Source of the DNA: Pelotomaculum schinkii
Lineage (GTDB): Bacteria; Bacillota; Desulfotomaculia; Desulfotomaculales; Pelotomaculaceae
DNA: 64,000 nt
Assembly: GCF_004369205.1 (NCBI RefSeq)
Contig: NZ_QFGA01000001.1
Coordinates: forward strand, 1,116,001 to 1,180,000
Direction: 5' to 3'
Shown: piece by piece, positions 1 to 64,000 of the stretch
Numbering within the stretch: position 1 is the stretch's first letter
How the letters are laid out: each line of letters begins with the position of its first letter
Translations under genes and position numbers: made by a program
The notes under the pieces: generated by a model
Databases searched by the model: none
Told to the model about the DNA's origin: nothing
The model's input: only the letters and a program-made list of their open reading frames with translations

Positions 1-461
1 GGCGTTGCTGTGCCAGGTGGAAAAAGCTTAACACTGCGCTTTTTGCGCGATTGAAATCGCGCCTGCATCAGAGATAGCAATTGAAAGTTATTTTTGTTCA
101 TGAACCCTGGATAAACCGTTACGCAACCTGCAAGCAGCATGCTCATTGCCCTAATTTATTGGTACAGGCCTAAAGTAATACAGCAATAACCACCTTGACG
201 ATAATAGAACAGTCAGGCAGCCAACTCTGCGGTTGAACCTGGCTGTTTTATTTTAATACCTGGTATTTCTCTTTACCTGAGTTTTTTTACGAACTATTAA
301 TAATATGCGTTATATCTAAATCATTTAAATAGGTGATAGGAAACCATGCAGCAATAAATAAATTAAATAACACTCATAAAGGGGTAAACATATTCCGGGA
401 CGAATAGTTTTTTAAATATATTATTTCTCCCCAAATCAATTATAAAGATGAGGTGTCAATA
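1..461. other. Intergenic region upstream of the first gene
   Basis: No gene was recognised here. Bases 47-75 hold a fragment of the dispersed REP-like repeat (a gcgcgattgaaatcgcgc palindrome). A terminator hairpin lies at 208-254. The rest (255-446) is AT-rich and probably carries the promoter of the first gene, but I could not choose a convincing -35/-10 pair. Confidence 0.5.
208..254 (+). terminator. Rho-independent terminator
   Basis: A 10-bp stem pairs AACAGTCAGG with CCTGGCTGTT (one T-G pair) and is followed by TTTATTTT. It probably ends a gene lying left of the window. Confidence 0.6.
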
Positions 462-1748
462 TTGGCAAATGATTACCGCCCCATGTGGGAATCTCTCGGG
501 CTCGACCTGGAGGCGCACGACCAACTGCTGCAGGTAATTCCGCCGGCTTTCGGGGAAGTTTATATGCAGCAGAAGAACCGGCCGGCGGAAATGGAGTATT
601 TTGATTTTGTGATTAGCGAAATCCACGGCCTGCGCATTCAGGAACTGCAGGAACACAAGGCACGTGGTGGCAAGGTAGTCGGCGCTTTTTGCATTTTTGT
701 CCCGGAGGAAATCGTCCGGGCCGCCGGCGGCATCTGCGTCGGACTGTGTTCCGGAGCCGAGATAGGTACCGCCCAGGCTGAAAAGGTGCTGCCCAGGAAC
801 ATCTGCCCCTTGATTAAGTCCTTCATGGGTTTCAAACTCGGTCACGTCTGTCCTTATTTTGAGTCCTGTGATATGGTCGTCGGCGAAACCACGTGCGACG
901 GCAAGAAAAAAGCTTTTGAAATCCTCAACGACTATGTGCCCGTGCATATGATGGAAACCCCTCAGATGAAAAGGGAAAAAGACAAAGCATTATGGCGCAG
1001 CGAGGTGCGGGACTTTGTAACCGAAATGGAACAGTTTACCGGGAACAATGTCACTTATGAATCCTTAAAAAGGGCCATTCAGGATGTGAACGGCAAGAGG
1101 AAGGTACTGGCACGCCTGGCAGAACTGCGCAAAAATATTCCTGCGCCCATCAGCGGCAAAGACAGCCTTTTGATTGAACAGATCGCTATGTACGACGACG
1201 TGGACAGGTTTACCGGACAGACCGCCAAACTCTGTGACGAACTCGAGGAACGGGTCCGCACAGGCGCCGGTGTGCATGAACCGGGGGCCCTGCGGATAAT
1301 TGTATCCGGCACTCCCATGGCCGTCCCCAACTGGAAGGTCCCCCATATCATCGAAAGCAGTGGAGCGGTTATTGTTGCCGAGGAGCTTTGCACAGGCCTG
1401 CGCTATTTTGAGAACACCGTAGCTGAAGACGGCCACGACCTGGAACAGCAGGTAGACGCCCTAGCCAAACGCTACCTCGATATCGACTGCGCCTGCTTTA
1501 CCCCTAACGCTGCGCGCACCGATAAACTGGTGCAACTAGCTGAAGAATATAAGGCTGACGGGATCATCCACTGCTCCCTGGCTTTCTGCGACCCTTATCT
1601 GGTCGAAGCAAACCGGGTTGAAAAAGTATTGAAAGAGCACAATATACCACTCTTGAGAATTGAAACGGACTATGGCCAGGAAGATTCGGGACAGCTAAAG
1701 ACAAGAATTGAAGCGTTCTTTGAAATGCTTGCCGCAAAAAAAGCCTGA
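462..1748 (+). CDS. 2-hydroxyacyl-CoA dehydratase family protein (double-cubane-type subunit 1)
   Basis: This is a member of the HgdB/BcrC/double-cubane-cluster (DCCP) family, about 428 residues. Conserved cysteines can be seen near residues 77, 92, 96, 115, 130, 136 and 145, including the family motifs KVLPRNICPLIKS and ETTCDGKKK. Family members carry Fe-S clusters that receive ATP-energised electrons from an HgdC/DCCP-R ATPase, and such an activator is encoded at 3390. Known relatives dehydrate 2-hydroxyacyl-CoAs, reduce benzoyl-CoA, or reduce small molecules at an [8Fe-9S] double cubane. The substrate here cannot be told from sequence. TTG at 462 is preferred over GTG at 453 because GAGGTG lies 7 nt upstream of the TTG. 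A paralogue follows at 2227 after a REP-containing gap. Confidence 0.88.
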   Translation: MANDYRPMWESLGLDLEAHDQLLQVIPPAFGEVYMQQKNRPAEMEYFDFVISEIHGLRIQELQEHKARGGKVVGAFCIFVPEEIVRAAGGICVGLCSGAEIGTAQAEKVLPRNICPLIKSFMGFKLGHVCPYFESCDMVVGETTCDGKKKAFEILNDYVPVHMMETPQMKREKDKALWRSEVRDFVTEMEQFTGNNVTYESLKRAIQDVNGKRKVLARLAELRKNIPAPISGKDSLLIEQIAMYDDVDRFTGQTAKLCDELEERVRTGAGVHEPGALRIIVSGTPMAVPNWKVPHIIESSGAVIVAEELCTGLRYFENTVAEDGHDLEQQVDALAKRYLDIDCACFTPNAARTDKLVQLAEEYKADGIIHCSLAFCDPYLVEANRVEKVLKEHNIPLLRIETDYGQEDSGQLKTRIEAFFEMLAAKKA

Positions 1749-2226
1749 TTGTCCCACCATCCCTGATAACGGCATTGTGGATTGGCCTTCAAATTCACAC
1801 ATGACCATTGAAACTACCTGAAAATGCAGGTGCGAATTCATTCGCACAAAAGTTACTGTAGATGCCCAAGTTCGGCGCTGACGCGCCGTGTGCGATTAAA
1901 ATCGCACCTACATCGCTGGTATTTTCATTATACGTGGCGCCGCTGACGGCACGGGCAACTACCTTGAATAGGAACTCGCTGACAAGCAGAAAATGGCCAC
2001 CTAACCTTTGAGTGGTTAATAGACCGGCCTGATGTTGCAGGCGCCAATTCATTGCGCCTGCAACATCAGGTAATTTTCTGTTGACCTGAATACATGAGGA
2101 TGCAAATAAACTATTTTTATTTCCCTGTTTATTACAATAAATATATTTTATTTATATGATAGAGGAATTTTATAATAATTGGGTGAATGTTACACTCAGT
2201 CTTTTTAACCTGAAAGGTGGGCGTCT
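1749..2226. repeat. REP-containing intergenic gap between the two dehydratase-like genes
   Basis: A complete REP/MITE-like module occupies about 1817-1930: a GTGCGAATTCATTCGCAC palindrome, a GGCGCTGACGCGCC palindrome and a GTGCGATTAAAATCGCAC palindrome. A second perfect hairpin around 2033-2071 pairs CCTGATGTTGCAGGCGC with its complement across AATTCATT. From 2100 onward the DNA is AT-rich and probably carries the promoter of the gene at 2227. Confidence 0.7.
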
Positions 2227-3384
2227 ATGCGACCCTCAATGATGAAAATTTTTGATAACCTGCGTGACCAGAACATCCTCGACCTTGAGCACGCCAAAAG
2301 GGACAACAAGAAGGTCGTGGGAATGTACTGCGCTTACTCTCCCCAGGAGCTCGCGCTGGCAGCTGGAGCCATTCCGGTGTCTTTGTGCGGGACGAAGAAC
2401 GAGCCGGTGGCGGCCGCTGAAAAAGTGCTGCCCCGCAACCTGTGCCCCCTGATCAAGTCCAGCTTTGGCTTTGCCATAACCGATACCTGCCCCTATTTTC
2501 GTTTTTCAGATTTTCTTGTCGCCGACACGACCTGCGACGGCAAGAAAAAAATGTTTGAAATACTGAGCAGTATTAAACCCATGCATGTCCTGCACCTGCC
2601 GCAGGGAACAGACCGTCCGGGCGCCCTGGGATGGTGGCTGGAAGAAATACGCGTCCTTAAAGACAAGTTGGAGGAAAACCTGGGGGCAACAATCGATGAG
2701 GACGGTCTGCGTGCAGCCATCAAGCTGACCAACAGAGAGCGGCAGGTGATGAGAAAACTGCATGAGATGAATAGACTTGACCCTGCCCCGCTGTCTGGAG
2801 TAGATCTGCTCACCGCTACCTGGTTGAGGAGTTTCAGCGTTGATAAGGCAGAAGGAATTGAACTAGTCGAACAACTTATAGAAGAGATCCAGGAAATAGC
2901 GGAGAAGGGACTCTCCCCCTTCCGACCGGGGACACCCCGTATCCTTCTCACCGGCTGCCCGGTGGGCAGCGGCTCGGAGAAGGTATTAAAACTCGTGGAG
3001 GAATGCGGCGGCAGCGTAGTTTGCCTGGAAAACTGCAGCGGGATCAAAACCCAGGTGTATTTGATCGATGAGGACGAAAGCAAGGACCCGCTGGAAGCTA
3101 TTGCCGAAAGATACCTGCAGATCCCCTGTTCATGCATGTCCCCCAATCCCGGCAGGCTCGAACTGATCAGTAAATTAATTGATGAGTACCGGGTTGACGG
3201 GGTTGTTGACCTTACCTGGCAAGCCTGCCACACCTATAACGTCGAAGCTGAATTGGTGCGCCAACTGATCAAAGATAAGTTCGGACTGCCCTACATCCAG
3301 CTGGAAACCGATTACTCAACCTCGGATGTAGAACAGCTGAAGACCCGGGTCGCTGCATTTATCGAAATGATGGACAGGAGTTGA
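2227..3384 (+). CDS. Double-cubane-cluster-type 2-hydroxyacyl-CoA dehydratase family protein (subunit 2)
   Basis: At 385 residues this has the length expected of the compact DCCP subfamily. Conserved cysteines are at residues 35, 54, 73, 88 and 103, within VVGMYCAYSP, NLCPLIKSSFGF, CPYF and DTTCDGKKKMF. DCCPs are known as homodimers with an [8Fe-9S] double cubane that use ATP hydrolysed by a partner ATPase to reduce small substrates. The partner gene starts 5 bp after this one ends, so the two are clearly co-transcribed. An AAAGGTGG site precedes the ATG. With the paralogue at 462, this locus could encode either a heterodimer or two homodimeric reductases that share an activator. Confidence 0.9.
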   Translation: MRPSMMKIFDNLRDQNILDLEHAKRDNKKVVGMYCAYSPQELALAAGAIPVSLCGTKNEPVAAAEKVLPRNLCPLIKSSFGFAITDTCPYFRFSDFLVADTTCDGKKKMFEILSSIKPMHVLHLPQGTDRPGALGWWLEEIRVLKDKLEENLGATIDEDGLRAAIKLTNRERQVMRKLHEMNRLDPAPLSGVDLLTATWLRSFSVDKAEGIELVEQLIEEIQEIAEKGLSPFRPGTPRILLTGCPVGSGSEKVLKLVEECGGSVVCLENCSGIKTQVYLIDEDESKDPLEAIAERYLQIPCSCMSPNPGRLELISKLIDEYRVDGVVDLTWQACHTYNVEAELVRQLIKDKFGLPYIQLETDYSTSDVEQLKTRVAAFIEMMDRS

Positions 3385-3389
3385 ACAAC

Positions 3390-4160
3390 ATGATTACAGT
3401 GGGCATAGATGTCGGGTCCATTACCACCAAAGCAGTATTATTAAACGGTACGACCTGGCAGAGCCTGCTGCTGCCGACCGGCTGCAGCCCCCGGGATGCC
3501 GGTAAGAGCGTATTCGAGCAAATTCTTGACAGGGCCTCTCTATCTCCTGCAGACGTCGACTGTGTTGTCGGGACTGGCTACGGCAGGATTTCACTCCCCT
3601 TCATCGATAAGGCGATCACGGAAATCACCTGCCATGCCAGGGGCGCACTTCACCTGGTAAACGGTACCGACATGGTAATCGATATAGGCGGCCAGGACAG
3701 CAAGGTAATCATGATTGATGAGCAGGGCCGTGTTATCAATTTCGCTATGAACGACAAATGCGCCGCCGGTACCGGAAGATTCTTACAGGTTATGGCGGCT
3801 GTGCTGGGCGCCGATGTGAGCGATTTGGCGGACCTGGCGCGGGGAGCCGAGCCGGTACAGATCAGCAGTATGTGCACGGTTTTCGCCGAGTCGGAAGTGG
3901 TCAGCCTGCTGGCCCAGGGTGTGTCCAAGGAACGCATCATCTCCGGCATCCACCGTTCTGTTGCCGGTCGTGTGGCCTCTATGGCCGGAAGGCTGGGCCG
4001 GGGCAGGCGGATTACCTTCACCGGGGGCGTCGCCAGAAACGGCGGGGTAAGAGAGTTTCTTGCCCGGGAACTGGGCCAGGAGGTCACTGTGGCGCCCGAA
4101 CCCCAGATGGCCGGAGCGATCGGCGCCGCACTCCTGGCCAGGGATAGATGCAAACACTAG
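3390..4160 (+). CDS. ASKHA-type ATPase activator of 2-hydroxyacyl-CoA dehydratase/DCCP (HgdC/BcrD/DCCP-R family)
   Basis: This is a 256-residue BadF/BadG/BcrA/BcrD-type ATPase. The N-terminal phosphate-1 motif GIDVGSITTKAV, the DIGGQDSK phosphate-2 motif and a C-terminal FTGGVARN adenosine-type motif are intact. Two cysteines, Cys124 (NDKCAAGTG) and Cys162 (SSMCTVF), are the ligands of the [4Fe-4S] cluster bridging the homodimer in this family. ATP hydrolysis lowers the potential of that cluster and injects an electron into the partner protein. An ATG at 3390 with AGGAG 10 nt upstream is preferred over the TTG at 3381 that overlaps the previous stop. Confidence 0.9.
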   Translation: MITVGIDVGSITTKAVLLNGTTWQSLLLPTGCSPRDAGKSVFEQILDRASLSPADVDCVVGTGYGRISLPFIDKAITEITCHARGALHLVNGTDMVIDIGGQDSKVIMIDEQGRVINFAMNDKCAAGTGRFLQVMAAVLGADVSDLADLARGAEPVQISSMCTVFAESEVVSLLAQGVSKERIISGIHRSVAGRVASMAGRLGRGRRITFTGGVARNGGVREFLARELGQEVTVAPEPQMAGAIGAALLARDRCKH

Positions 4161-4251
4161 CAAAGCCAACGCTTTTCCAAAACCCGCATACCAGCTTTAT
4201 TTTTCGGATACATCGCTTGTGGTAATTATTCATTTTCAAGGAGTAATTTAC

Positions 4252-4506
4252 ATGTCAAAAACACTGGTGGAGTTCATTAATACCTGCTCCTGCTGCGATG
4301 AACATATTCAAACAATTAAAAACACGGCCCAAAAACACGGTGACCAAGTGGAAGTGAAGATTTACTACGCCGGTAAGGATGTTGATTATCTCAAAAAATA
4401 TGGGATGGTAACCAAAGGCACGATGATTATTGACGGCAGAAAAAAAATTGATAACCTTTCTAAAACAATTATTGAAAAAGCTATTGAAGACGCGCTGAGG
4501 AGCTGA
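4252..4506 (+). CDS. saoT: Thioredoxin-like small protein, SaoT-like
   Basis: This 84-residue protein has a thioredoxin/glutaredoxin-like fold signature: an N-terminal strand (KTLVEFIN), then the cysteine motif TCSCCDEH (Cys12, Cys14, Cys15), and a conserved TKGTMIIDG segment before the last strand. In the family I recall as SaoT, one of these positions may be selenocysteine; here all are Cys codons. It starts behind AAGGAG and lies 5 bp upstream of the permease. The role inferred is thiol-disulfide chemistry or soft-metal handover in the cytoplasm. The sao name rests on motif and neighbourhood together, not on a search. Confidence 0.75.
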   Translation: MSKTLVEFINTCSCCDEHIQTIKNTAQKHGDQVEVKIYYAGKDVDYLKKYGMVTKGTMIIDGRKKIDNLSKTIIEKAIEDALRS

Positions 4507-4511
4507 ATTTT

Positions 4512-5600
4512 TTGATTTTGGAGCTACTGCAAAAGGTTATTCTGGCATCTTTTGACATCCTCAACAGCGCTTCAGTATGGCTGGTCATAAGTTTTATTCT
4601 GGCAGGCCTGATGCACAACCTCTTAAGCCCGGACCGGCTGCACCGGACGCTGGGAAACAGGAAGATATCGTCTCTGGTCAAGGCAACACTGTCAGGCATG
4701 CTCCTGCCCATCTGCAGTTGCGGTGTTATTCCCCTGGGCGTGGGGCTATATTATTCCGGAGCCTACCTGGGGCCCACCCTGGCTTTTATGACGGCTACGC
4801 CCATTATTAATCCGGCAGCCATACTCCTGGCCTATGGTTTTTTAGGGCCGCAGATAGCCACTATTTATCTCGCAACCGGGTTTGTGGCGCCAATTTTGAT
4901 TGGTATGGCCGGCAACGCGCTTGCCGGGCGGGAGCTCCATGCTCCAGGCATGGAAAATCCCGTAGAGATGGTCAACCTGGAGTCCGGTGCGGAAACCAGC
5001 CTGGCACAGAAACTGAGTTCAGGCCTGCATTGGGGTTTTTTTGACATGGGTGTATCCGTCAGTAAATACGTGTGTATCGGCATGCTGCTGGCCGGATTGA
5101 TGATCACGCTGGTACCGGCGTCCTTTATCCAGCAGTACCTGGGCAGCCCCGGCATGATTTCCATAGCCGGCATCGCCGTCCTGGGAGCGATTATGTACGT
5201 CTGCGCGGTGGGACACATTCCATTTATCGCTGCGCTTATAGCTAGCGGAGCGGCGCCTGGCCTGGCGATTACATTTTTGATGACCGGCGCCGCCACCAAT
5301 CTACCCGAATTAATCAGTATGTATAAAATGATCGGCAGGCGAACCGTAGTCATTTATATTACTGTCTTGACTCTCTCTTCATTATTTGTTGGCTACCTGA
5401 CCAATCTATACCTGCTGCCGGGCTTTGTGCCTTTCTTTGACCTGACCAGCACCCGTCAAACTATCGGTCTGGCCAACAGCTTGATTTTCTCTGCTCCCGG
5501 TCCTCTTCGCTATCTATGTTCAGCAATCATCACAGCTCTAGGCCTTCATGCTTTGTGGCCGGGCATCAAAAGAGCGCTGCTTAAAGAAAGGGTCGCATGA
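4512..5600 (+). CDS. saoE: ArsP/DUF318-type permease, SaoE-like efflux transporter
   Basis: This 362-residue polytopic membrane protein has about eight hydrophobic segments. The first half carries the permease-family signature ICSCGVIPLGVGLYYSGAYL followed by ATPIINPAA, and the second half repeats the theme with GHIPFIAALIASG and TGAATNLPELI. This resembles the PF03773 permeases that include ArsP, known to export trivalent organoarsenicals, so a soft-metal or organometal export role is plausible. Translation starts at TTG 4512 behind GAGGAGCTGA and the gene overlaps the next by 4 bp (ATGA), which implies translational coupling. Confidence 0.82.
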   Translation: MILELLQKVILASFDILNSASVWLVISFILAGLMHNLLSPDRLHRTLGNRKISSLVKATLSGMLLPICSCGVIPLGVGLYYSGAYLGPTLAFMTATPIINPAAILLAYGFLGPQIATIYLATGFVAPILIGMAGNALAGRELHAPGMENPVEMVNLESGAETSLAQKLSSGLHWGFFDMGVSVSKYVCIGMLLAGLMITLVPASFIQQYLGSPGMISIAGIAVLGAIMYVCAVGHIPFIAALIASGAAPGLAITFLMTGAATNLPELISMYKMIGRRTVVIYITVLTLSSLFVGYLTNLYLLPGFVPFFDLTSTRQTIGLANSLIFSAPGPLRYLCSAIITALGLHALWPGIKRALLKERVA

Positions 5601-6079
5601 TGCCCCGTCGTAAGCTGCTCCAGAGATTTTTTGCTTGTGTAGTTTTGGTACTGCTGGCCGGCGGCTGCGCAGCAGGGAACGGCAAGATGCCTCCTCCTGC
5701 CGCAGGTGATGAAGCCTTCCGGGGAGGCCCTATGCTTGAATATTTTAAGGCCGCCCACCCCGGTAAGGAAGTCATAATTTTAGACAAGGCCGATCTGAAT
5801 AGCGACAACACTGAGGATATGGTGGTGATTTTCAGAGAGAGCAAGGAAACGAACTCGATGCTGGTCGTACTTGATTTATCAGGTTCATACCAGTGCACCA
5901 ATAAGGTACCGGCGCCGGTGTCCAACCAGGTCATCCAGTTTAAGGACATCGACCAGAAACCACCTTTGGAGTTTATCGTCCAGGGCATGAAAGGCGCCAA
6001 TGTCGGTTATGCAATTTATCGCGTGGAAGGAACAAAACTGGAGGACTTATTTGGAGAGGGGATGAAAGACTGCTGCTAG
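5597..6079 (+). CDS. saoC: Small lipoprotein ending in Cys-Cys-COOH, SaoC-like
   Basis: This 160-residue protein has a lysine/arginine-rich start, a hydrophobic stretch and a lipobox-like LAGGC, suggesting a lipoprotein anchored outside the membrane. Its last two residues are Cys159-Cys160, followed directly by TAG. That is the hallmark of the family I recall as 'Cys-Cys-COOH (seleno)protein SaoC'. A C-terminal vicinal thiol pair is the kind of site mercuric reductase uses to take up metal. The body contains a calcium-site-like DKADLNSDNTED segment. The start overlaps the permease stop, so the two are co-expressed. Confidence 0.8.
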   Translation: MMPRRKLLQRFFACVVLVLLAGGCAAGNGKMPPPAAGDEAFRGGPMLEYFKAAHPGKEVIILDKADLNSDNTEDMVVIFRESKETNSMLVVLDLSGSYQCTNKVPAPVSNQVIQFKDIDQKPPLEFIVQGMKGANVGYAIYRVEGTKLEDLFGEGMKDCC

Positions 6080-6099
6080 ACATTTTAGACTGAAAACAC

Positions 6100-6195
6100 G
6101 GGGAGAAATGGGGATGGTCCCCCGCGGGCTTCAAACCCATTTGTCTGCCTGTCATGCAGGTGGGAGTCCGGTTCGAATCCGACTTCTCCCCACCA
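6100..6195 (+). tRNA. selC: tRNA-Sec (anticodon UCA)
   Basis: The gene is 96 nt including the encoded CCA. It has an 8-bp acceptor stem (GGGGAGAA with TTCTCCCC), a D arm (GGGGA/TCCCC), the anticodon loop CTTCAAA with anticodon TCA at 6131-6133, a long variable arm of about 7 bp at 6145-6163, and the T loop TTCGAAT. The 8-bp acceptor stem, long extra arm and UCA anticodon are specific to selenocysteine tRNA. Oddities are discriminator A at 6192 where G is usual, a C-A mismatch in the anticodon stem (6125/6139) and one bulged C in the T stem. It sits between two cysteine-rich cluster genes. selA, selB and selD are not in the window. Confidence 0.93.
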
Positions 6196-6231
6196 AAACC
6201 ATCTCAAGTATTACTTTCAAGGAGAGAAATT

Positions 6232-7368
6232 ATGGATAACAAGATCAGAACTGTCATGCTGCTTATTGTGTCAATCAGCCTGCTTACGCTTTTGACCGGC
6301 TGCGGCGGGGGCGACAAGCCTGCAGACCAAAACAAAGCCACCACGAATATCGCAATACCGGAAAAAGACAAGGACTACGTGGTGCAGCTCGGTTATTACG
6401 ACTGCGATCACATGACCGGCGCCTGCATCGCCAAAGATGCGGGGATATATGATGAACTGGGTCTTAAAGTTAACGTGCTCGGGAATGCCAAGGTTCCCGA
6501 AGCGATGGCGGCGGGCCAGATGGATGTGGGGTACGTAGGCAATTCCCGTATGATGCGCGCATTTTTACAGGGCTCTCCCATTGTCGTCGGCGCCAACAAC
6601 CACATCGGCGGTTCCCACTATCTGGTTGCCTCCAATGATATCAAGGAACCAAAAGACTTATTGGGCAAGAAACTGGCTATCGGGACAGCCCCAGAGAAAA
6701 ATAACCCTTCGTGGATTGTAATGGCTGAAAGGCTAGGACTCCCTATCGAGGGCGCGAACTACGAAGTGCTAAACATGGCCGACAAGGATGAGTACTTCGC
6801 CCTGAAGGCAGGTAAACTGGATGGGTATGCCGCCTGCGACCCCTGGGGTTCGATGGCTGAATTCGAAAAAACCGGCCACGTCCTTGCCGCTATGGATAAA
6901 TTGCCAAGCGGAGAGTGGGGCGAGTGCTGCGCCTTCAACTTGAATAAGAATTTTGCCACGGAACATCCGGAGTTGGCCAAGTTGATGGTCCTGTCCCATA
7001 CCAAAGCAATAGAACATATGTATCTTAAGCCTGTTCGCTCAGCCGAAATTTTTGCCGAAAATTACAAGGTGCCCATGGAAGTCGCACTGATGACCATGTG
7101 GAAGAAAACGGTTGCTGAAGGCAGGACTATCACCTGGAAAATTGACCTGAATAACTGGCAAAGACAAATAGATATGGAACTTGGGTTTGGAACACTTGAT
7201 AAGGCGCCAAACGTGAATGAGTTTATTCAGCCCCAATACCTGAACGAAAGCGGGGCCGATGACTTTGACACCTTTATCAAGGAAAAAGTTGACCCGGTCT
7301 TCCCGGTAGGCATGCCTTACGAAGAGTGGAAAGCCAAAGCCTATAATCTGGAAGGTAAAACTGCATAA
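6232..7368 (+). CDS. ABC transporter substrate-binding lipoprotein (NitT/TauT type), sao-associated
   Basis: This 378-residue NMT1/SsuA-type periplasmic-binding-fold protein has a signal peptide with the lipobox LTGC (Cys24). Unusually for this fold it carries several cysteines near the ligand cleft, YYDCDHMTGAC near the first strand and a vicinal pair in WGECCAFN, so a thiophilic ligand is likely. It lies 36 bp downstream of the tRNA-Sec 3' end. A longer frame starting at 6154 would run inside the tRNA and was set aside; the ATG at 6232 has GGAGAG 7 nt upstream. It is one of two binding proteins that probably feed the permease/ATPase pair at 8278-9902. The cluster may call this family SaoX; I am not certain of that name. 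Confidence 0.82.
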   Translation: MDNKIRTVMLLIVSISLLTLLTGCGGGDKPADQNKATTNIAIPEKDKDYVVQLGYYDCDHMTGACIAKDAGIYDELGLKVNVLGNAKVPEAMAAGQMDVGYVGNSRMMRAFLQGSPIVVGANNHIGGSHYLVASNDIKEPKDLLGKKLAIGTAPEKNNPSWIVMAERLGLPIEGANYEVLNMADKDEYFALKAGKLDGYAACDPWGSMAEFEKTGHVLAAMDKLPSGEWGECCAFNLNKNFATEHPELAKLMVLSHTKAIEHMYLKPVRSAEIFAENYKVPMEVALMTMWKKTVAEGRTITWKIDLNNWQRQIDMELGFGTLDKAPNVNEFIQPQYLNESGADDFDTFIKEKVDPVFPVGMPYEEWKAKAYNLEGKTA

Positions 7369-7374
7369 GATAAC

Positions 7375-7490
7375 CTGAAAATGCAGTTGCGAATTCATTC
7401 GCACAAATGCAACAGTGGCTGCCACAAGTGCGGCGCTGGCGCGCCGTGTGCGATTGAAATCGCACCTACATCGGCTGGTATTTTCATTCT
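7375..7490 (+). repeat. REP/MITE-like module
   Basis: This intergenic module has the same architecture as 1817-1930: ctgaaaatgca, a GCGAATTCATTCGC palindrome, a GGCGCTGGCGCGCC palindrome and a GTGCGATTGAAATCGCAC palindrome, then tattttcat. It lies inside the transporter operon between the two binding-protein genes. Confidence 0.8.
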
Positions 7491-7528
7491 CTGCCAAGCC
7501 GCATCAGAGGCATGGATGTCTAAAAATA

Positions 7529-8332
7529 ATGAAAAAATTATTTGTCATAGCAGCGGCAGCTGTCCTGCTGCTGACAGCCTTCTTGTACCCTCAGCGGGGA
7601 GGAGACAACGGGAAGGTTAAAATAGGTGCGCCTGACGACACAGGCGGCATGATCATACACTACCTGGTGCACGAAAAGGGCTACGGGGATGCTGAGGTGC
7701 AGCATGATTTTGAACTGTACCCGGTGAAGGATTGCTGCTCCAGCACCTCCCAGTGGGCCTTAAGCAGCAATCAGTATGACCTTGCCGTCATGTGCCCTGA
7801 CGCGGCTGAAAGCCTCCTGGAAAAAGACGGCCGGTTTGAAATCGTCAGCCCTTGTCTGATGAATTCGGACATCGTGGTGGTTAAACCCGGGCTTACTCCA
7901 CAAAAAATCGGGATTGCCCAGAACCGCACGCACCAGACACAAATTGTGGCTGATATTTTCGGCCAGGGGTGCGCCACAGCGCTTATGCTGCCGGCAGCCA
8001 TTCCCTACGCCTATGAGAAAAACGCGGTTGACGGCGTGGTCGTGGATGCGCTGAGGGGATTTACCATGACCGGAGATAAACTGCCTGCGACTGCCGTGGA
8101 AGCAGACCACATCACCTACGTACTGGTTGTTAACAATAGCTTTAAAGATGACCCGCGTTATCAGGAATTTCTTGACTTGTTTCAGCAGTCGGTTGAAGAA
8201 CTAAATAACCCGGATATCCTGATGGAGGAGATCGGGAGATACAAAAATATCGACTTTTCACGCGAGGAGGTGAACCAATGGAACCGGTTGGGGATAAAGC
8301 ACGTATTTACAATTCCAGAAATGCGCGGTTAA
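7529..8332 (+). CDS. saoB: ABC transporter substrate-binding protein with Cys-Cys motif, SaoB-like
   Basis: The mature-type start MKKLFVIAAAAVLLL gives an N-terminal signal or anchor and a 267-residue protein. The longer frame from 7415 is translated repeat sequence and was not used. The protein has the NMT1-like binding fold and a vicinal Cys69-Cys70 pair in PVKDCCSST, with a further cysteine in AVMCPDAA. In the family I recall as 'substrate-binding (seleno)protein SaoB', the CC position may be selenocysteine; here both are Cys. The 3' end overlaps the permease start by 55 bp. Together with the protein at 6232 it suggests capture of a thiol-reactive ligand outside the cell. Confidence 0.78.
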   Translation: MKKLFVIAAAAVLLLTAFLYPQRGGDNGKVKIGAPDDTGGMIIHYLVHEKGYGDAEVQHDFELYPVKDCCSSTSQWALSSNQYDLAVMCPDAAESLLEKDGRFEIVSPCLMNSDIVVVKPGLTPQKIGIAQNRTHQTQIVADIFGQGCATALMLPAAIPYAYEKNAVDGVVVDALRGFTMTGDKLPATAVEADHITYVLVVNNSFKDDPRYQEFLDLFQQSVEELNNPDILMEEIGRYKNIDFSREEVNQWNRLGIKHVFTIPEMRG

Positions 8333-9108
8333 TACGCGAAAAAGTCATGGGCTCATTTGGCCAAAAACAGATATTGTACCGCTTGATTACTATTGCGGCG
8401 GTTTTCGGTATCTGGCAGTTGGCCGCCAACCACTACCACAGTGAATTTATGATGCCATCTCCTTTGAAAACGATGATTACCTTCACCTCTGTCGTAAATG
8501 ACGCAGACGTCATCAAAAATCTCCTGCTTACTTTAAGGAGGGTTCTGACAGGATTTGCTTATGCTCTGATGATCGGGATCCCGCTGGGCTTTCTGATGGG
8601 CTACTCAAAAACGGCCATGCAGTTGTTTGACCCTTTGATCGATTCACTCAGGCAGATCCCGATCATGGCCTGGGTGCCGCTGACCATCGTCTGGTTTGGC
8701 CTCGGCGACGGTCCCACCGTATTTTTAATTGCTTTTACCGGAACCTTCCCCATCGTAATGAATACTATTGCCGGCGTGCAAAACATCTCCAAGGATTATT
8801 ACAATGCTGCCCGCAGCATGGGCGCCAAGCCCTGGAGCATATTCGCCCACATTATCGTTCCCGCTTCCATGCCCGATATCCTGATTGGGGGCAGAGTCGC
8901 CATCGGGCTGGGCTGGATGTCGGTCATATGAGCGGAATTCATAGCGACGAGTGCCGGTTTCGGCTACTCCATGGTGGAAGCGCAGACAAGAATGCAGACC
9001 GACAAACTGGTGGCCCTTATGATCCTGGCCGCCCTTATCGGCTACTCTATTGACCGGATTCTTCAATTATTTAACAGGTCTCTAACAAAATGGAGGTTTG
9101 TTCAGTAA
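8278..9108 (+). CDS. saoP: ABC transporter permease with in-frame UGA (putative selenoprotein), SaoP-like
   Basis: This is a NitT/TauT-type inner-membrane permease with about six transmembrane segments. The frame opens at ATG 8278 (AGGAGGTG 8 nt upstream), runs 217 codons, meets TGA at 8929-8931, and continues in the same frame for 58 codons to TAA 9106-9108. The downstream part (AEFIATSAGFGYSM, then a last hydrophobic helix) is the conserved C-terminal third of the permease, so the TGA is internal. The EAA-loop region (ARSMGAKPWSIF) precedes it. The TGA falls in the transmembrane helix after that loop, in the context SVI-U-AEFI. A hairpin beginning 17 nt downstream resembles a bacterial SECIS, and a tRNA-Sec gene lies 2.8 kb upstream. 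Alternatives are a recent nonsense mutation or a sequencing error. Confidence 0.8.
8949..8969 (+). promoter_or_regulatory. SECIS-like hairpin downstream of the permease UGA
   Basis: GAGTGCCG pairs with CGGC-ACTC (one bulged T at 8965) around the loop GTTT at 8957-8960. The loop starts with G and lies about 25 nt after the UGA, inside the 16-37 nt range usual for bacterial SECIS elements. The GGU at the loop edge recalls the SelB-contacting GGU of E. coli fdhF. Confidence 0.55.
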
Positions 9109-9902
9109 TGGAATTAATAATTGAAAATGTCTCCAAGGTTTTTACTAATGACAATAAGGTTCATACAGTTCTCAGGGACTTGAGTTTTTCTGTGCAGGAA
9201 GGCCAGTTTGTGACCCTCCTGGGCCCTTCCGGCTGCGGAAAAACTACCCTGCTGACAATAATGGCCGGGTTCCAAGCGGCCTCCGGCGGGCGGATCCTGC
9301 TAAACGGCAGCCAGGTAACGAAACCTGGTCCGGACAGGGGGTTTGTTTTCCAGAACTACGCGCTCTTTCCCTGGATGACGGTAAGGGACAATATCCTCTA
9401 TCCGATGAAACAGCAAAAAGTGCCCGCCAAGGAACAGGAACAGCGCTTACAGCGATTACTGGCAATAGCTCAGCTGGAAGGCAAGGAAAAGCTTTACCCG
9501 CACCAGCTTTCAGGGGGCATGAAACAAAGGACTGCTTTCATCCGGGCGCTGGCTGGCAGTCCGGAAGTGCTCTTGATGGACGAACCACTGGGTGCGGTTG
9601 ATTTTCAAATGCGGCAAAACCTTCAAGAAGAGCTGGAGTCTTTGTGGCTAACGGCTAAAACGACCGTCATCATGGTGACGCATGATGTCGATGAAGCCAT
9701 CTATCTGAGTGATAGAGTGATCGTGATGTCTGCTCTTGAAGGAAAAGTATTGGAAGACTTGTCCGTCAAACTGCCCCGCCCGCGGAACCGGAAGGACAGG
9801 GAATATATCAAGACCAAAGAACACCTTATGGATCTCCTCAAGATTGCTATCAACAAGCGGCCGGAGTCAACGGAAACCCAAAGAAAGCTATGCCTCGCGT
9901 AA
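9108..9902 (+). CDS. saoA: ABC transporter ATP-binding protein, SaoA-like
   Basis: A 264-residue ABC ATPase of the SsuB/TauB/NitT group. It has the Walker A GPSGCGKTT near residue 39, Q-loop FQNYALFPW, signature LSGGMKQR, Walker B VLLMDEP and the H-loop VTHDVDEA. ATG 9108 overlaps the permease stop (TAATG) and has TGGAGGT about 11 nt upstream, so it is preferred over the in-frame ATG at 9090. It should energise the permease at 8278 with the binding proteins at 6232 and 7529. The stop-start coupling with TAA 9106-9108 itself supports read-through of the permease UGA, since ribosomes must reach that point to be coupled. Confidence 0.9.
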   Translation: MELIIENVSKVFTNDNKVHTVLRDLSFSVQEGQFVTLLGPSGCGKTTLLTIMAGFQAASGGRILLNGSQVTKPGPDRGFVFQNYALFPWMTVRDNILYPMKQQKVPAKEQEQRLQRLLAIAQLEGKEKLYPHQLSGGMKQRTAFIRALAGSPEVLLMDEPLGAVDFQMRQNLQEELESLWLTAKTTVIMVTHDVDEAIYLSDRVIVMSALEGKVLEDLSVKLPRPRNRKDREYIKTKEHLMDLLKIAINKRPESTETQRKLCLA

Positions 9903-10000
9903 GTAAGAAACTATTGTCTTGATGCCTTTGAAGCTCTAATCGTTGCAAAGATGCTTTTCCAATCGAATAATACTTTTAAAAAAACAAGGAGGTTTTATCA

Positions 10001-10333
10001 ATGAAAGTAGCGTATATTTTTTCTTCAACCACCTCGCAGAAGATCCTGGACAACATGATTATCCCTCAGTTGGAAGGGGATACGCACGGAGCTGAGGTGG
10101 CCGGCATGTTTTTCTTCATGGACAACACCTATTTTCTTTTAGACGGTTCCGAATTGGGCGAAAGGCTGCGTCAAATACAGGAAAAGAACGGCATGCTCCT
10201 AATGGCTTGCGACAAGTGCGCCATTGAACGCGGTATTGAAAACAAACTGATCTCCGGCGCTAAAATAGGTTGTTTCCCTCAGCTTTACGCGGCCCTGGGA
10301 GGCGCGGGCATTGACCAGGTCATAACCCTATAA
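10001..10333 (+). CDS. saoD: DsrE-like protein, SaoD-like
   Basis: A 110-residue soluble protein with a DsrE/DsrF-like fold pattern: an N-terminal VAYIFSSTTS strand, a central GMFFFMDNTYFL segment and a conserved redox motif CDKC (Cys70, Cys73) near the position of the sulfur-carrying cysteine of DsrE proteins. It follows the ATPase gene by 98 bp behind AAGGAGGTTT and precedes a terminator, so it closes the cluster. Known DsrE proteins carry persulfides between enzymes; a thiol or metal relay for the cluster is inferred. This family contains known selenoproteins, but no in-frame UGA occurs here. Confidence 0.8.
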   Translation: MKVAYIFSSTTSQKILDNMIIPQLEGDTHGAEVAGMFFFMDNTYFLLDGSELGERLRQIQEKNGMLLMACDKCAIERGIENKLISGAKIGCFPQLYAALGGAGIDQVITL

Positions 10334-10828
10334 TATCAACCGGAGGGGCAATTTTTGCACCACGGCTTAAACCGACAATGAAGCTCTTGACCCAATAGCC
10401 GGATTTCCACTACAGATCTCTGCTGACCAGGGTTAGCAAAAAAAGCAATTAAAAAGCTTATAAGCGATTCCTAAAGCAGGAACCGCTTTTTTTCCTTCAT
10501 GTTTTTTACTAAAACTACCGGCGTCCTCTCCAAGTTTAACCTTTGCAAAGTCAACGATTGACAGGATTCTTCATAAATGTATAAAAAGCTACTTATTTTT
10601 CAAATATTCAAAACACATCCCGGGAAAACCATGAACCTGTAAATATGCAGGTTATATTTATATAGTATTATCCTAAATAATTACATGAATTCACATATAA
10701 ATTAAAGTTAAAGCTTCCTTTTATTAATATGCGCCACTATAATGAAAATTGATTCCTACTACAAATTATATTATTATATAATGTAGGTAGTAATATTTAA
10801 AGGATCACAACTAAGAAGGATTAAGAAA
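10334..10828. other. Intergenic gap with terminator and palindromic promoter region
   Basis: The terminator at 10462-10493 ends the cluster. The remainder is AT-rich. At 10757-10796 an inverted repeat, CTACTACA with TGTAGGTAG, surrounds a TATAAT box, and a very similar sequence lies at 13046-13088 on the other side of the next gene. No gene was recognised. Confidence 0.5.
10462..10493 (+). terminator. Rho-independent terminator of the sao-like cluster
   Basis: AAGCGATTCCT pairs imperfectly with AGGAACCGCTT around AAAGC and is followed by seven T. It lies 130 bp after the DsrE-like gene. Confidence 0.75.
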
Positions 10829-12910
10829 ATGTGTAAACTAAGCAATCCCCGTGAGCTTTCCGGGGACACGGCAGAACTGCAAACTCTCCGCACGGTCTGC
10901 GGGATCTGTGGCAGTTGCTGTGGGATGACCCTGACTTTACAAAATGGTTCGGTTATTGCTGTCGATGGCGACCCGGCTGATCCCTATAGTCAAGGACACC
11001 TATGCTTTAAGGGCAGAGCAATCATTGACTTATTGAACGCTCCGGACAGACTAAGATATCCTCTCAGTAAAACAAGGAACGGGAAATGGCAAAAATTGTC
11101 CTGGGAAGAGGCCTTTGATCTCCTCTCAGAAAGGTTAAAGACCATTAAAAACAGGTATGGCCCGCAAGCCCTGGCTGTCCATGTCGGCCAGGCCGGCGCG
11201 GGTAAAGAATTTACACATTATGTGGAGAGGTTTTGCAATATATATGGCACCCCCAATTTCTCCACACTCGGCAGCCATTCTAAACGATTAGCCCATATTT
11301 TGACCTACGGAACTATACCTGTCTCAGATTATAGAAACAGCAACTGCATCCTGCTCTGGGGTTATAATCCCACCAGGGCCTGTCCTCCCCTGTCTAAGCA
11401 AATCAGCGAAGTACACCGGAGAGGCGCTTATTTAATCGTAGTGGATCCCATCACTACCCCGCTGGCTAAAACTGCTGACTTTCACCTGCAATTAAGACCG
11501 GGGACCGACGGAGCTCTTGCGCTGGGTATGCTTCATGTGGTGATCCGTGAAAAGCTGTATAACAAAGATTTTGTCAAACGTTGGACCACCGGTTTTGACC
11601 AGCTCTGTGATTTGATCAAGGAATATCCCCCGGAAAGAGTCTCAGAAATAACGTGGGTTTCAGTGGCAAAAATCACGCTTGCAGCAAGGCTTTATGCCGG
11701 GTCGGCGCCTTCCTGCGTTACTACCGGCATAGCCACGGAACTACAGGCCAACGGGTTTCAGACCAACCGTGCCATAGCCATTCTCCAGGCCATTACCGGA
11801 AACCTGGACATTTCAGGGGGAGCTATTTTTCCGCCAGTTGCTAAACTATCCCCGCTCTCCGCTGACAATCAGTCCCTGGATAAAAAGCCGGCTGTGGGAG
11901 AATATACTTACCCCCTGTTTAAGAAGTATACCAACCAGGCGCAGGCCAACCTGTATACCAGATCTATTCTTGAAGGTAAACCCTATCCTATCAAAGGTAT
12001 GGTCGTGACAGGAAGCGATCCTGTACTGACCTGGCCTAACACAGACGAGGTCAGGAAAGCATTGGGCAACCTCGAATTTCTGGCTGTGATGGACCATTTC
12101 ATGACCGAAACGGCTCAACTGGGCGACTTGGTCCTCCCGGCAGCCACATTTTTATCCCGCAATGAGATCTGGCGGATTTTCATATCCAATGACGGCCCAA
12201 GACTGGGTCTTGCCCCAAAAGTACTGTCTGAAGAAGGATTGCTCACGGACTGGCAATTCTGGAATACTTTGGCCAAAAAAATGGGCTACAGCAGGGATTT
12301 TCCATGGCTTACGGAAGAGCAGGCGCTCAATTACAGACTGAAGCCAACAGGCCTGACCCTGGAAGAACTAAAAGATAAGCCTGAAGGTGTTAAGTATGCT
12401 GAGTGGGCTGAAAAAAGCTACGAACGGAAGGGATTTGACACCCCTTCCGGAAAAGTCGAGATATATTCGAAGGTTCTTCAAGATCACGGTTACGAACCTC
12501 TTCCCAACTACAGAGAACCCATTGAAAGCCCCTTATCTTTAACATGTCTTGCAGAAATCTACCCGCTGGTTTTGACCACCGGGGCAAGGAATGACGCATA
12601 CCACTGCTTTCGTTGCCAAAACCTGCCGGTTTCTCACATGCAAAACCAGGAACCCATGGTTGAGGTTCACCGGGAGAAGGCCAAAGAGCTGTACCTGCAG
12701 GATGGAGAAACTGTTGTAGTTGCGTCGCCACGCGGGAGGATAGAGTTGAAAGTAAAATATACCGATAAAATTGACCCGAGAGTGATTAGCATTCCGCATG
12801 TCTGGGAAAAAGCAAATGCCAATGAATTGACGGACAATATCATTCTTGACCCCGTAACCGGATTGCCTCCGGACAGATCAATGCTTGCCAGGATCATCAA
12901 AAAGGAATAG
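10829..12910 (+). CDS. Molybdopterin oxidoreductase (bis-MGD Mo/W enzyme, catalytic subunit)
   Basis: A 693-residue member of the DMSO-reductase superfamily. The N-terminal [4Fe-4S] motif is Cys24-x2-Cys27-x3-Cys31 and Cys59 (GHLCFKG). The Molybdopterin and Molydop_binding (ANDELTDNI-like, near the C terminus) regions follow. By alignment with the usual GSPN...SVCH stretch, the metal-ligand position in GTPNFSTLGSHSKR appears to be Ser rather than Cys or Sec, which would place it with Ser-ligated enzymes. No Tat signal is visible, so it is probably cytoplasmic. It stands alone without an electron-transfer subunit, and the substrate is unknown. An AAGGATTAAGAAA site precedes the ATG. Confidence 0.88.
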   Translation: MCKLSNPRELSGDTAELQTLRTVCGICGSCCGMTLTLQNGSVIAVDGDPADPYSQGHLCFKGRAIIDLLNAPDRLRYPLSKTRNGKWQKLSWEEAFDLLSERLKTIKNRYGPQALAVHVGQAGAGKEFTHYVERFCNIYGTPNFSTLGSHSKRLAHILTYGTIPVSDYRNSNCILLWGYNPTRACPPLSKQISEVHRRGAYLIVVDPITTPLAKTADFHLQLRPGTDGALALGMLHVVIREKLYNKDFVKRWTTGFDQLCDLIKEYPPERVSEITWVSVAKITLAARLYAGSAPSCVTTGIATELQANGFQTNRAIAILQAITGNLDISGGAIFPPVAKLSPLSADNQSLDKKPAVGEYTYPLFKKYTNQAQANLYTRSILEGKPYPIKGMVVTGSDPVLTWPNTDEVRKALGNLEFLAVMDHFMTETAQLGDLVLPAATFLSRNEIWRIFISNDGPRLGLAPKVLSEEGLLTDWQFWNTLAKKMGYSRDFPWLTEEQALNYRLKPTGLTLEELKDKPEGVKYAEWAEKSYERKGFDTPSGKVEIYSKVLQDHGYEPLPNYREPIESPLSLTCLAEIYPLVLTTGARNDAYHCFRCQNLPVSHMQNQEPMVEVHREKAKELYLQDGETVVVASPRGRIELKVKYTDKIDPRVISIPHVWEKANANELTDNIILDPVTGLPPDRSMLARIIKKE

Positions 12911-13341
12911 CTAAGCGGAGCCTCTTTTTCTTTCCAAAAGTTCACCAGCCGGTACGTTGCCATGTCCTTGCCGAAAATAAGTCAGCCAGGATGTCCGCAT
13001 TCCCGTATTAATAACGAATCAAATATTTTGGCAAAAAGAAAAATTTATTACTACTACAATGGATATTATTATATAATGTAATAATAAATGCGCAACAGGA
13101 TTTCACATGAAGGATTGAAAAATGGGTAGATTGGTAAATCCTTGGTTTTTCAGCGATAAGACACCGAATGGTCTGCGGTATTTTTATAGCGGTTGACCAT
13201 GGAGCAGCTAAAAAGTAAACCTGATCGTGTTAGGCACACTAAAGTCTAAAAAAACTGATATAGTATTTTAAAGCTCAACCTCCTCTCCATTAACCCATTT
13301 CCGTTAAACCGTTAAATTACGGGCGGATTGGGTTTCTTTTT
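12911..13341. other. Intergenic gap
   Basis: No gene was recognised. Bases 13046-13088 repeat the AT-rich palindromic promoter-like sequence found at 10757-10796, including TATTATTATATAATGTA. The gap separates the molybdoenzyme from convergent minus-strand genes; a good terminator is not obvious. Confidence 0.4.
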
Positions 13342-13548
13342 TTAACTGACTTTAAGATAGGTTAGGGCGGCGACCAGAAGAAGCAGGATCGCCACTCCCA
13401 CATAAAAATTATGCCGGTCCCTTTTAGCCTGCCTCCGCTCTCTAAGCAGTTCCTTCTTCTCAGGCGAGACGTATTTGACACTTTTCAGCTTTCTGCCTTC
13501 TCGCGGGCGGAACTCATATATTTTTGCCTGTTTCCTTTTATCCGCCAT
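13342..13548 (-). CDS. Small basic single-pass membrane protein, unknown function
   Basis: 68 residues: a strongly basic N-terminal two-thirds (many Lys/Arg) and one C-terminal transmembrane helix (VGVAILLLLVAALTYL). The minus strand shows AGGTGTGAA directly before the ATG, a good ribosome site. It lies 63 bp downstream of the YyaL-like gene in the same direction and may be its operon partner. The topology suggests a tail-anchored cytoplasmic domain. I do not recognise a family. Confidence 0.6.
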   Translation of the reverse strand: MADKRKQAKIYEFRPREGRKLKSVKYVSPEKKELLRERRQAKRDRHNFYVGVAILLLLVAALTYLKVS

Positions 13549-13611
13549 TTCACACCTGCGCCATCTTCAAGGACAGCAAATCCTTTTTCCAAGCCGTACG
13601 TTTCATTCCTG

Positions 13612-15684
13612 TCATCCTTTCAAAATCTCCACAAAAGCCTCAACATCATTAACAGGGGACTGGCAGGCGTAATTTTGACAGACATATGCCGTGGCCCTAT
13701 CATCTGCGAGCCGCTGTTCCCGCACGAAAGGAGCCAGTTCTTCTATTTCTTTACCAGCCCCATCTTCCGGGTGAAAAACGATCACAGTCCGCGGGTTGTA
13801 TTGGGTATGGACGGCGCTCAGCATCGCTTTTGTATCGGCTGAATCCTGCCTCCCGGCAATAACCACTTCCCGCGTTGGGCCCAGGTAAAAATCCACCCCC
13901 TGGAGAAATGAAGTATAACCCGGCGGGTGTTTCTCAACTTCTCCGGCGAAAGTACTAATTTGTTTCCCGGCTATTTCCGCCAGCTCTTCATCACCTGTCA
14001 GCCGCGCCAGGCGAAGCAGGTTCAACAACATGACCGAGTTTCCTGACGGGATTGCCCCGTCGTAAAGTTCCTTGGAACGGGCAATGAGTTGCTCGGCATC
14101 TTCACCGTAGAAAAAGAATCCACCGCTTTCACCATCCCAAAAAAGTTTGAGAGTATCCCGGGTCAATTCAACTCCCTTCCTTAAATAGCCTGCTTCGAAG
14201 GTCGTTTCATAAAGTTCCATCAACCCCCAAATCAGAAAGGCATAGTCGTCCAGGTAAGCGGGAAAGGCCGGCTCACCGTCACGATACCTGGCTAAAAGCC
14301 TGCCGTCGCTCCTTCTCAACTCCCTGTAAATGAAATCAACAGCACGGACCGCCGCGCGCGTATAAAGGGGCTCCCCGAGCGCGGCGCCGCCCCTGGCCAG
14401 CGCGGCAATCATCAGCCCGTTCCATGAAGTCAGTATTTTGTCGTCCTTATATGGGTGTACCCTTCTCTCCCTGGCCTCAAACAACTTGCTGCGAAGATTT
14501 TCGACGTAGGATGTGAACTCCCCTTTCTCCATTTTTAATTCTACCGCAAATTTTTCAGGAGTTTCCAGGATAAGGTTGGGAATACTGCGGCCCTCAAAAT
14601 TCCCACCCAGGGTAATGTTATAAAGCCGGCAGAAAGCTTTCCCGTCCTGGTCACCCAGCACTGCCGTGATTTCCTCAGGGTTCCAGACGTAGAACTTACC
14701 TTCTTCCCCTTCGGAATCGGCGTCCTCGGCAGAATAAAACCCGCCTTCCGGTGAGGTCATATCCCTGAGGACGTAAGTAAATATCTGTTTGGCCAGCCCG
14801 GCGTAAAGCTCCTTGCCTGTCACCTGGTAGGTCTCAGTATAAGCTATGGCCAGCAGCGCATTATCGTAGAGCATCTTTTCAAAATGCGGGACCAGCCACT
14901 TTTCGTCTGTCGCATAACGTGAGAAACCATAACCGATATGGTCGTAGATCCCCCCCCGGTACATGGACTCCAGCGTCTTTTCAACCATGGAAAGGGCCTG
15001 TTTCTCCCCGCTCCTCTTCCAGTAGCGCAGAAGGAAGGTGAGGGTATGCGGCGTGGGAAACTTCGGCGCCCGGCCAAAGCCGCCGTACTGCCGGTCAAAT
15101 ATACCCCGCAGTATCTTAAAAGCCCTGTCCAGGACATCCGCGCCGACCTCGCCTTCCGGGACAGCGTCAAAGCGTGGCTGAATCGCGCCAACCACCTCTT
15201 CCCCGGCTTTGATCACCCTATCCCGCTGCTGCTCCCAGCTTTCAGCTACCCGGGTCAGAATATCCACCAGCCCCGGCATCCCCCGGCCTGCCTTTTTGGG
15301 GAAATAGGTCCCCGCAAAAAAAGGCTTCTTCTCAGGGGTCATCAATACCGTCAGCGGCCACCCTCCATGCCCGGTCATGGCCTGGCAGACCGTCATATAG
15401 ATATGGTCAATATCCGGCCGCTCCTCCCGGTCCACTTTTATTGCAACATACTCCTTGTTAAGGATCTCAGCGACCTCTTCGTCCTCAAAGGACTCTCTTT
15501 CCATTACATGGCACCAGTGACAGGTAGAATAGCCGATACTGAGAAATATCAATTTATCTTCTGTTCTCGCTTTTTCAAAGGCCTCCTCACCCCACGGATA
15601 CCAGTCCACCGGATTGTAGGCGTGCTGCAACAGATACGGCGACTTCTCCTGTGCCAATCTATTGGGCTTGTTATTCGTCGTCAT
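13612..15684 (-). CDS. Thioredoxin-domain protein of the YyaL/DUF255 (spermatogenesis-associated 20) family
   Basis: 690 residues, the usual family length. The N-terminal DUF255 thioredoxin-like domain starts with the signature [17 protein letters not shown] and has the active-site motif STCHWCHVM (Cys55, Cys58) and [10 protein letters not shown]. The C-terminal two-thirds are an (alpha/alpha)6-barrel like AGE/glycoside-hydrolase-type epimerases, with [14 protein letters not shown] and [10 protein letters not shown] motifs. Biochemical function is not established for the family. A degenerate copy of its N-terminal region is visible at about 18132-18225. Confidence 0.92.
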
Positions 15685-15863
15685 CGGGCGTCACCTCCTT
15701 GTTAACTTAAATTATCCATAATTCCTTTATAAATTATTTTCAATTATTATCCATCATATTCTTTATACTATGTGTTAAATATTGTATAATGAACTGATGT
15801 AAATGAACATTGGTTTTATATTGCGTAATTTATTCTGCAAAAAATTGGGAGGAACGCAAATAA

Positions 15864-16385
<522 letters not shown>

Positions 16386-16759
16386 CTACTTATGTCTCGC
16401 AACATTCATTTGAAACGTAATCATTTTGGGTAATTTACAATCTCATTACTAATTCTTCGTTGAAGTAATATTTTACGTACTGCCGTAAGTCATCTTCAGG
16501 GGCATGCTGGATACTTCGGAGTATAGATTAATTATTTTATGATAAGTAAGCCATACAGCCAGACAGTCATAGCATGTTAAAGAAAAACAACTCTCTTCGT
16601 TGGTAAAGCTTGAAATACAATGACATAACCTCTGTGGTGGTTGAATAGCAGCTTTATTTTAGTTTTATTAATATTCGTTAATTTGCTAGAATAAATATTG
16701 ACTATAGTGGGGTACTCCCGCTCTGGTATTTAATAATAAAGGAGAGTGGTCCCATCATT
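16386..16759. other. AT-rich gap with a possible coding remnant
   Basis: Minus-strand bases about 16530 to 16442 read as a roughly 29-residue tail, HAPEDDLRQYVKYYFNEELV and a few more residues, with an upstream in-frame stop. It looks like a decayed C terminus of an unrecognised protein. The promoter of the gene at 16760 must also lie here. Confidence 0.3.
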
Positions 16760-18103
16760 ATGGGTGACGACACGTCATTCAGTCTATTTTTGGCGCTGAA
16801 AATCTTACTGGCACTATTTCTGGTCTTTTTGAACGGCCTCTTTGTGGCAGCAGAATTTTCATTTGTTAAGGTAAGGCCCACCCGGTTGGCCCAACTGGTG
16901 GCGGAAGGGAACCCGCGTGCCAAAAGTGCCAGGATTTGTGTCGAAAACATTGATGCTTATCTTTCAGTTTGTCAACTGGGTATTACCCTGTCCAGCCTGG
17001 GCTTGGGCTGGCTGGGCGAACCGGTGGCAGCAAAACTTTTGGAACCCCTGCTGCATGCCATAGGGGTGACAGCGCCGACGGCAGTGCATTCCATCTCCTT
17101 TATAGTTGCCTTTATACTGGTCACTTTTTTACATGTGGTATTTGGTGAATTGGTGCCCAAGTCGCTGGCAATTCAGCGAGCAGAAAATATCACCCTGTGG
17201 TTGGCCGGTCTCATGCGGATGTTTTTTTATCCCTTTTACCCTGGGATTGTTGTATTTAACGGTACAGCCAACCGAATTTTGCGGCTGCTGGGGATTCAAC
17301 CGGCCAGTGAGCACGAGGAAAGCCACAGTGAAGAGGAACTACAGATGCTAGTATCCGAAAGTTATAAAGGCGGGCATTTAGACAAGAATGAATGGCGTTT
17401 GCTCCAGAATGTATTTGAGTTTGAAAAACGGGTAGCCAGGGAGGTTATGTTACCTCGTCCAGAAGTTGTTTTTCTGGACAAGAGAAAGCCCCTGGAGGAA
17501 AACCTGGAAATTGCCCGTAAGACAGAGCACACCCGCTTCCCACTGATAGACGGGGACAGTGACCATGTGGTGGGGCTGGTACACATTAAGGACCTGTTTA
17601 AACTGCCAGCCGGGTCCACTATTGACCAGGTGGAACGCAATATCATGATGGTGCCCGAGGGTCTTCCTCTGGATCGCATGCTCAGGGAATTTCAACAAAA
17701 TCACCAGCATATGGCGCTGGTTGTAGATGAGTACGGCGGTACCAGCGGTATTATTACAATGGAGAATGTACTAGAAGAACTGGTTGGAGAAATTCAAGAC
17801 GAGTTTGACCAGGAATCTCCCCAGGTGACAACGGAAAAGGAAGGCACATTTATTGTGGACGGCCGGATGCTTCTGGAGGAGGCATCAGAAATGTTCTGCT
17901 TAAAGGTGGATGAAGAGGAAGAATACGATACCCTGGGGGGCTTTGTTTTTGGAAAACTGGGCAAGCGTCCCCGGGTAGGTGATGTGGTGGAACTGCCGGA
18001 GCACCATTTGGAGATAGCCGAAATGCGGGGCCTACGCATTCACCTCATTCGTTTAAATATATTAAACAAAAACCTGTGTGAGGACAAACTTACCGCATCA
18101 TAA
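16760..18103 (+). CDS. CorC/HlyC-type hemolysin-family protein (CNNM-CBS-CorC)
   Basis: 447 residues with the classic layout: an N-terminal DUF21/CNNM membrane domain of about 190 residues (NGLFVAAEFSFVKVR, LGWLGEPVAAKLLEPL, HVVFGELVPKSLAIQ), two CBS domains around residues 210-330 (ALVVDEYGGTSGIITMENVL) and a C-terminal CorC_HlyC domain (TLGGFVFGKLGKRPRVGD). Homologues are membrane proteins linked to magnesium or other divalent-cation efflux; the hemolysin name is historical. GGAGAG lies 13 nt before the ATG. It is followed directly by a strong symmetrical terminator and stands alone. Confidence 0.92.
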   Translation: MGDDTSFSLFLALKILLALFLVFLNGLFVAAEFSFVKVRPTRLAQLVAEGNPRAKSARICVENIDAYLSVCQLGITLSSLGLGWLGEPVAAKLLEPLLHAIGVTAPTAVHSISFIVAFILVTFLHVVFGELVPKSLAIQRAENITLWLAGLMRMFFYPFYPGIVVFNGTANRILRLLGIQPASEHEESHSEEELQMLVSESYKGGHLDKNEWRLLQNVFEFEKRVAREVMLPRPEVVFLDKRKPLEENLEIARKTEHTRFPLIDGDSDHVVGLVHIKDLFKLPAGSTIDQVERNIMMVPEGLPLDRMLREFQQNHQHMALVVDEYGGTSGIITMENVLEELVGEIQDEFDQESPQVTTEKEGTFIVDGRMLLEEASEMFCLKVDEEEEYDTLGGFVFGKLGKRPRVGDVVELPEHHLEIAEMRGLRIHLIRLNILNKNLCEDKLTAS

Positions 18104-18132
18104 AAACTCCGGGCTTTAGCCCGGAGTTTTTA
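18102..18132. terminator. Strong bidirectional terminator
   Basis: AAAAACTCCGGGCT and AGCCCGGAGTTTTT form a perfect stem around a TT loop, with A and T runs on the two sides, so it can work on both strands. Confidence 0.9.
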
Positions 18133-18225
18133 TGATTAGGATTCCCGCAAAAAACACCGGCCTGTTTTCCTCTTTGGCTTTGTTAAACGCCTCTTCCCCC
18201 CAAGGATACCAGTCCACCTGTATCC
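18132..18225 (-). pseudogene. Fragment of a YyaL/DUF255-like gene
   Basis: The minus strand reads [20 protein letters not shown] and then VFF, nearly the same as residues 26-48 of the intact protein at 13612-15684 ([20 protein letters not shown]). Nothing else of the gene is present: it is cut on both sides and abuts a terminator. It is a remnant of a second copy, not an expressed gene. Confidence 0.7.
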
Positions 18226-18351
18226 AACCTAATAAATCTCCATAAAAAAATTAGCCGATTAGTTAAACAGTGTCAACTTTTTGGATTACAAACTATATCA
18301 TGGTATATCAAACCCTTCTGCAGATATTGCCATACACTGGAGGGAACTTTA

Positions 18352-19653
18352 GTGATCTTCCATGAAGTTAATTGGCTTCGCGCAGGCGCCGGCAAGCTTT
18401 GCCCGCAAGTGAAAAAGGCTGCTTTGGAGTGGTATCGCCCGCTTAAAAGGGTACCCTGCTTTTTGCAAAAACCATTCAAATACCTAAAACAGCTTTGGCG
18501 TAAAATACCGGTTATTGTTCAGGTAGCGGAAAGCAGATCGGAGTCGTGCTCTTTTACGGATCTGGCAAATTCCGCGAACTGCACTGTTCAACGGACCCTA
18601 TCGCTAATAAATGCATTTTCCACCAGAGTAAGCTCAAGGCAACTGGAATTATTGGCGCAAAACAAACTTGTTAAGAAAATTTGGTATGACCGTGAGGTTA
18701 GGACTGTGCTTGACGTGGCTTCTCCAGCGGTCCAGTCCGCGCCATTGTGGGAACACGATATTACAGGCAAGGGAATTGTAGTAGCGGTGTTGGACACGGG
18801 AATTTATGAGCATCCCGATTTATCCGGGCGAATTGTGGGGTTTAAAGATTTTATTAAACAAAAAAAGAAACCTTACGATGACAACGGGCATGGCACTCAT
18901 GTCGCCGGAGATATAGGCTCCAACGGGAGTCAATCCTCTTTTCTATACCGGGGGCCTGCTTCCGAAGCCAGCCTGGTAGGGATAAAGGTCCTGGATAAGA
19001 TGGGTTCGGGTCTACTATCCACCGTTATTGAAGGTATCCAGTGGTGTATCGACAACAAAGAAAACTTGGGCATCAGGATACTCAACATATCACTGGGAAG
19101 CACGGCTACAGAGTCTTATACCGACGACCCGGTCTGCCAGGCTGTAGACAAGGCTTGGTCAAACGGGATCGTGGTTTGTGTTGCGGCGGGAAACGAAGGA
19201 CCACAGTCAACAACCATCAGTTCACCCGGCATTTCTCCCCATGTGATTACAGTTGGCGCAGTGGATGACAAAAATACAGTAGCTCTGAATGATGACCAGG
19301 TGGCTGAGTTTTCCAGCAGGGGACCTACCATTGACGGACTGATAAAACCTGATTTGTTAGCTCCCGGGGTTAATATTATTTCCTTACGTTCACCCTGCTC
19401 AAAAATTGATAAACAGAGTAAAGAATCCAGGATTGCCACCCGGTATTTAGCGCTTTCCGGAACATCAATGGCAACACCGGTATGCTCCGGGGTGGTTGCC
19501 CAAATGCTGCAGTCTGACGGCTCACTAACCCCGGACCAGGTTAAAAAACGACTTATAGAAACTTCAAAAACACTTGCCGGTCTTGATCCTAATATTCAGG
19601 GGGCGGGGGTTATAGACGCCATAAGGGCAACCGGTATAATGGCTGAAGTTTGA
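18352..19653 (+). CDS. Subtilisin-like serine protease (peptidase S8, AprX-like)
   Basis: 433 residues. The catalytic triad is intact: Asp in VAVLDTGIYEHPDL, His in DNGHGTHVAGD, and Ser in SGTSMATPVCSG, with the oxyanion Asn in AAGNEGPQ. The first 125 residues form a propeptide-like region. No clear Sec signal peptide is visible, as in intracellular or AprX-type subtilases. The start is GTG at 18352 with GGAGGGA about 7 nt upstream. It is followed by a gap with a partial REP-like segment and appears monocistronic. Confidence 0.9.
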   Translation: MIFHEVNWLRAGAGKLCPQVKKAALEWYRPLKRVPCFLQKPFKYLKQLWRKIPVIVQVAESRSESCSFTDLANSANCTVQRTLSLINAFSTRVSSRQLELLAQNKLVKKIWYDREVRTVLDVASPAVQSAPLWEHDITGKGIVVAVLDTGIYEHPDLSGRIVGFKDFIKQKKKPYDDNGHGTHVAGDIGSNGSQSSFLYRGPASEASLVGIKVLDKMGSGLLSTVIEGIQWCIDNKENLGIRILNISLGSTATESYTDDPVCQAVDKAWSNGIVVCVAAGNEGPQSTTISSPGISPHVITVGAVDDKNTVALNDDQVAEFSSRGPTIDGLIKPDLLAPGVNIISLRSPCSKIDKQSKESRIATRYLALSGTSMATPVCSGVVAQMLQSDGSLTPDQVKKRLIETSKTLAGLDPNIQGAGVIDAIRATGIMAEV

Positions 19654-19797
19654 TGCGTATCAAATATCCAGTTGGCCGATACCAAAGATGTAGGTGCGAC
19701 TTCATTTTTCGTTTTATTGGAGCCGGGAAACTACAGGGCTGTTGACTTTTCCAGATGAGACGGGTAGAATTTTTTTGAGGACAAAATTTCATTTTAC

Positions 19798-19983
19798 AAA
19801 GGAGAACTTTGATGCGCTTCTAATCCTGCTGTTACTTTAAGACAATCACATTCATTTGTGAATGCTTCTCCAGCAGGATTGGTATGCCCTTGAGGCGAAT
19901 ATATGTCTATTTTTTTGCTTTTATCAAAGCATATTATTCATTATGCACAGACCATCCTCTCTGGAGAAAAGGGAGGTTTTTTT
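19798..19983 (+). promoter_or_regulatory. Attenuator-like leader of the ABC-F gene, with 3-codon upstream ORF
   Basis: A strong Shine-Dalgarno (AAAGGAG, 19798-19804) is followed 7 nt later by ATG-CGC-TTC-TAA (19812-19823), a three-residue ORF Met-Arg-Phe. A 10-bp inverted repeat, AATCCTGCTG (19822-19831) with CAGCAGGATT (19871-19880), starts inside its stop codon and encloses an ATTCA/TGAAT hairpin. Just before the main start, CCTCTC (19956-19961) pairs with GGGAGG (19971-19976), hiding the ribosome site, and is followed by seven T. This is the layout of ribosome-stalling attenuators in front of antibiotic-resistance ABC-F genes. Confidence 0.6.
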
Positions 19984-21624
19984 ATGCTTCTATTAGAGGC
20001 GAACAATATCAAAAAACAATATGGAGACCGTCTGGTTTTCAGTATCGATAGTTTAAAAATTTACCAAAACGACCGGATTGGTGTTGTCGGCATCAATGGC
20101 TGCGGGAAAACGACGCTCTTAAATGTTTTAACCGGTAATGAGTTTCCCGGGGAGGGGACAGTACGGCGTTACGGCGGACACGCCTATATCACCCAATTGG
20201 ATGATCCCCCTGACCGTGCTTTGGACCGGATGATGGGTAAAAAGTTTCGCGTTCCTGATAGCGAATGGGAAACTATGAGCGGTGGAGAAAAGACCCGTTT
20301 AAAAATTGCCCGGGGATTCAGTGCCCCCTGTTCAATCCTGTTTGCAGACGAACCCACCTGCAACCTTGACCTGGACGGGATCCGGCTGCTGGAAGAACAG
20401 CTAAAAAAGTTCGAGGGAGCACTGGTGATAGTTTCCCACGACCGGTCCCTGATGGATGCGCTGTGCGCCAAAATACTGGAAATCGAAAGTGGAAAAGTGA
20501 CCGAATACGCCGGCAACTACAGTGATTACAAGCGGCAGAAGGAGGCTGAAATCGAGAGGCGCCGGTTTGATTACGAACAGTATGTCAGGGAGAAGCACCG
20601 GCTGACCGCAGCCATCATAGAGATTAAGCAAAAATCTGTGGCGATGAAAAAAACACCATCCCGCATGGGCAACTCGGAAGCCCGGCTCCACAGGCGCAAG
20701 ACAGGCCAAAAAATGGCCAAGGTGGATAGAGCGGCAGCGGCCATAGAAAAGAGAATCGGGCAGTTGGAGAAAAAAGAAAAACCGGCGAAACCTGTTGAGG
20801 TTAATATGTACTTGCAGGAACAAGGCCGGCTGTACTGCCGCTCAGTCATCACTGGGCAGGAAGTCAGCAAATCTTTTGGTAATAAGCTGCTGTTTGATAA
20901 AATCTGTTTTGAGGTGCCTGCCGGAAGAAAAGTCGCTCTGGTCGGGGACAACGGCAGCGGGAAAACTACTCTGCTCAAAATGATTGCGGCGGGAGAAAAA
21001 GGGATCACCTTGGCGCAAAATGCGCGTATAGGCTATTTCCGCCAGGATCTTGGCATTCTGGATGAAGAGAAAACGATTCTTGAGAATGTAATCAAAGATA
21101 GTGTTTTCACTCAGCGCGATGTTCGGTTGATGCTGGCGCAATTACTGTTTAAGGATGAATATGTCCATAAAAAGGTCAAAGTGTTGAGCGGGGGGGAAAG
21201 AGTAAAGGCAGCGCTGGCCAAAATCTTTGTCAGCGGGTATAACATTATTGTGCTGGATGAGCCAACCAATTACCTGGACATCTATTCTCTGGAAGCATTG
21301 GAAAAGGTAATGAAAGAATACATGGGCGCCATCTTGTTCGTATCTCATGACCGGAAGTTTATCGACGAAATTGCCGACCAGGTCATCGTCCTGCAAAAGG
21401 GAAAGGCCCTCCAGTATGCGGGGAATTACAGCGATTACCTGCAGTATATGGAGTCAAAAAACCAGCAAAAACCTGAACAAGAACGGATCATGCAACTGGA
21501 AAACCGTCTAAATGAAGTGGTCGGGCGTTTGTGCGTCTCAAAACAGGAAGATGTCGAAATTCTGAACACCGAGTATGAAATAATACTTAAAGAGTTAAAA
21601 CGATTGAGAAAAAGTGGGTTATAG
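19984..21624 (+). CDS. ABC-F family ATPase (ribosome-protection type)
   Basis: 546 residues with two ABC domains in one chain and no membrane segments: Walker A GINGCGKTT and GDNGSGKTT, signature MSGGEKTRLKIA and LSGGERVKAALA, Walker B SILFADEPTCNLD and IIVLDEPTNYLD. A charged inter-domain linker (residues about 180-270, ERRRFDYEQYVREKHR onward, with RMGNSEARLHRRK) fits the antibiotic-resistance ABC-F subgroup (Msr/Vga/Lsa/VmlR-like), which displaces drugs from the peptidyl-transferase centre. The ATG at 19984 directly follows GGGAGGTTTTTTT; the earlier in-frame ATG at 19903 lies in the leader and was rejected. Which drug class is not predictable from sequence alone. Confidence 0.88.
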   Translation: MLLLEANNIKKQYGDRLVFSIDSLKIYQNDRIGVVGINGCGKTTLLNVLTGNEFPGEGTVRRYGGHAYITQLDDPPDRALDRMMGKKFRVPDSEWETMSGGEKTRLKIARGFSAPCSILFADEPTCNLDLDGIRLLEEQLKKFEGALVIVSHDRSLMDALCAKILEIESGKVTEYAGNYSDYKRQKEAEIERRRFDYEQYVREKHRLTAAIIEIKQKSVAMKKTPSRMGNSEARLHRRKTGQKMAKVDRAAAAIEKRIGQLEKKEKPAKPVEVNMYLQEQGRLYCRSVITGQEVSKSFGNKLLFDKICFEVPAGRKVALVGDNGSGKTTLLKMIAAGEKGITLAQNARIGYFRQDLGILDEEKTILENVIKDSVFTQRDVRLMLAQLLFKDEYVHKKVKVLSGGERVKAALAKIFVSGYNIIVLDEPTNYLDIYSLEALEKVMKEYMGAILFVSHDRKFIDEIADQVIVLQKGKALQYAGNYSDYLQYMESKNQQKPEQERIMQLENRLNEVVGRLCVSKQEDVEILNTEYEIILKELKRLRKSGL

Positions 21625-21756
21625 AAGCTTATCGACCTACTTGAAATTCCCCAAAAAAGATACCGGTAACGGAGCCAAAAATACTGTCTGGTATCATAAA
21701 TCAAGTACTAAGACGGCGGTTATTAATTAATATAATCGCCGTATGTTTTTGCTATC
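21621..21756 (+). repeat. Copy A of a duplicated ~130-nt intergenic element
   Basis: It begins AGAAGCTTAT and ends ACGGCGGTTATTA...ATAATCGCCGTATGTTTTTGCT, a GGCGGTTAT/ATAATCGCC hairpin followed by a T-run. A related copy B lies at 23330-23470; the two are most alike over the last 70 nt (21686-21753 and 23398-23467). They flank the secreted hydrolase gene. A structured leader or small RNA ending in a terminator is likely. Downstream at 21771-21820 is a 20-bp direct repeat (TTAATAAGTCAAT-TTTATA, 2.5 copies). Confidence 0.6.
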
Positions 21757-21893
21757 ACATGGGTCAACAATTAATAAGTCAATATTTATATTAATAAGTC
21801 AATTTTTATATTAATTTGTCTTATGAAATATTACATTAATGAGAGGAACTGCAAATTTTCCGCCGAAATTAACCATAAAAAGGAGGTATGGGT

Positions 21894-23261
21894 ATGTTAA
21901 GAAAAACTGTCATGAGCATGGTACTTGTTTTCATCCTGACTCTAGCCCTTGGCCTGGTTACAGCGCAGGCTAAAACAACGGACAGCAAAACACCTGCAGT
22001 CGATGTCATGACCCAGGCAATCGGCTCGGCTGCGAAGGAAGCAGACAACAGCAGCAGCCTGGCTACCGTCACCAGGAAACAGATCAACGACAATATCTAC
22101 GAGTACACTATGGTTATTAAAGTTGGGAAAGGTCAATATGATAAGATCGGCATTCACAGGATCGTAAAGGAAGAATCCCCTTGGGTCCCCATTGCGGCGG
22201 AAAAAGCAGTCATGATGATACATGGTGATTCCTGTAATTTTAACACTGCCTTCGGAACAATACCGGGTCAGCCGGCTTCGGACTCCCTGAGCGCCTTTTT
22301 AGCGCAAAAGGGCGTTGACGTCTGGGGAATCGACCTGCGGTGGACATTTGTCCCCGATACTGCAACCGACTTCTCATTTATGAAAAAATGGGATACATCA
22401 AGGCACATTAAGGACATCAAGCTAGCCGTGAAGTTTGCCAGAGCTGTCAGAGCACTGACCGGAAGCGGTCATGGGAAAATTTTCATGCTCGGTCATAGCC
22501 GGGGCGCCCAGTTCTTATACGCCTATGCCAATAGGGAATCACAACTACCGGAACCTGCCCGCGACCTCAAAGGGATTATCCCCATGGACATGGTCTACAA
22601 GTTTTCTCCGGCAGACAGTCAACTGGCCCAGGCAGCCCTGGAACGTTACCAGGCCTATAAATCCCTGTACGACTCCGGAACCTACGTGAACAGTGACGGG
22701 CAGAATCTCAAGGGCCTGGCCTGGTTGACTGCTTCCGATCCCGATGGAATATCCCCAATAATTCCGGGGTTTACCAACAAACAGGCTGCCCTGTCTGTAT
22801 TAACTGCAACCTATGCCACCTACCAGCCCCTTCAGCCTATCACCCCTTTCTACCACTACCTTGCTGGTACATTTGACGAGAACGGCTTCCCGGATGGACT
22901 CCAGTATGTAGAGCAAATGGACAAGATTTTAGGAATCGCCCTTGCCAGTCCCAGTTTCCAAAGTATGGGGGAGATTATCGACGGAGAGGCCATCATTAGT
23001 GGCGCTGTTGACGTGCCCTATGACGATCACCTGGCCGACATCAAGCTTCCTGTGCTTTACGTGGGTGCGGCTGGAGGTATGGGAGAATACGGAGTCTATA
23101 CCACCACCCTGCTGGGAAGCAGTGATGTAACAGTACAAGTAGTCACCTTGCTGCCGGCAGAGGCCAAAGCGCTGGACTACGGGCACGCCGACTTAATTTG
23201 GGCGGATAACGCTGAAGAGCTGGTTTGGGAGCCGATCTACAACTGGCTTGAGCTCCGATAA
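21894..23261 (+). CDS. Secreted alpha/beta-hydrolase-like protein
   Basis: 455 residues. The N terminus (MLRKTVMSMVLVFILTLALG...AQAK) is a typical Sec signal peptide. The nucleophile elbow is GHSRGAQF, preceded by an HGDSCNF oxyanion-type motif and a GIDLRW segment; a late DYGHADLIW supplies the likely catalytic His, and an acid lies in the preceding strands. The fold fits alpha/beta hydrolases acting on an unknown extracellular ester or amide. The second ATG (21894) is chosen because GGAGG is 8 nt upstream; the first ATG (21888) is too close to it. The gene is bracketed by two copies of the same intergenic element. Confidence 0.78.
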   Translation: MLRKTVMSMVLVFILTLALGLVTAQAKTTDSKTPAVDVMTQAIGSAAKEADNSSSLATVTRKQINDNIYEYTMVIKVGKGQYDKIGIHRIVKEESPWVPIAAEKAVMMIHGDSCNFNTAFGTIPGQPASDSLSAFLAQKGVDVWGIDLRWTFVPDTATDFSFMKKWDTSRHIKDIKLAVKFARAVRALTGSGHGKIFMLGHSRGAQFLYAYANRESQLPEPARDLKGIIPMDMVYKFSPADSQLAQAALERYQAYKSLYDSGTYVNSDGQNLKGLAWLTASDPDGISPIIPGFTNKQAALSVLTATYATYQPLQPITPFYHYLAGTFDENGFPDGLQYVEQMDKILGIALASPSFQSMGEIIDGEAIISGAVDVPYDDHLADIKLPVLYVGAAGGMGEYGVYTTTLLGSSDVTVQVVTLLPAEAKALDYGHADLIWADNAEELVWEPIYNWLELR

Positions 23262-23290
23262 ACACGTGAGGGAAGCTGCACAACAATATC

Positions 23291-23320
23291 AATCAGCGCC
23301 ATATCGGCGCTGATTTTCAT
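23291..23320 (+). terminator. Rho-independent terminator
   Basis: AATCAGCGCC pairs with GGCGCTGATT around ATATC and is followed by TTCATT. It ends the hydrolase transcript 30 bp after the stop. Confidence 0.75.
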
Positions 23321-23329
23321 TATCGCGGT

Positions 23330-23470
23330 TGTAGAAGCTTATAGCTTTACTTAAATTTAAATAATATATATAATACTGGTAATAGGTTAAGAGCTTTGGT
23401 CTGGCATCACAAAATTCAATATTATGACGGCGGTTATTAAATAACGTAATCGCCGTATGTTTTTGCTGTT
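23330..23470 (+). repeat. Copy B of the duplicated ~130-nt intergenic element
   Basis: GTAGAAGCTTATAG at the left and GACGGCGGTTATTAAATAACGTAATCGCC with GTATGTTTTTGCT at the right match copy A at 21621-21756; the middle has diverged. It lies directly upstream of the Rnk/GreA-like gene. Confidence 0.6.
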
Positions 23471-23508
23471 TTTTTATCAGGAGAAGTTCATGGAAAGGTG
23501 GTTTTGCA

Positions 23509-23922
23509 ATGCCCAGGCAAATATTTATAACAGCAATAGATCAAGAAAGATTACAGAAACTCATAAATGAAGCAAAAGAGTTTAATGCAGGCAGCAAAGA
23601 ATACCTCAAAAACCTTGAGCGGGAACTAAAACGGGCACATGTGGTAGCTTCCGAAAAAATTCCTCATAATGTGATTACCATGAATTCAAAGGTATCGTTG
23701 AAAGACTTAGACTCCGCTGAAAAAATGATTTATACGCTGGTTTACCCCTCTGACGCCAACCTGCTGGAAAACAAGATTTCTATACTGGCGCCTGTAGGGA
23801 CGGCAATTCTCGGCTTCCGTGAGGGAGATGTCATTGAATGGGAAGTTCCTGATGGCCGGGTTAGGCTGGAAGTAGAAAAGATCATTTACCAGCCGGAGGC
23901 AGCCGGTGATTTTGATTTGTAG
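23509..23922 (+). CDS. Rnk/GreA-GreB C-terminal-domain protein
   Basis: 137 residues. The N-terminal 45 residues form a short coiled-coil-like helix, and the C-terminal domain has the GreA/GreB/Rnk signature (SAEKMIYTLVYPSDANL, ILAPVGTAILGFREGDVIEW). It resembles the Rnk regulator of nucleoside-diphosphate kinase, which binds RNA polymerase without the long GreA finger. AAAGGTGG precedes the ATG. Copy B of the duplicated element lies upstream and a compact terminator follows. Confidence 0.85.
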   Translation: MPRQIFITAIDQERLQKLINEAKEFNAGSKEYLKNLERELKRAHVVASEKIPHNVITMNSKVSLKDLDSAEKMIYTLVYPSDANLLENKISILAPVGTAILGFREGDVIEWEVPDGRVRLEVEKIIYQPEAAGDFDL

Positions 23923-23948
23923 AAAAAGCCCCATTTACGGGGCTTTTC
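23923..23948. terminator. Terminator between convergent genes
   Basis: AAAAAGCCCC and GGGGCTTTT form a perfect stem around ATTTAC. It serves both the Rnk-like gene and spoVT. Confidence 0.85.
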
Positions 23949-23954
23949 CTTTTC

Positions 23955-24491
23955 TTATGATTCCATTTGCTTGGCCAGAAACCCGGCTGCCGTTTCAGCC
24001 AGCTTGGTTTCCAGGTTCCCCAGCGCTACCCCTGGTTCTTTGGCAGCGATAATTACCGCGCCCACTGGATCACCTTCGGTAATAATCGGCGCTACCACTG
24101 CGGAACTGTAACTAATGTCCTCATCAGCAGTTAGAAAACAAGGTTCATTAAATACTACCATCTTTCTTTCAGTCATTACTTTTTCGACATCCGGGCTAAC
24201 CTGTTTATTCATCAACTGCTTTTTAGGCGCCCCTGCGACAGCTATGATGGTATCCTTATCAGCAATACATGATATCTGGCCTAGTGATTCATTTAGTGAA
24301 TCGGCATATTCTGTGGCAAATTCACCCAATTCACCTATCGGCGAGTACTTCTTTAAGATAACCTCCCCTTCTCTATCGGTAAATATTTCGAGGGGATCTC
24401 CTTCCCTGATCCTCATTGTCCGCCTGATTTCCTTCGGTATCACTACCCGGCCTAAATCGTCAATACGGCGAACGATTCCTGTTGCCTTCAT
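23955..24491 (-). CDS. spoVT: Stage V sporulation protein T
   Basis: 178 residues. The N-terminal AbrB swapped-hairpin DNA-binding domain reads ATGIVRRIDDLGRVVIPKEI, the near-invariant SpoVT sequence, followed by REGDPLEIF and LKKYSPIGELGEFA; the rest is a GAF-like sensor domain ending ETAAGFLAKQME. SpoVT regulates late forespore genes, so this is the clearest sign that the organism sporulates. ATG 24491 with GGGGGTG 9 nt upstream is chosen; the GTG at 24503 lies too close to the site. Confidence 0.95.
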   Translation of the reverse strand: MKATGIVRRIDDLGRVVIPKEIRRTMRIREGDPLEIFTDREGEVILKKYSPIGELGEFATEYADSLNESLGQISCIADKDTIIAVAGAPKKQLMNKQVSPDVEKVMTERKMVVFNEPCFLTADEDISYSSAVVAPIITEGDPVGAVIIAAKEPGVALGNLETKLAETAAGFLAKQMES

Positions 24492-25055
24492 CTTCTCTGT
24501 CACCCCCTTTCACTGTATTATACGCAGACATACCTTAAATTAATCAGGATAGGAAAACAATCTTATTTAGGGTATTTGCCAACAAATCTCCCATTCTCTG
24601 CAGTAAAGCTTATGAACTCCATTAATTACGTCCACATCTGCATAAAATGCCTGGGCTGCAAAATGCTACCGCCTGAAAGAAGCAACTTTTCATACCTTCA
24701 TTTGCCATTATGCACGGTCACAGACTGTGCAATTTTGGCGCGGAATGGAAGGTTTTATCGAAGTCAAGGGACTGAAGTTGATTAACACCCCCTATGCTTT
24801 TCTTGGCAATTACCCCGGTTCCGTTATTAGTTTTCGCGAAAATGGAATTTATATTAATAAAAGATTTTCCAATTTGTGGTAGCACTGTAAAAACAACTTC
24901 CCCCTTGCCTTTGGTTAACGTAGGCGCTCGCCAGCCCGTTCGGGACTTTCACCTTATAGATGACACCCATGCCGGTCGTATACAAGCAAAAGCAGCCGTT
25001 TGGAAAACGGCTGCTTTTGCTGTGTTTCAATTATATATAAAAGAAACCTTTTATA
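24492..25055. other. Gap with possible group II intron remnant and csp terminator
   Basis: No gene is convincing. On the minus strand, around 24980 to 24910, the sequence ATCTATAAGGTGAAAGTCCC followed by GAACGGGCTGGCGAGCGCC resembles the 5' part of bacterial group II introns, without any reverse-transcriptase ORF. A strong terminator occupies 24987-25021. Confidence 0.35.
24987..25021. terminator. Strong terminator downstream of the cold-shock gene
   Basis: AGCAAAAGCAGCCGTTT and AAACGGCTGCTTTTGCT form a perfect 17-bp stem around a single-base-scale loop. It lies 35 bp beyond the minus-strand csp stop. Confidence 0.85.
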
Positions 25056-25253
25056 CTATAATTTAACAACATTTGAGGCCTGAGGGCCACGGTTGCCTTG
25101 GACAATGTCGAACTCCACGCTTTGACCTTCGTCAAGGGTTTTGAAACCTTCAGTTTGAATGGAGGAGAAATGTACAAATACATCCCTGCCCTCTTCAGTT
25201 TCAATAAACCCAAAGCCCTTGTCCGGATTAAACCATTTAACCTTACCAATCAT
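25056..25253 (-). CDS. Cold-shock protein (CspA family)
   Basis: 65 residues, full length for the family. It has both RNA-binding motifs, KGFGFIE (RNP1) and DVFVHFS (RNP2), and the usual [11 protein letters not shown] start. It is an OB-fold nucleic-acid chaperone of the cytoplasm. The 5' leader on the minus strand is moderately long and AT-rich, as common for csp genes. It is followed by a strong terminator. Confidence 0.96.
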
Positions 25254-25480
25254 GCTTTTACCTTACCTCCTAAATTTACCTCTTTTGAGGCCAACAACCC
25301 AAGTATACACCATGGCCGTCAAAATGCAAAGATAAAATTTTACATTTATCTTGTTAAATCTTTACCATTATAACCCGAAATCTCCTTTATTATTCAGCCG
25401 GCTCAAAATTTTTACAACAAACATTAATGGGATAGAAGTCACTAAGCGCTATAAGACCTCTATCCCCTATATTTAACAAT

Positions 25481-26080
25481 TCAAGCAAGCATTGCCTCAA
25501 TTCTTCTGTTTACATCGTCCCAGTTAATCAAATTCCACCAGGCCTCAACCCAGGCGGCCCTTTTGTTCTGGTATTTCAGGTAGTAAGCATGTTCCCAAAC
25601 GTCTATTGTCAGCAAAGGCGCCACGCCCCACTGGGTCAGGTTCTGATGCTTTTCTGCTGTTAAGATGCTCAGTTCCTTAAAAGCCGGATTATAGCACAAT
25701 ACCACCCAGCCTGAACCCTCAACAGCAACGGCCGCTGCCGAAAACTGCTTTTTGAACGTTTCAAAGCTCCCAAAATGCTGCTCAATCAACTCAGCCGCTT
25801 TTCCGGTCGCCGGACCACCCCCGTTTGGCTTCATGTTATTCCAAAAGAGCGTGTGCAGGAGGTGGCCCGATCCATGGAAAGCCAGTTCCCTTTCCCAGTG
25901 CTTGATGAGGGAAAAATCACTCTTATCCCTGGCTTCCGCCAGTTTGGCTTCAGCATTGTTGAGGCCGTCTACATAGGCCTTGTGGTGAGCGTCATGGTGC
26001 AGACGCACAGTCTGTTCATCGTAGTAAGGCTCAAGAGCGTTGTAGTCATAAGGGAGCGCCGGTAGTTCATGCTTTGCCAT
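25481..26080 (-). CDS. Superoxide dismutase (Fe/Mn)
   Basis: 199 residues. All four metal ligands are present: His28 (RLHHDAHH), His76 (LHTLFW), Asp160 and His164 (TIDVWEHAYY). The family signature DVWEHAYY and the second-sphere Trp/Gln region are intact. It detoxifies superoxide in the cytoplasm, fitting an anaerobe that also carries two rubrerythrins in this window. It lies 18 bp downstream of the divergent paralogue at 26099-26698, so the two are one transcript. Confidence 0.95.
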   Translation of the reverse strand: MAKHELPALPYDYNALEPYYDEQTVRLHHDAHHKAYVDGLNNAEAKLAEARDKSDFSLIKHWERELAFHGSGHLLHTLFWNNMKPNGGGPATGKAAELIEQHFGSFETFKKQFSAAAVAVEGSGWVVLCYNPAFKELSILTAEKHQNLTQWGVAPLLTIDVWEHAYYLKYQNKRAAWVEAWWNLINWDDVNRRIEAMLA

Positions 26081-26098
26081 TCATAATAAGCCTCCTTG

Positions 26099-26698
26099 TT
26101 ATAATATCGCGGCAATGCTTTGATAGAATTCCTTCACCGCTTTGAGCCTGCGGTTCACAGCCTCCCACCGGACCAATTTCAAAAAGCTGTCAACATAGTC
26201 ATCTCGTGTCGAAAAAACTTTGCAGTAGGCGTGCTCATAGACGTCCAGGACCAGCAGGGGCAAAACGGACCATACACCTTCGGAATGGTCATCTGCAAAG
26301 AAATTCCTCAGGACACCGTCTTTCAGATCAAAACCAAGGACCACCCAACCCCTTGAACACCTGGCCAGCCCGGCAAATTGTTTTTCCCATTCCTGCTTTG
26401 AACCAAAATCCCGTTCAAGCAATGACATTACCTCTGCTGACGGTTGGGAATCCTCATTACCAATATTGCCGAAATACAAATCATGCAGCCTGACTGAATT
26501 CAACGCATAAGCTTGTTCCTTTTTCAAAGAACGAAGCGGGCAGTAGGTGGGGTCCACACAGGTAGTATCGGCCCTGATTAGCCGGGCCTCAATTTCCTTG
26601 AGTTTGGCCGCGTGCACCTCAGGATAAAGCCTGTTATGTTCTTCCAGTTGCTCTTTTGAAAATTTAGGAGGGTCATTTGTATTGCCGCCAAACCTCAT
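26099..26698 (-). CDS. Superoxide-dismutase-like protein with altered first metal ligand
   Basis: 199 residues, homologous over its length to the neighbour at 25481. Ligands equivalent to His76, Asp160 and His164 are kept (His72 in VRLHDLYF; Asp152 and His156 in VLDVYEHAY). The first ligand His28 aligns with Tyr25 (RLYPEVH), while the next conserved His (His29) is kept. There is an insertion with two cysteines (TTCVDPTYCPLR) not found in ordinary enzymes. It may have changed metal use or lost dismutase activity; the conserved shell suggests it still binds something. It is the first gene of the sod pair. Confidence 0.85.
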   Translation of the reverse strand: MRFGGNTNDPPKFSKEQLEEHNRLYPEVHAAKLKEIEARLIRADTTCVDPTYCPLRSLKKEQAYALNSVRLHDLYFGNIGNEDSQPSAEVMSLLERDFGSKQEWEKQFAGLARCSRGWVVLGFDLKDGVLRNFFADDHSEGVWSVLPLLVLDVYEHAYCKVFSTRDDYVDSFLKLVRWEAVNRRLKAVKEFYQSIAAIL

Positions 26699-26788
26699 TA
26701 GCCACCCCCCTTTTTATACTTCCATAATATTTTAAGCAGCTTACAACTGAATTACAAAAATATTAATAATTTATTAATATTAGGTCTT

Positions 26789-27484
26789 CTACGTACACTC
26801 TTCACTCTCAAATTTGTACCCAATGCCCCAGACAGTTTTGATATAGCAGGGGTTTGACGGATCTTTCTCCAGCTTTTCCCTCAGCCTCCTGATATGGACG
26901 GTTACAGTATTATCATCCCCATAAAAAGCGCTGTCCCAAACCTGATCCAGGAGATTAGCCTTGGTGAATACCTTGTTGGGGTTGGAAGCCATTAACCACA
27001 AGACTTCGAACTCCTTGGGGGTCAGTTCAATCTTAAGGTTGTTTTGCGTTACTATGCGCTTGCTGTAATCCAGGATAAGGCCATCATATTTCAGGACCTG
27101 TCTTTGCTGTTTAGCCGGTTCACCAAGCCTTCGCAAAACAGCTTTAATGCGCAGGGCCAGTTCGGTCGGGCTGAACGGCTTGGTCTGGTAGTCATCGACG
27201 CCCATCCGGAACCCGACTACCTTATCGACCTCATCGCTCCGGGCCGACAATATAATCACCGGCATATCATGATACTGCGCCTTTAGCTTCTGGAAGGTTT
27301 CGAAACCATCCATGCCCGGCATCATGATATCCAAAACCACCAGTTCGGGTGGCTGGCGCCGCGCTTTTTGCAGCGCCTCTTCACCGCTAGCGGCCAAAAT
27401 CACTTCAAACCCTTCCTTGCTAAGTGTATGCTGCAAGATCTTCTGTATTTTCGGGTCATCGTCAACCGCCAGTATACGTGGCAT
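26789..27484 (-). CDS. Response regulator, OmpR/PhoB family
   Basis: 231 residues: an N-terminal receiver with acidic pocket DDD, phospho-acceptor Asp in LVVLDIMMPGMDG and Lys in YQTKPFSP, then a winged-helix DNA-binding domain (ELTPKEFEVLWLMA, DDNTVTVHIRRLREKLE, VWGIGYKF). It lies 3 bp downstream of the sensor kinase, in the same direction, as its cognate partner. Target genes are not evident, but the sod pair is just downstream. Confidence 0.95.
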   Translation of the reverse strand: MPRILAVDDDPKIQKILQHTLSKEGFEVILAASGEEALQKARRQPPELVVLDIMMPGMDGFETFQKLKAQYHDMPVIILSARSDEVDKVVGFRMGVDDYQTKPFSPTELALRIKAVLRRLGEPAKQQRQVLKYDGLILDYSKRIVTQNNLKIELTPKEFEVLWLMASNPNKVFTKANLLDQVWDSAFYGDDNTVTVHIRRLREKLEKDPSNPCYIKTVWGIGYKFESEECT

Positions 27485-27487
27485 TGA

Positions 27488-29152
27488 TCAAAACACCTCC
27501 CCCAGAATTTCCCGTCCAGCCACAGGCAGTGTAAAGGTGAAAACGCTACCCTGCGAACGCCTGCTGGATACTGTTATATTCCCTCCGTTTAACTCAACAA
27601 GCTTCTTGGCCAGAGTCAGGCCGATACCGGTTCCGCCGAAGTTCCTTGAGGCGGCGCCGTCAACCTGATAGAAAGGGTTGAATATTTTTTCCAGATCCCG
27701 CTCGTCTATGCCGATGCCGGAATCCTTGACCGATATGTTGACGGAGTCAGTCGCTTCTTCCAGACCTGCCTCAACAATAACGATCCCGTTCGGCGCCGTA
27801 AATTTGAGGGCATTGGACATAAGGTTGGTTAAGACCTGTCCGGCCTTGTCTTTGTCCGCCAAGACCTTAATACCCCCGGGGCAGGGGATTGTCTCGAGGA
27901 CTACACCTTTATTTTGAAACAGCGGAGCCATACGGCGCACAATGTCCTCGATTAACTCAGCTACTAAAAACTCTTCTTTATATACCACGGTCTTACCGGC
28001 CGCGATTTTGGAAAGGTCCAGAAAGCCGTTAATCCTGACCAGCAGTTCCTTGCCGCTGTCGTTGATTTCATTCAGGTAATCCTTCTGTAAATCATTCAAC
28101 TCGCCGGCAGCCGGGTCCATCAATAGTTCTGTAAAGGCAATAATGGCAGACAGGGGCGTACGCAACTCATGGTTGGTATTGGCGAGAAATTCATCTTTGA
28201 GACGGTCCTGTTCCTGCAGTTGCCGGTTGGCGTGCGCCAGCAGTTCTCTTTGTTCAGCCAGCTTGCTGTTGGTCTCATAAAGCATGCCTACGGCTTCATC
28301 CGAAAGAGCCTTGAAAATAAAAGCATAGGAAAACACTTTAAATACATGTCCCAGCAGGTTATATACGTCATACGCGTTGCTGTAAAAGGTAAAGGCCACC
28401 TCACTAAGTGCCCCGAGGACGAGGGCGAGACACAGGTAATAATCCTGTTTGGCTACTTGCTTCTTTTGAAGCAGCTTTGCCGCGGCCAGCAGCAGTAAAA
28501 AAATCACAACATATTCTAAGATCACCTTGATCTGGGTCTGACTGCCGGCAACTGGATTATACATGGGGGGGAGAATCGGCAGGAACAAGGCTACCGCCAC
28601 AATCAGTACCAAAGTAGCCAGACTAAAAGAGGTCAACAGTAAAGTAACCTGTCCCACCTTCTTTACCTTACTGCCGCAAAAAATTGCCGCAACCAATCCA
28701 GAGCTGAGTAACAGGTTAAATATTATCCAGTAGGTAGATGCCTTGTTAACTGAGTTTGGCGTAATAAAAGCGGGCATACCCAGGTAAGATACAGCGTGGG
28801 CAAATTCAATAAGAGCTACCCCGCCAAAGGTGAGGCACAATATCAGCATTCTTAATTCATGCTTGTACTTATAATCGTACCAGCTCATGAGGGAAGAACA
28901 GACGGCCACGATGATACCCACAAACTCCATCACCATATGGACACCGGGGTAAACATCTTTATTAACAACCACATAAAACCTTCCCGCCAAAAAAGTAAGG
29001 AAAAGGAAGAACAAGACCGACAAGGCCAGCTTGGGCAGAAAGCTTTTGTCTGTTAGAACACGTTCCTTTACTAAACCGGCAGTAAACAATTGGAGTAGTC
29101 CTCTCTTTTTGGATAATCTCTTACCAGGTACCGTCCATGATCTTTCAATCAC
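27488..29152 (-). CDS. Membrane sensor histidine kinase with MASE3-like input domain
   Basis: 554 residues. The N-terminal half is a multi-pass membrane sensor of about eight to nine helices, with YPGVHMVMEFVGIIVAVCSS and EFAHAVSYLGMPAFITP, resembling MASE3. A linker helix leads to HisKA (ANTNHELRTPLSAI, phospho-acceptor His) and HATPase_c with N box LMSNALKF, G1 DSGIGID, and G2 GGTGIGL. No PAS domain is visible. It probably phosphorylates the regulator encoded 3 bp downstream. The ligand of MASE3 sensors is unknown. Confidence 0.92.
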   Translation of the reverse strand: MIERSWTVPGKRLSKKRGLLQLFTAGLVKERVLTDKSFLPKLALSVLFFLFLTFLAGRFYVVVNKDVYPGVHMVMEFVGIIVAVCSSLMSWYDYKYKHELRMLILCLTFGGVALIEFAHAVSYLGMPAFITPNSVNKASTYWIIFNLLLSSGLVAAIFCGSKVKKVGQVTLLLTSFSLATLVLIVAVALFLPILPPMYNPVAGSQTQIKVILEYVVIFLLLLAAAKLLQKKQVAKQDYYLCLALVLGALSEVAFTFYSNAYDVYNLLGHVFKVFSYAFIFKALSDEAVGMLYETNSKLAEQRELLAHANRQLQEQDRLKDEFLANTNHELRTPLSAIIAFTELLMDPAAGELNDLQKDYLNEINDSGKELLVRINGFLDLSKIAAGKTVVYKEEFLVAELIEDIVRRMAPLFQNKGVVLETIPCPGGIKVLADKDKAGQVLTNLMSNALKFTAPNGIVIVEAGLEEATDSVNISVKDSGIGIDERDLEKIFNPFYQVDGAASRNFGGTGIGLTLAKKLVELNGGNITVSSRRSQGSVFTFTLPVAGREILGEVF

Positions 29153-29510
29153 GAACTTATCAATGAAATTCGCTCAAAATGACAAGATACCTTTAAAAAA
29201 CTGAAACCTCTGGCGTGACAATAAGAAAAGCGCCGTTAACTCATCTGAGGCACAGGCGCTCCAGTTTTTTTCAAGATAGTTACACACGCCGCTATCGCGG
29301 CGGCGTGTATTATGAAAACACCAGCGATGTAGGCGCGATTTCAATCCCACACGGCGAGCGGCGCCGAACTTGGGATCTAAAGTAACTTTTGTGCGAATGA
29401 ATTCGCACCTACATTTCAGGGTAGTTCTATATACCGCATTATACCTTGGGATATAGTCGAAAATGTTGTTATGAAGATAAAAAATTCTCTTTACCCTGAA
29501 GGTGATATAC
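29153..29510. repeat. Gap with inverted REP/MITE-like module
   Basis: Bases 29312-29420 are a minus-oriented copy of the REP module seen at 1817 and 7375 (GTGCGAATGAATTCGCACC near 29391-29408, a GGCGCC core and a diverged second palindrome). A short GCCGCTATCGCGGCGGC hairpin lies at 29288-29304. No gene was recognised. Confidence 0.7.
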
Positions 29511-29840
29511 ATGCTTTCTTATCTGCTGGTACTGCTGTTTTGCACCATGGATCATTTATTTACCTGCTGGGAGCTCGGTACAGCATTGGCTCATGAATTA
29601 AACCCCTTACTGATAGGCCTGATGAGCCTGCCCGTGAGTACATCGCTGCCGTTAAGGCTGCTCTGGATCCTTGCAGCGCTCCTGGCATTGCGCTTCTTAA
29701 CCAGATTTGAACCGGCCTTCATCGAAAAGTGCCTGGGTGTCCTGGTTGTGGTATACGGCCTGGTTATAGCATACCACGGCACGGTTATTTACAGAATTGT
29801 ACATACCGTCTGGTACGTTAACCTTTCAGGCTGTGGCTAA
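29511..29840 (+). CDS. Small integral membrane protein (DUF5658-like)
   Basis: 109 residues with three predicted membrane helices (LSYLLVLLFCTMDHLFTCW, LRLLWILAALLALRFL, CLGVLVVVYGLVIAYHG) and a short C-terminal tail. The pattern of a small protein with TCWELG-HELNPL resembles DUF5658-type proteins, whose function is unknown. The ATG at 29511 follows AAGGTG by 7 nt; a GTG at 29502 overlaps that site. It faces the M48-type peptidase gene on the other strand, ending 8 bp from it. Confidence 0.6.
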   Translation: MLSYLLVLLFCTMDHLFTCWELGTALAHELNPLLIGLMSLPVSTSLPLRLLWILAALLALRFLTRFEPAFIEKCLGVLVVVYGLVIAYHGTVIYRIVHTVWYVNLSGCG

Positions 29841-29848
29841 ACTAATTT

Positions 29849-30580
29849 TTACAGCGTCAGCAGTCTGCCGTTTTTTTTCAGCCAGGCCCGGTGTACTCTG
29901 TAGCCGGGGTAGATTTGTTCAACCAACGCCCAAAACTTTTTGGAATGGTTCATCTCCACCAGGTGGGCCAGTTCATGTGCGACAATATAATCCAGAACCG
30001 GCAGGGGGGCCATCACCAACCGCCAGTTAAAATTCAGGTTTTTTTGCTGTGAACAGCTGCCCCAGCGGGTTTTTTGTCCCTTGATAAACACCCGGTTAAA
30101 GGACAGTTTTAACTTTTCATTCATTACCCGTATTCTCTGGTTAATCAAAAGCCGGGCCATTTGGCGCAGCCACCGCTCCAGTACTGCGGAGGCGTTCCCC
30201 TCCAATCCAGGCGGAAGCACCACTACCAGCCTGGCCTCCTCCACTTCTACCGCGCCGGTAGAGCCAGTCTCTACACGGGTCTCAACCAGGTACTGCCTGC
30301 CCCGGTAAAAAACAATGCGGCCTTGAGACTGGTTGGCCTGCCTCGCGGCAGTCAGACGAGCCGCAGCCTCCAGCTTTTGAAGGATCCAGGATTTCTTTCC
30401 CGTTAGAATATCTTTTAATTCAGCCAGGTTAAAAGCTTCGGGAGCCACTACCTCAAGAGCGCAGGAATCCAGGCGCACCTGCAGGAGCAGGCGCCTGGCC
30501 CGGCTGCTTATCCTTACAGTATAAGGAACTATACAGCCGTCAAGAATAATTGAATCCCTCATTTCCCGAGATGAAGACAT
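29849..30580 (-). CDS. SprT/YgjP-like (DUF45) zinc metallopeptidase
   Basis: 243 residues. The zinc-binding motif HELAHLVEMNHSKKFW (HExxH plus third His) lies at the C terminus, with KTRWGSCSQQKNLNFNW upstream, as usual for DUF45 proteins. The N-terminal half is a beta-rich domain (YTVRISSRARRLLLQV). Family members are cytosolic and poorly characterised; some lie with type I restriction systems, which is not so here. It appears to be expressed alone. Confidence 0.88.
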   Translation of the reverse strand: MSSSREMRDSIILDGCIVPYTVRISSRARRLLLQVRLDSCALEVVAPEAFNLAELKDILTGKKSWILQKLEAAARLTAARQANQSQGRIVFYRGRQYLVETRVETGSTGAVEVEEARLVVVLPPGLEGNASAVLERWLRQMARLLINQRIRVMNEKLKLSFNRVFIKGQKTRWGSCSQQKNLNFNWRLVMAPLPVLDYIVAHELAHLVEMNHSKKFWALVEQIYPGYRVHRAWLKKNGRLLTL

Positions 30581-30643
30581 AACAACTCCCTGACTCTGGC
30601 GGCGCGCTGACTATACAGGACGGGACGCTAATTTCCGGGCTTC

Positions 30644-30883
30644 TTACTGGCTGCAGCAGGAACCAGGACCCGGGCACTCTTGAGGATTGGCAGCGCCGCA
30701 GCAGGACTTAAGTTCATCATTGGCCGGCTTACCCACCGCACTGGGTAAAAAAGGAGCCGAGATTAGCTTTTTCAAATTGGTACTGCCACACGCCGCGCAT
30801 TTCAACTCACTGTCCTTGCCCGGCAGGTGGATAATTTCAAATATTTTTTTACAGTCGCTGCATTTGTACTCAAAGATAGGCAT
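30644..30883 (-). CDS. FmdB-family zinc-ribbon protein
   Basis: 79 residues. MPIFEYKCSDCKKIFE is the standard FmdB start, with zinc-ribbon cysteines Cys8, Cys11, Cys29 and Cys32. The C-terminal tail is rich in cysteine (KSCCGAANPQECPGPGSCC), typical of the anaerobe versions. FmdB-type proteins are presumed regulators. A good GGAGGTAAAGT site lies right before the ATG. Confidence 0.88.
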   Translation of the reverse strand: MPIFEYKCSDCKKIFEIIHLPGKDSELKCAACGSTNLKKLISAPFLPSAVGKPANDELKSCCGAANPQECPGPGSCCSQ

Positions 30884-31202
30884 ACTTTACCTCCGTAATA
30901 GATTTAAAAACCTAACATATTTTCTGCGTTTTTTGTTTGAATCCTTCACGCTAAAAAAAAATACCTATTGCGAAGTTTCACCATATGCGGTCCCACGCCA
31001 GACTGTTGGGAACCACCCTGAAAATGTAGGTGCGAATTCATTCGCTCATGACCCCATAAAAATGCAGAAAAGTCCCTGTAGAAGTCCCTTAAACTGCTCC
31101 GCAGTGCAAGTGCGATTGAAACCGCACCACATAAAGACTGGACAACTTATGAATAAAAATGGTATTCATTTTTCTGATGGTACCGTACCATTCGTATGGA
31201 AG
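30884..31202. repeat. Gap with degenerate REP-like copy
   Basis: Bases 31021-31130 carry AATGTAGGTGCGAATTCATTCGC at the left and GTGCGATTGAAACCGCACC at the right, a decayed REP module. Several short frames cross the gap, but none has a ribosome site or a recognisable product. Confidence 0.6.
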
Positions 31203-31478
31203 TTATTCTGCAACAGGGACCCTGCGCAGTTCAAAAATTACCGGACGGTCAGGATCGGGGCAGGCCCAGGTGGTGCATTCACTATCCTCGCTCCACGGGA
31301 AATTGCCTCCGTACAGGAGCGCAGCCACGGCTGAGCGAAGTGAATCATAAGCAAACTGGCACAGTCCTCCGGGGGTAAACTGGGTAAATTCAAAACTCTC
31401 CCCCACCTTATGACCGTAAGAACAGCTTCCCTCTCCACGAATTTCCACAATTGTGGCGATAACCTTGAACTTATACAT
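31203..31478 (-). CDS. TIGR04076 family small protein
   Basis: 91 residues: a small alpha/beta protein (YKFKVIATIVEIRGEG start, GSCSYGHKVGESFEF, PGGLCQFAYDSLRSAVAALLYGG) with cysteines at about 19, 40, 68 and 73. It resembles the TIGR04076 family of short uncharacterised proteins of anaerobes, often found near redox enzymes. The minus strand shows GGGAGGGCTCAAA before the ATG. Function is unknown. Confidence 0.75.
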   Translation of the reverse strand: MYKFKVIATIVEIRGEGSCSYGHKVGESFEFTQFTPGGLCQFAYDSLRSAVAALLYGGNFPWSEDSECTTWACPDPDRPVIFELRRVPVAE

Positions 31479-31615
31479 TTTGAGCCCTCCCGCCAGGTTA
31501 AAGCATTATTTTACGTCCGTTAAATTCTCTTGCCGGTAGACTCATTCCTGCCGCAACAAGGAAATTGCTTTTAGAAATGATGCATTAACTGAACTGGCCT
31601 GAACATAATATTTAT

Positions 31616-31813
31616 ATGAGCAAACACAGATGTCACGTTGACCGAAAAAGAAATGAATACGGTAACGCTCTGTCCAAGGCGCGCCTTGAGCGGATGGAGC
31701 GTCTTAACAAAAACGCTCCCCTGGTTGAATACAATCTCCAAACCTTTTCGGGAAAATTTGAAATTTACGACCCCAATAAGAACAAGGGGAGAAAAAGTAA
31801 TATTTTACTATAA
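31616..31813 (+). CDS. Hypothetical short ORF
   Basis: 65 residues, basic (MSKHRCHVDRKRNEYGNA..., then ERMERLNKNAPLVEYNLQTF). No ribosome site precedes the ATG and no family is recognised. It lies in a generally gene-poor AT-rich stretch and may not be expressed. Confidence 0.25.
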   Translation: MSKHRCHVDRKRNEYGNALSKARLERMERLNKNAPLVEYNLQTFSGKFEIYDPNKNKGRKSNILL

Positions 31814-32184
31814 TATCATAACCCCCGCGGGTTACAGACAACCGTCGGTTCGCTGCGCTATTCAATCTTTTATGTAAGTCTGCGCGCTATGGAACGTACG
31901 CAAGCGCCGTAGCGCGGGTCTAATGTTTTTTTCCGAAGGATGTATAAATCAAACCGAAACAGTTCATACTATAGCCAAAGGTCTCTAAAGGCGCCTGACG
32001 CCGGGGGACCTTATATTTTTGAATTATCTTATCACAAATTAACCTTTTTTTCACCTGGATTAATTATTATGAAGCCTGCAGAAAAAACCATAAAAAATTC
32101 CTTGACATCTCCAGGTACTTGGTGTAAATTGTAACCATAAACTATACCAATTAAGTCCACAATAACTCTTAGATAAGGTAGAGT
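31814..32184. other. Gap before the rrf2-CODH operon
   Basis: An imperfect hairpin, CGCGCTATGG with CCGTAGCGCG, lies at about 31889-31917. A clear promoter for rrf2 is at 32102-32130. No gene was recognised. Confidence 0.5.
32102..32130 (+). promoter_or_regulatory. Sigma-A-type promoter of rrf2
   Basis: TTGACA (32102-32107), 17-bp spacer, TAAATT (32125-32130). A TATACCAA half-site (32143-32150) matching the operator halves before cooS overlaps the start region, pointing to autoregulation. Confidence 0.7.
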
Positions 32185-32598
32185 ATGAGACTAAATCAGG
32201 CGACAGACTACGCTATGCGGGCAATCCTGTACCTTTCGGGGGTGCCTTACGGGCAGGTGGTAGAAGCAAAGCTAATAGCCGAAGAAGAAAATATACCTAT
32301 CCGTTTTTTGTTAAAAATCTTGCGTCTTCTGACTAAAGACGGGATCGTCGACTCCCACCGGGGTGTCAACGGAGGCTATGCCCTGGCCAGGCATCCATCA
32401 AAAATAACCTTGCTGGACGTAGTTGAAGCCATTGAAGGTCCCATAGCTATTAACCGTTGTCTCTACGCCCCGGAAGAATGTAGCAAGCGTTTCAGCGAGC
32501 ACTGTCCTGTGCACGAGGCTCTTTTTGAGCTCCAAAAGTCCATAACGGAGCACCTTAGCCGCTACAATTTCCAAATGCTCCGGGAGCGGGTGAAATGA
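32185..32598 (+). CDS. Rrf2-family transcriptional regulator
   Basis: 137 residues. It has an N-terminal winged helix (QATDYAMRAILYLS, IPIRFLLKILRLLTKDGIV, RGVNGGYALAR) and the wing-linker cysteine cluster region with Cys near 92, 98 and 107 (NRCLYAPEECSKRFSEHCPVH), the triad that binds an Fe-S cluster in IscR/NsrR-type members. It opens the CO dehydrogenase operon and probably senses redox or O2/NO. Inverted repeats with its likely half-site TATACCAAA lie both before it and before cooS. Confidence 0.9.
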   Translation: MRLNQATDYAMRAILYLSGVPYGQVVEAKLIAEEENIPIRFLLKILRLLTKDGIVDSHRGVNGGYALARHPSKITLLDVVEAIEGPIAINRCLYAPEECSKRFSEHCPVHEALFELQKSITEHLSRYNFQMLRERVK

Positions 32599-32622
32599 TT
32601 CACCCTTTTATGAAAAGCAATA

Positions 32623-32669
32623 GTGTACCATTTTGGTATACAATTATTTTTACCCAAATGTATACCAAA
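32623..32669 (+). promoter_or_regulatory. Candidate Rrf2 operator before cooS
   Basis: GTGTACCA-TTT-TGGTATAC (32623-32641) is a near-perfect inverted repeat, and TGTATACCAAA (32659-32669) is a third half-site, exactly complementary to TTTGGTATACA at 32632-32642. Similar half-sites lie in the rrf2 promoter. Confidence 0.6.
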
Positions 32670-32703
32670 TGAGTTCACTTCATTAAAAGGAGGGAAATTA
32701 AAA

Positions 32704-34575
32704 TTGTCCATCTGTATGTCCGCTGACAAAATCCTTTACGACTTCCTGACATTAAAAAGTGACTTGGAGACATCCTTTAACCGTGTGCCCGACCAGGCCG
32801 TTAAATGCGGCTTCGGCATGCAGGGGGTGTGCTGCAGGCTTTGTGCCAACGGTCCCTGCCGGATTACTCCCACTTCGCCCCGGGGCGTCTGCGGCGCTTC
32901 ACCGGACACCATGGTGGCCAGGAACTTTCTGCGGGCTGTGGCGGCAGGAGCTGCCTGCTACTTGCACATCGTTGAAAACGCGGCCGTAAATTTGCGGGAG
33001 ATTGGCAGGGGCAACACCGACCTGCCTCTGAAAGGAGCCGCCCTTCTGCTCGAAATGGCTGAACGCCTTGGGGTTGCCGGTACTGATGAAAAACAAAAGG
33101 CAGCAAATCTGGCTGACCTGGTACTGGCAGATTTATACCGCCCTCGCAGTGAAAAAATGCAATTGGTAAAGAAATTAGCCTACGGTCCGCGCTACGATAA
33201 GTGGCAGGAGCTGGGCATCCTGCCAGGCGGCGCCAAGTCTGAAGTATTTGACGCTATAGTCAAGAGCAGCACCAATTTATCCAGTGATCCTCTCGACATG
33301 CTGCTCCACGTCCTGCGCCTTGGCATTGCCACCGGCTTGTACGGACTGGCTATGACCAACCGGATTAACGACATGATCTGGGGAGAACCGGAAATCAGGA
33401 CGGCCAGGGCAGGCTTCGGAGTGGTAGACCCGGATTATATCAACATCATGGTTACCGGACACCAGCAGTCCCTGGTGGGCATACTGCAGGATGCCTTACT
33501 GTCTCCCGAAGCCGACACAAAAGCCAAAGCCTGTGGGGCAAAAGGCTACAAGATTGTCGGATCTACGTGCGTCGGGCAGGATATGCAACTGCGGGGAGCG
33601 CACTGTGCAGATGTATTTGCGGGCCATACCGGCAACAACTTTACCAGCGAGGCGCTGGTAGCCACCGGCGCCATAGATCTGTTGGTATCTGAATTCAACT
33701 GTACCCTGCCGGGGATTGAAACAATTTGCGAGCAAATGCAGGTACCGCAATTTTGCCTGGACGATGTGGCCAAGAAGAAAAATGCTGGATACCTAACCTT
33801 TGATATAAAGGATCGCCACAGCATCGCCGGGATAATTATACAGGTGGGCGCTGAGAGTTTTACGGCCAGGCGTAAACATGTAACCATCACCGTACCTGCT
33901 CACGGTTACGGGGATGTGCTTACCGGTTTTAGTGAAAAAACCCTGAAGAGCTTCCTGGGCGGCAGTTACAAACCCCTTATAGAACTGATTGCCGCAGGCA
34001 AAATTAAGGGCATTGCTGCTGTAGTGGGCTGTTCCAACCTGACCGCCGGCGGGCACGATGTTTTCACCGTGGGAATGACCAGAGAATTAATCAAACGCGA
34101 CATTATCGTGCTCTCGGCCGGCTGCACCAGCGGAGCCCTGGAGAATGTAGGTTTAATGTCCCCATCAGCAGCGGAACAAGCCGGGGTAAACTTAAAAGAA
34201 GTCTGCCTGCAATTGGGAATACCCCCTGTGCTCAATTTTGGCCCCTGCCTGGCCATCGGCCGCCTGGAGGAAACAGCGGCAGACATCGCGGCCGAACTGG
34301 GTGTGGACCTGCCGCAGTTGCCGCTGGTTCTCTCGGCGCCTCAGTGGCTGGAAGAACAAGCCCTGGCGGACGGCGCCTTCGGCCTGGCCCTGGGACTTAC
34401 CTTGCATCTGGCCATCCCTCCCTTTATTACCGGCAGTGAAATGGTCACCAAGGTGCTGACCGGCGACCTTGAACAATTAACCGGCGGCCGCGTGATCGTC
34501 GACGGAGATATTATTTCAACAGTCAACCAGTTGGAAGCGGTGATAAATGCCAAAAGATCGGGCTTGGGCCTGTAA
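32704..34575 (+). CDS. cooS: Ni-containing anaerobic CO dehydrogenase catalytic subunit
   Basis: 623 residues. The D- and B-cluster cysteines are in AVKCGFGMQGVCCRLC and GPCRI (Cys35, 43, 44, 47, 52); the usual C-cluster regions follow (NCTLPGIE..., VVGCSNLTAGG, LSAGCTSGALENVG). It oxidises CO to CO2 on a Ni-Fe-S cluster in the cytoplasm. Order rrf2-cooS-cooF-flavoprotein-rubrerythrin recalls the CODH-IV locus of Carboxydothermus, tied to oxidative-stress defence, rather than the acs/ech loci. The start is TTG at 32704 (AGGAGGG 8 nt upstream); the longer frame from 32623 lies in the operator. Confidence 0.95.
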   Translation: MSICMSADKILYDFLTLKSDLETSFNRVPDQAVKCGFGMQGVCCRLCANGPCRITPTSPRGVCGASPDTMVARNFLRAVAAGAACYLHIVENAAVNLREIGRGNTDLPLKGAALLLEMAERLGVAGTDEKQKAANLADLVLADLYRPRSEKMQLVKKLAYGPRYDKWQELGILPGGAKSEVFDAIVKSSTNLSSDPLDMLLHVLRLGIATGLYGLAMTNRINDMIWGEPEIRTARAGFGVVDPDYINIMVTGHQQSLVGILQDALLSPEADTKAKACGAKGYKIVGSTCVGQDMQLRGAHCADVFAGHTGNNFTSEALVATGAIDLLVSEFNCTLPGIETICEQMQVPQFCLDDVAKKKNAGYLTFDIKDRHSIAGIIIQVGAESFTARRKHVTITVPAHGYGDVLTGFSEKTLKSFLGGSYKPLIELIAAGKIKGIAAVVGCSNLTAGGHDVFTVGMTRELIKRDIIVLSAGCTSGALENVGLMSPSAAEQAGVNLKEVCLQLGIPPVLNFGPCLAIGRLEETAADIAAELGVDLPQLPLVLSAPQWLEEQALADGAFGLALGLTLHLAIPPFITGSEMVTKVLTGDLEQLTGGRVIVDGDIISTVNQLEAVINAKRSGLGL

Positions 34576-34588
34576 GAGGTGAGAAAAA

Positions 34589-35077
34589 ATGCTGAGGATA
34601 TTCATTAAGCCGGAGCTGTGCGCCGGATGCAAGAATTGTCAGGTGACCTGCCTGGCCGAACACAGCCCGTCCCGTTCGGTCTGGCTGGTTAACCTTTCCG
34701 ATCAGGGCAGCCGGCCGCGCAATTTTGTTGAACTGAATAACGAAGGGCAGCCCGTGCCTCTGTCTTGCCGGCACTGCGATGAACCGGAGTGTGTCAACTC
34801 CTGTATGTCGGGGGCGCTTTACAAAGACCCCGCAACCGGTATAGTCGCCCATAATCCGGAACAATGCGCCGGCTGCTGGATGTGCGTAATGTCCTGCCCC
34901 TTTGGCATGATCTTCCCGGATGCTAGAGAAAACAAGGTTTCCGTCAAATGCGACTTTTGCGCCGGTCGGGATAAACCACGCTGCGTTGAAGCCTGTCTCA
35001 CGGGAGCGATTACATTAATTGAGGTACCTTCGTCGAACATAGATGGAAAGTATCCCAACCTGGCAAGGGGTGAGTAA
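34589..35077 (+). CDS. CooF-like ferredoxin (multiple 4Fe-4S)
   Basis: 162 residues with four cysteine clusters: CAGCKNCQVTC, CRHCDEPECVNSC, CAGCWMCVMSC and CDFCAGRDKPRCVEAC. It resembles HycB/CooF electron carriers that bind four [4Fe-4S] clusters. The gene starts 13 bp after cooS and is followed by the flavoprotein, so it should relay electrons from the CODH to that FAD enzyme. Confidence 0.92.
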   Translation: MLRIFIKPELCAGCKNCQVTCLAEHSPSRSVWLVNLSDQGSRPRNFVELNNEGQPVPLSCRHCDEPECVNSCMSGALYKDPATGIVAHNPEQCAGCWMCVMSCPFGMIFPDARENKVSVKCDFCAGRDKPRCVEACLTGAITLIEVPSSNIDGKYPNLARGE

Positions 35078-35080
35078 AAA

Positions 35081-36331
35081 GTGAGATATTTGATTTTGGG
35101 CGCCAGCGCAACCGGGCTTAGCGCTGCCGGCGCCATCCGCCAAAACGATCCCTGGGGCGACATAACGGTACTGTCCGGTGACAGACATATTTACTCCAGA
35201 TGCCTGTTGCCGGATGTACTGGCCGGCCGGAGGGACGCCGCAGCAGCTCGCTTTGTACCTGAGGACTTTCTGAGGAGAAATGGCGTCCGTTGGGCTGGCG
35301 GGGTTAAAGCTGTAAAACTTTTACCGGAGGAGAAAGGTGTAGCTGCAGACAACGGTGACAAGTTTTTTTACGACAAACTCCTGATTGCCACCGGATCGTC
35401 CTCTTATCTACCTCCGGTGGAGAATATCAACCGGGGGCGGCAGGTCTACGGCCTGCGCAACCTTGAGGACGTATGGGATATTACCAGGGCTGCCGGAAAC
35501 TGCCGTCAGGCTGTCATTATGGGTGGCGGTCTGGTTGGTGTGGACGCAGCCGTGTCCTTAAATGAGAAAGGTTTGGCGGTAGTTATAGTGGAGATAGCCG
35601 GCCATATTTTGCCTCTGCAGTTGGACCAAAGGGCGGCAGCCAGCTATGAAGCATTATTCCGTAACCGGGGCATTGAAATCATTACCGGGGAAATGATGAA
35701 CCGGATAATATTGGATGATCGGCAAAATGTTACCGGTGTACAGCTAAAAAGCGGCCGGGTGATACCTTGCGGCCTGGTAGTAGCCGCCACCGGCGTCAGG
35801 CCCAACATTGACTTTTTGGAGGGCACACCTGTTGAGGTGGGCAGGGGAATCAAAGTAAACGAATACCAGGAGACATCATACCCGGACATTTATGCCGCCG
35901 GTGATGTCTGCGAGTCTTTGGAAGTCTTCACCGGCAAAGTTGCGCCCACTCCTATCTGGCCTCTGGCGGTGCTGCAGGGGCAGGTTGCGGGAACAAACAT
36001 GGCCGGAGGGCGCCGGAAAATAGTAAATAATTTCGCCTTTAAAAACTCAATGGAATTTTATGGACTAAACACCGTTTCCTTTGGCTTTCCCGAGGCGCCC
36101 GATACCAGCTATACGACCTATATCATGGAGAGTCCCGGCAGCTATAAAAAGTATATATTCAAGGACGGCTGCCTGCGGGGAGCCATCCTGCAGGGCGATA
36201 TATCAAGGGCAGGGGTGACCGGGGCTCTAATACGTAAAAACACACCCGTTGGAGTAGCTCCCGGGAAATTATTTGATTTGAATTACGCATACTTTTTCAA
36301 CCAGCGGGAAAACGGTGAGTTTGTTTTATAA
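35081..36331 (+). CDS. FAD/NAD(P)-dependent oxidoreductase (CooF-linked NADH/rubredoxin reductase type)
   Basis: 416 residues with a pyridine-nucleotide-disulfide-oxidoreductase fold: N-terminal FAD motif LILGASATGLSAAGA, NAD(P) motif VIMGGGLVGVDAAVSLNEKG and the FAD-ribityl motif TSYPDIYAAGDVCE. There is a C-terminal dimerisation-type domain. Found next to CODH and CooF, this flavoenzyme probably passes electrons from CooF to NAD(P)+ or to the rubrerythrin-type peroxidase encoded next. It begins at GTG 35081, 3 bp after the ferredoxin gene. Confidence 0.9.
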   Translation: MRYLILGASATGLSAAGAIRQNDPWGDITVLSGDRHIYSRCLLPDVLAGRRDAAAARFVPEDFLRRNGVRWAGGVKAVKLLPEEKGVAADNGDKFFYDKLLIATGSSSYLPPVENINRGRQVYGLRNLEDVWDITRAAGNCRQAVIMGGGLVGVDAAVSLNEKGLAVVIVEIAGHILPLQLDQRAAASYEALFRNRGIEIITGEMMNRIILDDRQNVTGVQLKSGRVIPCGLVVAATGVRPNIDFLEGTPVEVGRGIKVNEYQETSYPDIYAAGDVCESLEVFTGKVAPTPIWPLAVLQGQVAGTNMAGGRRKIVNNFAFKNSMEFYGLNTVSFGFPEAPDTSYTTYIMESPGSYKKYIFKDGCLRGAILQGDISRAGVTGALIRKNTPVGVAPGKLFDLNYAYFFNQRENGEFVL

Positions 36332-36408
36332 AAGAGCCGAAATTTGTAAGTATATAAATTTCAGCCAAGTAATGTCAAGAAGTATTTAAAAAAAGGAGGT
36401 CTAACAAT

Positions 36409-36954
36409 ATGAAAAAATGGCGTTGCACTGTTTGCGGTTATGTTTACGAAGGAGAAGCATCCCCTGAAAAATGTCCAAATTGCGGAGCTCCGAAGGAAAA
36501 ATTCGAGCAACTGACCACCTCCGGTCCGGACCTGGTGGACTGGAATAAGATCGGCGCGGCCAAAGGCTCCGGTTTTGAAAGCGATTTGGATATGCAGTTC
36601 AAAGGAGAGTGCATGGAGGTAGGCATGTATATCGCCATGGCCCGCCAGGCCGAACGGGAAGGCTATACTGAGATAGCTGAAACCATGAAGCGTATTGCCT
36701 GGGAAGAAGCTCACCACGCGGCACGCTTTGCTGAACTACTGGGTGAAGTTTTAAGTGAAAAAACGGAGGAAAACTTAAAAAGGCTGGTGGACGGCGAAGC
36801 CGGCGCCAACAGGGGGAAAAAAGACATTGCCGTCCGTTCCAAAAAGGAAGGTCAGGACGCTGTTCACGATGCCATTCATGAAGCTTGCAAAGATGAAGCG
36901 AGACATTGCATGGCTTTCCACGGGCTATTGAAAAGATATTTTCCTCAAGCGTAA
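36409..36954 (+). CDS. Reverse-type rubrerythrin (N-terminal rubredoxin)
   Basis: 181 residues. The rubredoxin domain is N-terminal, with Cys6-x2-Cys9 and Cys22-x2-Cys25 ([20 protein letters not shown]), followed by a di-iron ferritin-like domain with Glu/His ligands ([38 protein letters not shown]). Such reverse rubrerythrins reduce H2O2 or O2 in anaerobes. It closes the CODH operon and ends at a terminator. A strong AAAAGGAGGTC site supports the start. Confidence 0.93.
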
Positions 36955-36956
36955 AA

Positions 36957-36992
36957 CCCGGTTTAGGGGCGACAAAGGTCGCCCCTTCTTCG
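36957..36992 (+). terminator. Terminator of the CODH operon
   Basis: AGGGGCGAC pairs with GTCGCCCCT around AAAG and is followed by TCTTCGTTCTT. Confidence 0.8.
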
Positions 36993-37116
36993 TTCTTATC
37001 ATTATATAAACCATGTGAATATTTTCAATCACAGTCTGGCGAAGACGTGAGAAAAAGGAAATAATATGTCCAAACTAAACATTTTATGATACATTGGAAC
37101 TGAAAGGAGATGCTGT

Positions 37117-38385
37117 TTGTTGGATCAAAAGGTTTATGATAGGACAATTACCAATAAATATCTTGGTGTACAGAGGATAATTAAAGGCGGCTCGCCTTTG
37201 GAAACAAGGATAAAAGCGGAATCCCAGCTGGCCAAATGGGCCAGGCAGGAAAAGCTCCATAAAGAGCGGGAACGCTTTGAATCTTTAAAGGAACTGGCAG
37301 AGCTTGACACCCGGCAGGCCGGGAATGCCATCAAAGCTTGTGACAGTATACTAAAAATCAACCTTTGTTCGGCCAGTAAACTTGATTGGGCTTCTTTTTA
37401 TCATGACCAGCTATTACCACCTTTCGTTTTCAAAGAACACCCGCCCCGCTACGAGCAGGTGGTCAGGGAAATGCGCATCCCCCGTAAAAGTTTTTTTAGT
37501 GAACTTATATTCCCCTCCGCCAGAAAAAAACGGCTGGCTCTGGAGGAGGCGGCAAGAGTTGCTTTCGAGGAACAAATGCGGGATTATAACGCCAAAAAAG
37601 AATCTGCACAGACCAGTTATGAGGCGCAGCGGGCAGCCTTTATAAATGAACAGTCAAAATTTAACCGCTCCGTGGACCAACTACAGCTGGATGTGGAAAA
37701 AGTACAACCATACGCCGTGGCAAGCCTGGCGCGCATAGCTTTGGCCGGTCTCGAACTGCCGGATGAAATTGAGGTGGATTTTGACGCCCATTACCACGGA
37801 ACGGAAAAGCTTATCGTAATCAGCGGCATCCTGCCCGGGCCTCTTGAGATGCCCCGGATAGTGCGGTATGAATACCACGGGGAAGAAAACGGCATTTTGC
37901 CGGTAGAAATGGACCAGGACAGCTTCGAGCATTATTATGAGTCGACCTTGCTGCAGATAGCCCTGAGCGCTGTCCATAGAATATTCACATCTATTCCTGA
38001 CAGGCAAATCCATATAGTGGGATTTAACGGCCTGATCGGAGAGGGAGAATCCTGTATCTTTACCTGCAAAACATCCCGTGATCTTTTTAATCCAATAGAC
38101 CTGGCCCGGAATACACCTGATATGTCGTTTCAAGCTATGCAGGGAGTTATGGTCAAACCCGTGACCGGTTTAACTCCTGTTGAACCGCTCGCATGGCCGA
38201 CAAAACCTACTTTTCTCCGCCCTGAAACCGGTGAAATTATTACCAAACCGGACGGCCGGCGCCAACCGGCAGCCTACCAATCAGGCGAAATCAAGAACGC
38301 AGCCAATGATCTTTTGGTAGGTTTGCTTGATCAGCTTGAGCAGGATTTAAGCAAAAGGCCCGGCGATGGTGATGTGGTACACTAA
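37117..38385 (+). CDS. Unknown protein with central coiled coil
   Basis: 422 residues. The N-terminal 95 residues are charged and helical (KAESQLAKWARQEKLHKERE), the centre (about 120-200) is a long coiled coil (RKKRLALEEAARVAFEEQM), and the C-terminal half is alpha/beta with HYHGTEKLIVISGILPGPLE and RQIHIVGFNGLIGEG. No signal peptide or membrane segment is visible. The start is TTG at 37117 with AAAGGAGATG upstream. I do not recognise the family. The C-terminal half vaguely resembles proteins next to restriction-endonuclease-like DUFs, but no catalytic motif is clear. Confidence 0.6.
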   Translation: MLDQKVYDRTITNKYLGVQRIIKGGSPLETRIKAESQLAKWARQEKLHKERERFESLKELAELDTRQAGNAIKACDSILKINLCSASKLDWASFYHDQLLPPFVFKEHPPRYEQVVREMRIPRKSFFSELIFPSARKKRLALEEAARVAFEEQMRDYNAKKESAQTSYEAQRAAFINEQSKFNRSVDQLQLDVEKVQPYAVASLARIALAGLELPDEIEVDFDAHYHGTEKLIVISGILPGPLEMPRIVRYEYHGEENGILPVEMDQDSFEHYYESTLLQIALSAVHRIFTSIPDRQIHIVGFNGLIGEGESCIFTCKTSRDLFNPIDLARNTPDMSFQAMQGVMVKPVTGLTPVEPLAWPTKPTFLRPETGEIITKPDGRRQPAAYQSGEIKNAANDLLVGLLDQLEQDLSKRPGDGDVVH

Positions 38386-38752
38386 TGGACGTGAGATGTG
38401 AGACGTGGGACGTGAGTATATCCTGCATTTCTATGGGGTCTTTTTCGCATGTCTCACGTGCTCTTTTATCCTGCTTTCCACTTTCGCATTTTTCACAACA
38501 CCGTCTCACATCCCACGTCTCACGTCCCACGTCCCACGTCCCACGTCCCACGTCCCACGCCTCACGTCCCACGTCCCACGTCCCACGTCCCACGCCTCAC
38601 GTCCCACGTCCCACGCCTCACGTCCATATTCTACGCCTTACGCCCTACGCCCTACGACCTTTTCATGGCTCAACGCATTTCGGCAAATTTCCAACAGCCC
38701 ATCTGCTATAATAAAAGCCAGGAATATACTGACGAGGTTGGGGGTGCTTAGG
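38386..38752. repeat. Heptamer minisatellite and inverted partner
   Basis: At 38507-38625 the unit CACGTCC (with variants CACGCCT, CACATCC) is repeated about 16 times. At 38385-38415 the complementary motif GGACGTGAGATGTGAGACGTG occurs in the opposite orientation, so the two blocks can pair across about 90 nt. Frames through the repeat stay open because the unit has no stop codons. Confidence 0.8.
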
Positions 38753-39217
38753 ATGGATGCTCTGCTCAAAGATCTTGCGTCCTTTTACCGGGAGCTTGAC
38801 GAGTTTTTGCAGCCTTCGAACAAAGATTGCGGACTATGCGGCGCATGCTGCCTGAGGACAACATCGCTGCGGGTGTACCCCCCGGAAACGGAAAATATCA
38901 GGCGGTACGTAAAAAACGACAGATTGTTCAAGCTCTTTGAGAAGTTTGCCAGTAATTCTATTATCAGCATCTGGGGCGATACAACCGGCCACTGTCCTTT
39001 TCAGGAGGGGTTGCTCTGCTCCGTCTATCCTGCCCGCCCCTATCACTGCCGTATCTACGGTCCTTACCACCACCAGGGACGCGACCTTCTGAAAGAGTGT
39101 GTCTACCAGGGCGCAGCCAAAAGCTACAGCAGGCGGGAAGAGCTTCCCCTGATTGAAAAGCTGGATCAGCTAATTGAGAACTATCATAAACTGACCATGG
39201 AACCACAAAGTGTGTAA
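38753..39217 (+). CDS. YkgJ-family cysteine-cluster protein
   Basis: 154 residues. The YkgJ/UPF0153 signature of eight cysteines is present (DCGLCGACCLRTTSLRV, HCPFQEGLLCSVYPARPYHC, ECVYQG), thought to bind a metal or Fe-S centre. The ATG at 38753 follows GAGGTTGGGGGTG. The longer frame from 38405 is translated minisatellite and was rejected. Function is unknown. Confidence 0.82.
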   Translation: MDALLKDLASFYRELDEFLQPSNKDCGLCGACCLRTTSLRVYPPETENIRRYVKNDRLFKLFEKFASNSIISIWGDTTGHCPFQEGLLCSVYPARPYHCRIYGPYHHQGRDLLKECVYQGAAKSYSRREELPLIEKLDQLIENYHKLTMEPQSV

Positions 39218-39267
39218 ACCAAAACCATGAAAACTCCCTGAGCGCTTCATACCTTCCTTAGGGACAT

Positions 39268-39313
39268 AAAAAGCACCCCTATGGCAGTGTTCAAATCCTG
39301 CCATAGGGGTACT
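39268..39313. terminator. Terminator between convergent genes
   Basis: ACCCCTATGGCAG pairs with CTGCCATAGGGGT around TGTTCAAATC, with A-rich left and T-rich right flanks, so it can serve the YkgJ-like and rubrerythrin genes. Confidence 0.8.
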
Positions 39314-39358
39314 TTCATTGACTGTCCCTTTTCCGGGGGGGGGCAGTCTCTACCCAGC

Positions 39359-39850
39359 TTAACCGACGTTTTTAAAGGCTTTGGCAGTAGACCCGCAAAT
39401 AGGGCACTTCTCCGGAGCGTTATTTTCATGAATGTAACCACAAACCGTACACAGATAGTAATCGGTATCCGCCTTGCTGTCCAGGGCGGCCAAAGCTTTT
39501 TTGTACAGATCGGCATGGACTTTTTCCGCTTCGTTGGCGAAGGTAAATACCTTTTTGGCCTGACTGTTCCCTTCAGCTTCAGCTGTTTGGATAAAACCGG
39601 GGTACATTTGCGTAAACTCGTAGGTTTCCCCGTCTATGGCGCTTTGCAAATTTTCCCCCGTTGTTTTTATCCCTCCCAGGGCTTTCAGTTCCGCCTGGGC
39701 ATGGATCGCCTCAGCCTCAGACGCCGCCCTGAACAGTTTGGCCACACCGGGATACCCTTCATCATCGGCTTTTTTGGCAAAAGCCAGGTATTTGCGGTTA
39801 GCCTGGGACTCTCCTGCAAAAGAGTCCTTTAAGCATTTTTCCGTACTCAC
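39359..39850 (-). CDS. Rubrerythrin
   Basis: 163 residues with the standard order: ferritin-like di-iron domain first (KDSFAGESQANRKYLAF, SEAEAIHAQAEL, ANEAEKVHADLYKKAL), then a C-terminal rubredoxin domain (YYLCTVCGYIHENNAPEKCP with CGST). It reduces hydrogen peroxide in the cytoplasm using electrons from rubredoxin or flavoproteins. It is distinct from the reverse type at 36409. The start has AGGAGGGAAAAACGTG on the minus strand. Confidence 0.95.
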   Translation of the reverse strand: MSTEKCLKDSFAGESQANRKYLAFAKKADDEGYPGVAKLFRAASEAEAIHAQAELKALGGIKTTGENLQSAIDGETYEFTQMYPGFIQTAEAEGNSQAKKVFTFANEAEKVHADLYKKALAALDSKADTDYYLCTVCGYIHENNAPEKCPICGSTAKAFKNVG

Positions 39851-39918
39851 GTTTTTCCCTCCTATTCGTTTGAAGTTTAATTATCCCAATTTCTTTGTAA
39901 ATAATACCCACATCCATT

Positions 39919-41010
39919 TTATACGAAGGCACTGATGCCAGCAAGCCTTTTGAGGGCTTTCAGGTTGTCGCTGTCTCCGGTCCTGGCCCGGCGTAGCGCC
40001 CTCTCCAAAATGGAGATAGAACGGTCATAATCCTGACGGTTTACCGGAAAGGGGTGCCCGTCCTTACCTCCGTGCGCAAAGCTGTAACGTACCGGATCCT
40101 TACGGCTTGCTCCCGCGTTGTAAATCACCTCGGCGACAAGGGCAAACGCCCTGACCGTAGCAGGCCCGACCCCTTCTGTCGCCAGCATCCCCTCGAAGGT
40201 GGACGGCTGAAGATCATAAAGCCTGGCCAGGGTTTTTTCAATACGGTTGGCTCCCGGAACGGGATGAGCCGCCGGGAGATTCAGCGTCTTAAACTTGTCA
40301 GCGGGCATATCCGCAATCTTTTTCAGTGTGCGAATAACCTCATCCGGCCTTTGCGCCAGGTAAAGCGAGGCTTCCCTGGCCCCGGCGCTCTCCAGGGCGA
40401 CCATATTTAACACAGCCCGCGCCGGTTCACCGCATACGGCCGAATGGGGTTCTTCCACAAAGGAATCCAATTTATCCCCCAGCCAGTGGTAGCGCCGCGC
40501 CCAACCGCCCGCCTGGTCCATGCCCTGCTGGACCACAGCCCACCTGCCGTCTCCGGTAAAAGCAAAGACATGGTGGTAAATCTGAAATCCGTCCTGTACT
40601 GCTGTATTGTCAACCTTGGCCGAAAGGCGGCTGGCGTACTGCAGGCAGGGCACGTCGACGGTAAGCCCGTAACGGTCGGCGTACTCCTCGATTTCCGACG
40701 GCGTTTTGCGGGAAGCCATGGCTTTTCCCCCGGCCAGGTAAATTCCCAGATCGTGTTGCCTGGGGCGTAAACCTTGCTTTAAAGCCCCGCATAAGACAGT
40801 GGTCAGGCCGGAAGAATGCCAGTCAAACCCCACCACGCAACCCAGCGCCTGGAACCAAAAGGGGTCGGAAAGCCGCTCCAGTACTTCTCCAGGGCCATAC
40901 TCCTCAACCACCGCCTCAATAATAGCCGAGCTAAGCTTAACCATCCGGTCAAAGAGCCAGCGGGGGCAATGGTGTCCATGCAAGGGCAGGTTGGCTATGC
41001 CTGTTCGCAT
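39919..41010 (-). CDS. DUF763 domain-containing protein
   Basis: 363 residues beginning MRTGIANLPLHGHHCPRWLF, the usual DUF763 N terminus, with FDWHSSGLTTVLCGALKQGL and GGKAMASRKTPSEI motifs and a C-terminal helix-hairpin-helix-like segment (LATEGVGPATVRAFALVAE). Archaeal and bacterial homologues are of unknown function; the HhH-like motif suggests nucleic-acid binding. The start at 41010 follows AGAGGTG by 8 nt; upstream Met codons at 41064 and 41016 lack a spaced site. Confidence 0.88.
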   Translation of the reverse strand: MRTGIANLPLHGHHCPRWLFDRMVKLSSAIIEAVVEEYGPGEVLERLSDPFWFQALGCVVGFDWHSSGLTTVLCGALKQGLRPRQHDLGIYLAGGKAMASRKTPSEIEEYADRYGLTVDVPCLQYASRLSAKVDNTAVQDGFQIYHHVFAFTGDGRWAVVQQGMDQAGGWARRYHWLGDKLDSFVEEPHSAVCGEPARAVLNMVALESAGAREASLYLAQRPDEVIRTLKKIADMPADKFKTLNLPAAHPVPGANRIEKTLARLYDLQPSTFEGMLATEGVGPATVRAFALVAEVIYNAGASRKDPVRYSFAHGGKDGHPFPVNRQDYDRSISILERALRRARTGDSDNLKALKRLAGISAFV

Positions 41011-41258
41011 ATACATCACCTCTTTGCTAGGCCTATTATACAACGAACACCAGTTCCCGGGCAATAAAAATTACCCTCCCCGGTCGCCATCAGCAATAAC
41101 CGCATTTTAAAAATCCTGAAATGATTTCTTTGGAGCCTTCCCTTGCCCCATGCTGGAGACCTAGGAAGGAAATAATCCAGGTATAGAGAATACATTCATA
41201 TTCTACACAAGAGAACGGTTTTCGACATGCAAAATACTTATAAGGTGGTGTGCAAGTA

Positions 41259-42239
41259 TTGCGGAGAACAGTCCAGTTAATGATGTTGCTTGCAGTGCTT
41301 TTATTAACGGCAGGGTGCGGCAGCCAGGGCACAGAAAGCAAGGAAGTTAAGACCGCCGTTCCTGAGAAAATTGTGGTGCAGGCCCCGTTGGGACCTCCTA
41401 CCGCTCCGCTTTTCAAGATGGCTGAAGAGAACCCGCTTAAAGGTACCAAGGTGGAACTGGTGATATACAAGTCCGTAGAGGAGGCTACCACCCGTGCCGT
41501 GAAGGGTGAGGCGGACTTTACCGTACTGCCTGTAAACGTGGCAGCCAAATTATATAACAAAGGCGTCGATATTTCCCTGGCCAATGTCAGCACCTGGGGC
41601 ATACTTTACCTGGTGTCAACTGACAGCGCGGTTCAAGACTGGCATGACCTGACCGGCCAGGACCTTTATGTGGGGGCCAGGGGTTCTACTCCAGACGTAC
41701 TGACCCGGTATCTGCTTGATAAGAACGGGCTTAAAGCAGGCGAAGTCCGGTTGAACTACCTGGAATCGCCGGAAATAGCCCAGATGATGATCAACGGGCT
41801 GGTTACAAATGCTGTGCTACCCGAACCCATGGTAACCCAGGTCCTGTTGAACAGCAAAGAATCCCGGGTAGTCAGGGATTTCTACAGTGACTGGCAACAA
41901 TTCGAAGGATACTCAGCCCAACTGCCTCAGGCCGGGATGGTTGTCCGCAACGAATTCGCCAAAGCATACCCACAAGCATTACGCGAGTTCCAACAAGCCT
42001 ACGCCAGGGAACTGGATTCGACCGTCGCCGACCCGGCCGGAGCCGCCCCGCTGATAGAAAAGAACCTGAAGATGCCTGCCCAGGTGTTTATCCAAAGCAT
42101 GACCCGCACCCGCCTGAAATACGTTTCCGGCAGCCGGGCAAAACCCGATGTCAATACCTATCTAACCACACTTCTTGAATTGTCGCCGGATATGGTGGGA
42201 GGAAAGCTTCCCGATGAAAACTTCTTCCTGGCCGATTAG
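41259..42239 (+). CDS. NitT/TauT-type ABC substrate-binding lipoprotein
   Basis: 326 residues. A lipoprotein signal peptide ends LTAGC, followed by an NMT1/SsuA-like domain (LGPPTAPLFKMAEENPLKG, ATTRAVKGEADFTVLPVNVA). TTG 41259 with AAGGTGG 10 nt upstream is preferred over the GTG at 41250 that touches the site. It overlaps the permease gene. The ligand is not evident; the family takes up sulfonates, nitrate, taurine, riboflavin or pyrimidines. Confidence 0.88.
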   Translation: MRRTVQLMMLLAVLLLTAGCGSQGTESKEVKTAVPEKIVVQAPLGPPTAPLFKMAEENPLKGTKVELVIYKSVEEATTRAVKGEADFTVLPVNVAAKLYNKGVDISLANVSTWGILYLVSTDSAVQDWHDLTGQDLYVGARGSTPDVLTRYLLDKNGLKAGEVRLNYLESPEIAQMMINGLVTNAVLPEPMVTQVLLNSKESRVVRDFYSDWQQFEGYSAQLPQAGMVVRNEFAKAYPQALREFQQAYARELDSTVADPAGAAPLIEKNLKMPAQVFIQSMTRTRLKYVSGSRAKPDVNTYLTTLLELSPDMVGGKLPDENFFLAD

Positions 42240-42966
42240 AAGCCTGCTGCCGCTTTCCGGGCTGGTCCTGTTTATCGCTCTCTGGCAAATGCTGTCCGGC
42301 CTGTATAACCATGTAATCATACCTTCGCCTGTAGAGGTCGTGCGTTCTTTCTACTCCCTGGCAGTCAGCGGAGAACTATGGGAGCAAGGCCGCCAGTCCA
42401 TCGCGCGGGGACTGGCTGGATTCGGCCTGGCAGTGGGTGTGGGCACGCCCCTCGGGCTCCTGATCGGCCTCAACCCGGTGGCAGCCAGCCTCTTCAGGCC
42501 GGCAGTGGTGGTTTTACAGGTTACCCCGCTGATTTCCTGGCTGCTTTTGGCGATGATCTGGATTGGTTTTAGCGGGGTGCCGGTCTTTATCGTTTTTGTA
42601 ACTACCGTACCTCTGATCGTGATCAATGTCTTCCAGGGTGTAAACGGCATTGACCGGCAGCTTTTGCAGATGGCTTCCATCTTTGGCATCAGCAAAGCGC
42701 GGATAATACGGGAGATTTACCTGCCCCAGGTGGCTCCCTACCTCATGGCCGGAGTCTCCAACGCCCTGGGTGTTACCTGGAAGGCCGTGGCCATGGCAGA
42801 ATTCTTAAGCGTTCAGACAGGCATCGGGGCCAGTATGGCTGTAGCCAGGATCAACCTGGAAACAGCCGGCCTTTTTGCCTGGACCGCTTCTCTAATCGGC
42901 CTGGGTCTGGTAACGGACCGCCTGCTATCCTACCTGACCCGCCGCAAACTGAGCCACTGGATGTGA
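42214..42966 (+). CDS. NitT/TauT-type ABC permease
   Basis: 250 residues, six membrane helices with the EAA-type loop (LLQMASIFGISKARIIREIY) and the following LGVTWKAVAMAEFL helix. GGGAGGAAAG precedes the ATG at 42214. It overlaps the binding-protein gene by 26 bp and the ATPase gene by 4 bp (GTGA), so the three genes form one operon. In the helix after the EAA loop this permease has Met (VAMAEF) where the sao-type permease has UGA. Confidence 0.9.
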   Translation: MKTSSWPIRSLLPLSGLVLFIALWQMLSGLYNHVIIPSPVEVVRSFYSLAVSGELWEQGRQSIARGLAGFGLAVGVGTPLGLLIGLNPVAASLFRPAVVVLQVTPLISWLLLAMIWIGFSGVPVFIVFVTTVPLIVINVFQGVNGIDRQLLQMASIFGISKARIIREIYLPQVAPYLMAGVSNALGVTWKAVAMAEFLSVQTGIGASMAVARINLETAGLFAWTASLIGLGLVTDRLLSYLTRRKLSHWM

Positions 42967-43709
42967 TAGTTCGCTTGATTAAATTTGAACAGGTCCATAA
43001 AACCTTGGGACAGACCAGGGTCCTGGGTGATTTTTCTTTTTCTGCCGGCAAAAACAAGATCTTCTGCATCATCGGCCCTTCGGGCTGCGGTAAAACAACT
43101 ATCCTGCAGCTCCTGTCCGGGCTGGAACAGCCTGATGCCGGCCGTATTACCGGGTTGGCCGGGCTCCGGGTAAGCTATGTGTTCCAGGAGCCAAGGCTAT
43201 TGCCCTGGAAAACGGTAGCCGGGAACCTGGATTTCGCACTGCAGGATGTGGTATCTCCAGCCGAAAAGCAGGAACTTATCAAGAGCTACCTCAGCACGAT
43301 GGGCCTGTATGAATATCGCGACAGCTATCCCAAAGCCTTAAGCGGAGGTATGAAACAGCGCCTCGCCATCTGCCGGGCCTTTGCCTTCCCGCATGACCTT
43401 TTGCTCCTCGACGAACCCTTTAAGTCACTGGACATGCCCCTTCGGCTGGGTCTGGTACGGCACGTGGTTAAAATGTGGCAGGCTGCGCCCCGCACCATTG
43501 TCTTCGTCACCCACGATATTATGGAAGCCCTGCTATTGGGACAACGGATTATGGTCCTTTCAGCCAGGCCAACCGAAATCCTTGAGACAATTGACCTGGA
43601 CCTGCCTCACGAACAACGCAATGTCGGCGAGGAACCGCTAACCTCACTTTACACCAAAATGCTGGCTATGCTGGAAACCGAAAATAAAAAATATTACCCG
43701 GGACTGTAA
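42963..43709 (+). CDS. NitT/TauT-type ABC ATPase
   Basis: 248 residues with Walker A GPSGCGKTT, Q-loop FQEPRLLPWK, signature LSGGMKQRLAICRAF, Walker B DLLLLDEPFKSLD and H-loop VTHDIMEA. It starts at GTG 42963, overlapping the permease stop. It powers the transporter encoded at 41259-42966. A hairpin TTCCCTCTG/CAGAGGGAA downstream (about 43740-43771) may terminate the operon. Confidence 0.92.
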   Translation: MIVRLIKFEQVHKTLGQTRVLGDFSFSAGKNKIFCIIGPSGCGKTTILQLLSGLEQPDAGRITGLAGLRVSYVFQEPRLLPWKTVAGNLDFALQDVVSPAEKQELIKSYLSTMGLYEYRDSYPKALSGGMKQRLAICRAFAFPHDLLLLDEPFKSLDMPLRLGLVRHVVKMWQAAPRTIVFVTHDIMEALLLGQRIMVLSARPTEILETIDLDLPHEQRNVGEEPLTSLYTKMLAMLETENKKYYPGL

Positions 43710-43982
43710 TCCGCAAATCAGGAGCATTACCCGGGTACTTCCCTCTGTGTTGATGCGGCCCCAGCAGAGGGAAAATACAAGGTATTTCTGCCAGTCCTAA
43801 ATAATAGCATTTCTATAGGTCATTGTTAACTGGTTTTCGAAAAGCCTCTGGGGTAGTGGGCTTGGGGTTATCCTCCGCTCTCTTCGCAATTCAACATTTA
43901 CCTTGGGATTCAAGTTGTGGTTTTGTTTTAGGCTGTTCTTTGTTGGAAACCCTGTTAACTTGCAATGATTACCTGATCTGAT

Positions 43983-44027
43983 GAACAAGCCCCGCGTCTT
44001 TTAATAGGACGCGGGGCTTGTTTTTCA
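43983..44027. terminator. Strong bidirectional terminator
   Basis: AACAAGCCCCGCGTC pairs with GACGCGGGGCTTGTT around TTTTAATAG and is followed by TTTTCA. It ends the minus-strand aminotransferase transcript. Confidence 0.88.
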
Positions 44028-44052
44028 ATCAACAAATTGTCCGGCAATCTTA

Positions 44053-45384
44053 CTAGGCCTTACATACTTCCTCCAAAGCATCTTCCATGATGACCATGGC
44101 CTCGTTCAGTTGCTCATCGGTAATGACCAGCGGGCACAAGACCCTGACGACGTTACTGTAAATACCGGCCGTAAGTATGACCAGACCGCGCTTGAAACAT
44201 TCCTTTGCCAGCCTGCCGGTTAGTTCTTTGGCCGGTTCTTTTGTTTTCAAATCCTTAACCAGTTCGATCCCAACCATGGCGCCCAGACCGCGCACATCCC
44301 CAATGACCGGATATTTTTCCTGCAGTTCTTGCATTTTGTGGACGATTAAGCTTCCGATCTTGGCGGCCCTGCCGGGAAGGTCTTCTTTCTTCATCATATC
44401 TATGACTTGCAGTCCCGCCACGCAGGAGAGCGGATTTCCGCCGTAGGTCCCGCCGATTTCGCCTGGATCGCAAGCCTCCATAACTTCGGCCCGCCCGGTT
44501 ACCGCGCTTATGGGGAAGCCTGCTGCCAGCGACTTGGCGATAGTCATTAAATCGGGTACCACGTTGAAATGCTCAACGGCAAACATTTTGCCGGTACGTC
44601 CGAAGCCGGACTGGATTTCATCTGCAACAAACATTATACCGTGTTTGCTGCAAATTTCCTTGAGACCCGGCAGGTATTCCGGCGGCGGTACGAGGAAACC
44701 GCCTTCACCCTGTACCGGCTCAACAATGAGAGCTGCGATGTTTTCCGCCGATGTCTCCGCCACAAAGAACCTTGCCAGGTTCTTGACACACTGCATTTCA
44801 CAGGAAGGATAGCTCAAGCCGAAATAGCAGCGGTAACAGTAGGCTGAAGGAACTCTATAGACCTCTGGGGCAAAAGGACCAAAACCGTTCTTATAGGGCT
44901 TGTACTTACTGGTCAGAGACATGGTCATCAAGGTACGGCCGTGGAAAGCGCATTCCAGTCCTATAATACCCGTCCTTTTGGTATACCTGCGCGCAATTTT
45001 TAAGGCGTTTTCCACTGCCTCGGCGCCGCTGTTGGCAAACATGGTCTTTTTGGGGAAATCCCCCGGGGTCAAATCCGACAGTTCATGAGCTAAGCGAACG
45101 TACGGTTCGTACATGGCCGTATTTATGTTGGTGTGTATGTACCGGTCAAGCTGCTCCTTAACCGCGTTCACCACCTGCTCCGGGCAATGCCCGGCGTTGG
45201 CCACACCAATACCGCCGGCGAAGTCGATGAACTGGTTATCGTCCACATCAGTAAGCATAGCCCCTTTAGCTTCCTTAACAAAGAGCGGGTAACTGTAGGA
45301 AATACCTCTGGGCACATAACGATTTCTTTCTTCCATAAGCTTTAACGCGTTGGGGCCAGGAACCTCGTTTCTCATTTTGACCAC
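44053..45384 (-). CDS. Class-III aminotransferase (4-aminobutyrate aminotransferase type)
   Basis: 443 residues, PLP fold type I. Signatures: FANSGAEAVENALKIARRYT, AFHGRTLMTMS, the metal/PLP stretch FVADEIQSGFGRTGKM and the PLP lysine in TIAKSLAAGFP. It resembles GabT and related omega-amino-acid transaminases that make semialdehydes from omega-amino acids with 2-oxoglutarate. There is an unusual cysteine-rich insert (SAYCYRCYFGLSYPSCEMQC). GTG 45384 follows AGGGGGAG by 6 nt. A sigma-54-type promoter lies at 45517-45533. It diverges from the AOR gene. Confidence 0.92.
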   Translation of the reverse strand: MVKMRNEVPGPNALKLMEERNRYVPRGISYSYPLFVKEAKGAMLTDVDDNQFIDFAGGIGVANAGHCPEQVVNAVKEQLDRYIHTNINTAMYEPYVRLAHELSDLTPGDFPKKTMFANSGAEAVENALKIARRYTKRTGIIGLECAFHGRTLMTMSLTSKYKPYKNGFGPFAPEVYRVPSAYCYRCYFGLSYPSCEMQCVKNLARFFVAETSAENIAALIVEPVQGEGGFLVPPPEYLPGLKEICSKHGIMFVADEIQSGFGRTGKMFAVEHFNVVPDLMTIAKSLAAGFPISAVTGRAEVMEACDPGEIGGTYGGNPLSCVAGLQVIDMMKKEDLPGRAAKIGSLIVHKMQELQEKYPVIGDVRGLGAMVGIELVKDLKTKEPAKELTGRLAKECFKRGLVILTAGIYSNVVRVLCPLVITDEQLNEAMVIMEDALEEVCKA

Positions 45385-45516
45385 TTTGTGCTCCCCCTTA
45401 TAATGTAAGATTAAGGCGCCTATTTATTAGAAAAGGAAAATTCCCCCAAACTGCCTCCTTCCCTCCAGGGATTCTGTCAGCCATGAGCTCTCATCCAACT
45501 GATTCCTTAAAAGCTA

Positions 45517-45533
45517 AGCAAATAGTATGCCAA
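45517..45533 (-). promoter_or_regulatory. Sigma-54 promoter of the gabT-like gene
   Basis: The minus strand reads TTGGCATACTATTTGCT: GG and GC elements exactly 10 nt apart, matching TGGCAC-N5-TTGC. It lies about 130 nt before the GTG start. The sigma-54 activator at 53720 is a candidate partner. Confidence 0.7.
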
Positions 45534-45651
45534 TAAGCCTGCACAGTCAGTTAATGCGACTAAGCCTTATTATAACAGACACCAGCCCTTATAAAGACTA
45601 CCAAAATAATGCATATATGCATCAACGGTAACTGTACGCTTAAATTTTTAC

Positions 45652-45680
45652 TTGACAGAGAAAAGTCTAAATGGTAAAAT
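45652..45680 (+). promoter_or_regulatory. Sigma-A promoter before a terminator-leader
   Basis: TTGACA (45652-45657), 17-bp spacer, TAAAAT (45675-45680). It drives the short leader at 45703-45748. Confidence 0.7.
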
Positions 45681-45702
45681 CCAGACAAATTTATCATACT
45701 TT

Positions 45703-45748
45703 TAAGCAATGGTGCTTATGAAATTCCTGACATGAGCACTTTTTTTAT
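45703..45748 (+). promoter_or_regulatory. Leader with intrinsic terminator, copy 1
   Basis: AAGCAATGGTGCTTATGAA then ATTCCTGACATGAGCAC and seven T: GTGCTTATG pairs with CATGAGCAC. It resembles 53628-53684 (AAGCAGCGGTGCTCATGAC ... AATTCCTGTACATGGGCGCC). Both start about 20 nt after a promoter, suggesting a conserved attenuator or short RNA. Confidence 0.5.
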
Positions 45749-46154
45749 AAAAATGCTAATTAACTAAATAATCAAAATGTATTAATGCATTTCTTGAATG
45801 CACAATTGCATTTAAAACAACTCAGCAAAGCTTCAGCAGATCCCAAAAAAGCTTTAAAATTAATTAAAATTTTAATGCTATACTGCATTACATAAATATC
45901 TCGCCTGTGCCTTGTAATACATTGGGAAAGCATCCTATAATATCCATTCATATGAAACCCTTAATTTACAAGGCTTCAAGGCTCCGGCAGATTTACTAAA
46001 AGCATTGAAAATAGCATGCTATATGGCATTGATCCCATGTGTTTGGGAGTACGCAATACAACAGTTATCTATAGTATACCATACGAAAAATTGTCTTAGT
46101 ATTCAAACTATGTTTAGATTACATTAGATTACTTTTCATGCTGGAGGGGTATTG

Positions 46155-47888
46155 ATGAAAGGTTTCCATGGCAAGTTGCTGAGAGTTGACCTGGAAAGCC
46201 AAACCTGCCGGGAGGAAACTTTGCCGGAAGATATTTTAAGAAGGTATTTGGGCGGCAAAGGTTTGGGTTCTCACCTATTATTGCAGGAGGTTCAAGCGGG
46301 TGCCGATCCGCTGGGTAGCGAAAACAAGGTCATCTTTACGGTTGGACCGGCTACAGGCACACGCGCGCCGGGGTCCAGCAGGTACGGCCTTTACAGCAGG
46401 TCCCCCCTGACCGGAGGATATGCCGAATCATACTCGGGCGGCAAGGTTGCGCCTAAAATCAAAGCTGCCGGCTATGACGCCATTATCCTGGAAGGTCAGG
46501 CAAAGGAACCCTTGCTGCTTGAGATTTCTGACCTCGGAGTTAAATTTCACCCGGCAAAAGATTTATGGGGTACCGATACATATACAGCTGAAGATGCGGT
46601 TTTGGCCAGGGTTGGCGTAGCAGGCGCTCAGGCGGTGGTCATCGGACCGGCTGGAGAAAACCAGGTGCGCCTGGCATGTGTGGAAAACAATTACTGGCGC
46701 TCCGCCGGACGGGGCGGCCTAGGCGCCGTATTCGGCAGTAAAAACCTTAAAGGAGTTGTATTTCACGGCAGCAAAGTTACCCCGGTTGCTGACGAAAATC
46801 TCCTGAAACAGTTTGCCTCGCAATTGTTGCGAGAAAACAAGGATTTACCCGGCGTCAAGGGTTATCAAAAGTATGGCACAACCCAGTCGGTGGCCTTGCT
46901 TAACTCAGCCAAGGCATTTCCCACCCGTTACTGGTCAAAAGGTGTCTTTGAGGGCTGGGAAAAAATTTGCGGGGAAGCCTTTGTAACCAACTTTAAGGTT
47001 AAAGCAAAGACCTGCCCCAACTGCTTCATTGCCTGCGGCAAACTGGCCGAAGTTGAGCATGGCGTACGAGCAGGCCTTAAAGTTGAAGGTCCTGAATATG
47101 AAACCATCTATGTGTTTGGCGGGCTGTGCTGTATAGATCGAATGGAAGAAATTCTTAATTTGAACGACTTATGCGATCGCTACGGAATAGATACCATGTC
47201 AACCGGCAACCTCATCGCCCTGGCCATGGAGGCTAATGCAAGAGGCATCAACACCCGTTTCCCGGCTTTCGGTGATGCTGAAGGCGCAGCCAGACTGCTG
47301 GTGGAAATAGCTACCCGCCAAGGTGAAGGGGCTGTTTTATCAGACGGCATCATTCCGGCTGCCCAAGCTCTGGGACTTGAGGATGTAGCCATTCATGTCA
47401 AGGGCATGGAACCGGCGGGCTACGACCCGCGTGTTCTCAAGGGGGTAGGGCTGGGATATGCCACCTCAGCGCGCGGCGCCTGCCACTTAAGGGCTACCTT
47501 TTACAAACCGGAATTAACCGGGGTTATTCCCAGAGACACAACGGAGGGCAAAGCCGCCTTATATATCGACTATGAAGACCGCCTGACTATTTTGAACGCC
47601 ATGATTTTGTGTGTTTTTTACCGGGACATGCTCCAGTGGCCGAAGCTGCAGACACTGATCAAAGCCCTGACCGGCGTCGACTACACGGTCGAGGAACTGC
47701 GCCGGATGGCTAACGAAATTATTACCATGACCCACCAATTTAACCTTCGGCAGGGCCTCGGAAGGGACAGCGACCGGTTGCCCAAACGCTTGCACCGGGA
47801 ACCGTTGCCGGAGACCGGAGCGGTGATTACGGAAGCTGAGTTAACCCGCATGGTGGATGATTATTACACTTTGAGGGGGTGGCTATAA
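46155..47888 (+). CDS. Aldehyde ferredoxin oxidoreductase (tungstopterin) family protein
   Basis: 577 residues of the AOR family. The N-terminal domain (GKLLRVDLESQ, FTVGPATGTRAPGSSRYGLY, SPLTGGYAESYSGG) binds the tungstopterin, and the [4Fe-4S] cysteines lie in KTCPNCFIACGK plus a distal Cys in the C-terminal part. It oxidises aldehydes to acids with ferredoxin, in the cytoplasm. Its length is typical. The ATG 46155 follows GGAGGGG. Placed before the pxp operon and divergent from the GABA-type transaminase, it may oxidise the semialdehyde that enzyme makes. Confidence 0.93.
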   Translation: MKGFHGKLLRVDLESQTCREETLPEDILRRYLGGKGLGSHLLLQEVQAGADPLGSENKVIFTVGPATGTRAPGSSRYGLYSRSPLTGGYAESYSGGKVAPKIKAAGYDAIILEGQAKEPLLLEISDLGVKFHPAKDLWGTDTYTAEDAVLARVGVAGAQAVVIGPAGENQVRLACVENNYWRSAGRGGLGAVFGSKNLKGVVFHGSKVTPVADENLLKQFASQLLRENKDLPGVKGYQKYGTTQSVALLNSAKAFPTRYWSKGVFEGWEKICGEAFVTNFKVKAKTCPNCFIACGKLAEVEHGVRAGLKVEGPEYETIYVFGGLCCIDRMEEILNLNDLCDRYGIDTMSTGNLIALAMEANARGINTRFPAFGDAEGAARLLVEIATRQGEGAVLSDGIIPAAQALGLEDVAIHVKGMEPAGYDPRVLKGVGLGYATSARGACHLRATFYKPELTGVIPRDTTEGKAALYIDYEDRLTILNAMILCVFYRDMLQWPKLQTLIKALTGVDYTVEELRRMANEIITMTHQFNLRQGLGRDSDRLPKRLHREPLPETGAVITEAELTRMVDDYYTLRGWL

Positions 47889-48046
47889 GAAAAGTCGCAA
47901 ATGCTTGGCTGGGGGTGGGAACCGCCTTTATAAGCCCAGTGATATGCGAGGCTGCATTGAATACAGGCCGCTTGACCATGACAGGTCCGGCCGACCAAAT
48001 GCTTAATGATCCTGAAGTGAAAAAGGCTTACATGGGCGGTCCTTAG
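47879..48046 (+). pseudogene. C-terminal fragment of a branched-chain amino-acid ABC ATPase (livF-like)
   Basis: An open frame of 55 codons ends ALNTGRLTMTGPADQMLNDP then EVKKAYMGGP, matching the usual LivF/LivG C terminus (GRIVLEGPAAELLADPRVREAYLGG). The upstream residues do not match and overlap the AOR stop. Walker motifs are missing, so this is a remnant. Confidence 0.5.
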
Positions 48047-48505
48047 TCACATGCCCGCCCTGTGTGGGGCCCTTCCTCTTTAAAGACAAAGGCATACTCC
48101 TCCCAATAGTGGCATATAAGCCCTGGAAGTAACAGAATATTCTTCCAATTTTATTGGGATTTTTCCTGACAGCAATACCTGATACGGCATAAGCAAAGAA
48201 TGCACACCTGGAGTGTAGGTGCGAATTCATTCGAACACGGCCCGTTGGCAACAAATTTTCTAGCATTTGATGTAAAATCCTGGTACGAATGAATTCGTGC
48301 CCACATTTGCCAGACAGTATCAAGGATGAGAATCCGGGATGTGGGATTATTCTTTCAAAGAAGAACAGTGCACAAAGCTGTGTGGGTTAATCATTCGGGC
48401 ATAAAGGGGTGGTTAAATAATCTTTAGAAGAGTAGCCAGCAACCATTGAACTCTTGGTATTCATTTCGAACGCAGTATTAACATGGTAAAAGGAGGCTAA
48501 ATTTC
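48047..48505. repeat. Gap with inverted REP half-modules
   Basis: AGTGTAGGTGCGAATTCATTCG (about 48211-48234) and TACGAATGAATTCGTGCCCACA (about 48284-48305) face each other. No tight terminator or recognisable sigma-54 site was seen before the pxp operon. Confidence 0.6.
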
Positions 48506-49492
48506 ATGGAACAAAAGAACTACGACGTAATTCTTGACACCTTGCCGGAGAACGAGTCAAGGCTCGAAGTCCTCTTCCGCCAAGCCGGAGACGGTTTTCT
48601 TCAGGTAGAGTACGGGAGAGAACAAAGAGCCAATTTACAGGACTCATTCAGGATCCAGGCTATTAATGATCTGGTCCTGGCCAAGAATTTAAACGGTTTA
48701 ATTGAAACAGTGCCCGGGATTAGAACAAATATGTTTCATTTTGACCCCGCAGCTCTATCAGTTCGAAAGTTAATCGGTGAAATCAAGGAAGTTGAAGATT
48801 CATTGACCTCCATTGAGGACATCGTTGTTGAATCACGCCTGATTAGTCTTCCAATAGCTTGGGAAGACAGTGAAACCAAAAAAGCTGTGGCCAAGTACGT
48901 AAAAGAAGTCCGCCCAGGCGCCCCGAATGTGATTAACGGATATAACCTTGAGTATATGGCGTTGTGCAACGGAATCTCAGTTGAAGAAATAAAAAATAAA
49001 GTACTGGGTACTGAATGGTACAACAGCGGCGGCGGATTCTGGCCTGGTGGCGGGTTCTTCTGGCCGATGGATCCCAGGTGCGCAATTGTTGTACCAAAAT
49101 ATAACCCTCCCCGGACATGGACCCCGGAAGGAGCGGTGGGTATTGGCGGACCTTGTATATTTACCTATACTACGCCTACCGGAGGCGGTTACCAGTTATT
49201 TGGCAGGACGATACCAACATTCCAGTTCAGCCAAAAACACCCGCTGTTCAAAGACAGCCCGTTCCTTTACAAGTCCGCAGACAGGATCCGTTTCTTTGAA
49301 GTCACGGAAAAGGATATTCTCGATATCTTCGAGCATGTCCATAACAAAACCGACTACCAGTATGAAATTAAAGAAGATCAAATTTTAGTAAAGGACTATT
49401 TGAATTTTTACAACTCAGAGGAAGTTCAAAAAGGAGCCAAGGAATTTCAGGAAAAGCAAAAAGAGGCAACCAAAACTGCGCCCCGGCTATAA
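48506..49492 (+). CDS. pxpB: 5-oxoprolinase subunit B-like (KipI/PxpB; allophanate hydrolase subunit 1 domain)
   Basis: 328 residues, longer than the usual 220-240 because of N- and C-terminal extensions. The PxpB/KipI core shows GAPNVINGYNLEYMA and GGPCIFTYTTPTGGGYQLFGRT, close to the family's PxR(V)PAGSVGIAGxQTGIYP-type stretch, but with changed residues. With PxpC and PxpA, PxpB forms the ATP-dependent 5-oxoproline lactamase. It starts 13 nt after AAAGGAGG and is 33 bp from pxpC. Divergence of the core motif may mean another lactam or amide substrate. Confidence 0.8.
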   Translation: MEQKNYDVILDTLPENESRLEVLFRQAGDGFLQVEYGREQRANLQDSFRIQAINDLVLAKNLNGLIETVPGIRTNMFHFDPAALSVRKLIGEIKEVEDSLTSIEDIVVESRLISLPIAWEDSETKKAVAKYVKEVRPGAPNVINGYNLEYMALCNGISVEEIKNKVLGTEWYNSGGGFWPGGGFFWPMDPRCAIVVPKYNPPRTWTPEGAVGIGGPCIFTYTTPTGGGYQLFGRTIPTFQFSQKHPLFKDSPFLYKSADRIRFFEVTEKDILDIFEHVHNKTDYQYEIKEDQILVKDYLNFYNSEEVQKGAKEFQEKQKEATKTAPRL

Positions 49493-49525
49493 ACGAAAAA
49501 TAAGAATCAGTTGGGAGGAAATAGT

Positions 49526-50509
49526 ATGCTAAAGATATTGAACGGGGGAATTGAGGCAATCGTTGAAGATTGGCCGGGTAGACTGGGATATCTTGGCAAG
49601 GGAATGGCTCCTGCCGCTGCCATGGATAATGTTGCGCTTGAATTTGCAAACTTGCTTGTGGGTAACCCACCTGGTGAAGCAGGGATAGAAATTGCGGGCG
49701 GTTATTTTGAAGCCGAAATCGGCGCCGATACCGTACTCAGCATTACCGGCACCGATATGAAGCCCACCTTAAACAACCAGCCAGTCCCCGTGTGGGAATC
49801 CTTTGAAGTGAAAAAGGGTGACGTCCTGAAATTCTCTCATTTCAGTGAATTCGGCTTCAGGTCATATATTGGTGTGGCTGGCGGTATTGATGTGCCGTTA
49901 TACCTGGGCAGCAAGTCAACCTGCATTTTTGGTAGTTACGGTGGTTTCAAGGGCAGGAAACTCCAGGCTGAAGACGTTTTACCATTTGGCAAGCCATATC
50001 AGGATTTGAAAAACCTGCCGGGTAGAAAGCTCAAAAAAGAGGTTATCCCGGAATATTCCCGTGTATGGAACTTAAGAGCCATCCCAGGTCCCAACACGTG
50101 CCCGGATTATGTTACAGAAGAAGGAATGGATTTCTTGTTCAGTCATTCCTTCAAGATTCAGCACAGCTCAAACCGTTCAGCTTACCGCATCGATGAGGTA
50201 AAAGGCAATTTCTTCGCCAGGGAAGACGGTGGAGTTGGCGGGAGCCATCCCTCGAACATAGTGGACCATGCTTACGCAATGCGCGGCTGCCTGAACGTCT
50301 GCGGCAACACCCCCATCATCTTAATTGCGGACGGGCCCACTCTCGGAGGATATATAAACGTTTTAAGCATAATCAATGCTGATCTGTGGAAAGTGGGCCA
50401 GGGGACTCCTTCAAGAGATTTTATTAAATTTACCATGAGCACACAAGAGGAAGCTCTCCAGGCCCGCATTGAGCAAAAGGCCTTGTTCACCGAGAAATCT
50501 CTGGCGTAA
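49526..50509 (+). CDS. pxpC: 5-oxoprolinase subunit C-like (KipA/PxpC; biotin-dependent carboxyltransferase family)
   Basis: 327 residues of the KipA/allophanate-hydrolase-subunit-2 family: AIVEDWPGRLGYLGKGMAPA, NPPGEAGIEIAGGYFEAEIG, FRSYIGVAGGIDVP, GPTLGGYINVLSIINADLWK. Related domains occur at the C-terminal half of urea carboxylase. It acts with PxpB and PxpA in ATP-dependent lactam hydrolysis; the biotin carboxylase and BCCP encoded downstream raise the possibility that it transfers a carboxyl group. The ATG 49526 follows GGGAGG; an ORF start at 49511 lacks spacing. Confidence 0.9.
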   Translation: MLKILNGGIEAIVEDWPGRLGYLGKGMAPAAAMDNVALEFANLLVGNPPGEAGIEIAGGYFEAEIGADTVLSITGTDMKPTLNNQPVPVWESFEVKKGDVLKFSHFSEFGFRSYIGVAGGIDVPLYLGSKSTCIFGSYGGFKGRKLQAEDVLPFGKPYQDLKNLPGRKLKKEVIPEYSRVWNLRAIPGPNTCPDYVTEEGMDFLFSHSFKIQHSSNRSAYRIDEVKGNFFAREDGGVGGSHPSNIVDHAYAMRGCLNVCGNTPIILIADGPTLGGYINVLSIINADLWKVGQGTPSRDFIKFTMSTQEEALQARIEQKALFTEKSLA

Positions 50510-50534
50510 AACCGCCTGCAATGGGAGTGGAAAA

Positions 50535-51284
50535 ATGGATCTCAATGTAGATATGGGTGAAAGCTTCGGTAGGTACAAGCTCGGCAATGACGAGGAAGTG
50601 ATGAAATATATCACTTCGGCTAACGTGGCCTGCGGCTTCCACGCCGGTGATTCCCTGGTCATGCAGGAAACAGTGATGCTGGCCAAAAAGTACGGGGTTG
50701 CAGTGGGCGCCCACACCGGTCTGGAAGACAAAAGAGGCTTCGGCAGGCGCCGCATGGAAATCACCCCGGAGGAATTAAAATGCGACACCCTGTACCAGTT
50801 GGGCGCGTTGGACGCGTTCTTAAAGAGCAATGGTATGACCATGCAGCATATCAAGCCGCACGGCATACTCTACCGCATGGTCCACGATGAAGAGCGCTAT
50901 GCCAGGGCCTATCTCGAAGCAGTGGCGCAATACAACCCCGGGTTGTACGTGATGATCCCGAGGAACACAGTGATCTGGAAGCTTGGACTGGAATTGGGCT
51001 TGAACATGGCCGCCGAGATCTTGATTGACTTAAGCTACGATGACGACGGCAACTGGGTCTTGGAACGGACCAAGAAAGCAAGATCGCCGGAAGAAGTTGC
51101 CGAACGCGCGATCATGGTAGCGAGAGACAAAAAAATAACGACCATCAGCGGTAAAGTTATAGACGCCGCGGGAGACACAATATGCTGCCACGGTGATTCT
51201 CCCAATGCCGCCGAGGTTGTCAAAAAAGTTAAAGAGGCTTTTGAGAAAGCAGGCATTCCGCTCAAGCAACTCGGCGCCGCTTAA
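50535..51284 (+). CDS. pxpA: 5-oxoprolinase subunit A-like (LamB/YcsF; PxpA)
   Basis: 249 residues, the usual LamB/YcsF length. The signature start MDLNVDMGESFGRYKLGND and ANVACGFHAGDSLVM, plus VGAHTGLEDKRGFGRR and IKPHGILY, are intact. PxpA is the catalytic amidohydrolase-like subunit of 5-oxoprolinase, and the fungal homologue LamB is needed for 2-pyrrolidinone use. GGGAG lies before the ATG at 50535; a longer frame (50469) overlaps pxpC. It is the third gene of the operon. Confidence 0.93.
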   Translation: MDLNVDMGESFGRYKLGNDEEVMKYITSANVACGFHAGDSLVMQETVMLAKKYGVAVGAHTGLEDKRGFGRRRMEITPEELKCDTLYQLGALDAFLKSNGMTMQHIKPHGILYRMVHDEERYARAYLEAVAQYNPGLYVMIPRNTVIWKLGLELGLNMAAEILIDLSYDDDGNWVLERTKKARSPEEVAERAIMVARDKKITTISGKVIDAAGDTICCHGDSPNAAEVVKKVKEAFEKAGIPLKQLGAA

Positions 51285-51315
51285 AACAATAAGTAAAAAG
51301 GAGGATATCACAAAG

Positions 51316-51534
51316 ATGGAAGTAGTAGCAAAAGCTCATATGCCGGGACTGGTAGCCCGGGTAGTTGTTAATGAAGGAGACCAGGTTAAGGCGGGTCAGG
51401 AGGTTGCAGTTATTAACTGCATGAAAACCGAGCTCTCCGTCGTTGCCCCCTCTGACGGAGTTGTAAAAACTATTTTGGTTCAAGAGTGGGATGAAATGGA
51501 AGTCGGTTCCCCGATGGTTATCCTGGAAGCTTAA
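51316..51534 (+). CDS. Biotin carboxyl carrier protein
   Basis: 72 residues: a single biotinyl domain. The biotinylation motif is INCMKTELSV (Lys in the MK dipeptide), with Cys where most BCCPs have Ala. The flanking PGLVARVVVNEGDQVKAGQE and GVVKTILVQEWDEMEVG strands form the hammerhead. It precedes the carboxylase gene. Small, one-domain form; the carrier for the biotin carboxylase. GGAGG lies upstream. Confidence 0.92.
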   Translation: MEVVAKAHMPGLVARVVVNEGDQVKAGQEVAVINCMKTELSVVAPSDGVVKTILVQEWDEMEVGSPMVILEA

Positions 51535-51556
51535 GATTATAAAGGAAGATGAACAG

Positions 51557-52945
51557 ATGAAAAAATTGCTTATCGCCAACCGTGGAGAAATTGTTAACAG
51601 GGTAATGCGGGCTTGCCGCGACCTGGGTATAAAACCCGTAACAATTTACTCCGATGCCGACAAGAACATGGGCTACCTCAAGGAAGCAGACGAGGCTTAC
51701 AATATCGGCCCCGCCAACCCGGTTAAAAGCTACCTGAACATTGAGGCTATCATCAACGCGGTAAAGACATCCGGAGCTGATGCTGTTCACCCTGGCTACG
51801 GGTTCCTTTCAGAAAACGCCGCCTTTGCCAAGGCTGTCGCAGAGGCGGGCGCCACCTGGGTTGGCCCTCCACCAGCCATCTTAAAAGCTATCGACTCCAA
51901 ATGCTTCTGCCGCAAGATTGCCTCGGACGCAGGCGTTCCGGTGGTGCCCGGAACCATCGACATTATTCAAGACGTGGCTGAGATTTACCAGTTTGCTTCC
52001 GAATGTGGCTATCCCATCGTCCTGAAACTGGACAAGGGTGGCGGGGGCAAAGGTATCGAACTAGTTAAAGAAGAAGCGCAGGCTAAAGAAGCTTTCGAAA
52101 GGCTTTCCAGGATCGGTCTGATGGCTTTTAAAAGCTCTGAATGCTACATTGAGAAAGAGATCCAAAACCCCAGGCACATTGAAATCCAGTTCCTTACCGA
52201 CGGCAAGGGCGGCTGCGTCTGCCTGGGCGAAAGGGAATGTTCCATCCAGCGCCGTTATCAAAAAATAATCGAGGAATCACCATCACCGGTGGTCAGCGAG
52301 GAAGACCGCAAGGAGCTCTTTGACTACACCACCAAACTGGCTCTGGCCATGGACTACCACGGAGCGGGCACCATGGAGTTTCTCCGCTCGGAAGACGGTA
52401 ACTTCTACTTTATGGAGGTCAACGCCAGACTGCAGGTGGAACACCCGGTAACTGAATACCTGACCAACGTGGATATAGTCAAACAGCAGTTGCTTATAGC
52501 CTCCGGCCAACCCCTTGATTTCGTTCAGAAAGACATTGAGTTTAAGGGGCACGCCATCGAGGCCAGAGTATATGCGGAAGACCCGGTCTCCTTTATCCCG
52601 TCACCGGGGACCATCACCAGCCTGGAATTTCCCCATATGGAGGCGCAGTACCTGAGAATTGACCATGCTATCGAAGCGGGTGGAACGGTCCCTCCCTACT
52701 ACGACCCGCTGCTAGCCAAGGTTATCTCCTGGGGAATTAACCGGACAGATGCTATCAAAAACCTCAAGCTGGGTTTGATGGGCTTTCAAATCGGAGGCAT
52801 CAAGACCACGATCCCGGCCAACCTGCTTATTGTCAGCAGCCGGGAATTTGCTGAGGGAAGCCTTGATACGGGCTTCATTGAAAAATTGTATGCCAAAGAA
52901 GGAGCAACAGGAAGTCCGGGCAAGCCCCTGTGGCCCAACATGTAA
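51557..52945 (+). CDS. Biotin carboxylase (AccC-like)
   Basis: 462 residues, full length. It starts MKKLLIANRGEIVNRVMRAC, has the ATP-grasp glycine-rich loop VLKLDKGGGGKGIELV, the metal/bicarbonate site EVNARLQVEHPVTE and C-terminal HAIEARVYAEDP. It carboxylates the biotin of the neighbouring BCCP with ATP and bicarbonate. No separate acyl-CoA carboxyltransferase is encoded nearby, so PxpC, a biotin-dependent carboxyltransferase-family protein, is the candidate acceptor partner. Confidence 0.93.
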   Translation: MKKLLIANRGEIVNRVMRACRDLGIKPVTIYSDADKNMGYLKEADEAYNIGPANPVKSYLNIEAIINAVKTSGADAVHPGYGFLSENAAFAKAVAEAGATWVGPPPAILKAIDSKCFCRKIASDAGVPVVPGTIDIIQDVAEIYQFASECGYPIVLKLDKGGGGKGIELVKEEAQAKEAFERLSRIGLMAFKSSECYIEKEIQNPRHIEIQFLTDGKGGCVCLGERECSIQRRYQKIIEESPSPVVSEEDRKELFDYTTKLALAMDYHGAGTMEFLRSEDGNFYFMEVNARLQVEHPVTEYLTNVDIVKQQLLIASGQPLDFVQKDIEFKGHAIEARVYAEDPVSFIPSPGTITSLEFPHMEAQYLRIDHAIEAGGTVPPYYDPLLAKVISWGINRTDAIKNLKLGLMGFQIGGIKTTIPANLLIVSSREFAEGSLDTGFIEKLYAKEGATGSPGKPLWPNM

Positions 52946-52969
52946 AAATTATCAAGGAGGTTAAATCTA

Positions 52970-53563
52970 ATGGCAGAAGATGTTAATGTCAACGTAAAAA
53001 TAGCTGATGCCGGACCCGCTGGTTGGCTTGCCTATTCCATCGCCACCTGGATGGCCTGGGCGTTTCTGGTAGGATATGTGAAGCCTTCGGCGCTGCTATT
53101 CATGGCTGCCCTGTCTTTAGCCTGCGCCATCCCTTATCTGATTGCGGGAATAACCCAGTTAAAGCTGGGTAATGTTGCCGGCGGCGTGACCTGGACCTAT
53201 TTCGGCTCGTTCTTTGCCTTCGCCTCCGCGTTAAATTACGCCATCACCTATTTCGCACCTATATACAAGTGGGATCTGGATGCCCGCATCCTGGGTTACG
53301 AGTGGGCTATTTTGGGAATCGTGCTCATTCTGACCACACCCATTTTCGCCAAATACTCTCCCTCGGCTGCAACCATCTCGGTAATCGGCGCAGATGTCGG
53401 TATTGCCTGCCTGGCCCTGGTTTACTGGGGAGTAGGCAGTCTGGCTGCCTTAAGCGGCTGGGGATTCTTTGTCGCAGGGTTCTTCGGCATAGTCATGGCT
53501 GCAGGCGGAATCCTCGAGGGCGCCGGCATGAAGTTCCCGATGGGTAAGCCGCTATTAAAATAA
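52970..53563 (+). CDS. GPR1/FUN34/YaaH (SatP)-type transporter
   Basis: 197 residues with six membrane helices. The family core IAGITQLKLGNVAGGVTWTYFG matches the SatP pattern of a short GNTFG-type loop. These transporters carry acetate, succinate or other small acids, and some ammonium. As the last operon gene it may move the substrate or product of the pxp pathway. AAGGAGG precedes the ATG. Confidence 0.82.
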   Translation: MAEDVNVNVKIADAGPAGWLAYSIATWMAWAFLVGYVKPSALLFMAALSLACAIPYLIAGITQLKLGNVAGGVTWTYFGSFFAFASALNYAITYFAPIYKWDLDARILGYEWAILGIVLILTTPIFAKYSPSAATISVIGADVGIACLALVYWGVGSLAALSGWGFFVAGFFGIVMAAGGILEGAGMKFPMGKPLLK

Positions 53564-53577
53564 TCAAAACATACTCT

Positions 53578-53606
53578 TTGACAAAATAAATCAATATTGT
53601 TAATAT
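53578..53606 (+). promoter_or_regulatory. Sigma-A promoter of the sigma-54 activator
   Basis: TTGACA (53578-53583), 17-bp spacer, TAATAT (53601-53606). It is followed by the second terminator-leader. Confidence 0.7.
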
Positions 53607-53627
53607 ATTTTAACAAGGTGAATTCTC

Positions 53628-53684
53628 AAGCAGCGGTGCTCATGACATCACTAATTCCTGTACATGGGCGCCGTTTTTCTTGAA
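53628..53684 (+). promoter_or_regulatory. Leader with intrinsic terminator, copy 2
   Basis: AAGCAGCGGTGCTCATGAC leads to AATTCCTGTACATGGGCGCC and TTTTTC. GGTGCTCATG pairs with CATGGGCGCC. It is related to 45703-45748 and sits at the same distance from its promoter. Confidence 0.5.
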
Positions 53685-53719
53685 AATAAGCATGGAAATC
53701 AATCAGTTGCATATTTGGG

Positions 53720-55414
53720 GTGTTGTTATTGCTTTGGGAGAAGTTAGTCGAAATGCTGCCGGTCGGTCTTATCGTTTATGACAAAAATAATAATGTTATT
53801 TTTTCCAATCAAGTAGCTGCTGACGCTTTGCATACAAGCGCCCGGTTGTTCACACAAATTTCAGCCGGCCAATCATTTGAAATAGCTGTTGGTGATAAAA
53901 CCTATGCCGCCAACCGGGTTGACATTAATGACGGCGCTATTAGTTTTGTTATTTTACTGTCCGATATTTCCCACTGGCGCAACGAAATAGCCGAGCAAAA
54001 AGAACAGATTAATGAGTTGGAGGATATCTTCAACTCCTCCTATGATGAGATCTTTGTTATCGATGGAAATGGTTTAACCAAACGAATCAACAAGGTTGGG
54101 GAAAGCTATTACGGAGTTCCGGTCAAAACACTTCTGGGCAAAAACGTTAAAGATCTGGAAAAAAGCGGCTTTTTCAACCAATCTGTGGCCAGGATTGTTT
54201 TACAGGACCAGAAACGTGTCACCATGACGCAAACCACCAAAAGCGGGAAGCACCTGATTGTTACAGGCAACCCCATCTTTAATGAAAACGGGGAGATTAC
54301 CCGTGTGGTTGTAAACTCACGGGATATATCGGAACTTTTAAACCTTAGAAAACAACTTGAAAATACCGAGCAGTTGGCGGAAAGTTACCGCCGGCAGCTG
54401 TTGAAGTTGAGCCAGGAAAAAGCCAGAAGCAGTGAGCTGATAGCCGAGAGCCCCCAGATGAAACGGGTGCTGGAAATGGTCGACAAGGTAGCCCAGGTCG
54501 ATTCAACCGTGCTGATTACAGGTGAATCAGGTGTCGGCAAGGGTGTCCTCGCCTCCAGGCTGCACAAGCTGAGCAAGCGCTCGGACGGTCCTTTTATCAC
54601 CATTAATTGCGGCGCTATTCCGGAAAATCTTTTAGAGTCGGAATTATTTGGCTACGAAGGCGGCGCTTTTACCGGAGCCCGCAAGGAAGGGAAAAAAGGG
54701 CTATTGGAACTGGCCAGCGGTGGTACTGTTTTTCTCGACGAGATAACCGAACTGCCTTTAGGCCTTCAGGTTAAGCTCTTGCAGGTAATCCATGAAAAAA
54801 AACTTATTCGCATCGGAGGCAGCAAGTATGTTGATGTAAATATCCGTTTTGTAGCCGCCACCAACAGGGATATCCGGCGGATGGTTGTTGAAGGCCTGTT
54901 CAGAGAGGATTTGTACTACCGGTTAAACGTGATCCCGATTGTCATCCCTCCTCTCCGCTACAGACAGGAAGACATACCGGTCCTGGTCGATTACTTTTTT
55001 GAAAAGCTTAACTCAAAATATCAGACGAATAAACAATTTACCAGTGAGGCGTTAGAAATCCTAAAAAATTACAATTGGCCCGGCAATGTCCGCGAACTGG
55101 AAAACCTTGTGGAAAGGCTCCTTGTTACCAGAGAGGACAACGAGATAGGCGTAGGCCACCTCCCCGATTATATCTTTGAAGGAAAAAGCAGGTTCCCCAA
55201 CAGGATTTATGTTCTGGACATCTATCCCTTAAAGGAAGCGACCGAGGAGTTGGAAAAACAGCTGATTGTCATGGCCCACAGCCGGTACAAAAATACCTAT
55301 AAAATGGCCAAGGCGCTGGAAATCAACCAGTCCACAGTGGTACGGAAATTACAAAAATACCATTTGGGCGCCTCCTCCCGGCCGGCCCCGATCAAGACGG
55401 GTAAGAAAAAATAA
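53720..55414 (+). CDS. Sigma-54-dependent transcriptional activator (PAS-AAA-Fis)
   Basis: 564 residues. There are two PAS-like sensor regions at the N terminus (LPVGLIVYDKNNNVIFSNQ; DEIFVIDGNGLTKRINKV), an AAA domain with Walker A GESGVGKG, the sigma-54-contact loop GAFTGA (here EGGAFTGARKEG) and Walker B GTVFLDEI, then a C-terminal Fis-type HTH (YKNTYKMAKALEINQSTVVRKL). It probably controls the adjacent pxp operon and the gabT-like gene, whose sigma-54 promoter lies 8 kb upstream. Start is a TTG at 53720. Confidence 0.93.
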   Translation: MLLLLWEKLVEMLPVGLIVYDKNNNVIFSNQVAADALHTSARLFTQISAGQSFEIAVGDKTYAANRVDINDGAISFVILLSDISHWRNEIAEQKEQINELEDIFNSSYDEIFVIDGNGLTKRINKVGESYYGVPVKTLLGKNVKDLEKSGFFNQSVARIVLQDQKRVTMTQTTKSGKHLIVTGNPIFNENGEITRVVVNSRDISELLNLRKQLENTEQLAESYRRQLLKLSQEKARSSELIAESPQMKRVLEMVDKVAQVDSTVLITGESGVGKGVLASRLHKLSKRSDGPFITINCGAIPENLLESELFGYEGGAFTGARKEGKKGLLELASGGTVFLDEITELPLGLQVKLLQVIHEKKLIRIGGSKYVDVNIRFVAATNRDIRRMVVEGLFREDLYYRLNVIPIVIPPLRYRQEDIPVLVDYFFEKLNSKYQTNKQFTSEALEILKNYNWPGNVRELENLVERLLVTREDNEIGVGHLPDYIFEGKSRFPNRIYVLDIYPLKEATEELEKQLIVMAHSRYKNTYKMAKALEINQSTVVRKLQKYHLGASSRPAPIKTGKKK

Positions 55415-55422
55415 AAAACAAA

Positions 55423-55460
55423 TAAGGGGGCTGTCCTTTAACAGCTCCCTTTGTTTTAAG
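55423..55460 (+). terminator. Terminator of the activator gene
   Basis: AAGGGGGCTG pairs with CAGCTCCCTT around TCCTTTAA, followed by TGTTTTAAG. Confidence 0.65.
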
Positions 55461-55475
55461 GCTTATTTTCATGAC

Positions 55476-55796
55476 TTAGTCGGCGTAACGACGGTAATTA
55501 CGGAAGCATTCACTGCAGTAAACAGGCTTGGATCCGTCCGGCTGGAACGGCACCCTGGCTATCTGACCACAGTCATCACAGGTTGCCTCATACATCTGGC
55601 GGTTGGGCCTGTTGCCCTGCCCACCTGCGAACCTGCCCTGTTCACGACCACGGCTGTTTTTACGGGCCGCCCTGCAGGCGGGACACCTGGAAGGCTCGTT
55701 GGTAAAGCCCTTCTCGGCAAAAAACTCCTGTTCCCCGGCCGTGAATTCAAATTCCATGCCACAATCCTTACATACTAAAGTTTTGCCTGTAAACAT
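55476..55796 (-). CDS. Zinc-ribbon protein (CxxCx(n)CxxC, probable zinc-binding domain)
   Basis: 106 residues with two zinc-ribbon-like parts: LVCKDCGMEFEFTAGEQEFFAEKG with RCPACR, and ATCDDCGQIARVPFQP with YCSECF. The order matches the small zinc-ribbon proteins found in Clostridia and Chloroflexi. The second zinc ribbon recalls the CxxC...CxxC of rubredoxin-like/CooF-adjacent factors, but no function is known. ATG 55796 follows AAAGGAG by 9 nt. Confidence 0.85.
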   Translation of the reverse strand: MFTGKTLVCKDCGMEFEFTAGEQEFFAEKGFTNEPSRCPACRAARKNSRGREQGRFAGGQGNRPNRQMYEATCDDCGQIARVPFQPDGSKPVYCSECFRNYRRYAD

Positions 55797-56029
55797 GAAA
55801 AACATCTCCTTTCCTAGAATGCTCTGCACGGACGAATTATCAACCCTGATTAAGGAGATGTCTATCGATCTTTAGCAGGCCTTACTATTATATCATCTTT
55901 ACTAACCATTTAAAACCTTAAACCCCGTATTAAGTAAAATATTTTAAACATCTGTAATTGTCTGTTATTGCAATAAAATGGATGCGGAGATATTATATTG
56001 ACAGCAACTGCACGTCAGGGGGTTGCATT

Positions 56030-56854
56030 TTGGAACAGCGGGAAAATTTTTTAAAAGCAGCTCAAGCCCTTAAAAAAGCACGAACAATCGTGGTTACAGC
56101 AGGCGCAGGCATGGGGGTTGATTCCGGCCTGCCTGATTTTAGGGGCGACCGGGGATTCTGGAAAGCCTACCCCATGTATGAACGACTGGGACTCAGTTTT
56201 GTGGATGCCGCCAACCCTTCCCACTTTCAGGCTAACCCCGCCTTCGGCTGGGGCTTCTATGGCCATCGCGCCAACCTTTACCGCCAGACCTTGCCCCACC
56301 ATGGGTTTACCCTGCTGCTGAACTGGGTTTCCCGTTACCAGCTGGACTGCTTCGTGGTAACCTCGAATGTCGACGGCCAGTTCCAAAAAGCTGGTTTTAG
56401 TGAGGAAGATATCTGTGAGGTCCACGGGTCGATCCACTATCTTCAATGTACCACCCCCTGCTCAAAAGACATCTGGGATAATAACGAGACTATCCCGGTT
56501 GATTTCTCCACCATGCTGGCCTCTCACATACCCCAATGCCCGTACTGCGGTGGTACGGCCAGGCCCAATATACTTATGTTCGGTGACTATACCTGGAACG
56601 CAACCAGGACTGCGCGCCAGGAAAGAAATCTAACGGAGTTCTTGAGAACCAACCGCCGGGAAAATCTGGTTGTAATAGAGATTGGGGCCGGAACCGCCCT
56701 ACCGACCATCCGCAACCTTAGTGAGAGGCTGGGCAGAAACTACAACGCCACGGTAATCAGGATCAACCCCCGCGAACCCTTTATACCCGGCCCTCATATC
56801 TCACTGGCCGGCGGGGCTTTGGAAGGTTTGAACGGGATTAACGAATTATTATAA
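56030..56854 (+). CDS. SIR2-family NAD-dependent deacetylase
   Basis: 274 residues. The NAD motif reads TAGAGMGVDSGLPDFRGDRG; the catalytic His is in EVHGSIH and the zinc cysteines in LQCTTPC and CPYCGG; GDYTWN and IEIGAGTALPT follow. Typical enzymes have GAGIS at the first motif, here GAGMGVDSG, a common variant in one bacterial group. TTG at 56030 is used; upstream frame is short and lacks family residues. It probably deacylates proteins. Confidence 0.88.
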   Translation: MEQRENFLKAAQALKKARTIVVTAGAGMGVDSGLPDFRGDRGFWKAYPMYERLGLSFVDAANPSHFQANPAFGWGFYGHRANLYRQTLPHHGFTLLLNWVSRYQLDCFVVTSNVDGQFQKAGFSEEDICEVHGSIHYLQCTTPCSKDIWDNNETIPVDFSTMLASHIPQCPYCGGTARPNILMFGDYTWNATRTARQERNLTEFLRTNRRENLVVIEIGAGTALPTIRNLSERLGRNYNATVIRINPREPFIPGPHISLAGGALEGLNGINELL

Positions 56855-56987
56855 AACGATATGGTGAAGGCAGCGCCAATATTTCATTGACACGGCCTTT
56901 TGACTCATGTAAAATTTAAATGAAAAGGGGCGGCTGAAGCTGTCATGCATTAAAACGTATTAATCAATAAAATCTAACACTGTGAAC

Positions 56988-57043
56988 AAACCACGGAGGT
57001 TAAGTCCTGATCATTTGGACAACCGTGGTTTTTTGTTTGTAAA
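56988..57043 (+). terminator. Terminator-type hairpin
   Basis: AACCACGG pairs with CCGTGGTT with a loop that includes GGTTAAGTCC and GGACAAC pairing, followed by TTTTTGTTTG. It lies between the sirtuin and cbiM genes and may also be an attenuator of the latter. Confidence 0.7.
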
Positions 57044-57118
57044 TGGGGTGATAGACTGATACATATATGAGTCTATAAACAAAAATAATATTTCAATTAC
57101 TTGTTGGGGAGTGATATT

Positions 57119-57748
57119 TTGCATATACCGGACGGTTTTCTTGACGCCAAGACCTGGGTTGCCACAACAGTGGTTGGCGCCGGGGCTCTCAGCTACAGTC
57201 TGAAAAAGGTGCGGGAGGAATTCAATGAGCGTCTGATCCCGGTGATGGGAGTGCTGGCGGCCTTCATCTTTGCCGCCCAAATGATCAATTTTCCCATAGC
57301 GGGCGGCACATCCGGCCACCTGCTGGGCGCAACCCTGGCTACAGTCCTGCTTGGTCCCTGGTGTTCCGGACTGATCATTTCAACTGTCCTGATTATCCAG
57401 TGCCTTTTCTTCAATGACGGTGGTTTGACCGCCCTGGGCGCCAACATTCTAAATATGGCCTTTATCGGCAGCCTGGTTGCATATGGAGTATATAAACTTG
57501 TATCCGGCAAGAGTCGTTTTGAGCAAGCGGCTATTTTCCTGGCAGCCTGGTCCTCCGTGATCGCCGCCGCTCTGGTCGCCACAGTGGAACTGGCCTTATC
57601 CGGAACAGTCCCCTTTCATGTCGCCCTGGCGGCAATGCTCAGCTGGCATTTTTTAATCGGTATCGGCGAAGGGTTAATCACGGTAGTCGTAGTGTCTTAC
57701 GTGCGGGGCGTCGGCTTGAAGCCAACCTGGCAGCAGAAAAAAGCATAG
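57119..57748 (+). CDS. cbiM: Cobalt/nickel ECF transporter S component CbiM
   Basis: 209 residues starting MHIPDGFLD, the invariant CbiM/NikM N terminus whose His binds the metal, with about seven membrane helices and the FPIAGGTSGHLLGA motif. TTG 57119 puts the essential Met-His at the N terminus and follows GGGGAG by 8 nt. It acts with CbiN and needs CbiQ/CbiO for energy; these are not next to it. Confidence 0.93.
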   Translation: MHIPDGFLDAKTWVATTVVGAGALSYSLKKVREEFNERLIPVMGVLAAFIFAAQMINFPIAGGTSGHLLGATLATVLLGPWCSGLIISTVLIIQCLFFNDGGLTALGANILNMAFIGSLVAYGVYKLVSGKSRFEQAAIFLAAWSSVIAAALVATVELALSGTVPFHVALAAMLSWHFLIGIGEGLITVVVVSYVRGVGLKPTWQQKKA

Positions 57749-57765
57749 GTAAGGGGGTTCCAAGC

Positions 57766-58089
57766 ATGAATACGAAAAAAACAGTACTAATCCTTTTATT
57801 GTCCGCCCTGGTCGTGGCCGCCCTACTTTCTCCCTTCGCCTCATCCAGTCCGGACGGGCTGGAAAGGGTTGCTGAAGACCAAGGCTTCCTCGACAAGGGC
57901 GATGAACAGGTCTTGAGCTCGCCAATACCCGATTACCTTTTTCCGGGTATCCAGAATGAAAAGGCAGCGACATCAGCCGCAGGCGTCATCGGGACCATGC
58001 TGACCTTTGGGGCGGTGTATGTACTGGGCAGGATAGTTACCGTCCGCAAAGCTAAAGCAGAGACAAAATTGCAATCAACATCTAAGTGA
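57766..58089 (+). CDS. PDGLE-domain protein (CbiN-like)
   Basis: 107 residues with an N-terminal and a C-terminal membrane helix and the extracytoplasmic motif SSPDGLERVAE, the PDGLE signature that sits beside CbiM as a CbiN-like subunit. It also has a YLFPGI segment. It starts 17 bp after cbiM. Probably stabilises metal uptake by CbiM. Confidence 0.88.
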   Translation: MNTKKTVLILLLSALVVAALLSPFASSSPDGLERVAEDQGFLDKGDEQVLSSPIPDYLFPGIQNEKAATSAAGVIGTMLTFGAVYVLGRIVTVRKAKAETKLQSTSK

Positions 58090-58126
58090 ATAAACAGTCA
58101 GGGATGATTGTATCGAGAATAGTAAT

Positions 58127-58148
58127 GGGTGCGAATAAATCCGCACCC
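58127..58148. terminator. Hairpin between convergent genes
   Basis: GGGTGCG pairs with CGCACCC around AATAAATC, then TCATCATTTT. It resembles a shortened REP palindrome used as a terminator. Confidence 0.5.
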
Positions 58149-58190
58149 TCATCATTTTATCACAAGACCCTTCTCAGGACGGATCGTCAT

Positions 58191-59390
58191 TTAGCATTCC
58201 ACCTGTCTGTATAAATGCTCACGGGTCAAGGCCAGGTTGTTGTTAAGCCCGCCTGAGAAAAGAATCTGGTGTACATTCAGTCCGCTCACCCAGAAACTGG
58301 CGGCGCAGGAATGAAGATACAGCCGCCACATCCGGACAAAGCGTTCACCGAACATCTCCCTCACCCTGTCCACATTATGTTCAAAGCCTTCAGCCCAGCG
58401 CTCCAGAGTCATGGCATAGTGGACCCGCAGGCTTTCAACATCAATGACATGAAAATCATAGTCCGCCAGTTGCCATATTGCCTCCCTCAGGGAAGGTATA
58501 TAACCGCCACGAAAAATATATTTTTCGATCCAGGAGTTTACGGGACCCTCCTTGAGGTGGGAAATGGTATGCAGCAGTACCAGGCCGCCTTCCTTCAACA
58601 GTCTCCTCAAGGAGCTCATAAATTCCGGATAGTTGGCCCGGCCTACGTGTTCAAACATCCCCACACTGGCTATTTTATCAAAGACACGCCCGCCGGACGC
58701 CAGGACCCGGTAATCCATCAGCTCAACCTCCACCTGGCCGTCCAAACCCAGTTCCTTAATCCTGCGCCGGGTTTCCTCAAACTGCTCCTGACTCAGGGTA
58801 ATCCCCATCGCTTTCACGCCGTATTCACGGGCGGCCCGGATAATCAGCCAGCCCCAGCCGCTGCCGATATCTAATAGAGTTTCGCCCGGCTTCAGCTCAA
58901 GTTTCTTTAAGACGTGGTCAATTTTCTGGTTTTGTGCTTTACTCAGGGAATCCGCAGGGCTCTGAAAATAGGCGCAGGAGTAGCTCATGGTCTCATCCAG
59001 CCACAATGAAAAAAAATCGTTCCCCAGATCGTAGTGCTGCTGAATGTCTTCCTGCTGCTTACGCAGGGAATTTGGTCTCAGCCTGCAGGGGAAAGACCGG
59101 GCTAAAGCATGGCCTTTGAAACGGCCTTCAAAAATCTCTTTACCCTGCAGTACAGTCTTGGTAATTTCCTCCAGGTCTCCGAAGAAGTCAATCACCCCAT
59201 CCATATAGGCTTCACCCAAGGTCAGCACCGGGTCCTGGACAAACTTCCTGCCCGGTAGTTTTTCGCGGAATAACAGCTTAAAGCAAGGAGCGCCGGCGCC
59301 ATACCGCTCCGTTGTACCGTCCCAATAGGTTACTTCGAATGCCGGGGACTTAATCCCGCCTAACAAATTGTGTAGTAACTGCTTTTGCAT
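58191..59390 (-). CDS. Cyclopropane-fatty-acyl-phospholipid synthase
   Basis: 399 residues of the CFA family. The SAM motif is LLDIGSGWGWL, with the downstream bicarbonate/lipid-site motifs SVGMFEHVG, FIFRGGYIPS and the N-terminal ERYGAGAPCFKLLF region. It adds a methylene to unsaturated membrane phospholipids using SAM, hardening the membrane against stress. The start at 59390 follows GGAGGAGATGGGCA; the longer frame overlaps a REP element. Confidence 0.93.
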   Translation of the reverse strand: MQKQLLHNLLGGIKSPAFEVTYWDGTTERYGAGAPCFKLLFREKLPGRKFVQDPVLTLGEAYMDGVIDFFGDLEEITKTVLQGKEIFEGRFKGHALARSFPCRLRPNSLRKQQEDIQQHYDLGNDFFSLWLDETMSYSCAYFQSPADSLSKAQNQKIDHVLKKLELKPGETLLDIGSGWGWLIIRAAREYGVKAMGITLSQEQFEETRRRIKELGLDGQVEVELMDYRVLASGGRVFDKIASVGMFEHVGRANYPEFMSSLRRLLKEGGLVLLHTISHLKEGPVNSWIEKYIFRGGYIPSLREAIWQLADYDFHVIDVESLRVHYAMTLERWAEGFEHNVDRVREMFGERFVRMWRLYLHSCAASFWVSGLNVHQILFSGGLNNNLALTREHLYRQVEC

Positions 59391-59658
59391 TGCCCATCTC
59401 CTCCTGATTGTTCCTGAGTAGTTGTCCATGCCGCCGGCGGCGCCGCGTATCATGAAAATAAATTTCCATCCTTCTGCTGGCGCCGCTCCTGGGGCATGGT
59501 TGTCCAATGTGGCTTTTGTGCGAATGAATTCACACCTGCATTTTTCAGGATAGGTTTTCCATCCTCTGACACGGTTATGTATCTTTACTATCTGACCGTG
59601 TTTGGCGTTATAATAGAGTAATGATCAAAATGCAAACTAGTAAAAGGAGGTAAATTTA
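59391..59658. repeat. Partial REP-like segment
   Basis: GGCTTTTGTGCGAATGAATTC with CACACCTGCATTTTTCAGGA (about 59511-59552) is one inverted half of the REP module. The promoter for the FmdE-like gene should lie in 59560-59640. Confidence 0.55.
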
Positions 59659-60252
59659 ATGTGTACAGAAAAAAGCGATTGGGATAAGGTTATTGAGTTC
59701 CACGGCCACAGTTGCCCGGGCATAGCTACAGGTTACCACGTAGCCAGAGTTGCTTTACAAAAACTACAGGCCATTCGAGCCGCCGACGAGGAGTTGATCG
59801 CTATTGTAGAAAATGACTCCTGCAGCGTGGACGCTATCCAGGTTTTGACCGGTTGCACCTTCGGCAAAGGAAACCTTGTCTTTAACGACTTGGGGAAACA
59901 GGTCTATACTTTTGTTTGCCGCAACAGCGGACGTGCTGTACGGATTGCTGTCAAAGGTTCGGCAAGGCCAAAGGCCCCTTCGTTGAAAGAGCTAAGGGAT
60001 AAAGTTTACGGCGGGACAGCCTCCGCTGAAGAACGTAAAGCTTTCCACGACCACCAGCAGGAACGCATCCGCTATATCCTGGATCTGCCCGACGATGAAT
60101 TTTGTGAGATCCGGGACGTTGAAATTGAATTTCCCGATAAGGCCAAGATTTACGATTCTCACACCTGTGCCGTATGCGGGGAACAGGTCATGGAGCCGCG
60201 TGTCCGTGTTAAAGGCGGCAAGATTGTTTGCATACCCTGCTCAGAGCATTAG
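59659..60252 (+). CDS. FmdE-family protein with zinc ribbon
   Basis: 197 residues. The N-terminal FmdE domain holds GHSCPGIATG and DSCSVDAIQVLTGCTFGKGN; a C-terminal TraR-like zinc ribbon has CAVCGEQVM and CIPC. FmdE-type proteins occur with formylmethanofuran or molybdo-enzymes, but bacterial versions stand alone and their role is unknown. A perfect AAAGGAGGTAAAT site precedes the ATG. It overlaps the opposite-strand gene by 4 bp. Confidence 0.9.
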   Translation: MCTEKSDWDKVIEFHGHSCPGIATGYHVARVALQKLQAIRAADEELIAIVENDSCSVDAIQVLTGCTFGKGNLVFNDLGKQVYTFVCRNSGRAVRIAVKGSARPKAPSLKELRDKVYGGTASAEERKAFHDHQQERIRYILDLPDDEFCEIRDVEIEFPDKAKIYDSHTCAVCGEQVMEPRVRVKGGKIVCIPCSEH

Positions 60253-60560
60253 ACAGAGACTGACCGAAATATTATTCCTTCAAAAATCTGCTTGATGCCG
60301 TTTCTGCCCGGGAAAAACCCCTCTCCAAGCAGAATGTATGCGACAATACCTGCCGCAAGAGCAAGAATCACTAGAACAGCAAACCAGCGGGGTATACGCC
60401 CTCTCCAAAAAAGGCTCAGCCCAACAACAATCAAGATTACAGGCCACAGCCTGGCCGACTGGGTTAACATCTCACGCGAGGCGTACCCCGTATTGATCAA
60501 GAGCATCGCTGTCCCAAACAGGATCAGCGCCATCCCGAGAATGAACGTCCCGACACTCAC
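60249..60560 (-). CDS. Small membrane protein (LiaF/DUF5668-like)
   Basis: 103 residues with two or three membrane helices: GTFILGMALILFGTAMLL, LWPVILIVVGLSLFW and a third. The LWPVILIVVG repeat is typical of LiaF-TM/DUF5668 domains, usual neighbours of PspC. GTG 60560 overlaps the PspC stop (GTGA) and follows AAAGGAGAG, so it is co-translated. Confidence 0.75.
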   Translation of the reverse strand: MSVGTFILGMALILFGTAMLLINTGYASREMLTQSARLWPVILIVVGLSLFWRGRIPRWFAVLVILALAAGIVAYILLGEGFFPGRNGIKQIFEGIIFRSVSV

Positions 60561-61006
60561 CGGTCTCTCTCCTTTCCCGAGCCTTGGAACAGAATATAAA
60601 TCCCCAGGGCAATGATCAACAGCGGCCAAGAAAAACGCAAAAAATAGTGAGGGACTGTTTGTCCGACCAGAAAGATGATGCCCAGCCCGATCAACAGGAG
60701 ACCGGCGTTGCGCCTTCGTTTTTCCGAATCTACATGCAAGCCTTTTTTTTCACCAGGCGACTGGTACCCGGCCGTCGGCTCTCCCTGCGCCTCCTGCACT
60801 CCTTCAACAGGGATGTCCGGACGGTCGTTTTCAACAGGTATAACAACCGCTGCGATGATGTAAACAAGAATGCCGCTGCCGCCAAGCATCACCGACAGGA
60901 CCCATAGCAGCCTTACAAGGGTTACATCGACCTCAAAATACTCGGCCATACCGGCAGCGACCCCTGCAATCATCTTGTTTTTACGGGATCGGTAGAGCCT
61001 GTTCAT
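60557..61006 (-). CDS. PspC-domain membrane protein
   Basis: 149 residues. The PspC domain (NRLYRSRKNKMIAGVAAGMA, DVTLVRLLWVLSVMLGGSG, VYIIAAVVIPVE) is followed by a linker and a second LiaF-TM-type region (LLIGLGIIFLVGQ, WPLLIIALGIYIL). PspC proteins sense membrane stress. The start at 61006 follows a GGGGGCA site. Paired with the overlapping gene. Confidence 0.88.
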   Translation of the reverse strand: MNRLYRSRKNKMIAGVAAGMAEYFEVDVTLVRLLWVLSVMLGGSGILVYIIAAVVIPVENDRPDIPVEGVQEAQGEPTAGYQSPGEKKGLHVDSEKRRRNAGLLLIGLGIIFLVGQTVPHYFLRFSWPLLIIALGIYILFQGSGKERDR

Positions 61007-61190
61007 ATGAATGCCCCCAAATAAAGTTGTTTTAACCACTACATTGAAAATACGGGTGCGAATTAGATTCGCAAAATATAAAAATTATTTGATTTTCATG
61101 AACATTATGGTTAAGATTAAAGTTAATGGATAATTATTTCCTGACAGTTTTTATCAGTATATTTAATTTCCCATACAATTTGTATATTAT

Positions 61191-61275
61191 GCGGGGAGCT
61201 GAAGCTATTCGGCTGAGAAAGAACTTGGTTCTGACCCACAGACCTGATCTGGGTAATGCCAGCGTAGGGACAAGC
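61191..61275 (+). ncRNA. TPP riboswitch (THI element)
   Basis: The two conserved TPP-aptamer halves are present: GCTGAGA followed by the GACCC-type segment, then ACCTGATCTGGGTAATGCCA and GCGTAGGGA. A terminator stem GGCCTTTTGCCTGC/GCAGGCAGAAGGCC at 61307-61330, followed by TAATTTAATTT, is the likely expression platform. It controls the thiamine-related operon starting at 61358. Confidence 0.93.
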
Positions 61276-61306
61276 TAGATCGTGCTTTAAGTGAGCGCGT
61301 TCGGGC

Positions 61307-61341
61307 CTTTTGCCTGCAGGCAGAAGGCCTAATTTAATTTA
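61307..61341 (+). terminator. TPP riboswitch terminator
   Basis: GGCCTTTTGCCTG pairs with CAGGCAGAAGGCC, followed by TAATTTAATTT. It would form when TPP is bound. Confidence 0.75.
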
Positions 61342-61357
61342 AAGGAGGTTTTTGTCA

Positions 61358-61642
61358 GTGCTCTATAACGTCAGTCTGCAGGTCATCCCAATCGTACCCG
61401 AGGCGGAGGTTTACCCGGTGGTAGACAAGGTAATTGACCTGATCAGGGAGTCCGGCGTCAAATATGTTGTCGGTCCCATGGAGACAACGATGGAAGGAGA
61501 ACTTGACCTGCTCCTGGGAATCGTAGCCAGGGCGCAAGAGATCTGCCTGCAAAATGGCGCCACACGGGTCCTGTCGGTGGTTAAAATAGACTGCAAGGCA
61601 GGTGGTGTCACGATTGAGGAGAAAATTAACAAGTATCGTTAA
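61358..61642 (+). CDS. MTH1187/YkoF-type thiamine-binding protein
   Basis: 94 residues beginning MLYNVSLQVIPIVPEAEVYPVVD, with SGVKYVVGPMETTMEGE, the mark of the MTH1187 family of small cytosolic proteins that bind thiamine-like ligands. GTG 61358 follows GGAGG by 9 nt. First gene under the TPP riboswitch; overlaps the permease gene by 41 bp. Confidence 0.9.
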   Translation: MLYNVSLQVIPIVPEAEVYPVVDKVIDLIRESGVKYVVGPMETTMEGELDLLLGIVARAQEICLQNGATRVLSVVKIDCKAGGVTIEEKINKYR

Positions 61643-62393
61643 CGGCGCATTCCCACTGGGATTTGTAGTCCTGCTGCTGGTTACATGGGAATACCTGGTG
61701 CGCTGGAAAGCCGTCCAGGAATGGATTCTGCCCGGTCCCGCCCTCATTGCGCGAACCCTGGCAGACAACCTGCCCTTAATCCTTAAACACACGCAAACAA
61801 CGCTGATGGAATGCCTGGCAGGTTTTACCCTGGCCATAATCTTGTCCTTTGTTCTGGCTTTCGTCATGGACGAGGTCCCCCTTCTGAGGAGAGCTTTGTA
61901 TCCCTTGCTTATCGCCTCCCAGACCGTCCCGATCATATCAGTGGCCCCGCTTTTCATAATTTGGTTCGGGTACGGCGTCATGCCCAAAATTATCGTAGTA
62001 ATCCTGGTCTGCTTCTTTCCGATTGCTTTAAGCCTGCTGGGGGGGCTGGCGGCTGTTGACAGGGAGTACCTCGAGCTCTTCAGGTCGATGAAAGCCACCC
62101 GGCTGGATATTTTCCGGATGGTCAAGCTGCCTCTGGCGCTGCCCTCCTTCTTCTCCGGGCTGAAGATAGCCGCGTCTTACAGCGTCATGGGTGCGGTCAT
62201 TGGCGAGTGGTTGGGCGCCAAGGAGGGATTGGGCATGTACATGACCATTGCCCAGCGCTCGTTCCAGGTAGACCGCGTGTTCGCGGCCATCCTTACCATC
62301 ACCGTTTTAAGCGCGGCCCTCTTTGCGCTGGTAGTCCTTATTGAAAGACTGGTCATTCCCTGGAACAGGTTAACAGAATGGAGGGATTTGTAA
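61602..62393 (+). CDS. ABC permease for a thiamine precursor (ThiX-like)
   Basis: 263 residues, six helices, EAA-type loop (YLELFRSMKATRLDIFRMVK) and the TVPIISVAPLFIIWFG segment common in NitT/TauT permeases. It lies between the thiamine-binding gene and the THI5-like binding protein under the riboswitch, so it is the permease of a hydroxymethylpyrimidine-type uptake system. The GTG at 61602 overlaps the preceding gene; TTG 61614 is an alternative. Stop and next start overlap (TAATG). Confidence 0.88.
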   Translation: MVSRLRRKLTSIVNGAFPLGFVVLLLVTWEYLVRWKAVQEWILPGPALIARTLADNLPLILKHTQTTLMECLAGFTLAIILSFVLAFVMDEVPLLRRALYPLLIASQTVPIISVAPLFIIWFGYGVMPKIIVVILVCFFPIALSLLGGLAAVDREYLELFRSMKATRLDIFRMVKLPLALPSFFSGLKIAASYSVMGAVIGEWLGAKEGLGMYMTIAQRSFQVDRVFAAILTITVLSAALFALVVLIERLVIPWNRLTEWRDL

Positions 62394-63379
62394 TGAAAAA
62401 GATAGTTCTGGCAGTCGCTTTATTAACACTCTTGCTGGCTGCAGGCTGCGGCGGGAACAAGTCGCAGGAGGAAAAACCTCTCAAAAAGGTTTCGGTAATC
62501 CTGGACTGGACTCCAAACACCAACCATACCGGAGTCTACGTAGCTCAAAAACAAGGGTTTTATGAAGAAGAAGGACTGGACGTGGATATAGTACAGCCCA
62601 GTGAAGGCGGAGCGGCCCAGTTGGTCGCGTCGGGGCAGGGCGATTTCGGCTTCAGCTACCAGGAAGAGGTAACCATAGCCAGGACCAAGGACATCCCCGT
62701 CAAGGCGCTGGCGGCTGTTATTCAGCACAACACCTCCGGCTTTGCATCGCCAGCGGGAAAAGGGCTCAAGAGCCCCAAGGACTTTGAGGGCAAGAAGTAT
62801 GGGGGCTGGGGTTCTCCAGCCGAGGAAGCCATGCTGAAGGCCCTCATGAACCAGGATCAAGCCGACTTTAATAAAGTTGAGATAATCAACATCGGCTCGG
62901 CGGACTTTCTCACCAGCGTCAGCAAAGATATTGATTTCGCCTGGATTTTCAAGGGTTGGGACGGTATTCAGTCAGAGCTCAAAGGCGTGCCCCTTAATTT
63001 CATATACTTGAGGGACTACAACGCCGCCCTCGACTTTTACACTCCGGTCTTGATTGCCAGCGAAGATACGGTCAAGAACAACCCGGAACTGGTGGCCGCT
63101 TTCATGAAAGCAACCGCGAGGGGCTATGACTACTGTATCAAGTACCCGGAAAAAGCCGGGCAGGTACTGCTTGACTGTGTCCCCGAGTTAAACAAGGAGC
63201 TGGTCATGGCCAGCCAGCAGTACCTGTCCAAGGAGTACCAGGCAGACGCCTCCCGCTGGGGTGAGATGTCCGGCGAGCGCTGGAAAAAATACGCCGACTG
63301 GATGTATTCCCAGGCTCTGATTGAAAAGCCCCTCGACTATCAAGAGGCCTACACCAACCAATTCCTGCCGAAGGAGTAG
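62393..63379 (+). CDS. Pyrimidine (HMP/thiamine precursor)-binding lipoprotein (ThiY-like)
   Basis: 328 residues. The N terminus has a signal with LLAAGC lipobox. The NMT1/THI5 core VILDWTPNTNHTGVYVAQKQ and DIVQPSEGGAAQLVASGQGD is the family hallmark for N-formyl-aminopyrimidine or HMP binding. ATG 62393 follows GGAGGG. It is controlled by the TPP riboswitch. Confidence 0.93.
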   Translation: MKKIVLAVALLTLLLAAGCGGNKSQEEKPLKKVSVILDWTPNTNHTGVYVAQKQGFYEEEGLDVDIVQPSEGGAAQLVASGQGDFGFSYQEEVTIARTKDIPVKALAAVIQHNTSGFASPAGKGLKSPKDFEGKKYGGWGSPAEEAMLKALMNQDQADFNKVEIINIGSADFLTSVSKDIDFAWIFKGWDGIQSELKGVPLNFIYLRDYNAALDFYTPVLIASEDTVKNNPELVAAFMKATARGYDYCIKYPEKAGQVLLDCVPELNKELVMASQQYLSKEYQADASRWGEMSGERWKKYADWMYSQALIEKPLDYQEAYTNQFLPKE

Positions 63380-63383
63380 CGCC

Positions 63384-64000
63384 TTGCCTAAAGTCGTTGC
63401 TGAAGGAATAAAAAAGAACCTGGGGGGCGTTTTAACCCTCCAGGAAATTAATATCGAAGTAGAAGATCACGCAATCGCCGGCGTCCTGGGCCCGAGCGGC
63501 TGCGGTAAAAGCACACTCTTTAATATTATCGCGGGACTAATGAGGCCCGACCGGGGGAATGTTTACATAGGAGGGGCGGCTGTTACGGGGAACGCCGGCC
63601 TGGCCAGCTATATGCGCCAGAAGGACCTCCTGCTCCCCAACCTTAACGTCCTGGACAACGTCAGCATTCCCCTGGTCTTAAAGGGCATGCCCAAAAAAAA
63701 GGCCCGCCTGGAAGCTGAGCAGCACCTCAGTACATTCGGGCTGCAGGGCTTTGAGCACTATTATCCCGGCCAGCTTTCCGGCGGTATGCGGCAACGGGCG
63801 GCGCTTTTGCGGACCTACCTTTTTTCCAGCGGCATCTGGCTTTTGGATGAGCCGTTTGCATCGCTTGACGCCATCACCAAGAGGAAGATGCATACCTGGC
63901 TGATCCAGGTATTGGACCAATTTCAGCCAACAGTGCTGTTTATCACCCATGATGTGGACGAAGCTCTTTATCTCTGCGACAAAGTCTATGTGCTTTCGGA
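63384..64000 (+). CDS. ABC ATPase of the thiamine-precursor transporter (ThiZ-like), partial
   Basis: The frame opens at TTG 63384 (AAGGAG 7 nt upstream) and is still open at the window edge, about 205 residues. Walker A GPSGCGKST, signature LSGGMRQRAALL, Walker B IWLLDEPFASLD and H-loop ITHDVDEAL are complete. It should energise the ThiX-like permease; the C-terminal end lies beyond 64000. Confidence 0.9.
   Translation, partial: MPKVVAEGIKKNLGGVLTLQEINIEVEDHAIAGVLGPSGCGKSTLFNIIAGLMRPDRGNVYIGGAAVTGNAGLASYMRQKDLLLPNLNVLDNVSIPLVLKGMPKKKARLEAEQHLSTFGLQGFEHYYPGQLSGGMRQRAALLRTYLFSSGIWLLDEPFASLDAITKRKMHTWLIQVLDQFQPTVLFITHDVDEALYLCDKVYVLS

What the first reader, a model, noticed from the sequence alone, without database searches (positions are those of the whole stretch)
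8278..9108. ABC permease read through an in-frame UGA: probable selenoprotein
TGA 8929-8931 divides an otherwise continuous permease frame; the next 58 codons encode the conserved C-terminal part and end at TAA 9106-9108, one base-overlap with the ATPase start. A hairpin with a G-starting GTTT loop about 25 nt past the UGA has bacterial SECIS geometry, and a selC gene is 2.8 kb upstream. Homologous permeases in the window have Met or Ile near this helix position, so the site tolerates variation; Cys in orthologues would be the strongest support. A Sec inside a membrane helix of a transporter would be unusual and suggests direct contact with the transported metal.
Basis: partly seen in the sequence, partly recalled or inferred. 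Interest (0 to 1): 0.92.

Follow-up and report, generated by a model that had tools for sequence, protein, structure and literature searches.

The report
Selenocysteine-containing SaoP transporter permease
A bacterial transporter gene appears to read a stop codon as the rare amino acid selenocysteine, a case already catalogued for this family, and beside it lies an odd second stop-reading tRNA gene that deserves study.

Summary
In detail: TGA 8929-8931 interrupts one continuous permease frame, 8278-9108. The protein is SaoP (NCBIfam NF040733, 435 bits, cut-off 295), permease of the SAO ("Sec-assisted organometallic") operon saoT-E-C-X-B-P-A-D. Of 62 aligned SaoP copies, 28 carry TGA and 34 a Cys codon at this column, none anything else. 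Thirty-five paralogous permeases have Ala, Val or Gly. An 8-pair hairpin with a bulged U and a G-starting loop lies 25 nt after the UGA in 26 of 28 UGA copies, against 1 of 34 Cys copies. SelA, SelB, SelD and a normal G73 tRNA-Sec are elsewhere in the genome. Sec at residue 218 is very well supported, but a 2026 review already lists SaoP as a selenoprotein, citing Haft & Gwadz 2023. Metal contact is unproven.

One correction: the nearby "selC" (6100-6195) is not the genome's normal tRNA-Sec. It has A73, a bulged T stem and a UCA anticodon. It belongs to a selC*-type tRNA family whose other members read Cys codons (GCA, U73). The UCA form sits at sao loci in 8 of 9 copies read. Whether it reads UGA, and with which amino acid, is open; that is the novel part.

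The parts
4240..4506 (+). saoT, thioredoxin-like protein, Cys form (CSCC); homology starts near 4240 although the mechanical ORF opens at 4060
   Evidence: NF040730, 139.1 bits, cut-off 65; reach of homology
4512..5600 (+). saoE, ArsP-type efflux permease
   Evidence: NF040736, 537.5 bits, cut-off 325; PF03773
5597..6079 (+). saoC, Cys-Cys-COOH protein (ends DCC)
   Evidence: NF040734, 178.8 bits, cut-off 80
6100..6195 (+). selC*-like tRNA gene: UCA anticodon, A73 with encoded CCA, 8-bp acceptor stem, T stem with one bulged base; not the canonical tRNA-Sec
   Evidence: ARAGORN; RF01852 44.3 bits, below gathering; alignments and 3' ends; missing as one clean block in L048/G002
6232..7368 (+). 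saoX, substrate-binding protein
   Evidence: NF040735, 528.1 bits, cut-off 300
7529..8332 (+). saoB, substrate-binding protein, Cys form (DCCSS)
   Evidence: NF040727, 339.6 bits, cut-off 140
8278..9108 (+). saoP, ABC permease, 276 aa when UGA is read as Sec (residue 218)
   Evidence: NF040733, 435 bits, cut-off 295; column test
8929..8931 (+). Sec UGA codon
   Evidence: TGA in 28 and Cys codon in 34 of 62 copies
8949..8969 (+). SECIS-type hairpin: 8 pairs, one bulged U, loop GUUU, 25 nt after the UGA
9108..9902 (+). saoA, ABC ATPase
   Evidence: NF040729, 442.2 bits, cut-off 360
10001..10333 (+). saoD, DsrE-related protein
   Evidence: NF040732, 192.8 bits, cut-off 169

Best explanation
The gene is saoP, the membrane subunit of the SAO-type ABC importer. 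UGA 8929-8931 is read as selenocysteine 218 by SelB and the genome's normal Sec-tRNA, directed by the hairpin at 8949-8969. Sec, or Cys in relatives, takes the place of the small residue (Ala or Val) usual in related permeases, near one end of the long helix that follows the EAA motif. There it is most likely a soft-metal or organometal ligand, or a redox selenol/thiol, in the transport path or its gate, acting with the Cys-bearing partners SaoX, SaoB, SaoC, SaoT and SaoE. Shown by comparison: readthrough to one protein, the Sec/Cys-only column, the conserved hairpin, the presence of the Sec machinery. Inferred: that the residue faces the path, and what is transported.
For: One in-frame TGA in all 17 SaoP copies of 16 of the 113 class genomes. 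62 copies: 28 TGA, 34 Cys, 0 other. 35 paralogues Ala/Val/Gly. The state changes at least 4 times on a quick tree, 3 on well-supported branches alone. Hairpin in 26 of 28 against 1 of 34; in 16 chosen UGA sequences (15 distinct) 120 of 120 cells pair, with the outer pair G-C, A-U or C-G. SelB 23 of 23, SelA 21 of 23, canonical tRNA-Sec 23 of 23 genomes with SaoP, G73 in all 23. SelD in G000, itself with an in-frame TGA near its start. Other operon members also carry TGA in place of Cys: saoB in 6, saoT in 5, saoX in 1 of 57 loci, all in loci whose saoP has TGA. TGA still ends 7 of 34 non-overlapping ORFs of 240 aa or more. AlphaFold model pLDDT 83.7, nearest solved folds CmpB and NrtB; residue 218 aligns with Ala220 of NrtB.
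Against: No protein data. The hairpin alone is not exceptional, is weak in two UGA copies (L066, L122), and one Cys copy (L057) also has all 8 pairs. Query pattern WMSVICAE could favour Cys codons at this column; the 23 genomes found by HMM over the cut-off show the same two states (18 TGA, 5 Cys). SaoL, the MerB-like lyase, is not found in G000, so an organometal substrate is uncertain here. In the window saoT, saoC, saoX and saoB have no in-frame TGA, so saoP is the only operon member with Sec.
Confidence: 0.93

Rival explanations
1. The UGA is decoded, at least part of the time, by the selC*-like UCA tRNA of the same operon, giving Cys, Leu or another residue at 218: a second reading of a Sec codon.
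For: The UCA tRNA lies 2.7 kb upstream in the operon; anticodon loop CUUCAAA in 9 of 9 UCA copies read; 28 pairs hold in 98.0% of cells; in four UCA copies compared with the window the tRNA is 86-97% identical while the near flanks are 36-70%; at sao loci in 8 of 9.
Against: Only 6 of 16 class genomes with UGA saoP have a UCA copy among the matches read (one weak match in G048 was not read), and a same-genus relative (G002) with UGA saoP lacks it cleanly, so it is not needed. A73 fits neither Cys (U73) nor Ser (G73) identity (passages of PMC9976931). CCA is not encoded in 5 of 9. It persists in G004, G014 and G019, where no SaoP was found.
Confidence: 0.05
2. The UGA is a true stop: a truncated pseudogene, a sequencing error, or a 217-residue product.
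For: ORF calling ends there.
Against: The same TGA at the same codon in 28 copies, from Bacillota and Thermodesulfobacteriota among those named, with conserved protein after it, and Cys elsewhere.
Confidence: 0.01
3. UGA is read as Trp (code 4) or by general suppression.
For: The frame is open under such a code.
Against: TGA ends 7 of 34 long ORFs; the column is Cys or TGA, never Trp; Sec machinery present.
Confidence: 0.01

Closest known systems
SaoP, NCBIfam NF040733 'ABC_perm_U' of the SAO system (Haft & Gwadz 2023, J Bacteriol 205:e0025922; not held, known here from NCBIfam and from passages of review PMC13188914)
   Same: Sequence family over cut-off, operon partners, Sec in the permease
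   Different: No difference found in the protein. The window adds a selC*-like UCA tRNA between saoC and saoX; whether the 2023 paper mentions it could not be read
NrtB and CmpB, permeases of cyanobacterial nitrate and bicarbonate importers (8w9m, 9u9z)
   Same: Fold and permease architecture
   Different: 25-29% identity in the fold alignments; Ala at the Sec column
selC* tRNA-Cys (Mukai et al. 2017, not held; passages of review PMC7609411)
   Same: tRNA-Sec-like shape, 8-bp acceptor, bulged T stem; GCA or UCA anticodon; reported in Firmicutes
   Different: Window copy has A73, not U73; as I read it the T stem keeps 5 pairs beside the bulge, the review gives 4; sao linkage
Canonical bacterial tRNA-Sec
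   Same: 8-bp acceptor, long variable arm, UCA
   Different: A73 for G73, bulged T stem, only 44.3 bits; the genome has a normal one elsewhere (68.9 bits)

Membership tests
SaoP (NF040733) | Score over the curated cut-off | tested here: met
   435 bits against 295
SaoP (NF040733) | Sec or Cys in the permease where related permeases have a small residue | tested here: met
   62 of 62 Sec/Cys; 35 of 35 paralogues Ala/Val/Gly, one further paralogue in the window Met
SAO system | Operon with SaoT, E, C, X, B, P, A, D | tested here: met
   All eight over cut-off at 4240-10333
SAO system | MerB-like lyase SaoL | tested here: not met
   No match in G000; 5 of 18 SaoP genomes have it, so I treat it as an optional part
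SAO system | Handles organometals | not testable with these tools
   Needs biochemistry
Selenoprotein (bacterial) | bSECIS: loop 3-9 nt, G in its first two bases, 16-37 nt after UGA, stem of 4-16 bp, -7.5 kcal/mol or lower (figure legend of PMC13188914) | tested here: met
   Window: loop 4 nt, G first, 25 nt, 8 bp, -10.0; 25 of 27 distinct UGA sequences pass, but so do 12 of 32 distinct Cys ones
Selenoprotein (bacterial) | SelA, SelB, SelC, SelD in the genome | tested here: met
Selenoprotein (bacterial) | Sec present in the protein | not testable with these tools
   Needs mass spectrometry or 75Se
tRNA-Sec (for 6100-6195) | G73, held to be essential (PMC5330540, section 11 read) | tested here: not met
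   A73
tRNA-Sec (for 6100-6195) | RF01852 gathering score | tested here: not met
   44.3 against 47; near copies in G001, G005 and G015 score 47.0, 49.4 and 47.8, so the score alone does not decide
selC* tRNA-Cys (for 6100-6195) | tRNA-Sec-like shape with bulged T stem | tested here: met
selC* tRNA-Cys (for 6100-6195) | U73 discriminator (Cys identity) | tested here: not met
   A73 in 8, G73 in 1 of 9 UCA copies; U73 in 21 of 21 GCA copies read

The most novel reading that the evidence does not exclude
A tRNA-Cys-like selC* gene settled inside the sao operon (still GCA/U73 in G012), then changed anticodon to UCA and lost its Cys discriminator in the sister genera. It now works as an operon-borne UGA-reading tRNA, delivered by SelB, that fills the Sec codon of saoP with a second amino acid when selenium or Sec-tRNA is short, or that tunes readthrough by competing for SelB.
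Probability: 0.15. Interest if true: 0.88.

Novelty: already known. Interest (0 to 1): 0.5.

Why it matters
The Sec in SaoP is an unusual case of selenocysteine inside a membrane helix of an ABC importer, and the exact Sec/Cys choice at one residue makes its role directly testable by mutation. The finding given to me is already catalogued, so its own novelty is small. The unexpected gain is the UCA tRNA in the same operon: if it decodes UGA, one codon would have two dedicated tRNAs in one cell, a testable link between selenium supply and protein chemistry.

Tried and rejected
The window-wide Rfam scan gave one match at gathering score, a TPP riboswitch, and no SECIS or tRNA; a permissive scan of 8850-9110 gave only two snoRNA families at E 0.062 and 3.3: no support either way. 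Folding 72 nt after the UGA gives another minimum fold, z = -0.31; I did not rest on it. 'selC is 2.8 kb upstream' as support: rejected, since that tRNA is not canonical. A second CysRS to charge the selC*-like tRNA: not found; one cysS match over the cut-off in 17 of 18 genomes, and in G002 two neighbouring pieces below it. A conserved neighbour of the GCA-type tRNAs: none visible by eye in 8 GCA loci (no family search made). The sao-linked UCA tRNA elsewhere: in the 57 genome contigs sao loci the model R1 matches only L049, L050 and L075 (some loci are cut short of the place). L203 gave a weak match (33.7 bits) to a second tRNA-Sec-like piece with G73 in G020. A paper search for the NrtB transport path gave nothing useful.

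Controls that weaken single hits: the tRNA-Sec family RF01852 is over its cut-off in 5 of 14 control genomes and rings in all 14, so I rely on anticodon, G73 and scores of 65-77 bits for the canonical copies; SelB rings in 11 of 14 controls, over the cut-off in 2.

Of the 68 loci (L105-L115) match only part of the query weakly and were not used. In one search only the 30 matches that came with loci were read. The 17th class copy of saoP (G020:C119) was counted but its column not read. The first hairpin alignment had three rows out of register and was replaced. One search used 16 of the 28 UGA copies, chosen by me for variety, without the two weak ones (L066, L122).

Full report
OBSERVATION. 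The frame 8278-9108 holds a single TGA at 8929-8931; 58 codons follow to TAA 9106-9108, which shares a base with the start of the ATPase gene. Read with Sec, the protein has 276 residues and matches NCBIfam NF040733 (ABC_perm_U, SaoP) at 435 bits, cut-off 295. Neighbours are SaoE, SaoC, SaoX, SaoB, SaoA, SaoD and SaoT. SaoL was not found in this genome and is found in 5 of 18 SaoP genomes searched, so I treat it as optional.

COLUMN TEST. In the class (113 genomes searched), 16 genomes have SaoP over cut-off, 17 copies, each with exactly one TGA inside. In 398 genomes drawn from the phylum, 9 have it over cut-off, four with one TGA and five with none (two of the nine are also, so 23 genomes in all). 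A protein-guided scan of the genome-contig collection gave 68 loci, of which 57 (L048-L104) hold SaoP. Aligned with the window and 12 loci, the column of residue 218 is TGA in 31 and a Cys codon in 39 of 70 rows. After removing 8 repeats it is 28 TGA and 34 Cys of 62. A quick tree needs at least 4 changes between the two states, 3 on well-supported branches alone (21 of 57 inner branches are open). Permeases outside the family, 35 read, have Ala 23, Val 11, Gly 1; the one elsewhere in the window has Met. Sec or Cys and nothing else inside the family, and neither in the 36 read outside it, is the strongest evidence for a functional selenol/thiol. One of six patterns (WMSVICAE) covers the column and may favour Cys codons; the 23 HMM-found genomes show the same two states.

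SECIS. The 21-nt element GAGUGCCGGUUUCGGCUACUC forms 8 pairs with one bulged U and loop GUUU, 25 nt after the UGA. All 8 pairs form in 26 of 28 UGA copies (exceptions L066, L122) and 1 of 34 Cys copies (L057). In 20,000 synonymous versions of the window peptide, 90 form all 8. In 27 distinct UGA sequences the codons are nearly fixed (AGT 25, GCC 26, TAC 25) while Cys copies vary. In 16 chosen UGA sequences (15 distinct) every cell pairs, and the outer pair is G-C, A-U or C-G (change on both sides at one pair, as many in 53 of 500 shuffles). Against: a free hairpin search is far less telling (154 of 1500 synonymous versions reach -10.0; 12 of 32 distinct Cys sequences pass -7.5), so the evidence is comparative, not energetic.

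MACHINERY. SelB is over cut-off in 23 of 23 and SelA in 21 of 23 SaoP genomes (the misses are G017, 64% complete, and G289, a Cys-type genome). SelD is 2.4 kb before the window and itself has an in-frame TGA. TGA remains an ordinary stop (7 of 34 long ORFs). A canonical-type tRNA-Sec with UCA and G73 is in 23 of 23 genomes, in the window's own at C1:569016-569107.

STRUCTURE. The AlphaFold model (34 sequences, pLDDT 83.7) puts residue 218 near the end of a helix spanning 185-223, after the EAA region (the name EAA motif is recalled). Nearest solved folds are CmpB and NrtB; the sequence alignment sets Sec218 on Ala220 of NrtB and Ala222 of CmpB. That it lines the path is inference: no coordinates were examined.

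KNOWN? Review PMC13188914 (start of abstract and passages seen) lists SaoP NF040733 with SaoB, SaoC, SaoX, SaoT and SaoL as selenoproteins, citing Haft & Gwadz 2023, and names the operon SAO, Sec-assisted organometallic. That paper is not held. So the selenoprotein is already known and the window is one more member.

THE SECOND tRNA. The tRNA at 6100-6195 has UCA but A73 and a T stem with 6 bases opposite 5. A covariance model from five copies matches 74 of 113 class genomes at E 1e-4 or better (weaker matches may be other tRNAs). Of the 30 matches that came with loci, 21 have anticodon GCA, U73 and encoded CCA (G106 in a variant loop), and 9 have UCA with A73 (8) or G73 (1), CCA encoded in 4 of the 9. 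All 9 UCA copies are in the window's bacterial family (code f1). Eight of the 9 lie at sao loci: between saoC and saoX in G000, G001, G005, G015 and G021; beside saoC at a contig end in G019; between fragments of saoC and saoX in G014; next to half a saoD in G004. G018 is the exception: its sao operon is on another contig. G012 has the GCA/U73 form at the same place in the operon. Same-genus G002 lacks exactly the tRNA. Compared with the window, four UCA copies (G001, G005, G015, G021) keep 86-97% identity in the tRNA while the near flanks drop to 36-70%. In the 9 UCA copies pairs hold in 98.0% of cells; three pairs change on both sides, mean 1.5 in shuffles and as many in 53 of 500 (the alignment was fitted to the structure): conserved, with modest covariation. 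This fits the selC* tRNA-Cys family described in PMC7609411 (passages; part 1 of section 4), which includes UCA forms; but U73, its Cys identity element, is lost. Bacterial Leu identity uses A73 and a large variable arm, Ser G73, Cys U73 (passages of PMC9976931). No second complete cysS was found. Searches for tRNA and sao terms (listings only, partly capped) showed no paper joining this tRNA to the sao operon, and the review has no such passage for the terms asked; but the two key papers are not held, so I do not claim it is unreported.

HOW IT PROBABLY WORKS. Shown by comparison: UGA read as one residue, Sec or Cys only, with a dedicated hairpin. Inferred: SelB delivers Sec-tRNA; Sec218 acts as a soft ligand or redox group in import of a metal or organometal captured by SaoX/SaoB, with SaoE as efflux partner. 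Open: the substrate, and what the UCA tRNA does. It could be a second UGA reader, a SelB competitor, an RNA-processing mark within the operon transcript (RNase P cut), or a decaying copy; the conservation speaks against decay, the missing CCA in some copies and the loss of U73 for it.

Noticed in passing
6100-6195: UCA, A73 selC*-like tRNA between saoC and saoX; GCA/U73 relatives occur in other families of the class, and the UCA form sits at sao loci in 8 of the 9 copies read.
   Followed up: partly
453-4160: Two double-cubane-cluster reductase genes and an acyl-CoA-dehydratase-type activase directly upstream of the sao operon. A similar reductase and activase also stand upstream of saoT in relatives L187, L188, L189, L191 and L195-L198, not in L185, L186 or L190: a low-potential reductase may belong to the system.
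   Followed up: partly
G000:C1:1112651-1113571 (2.4 kb before the window; L278): selD with an in-frame TGA near its start (FSGU), so SelD is itself probably a selenoprotein.
   Followed up: partly
L235, L236: Decayed sao operons (half a saoD; fragments of saoC and saoX) that keep a well-conserved UCA tRNA.
   Followed up: partly
L057: Cys-type saoP that still forms all 8 pairs of the SECIS-type hairpin; possibly a recent Sec-to-Cys change.
   Followed up: no
genomes G013, G016, G017, G020: More than one SelB match over the family cut-off per genome; in G020 one lies on the same contig as a saoP.
   Followed up: no
7529-8332 and 8278: saoB overlaps the start of saoP by 55 bases.
   Followed up: no
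61182-61287: TPP riboswitch, 66.7 bits.
   Followed up: no
L245: A YeeE/YedE-like transporter gene (named by eye, no search) starts 26 bases after a GCA-type selC*-like tRNA.
   Followed up: no
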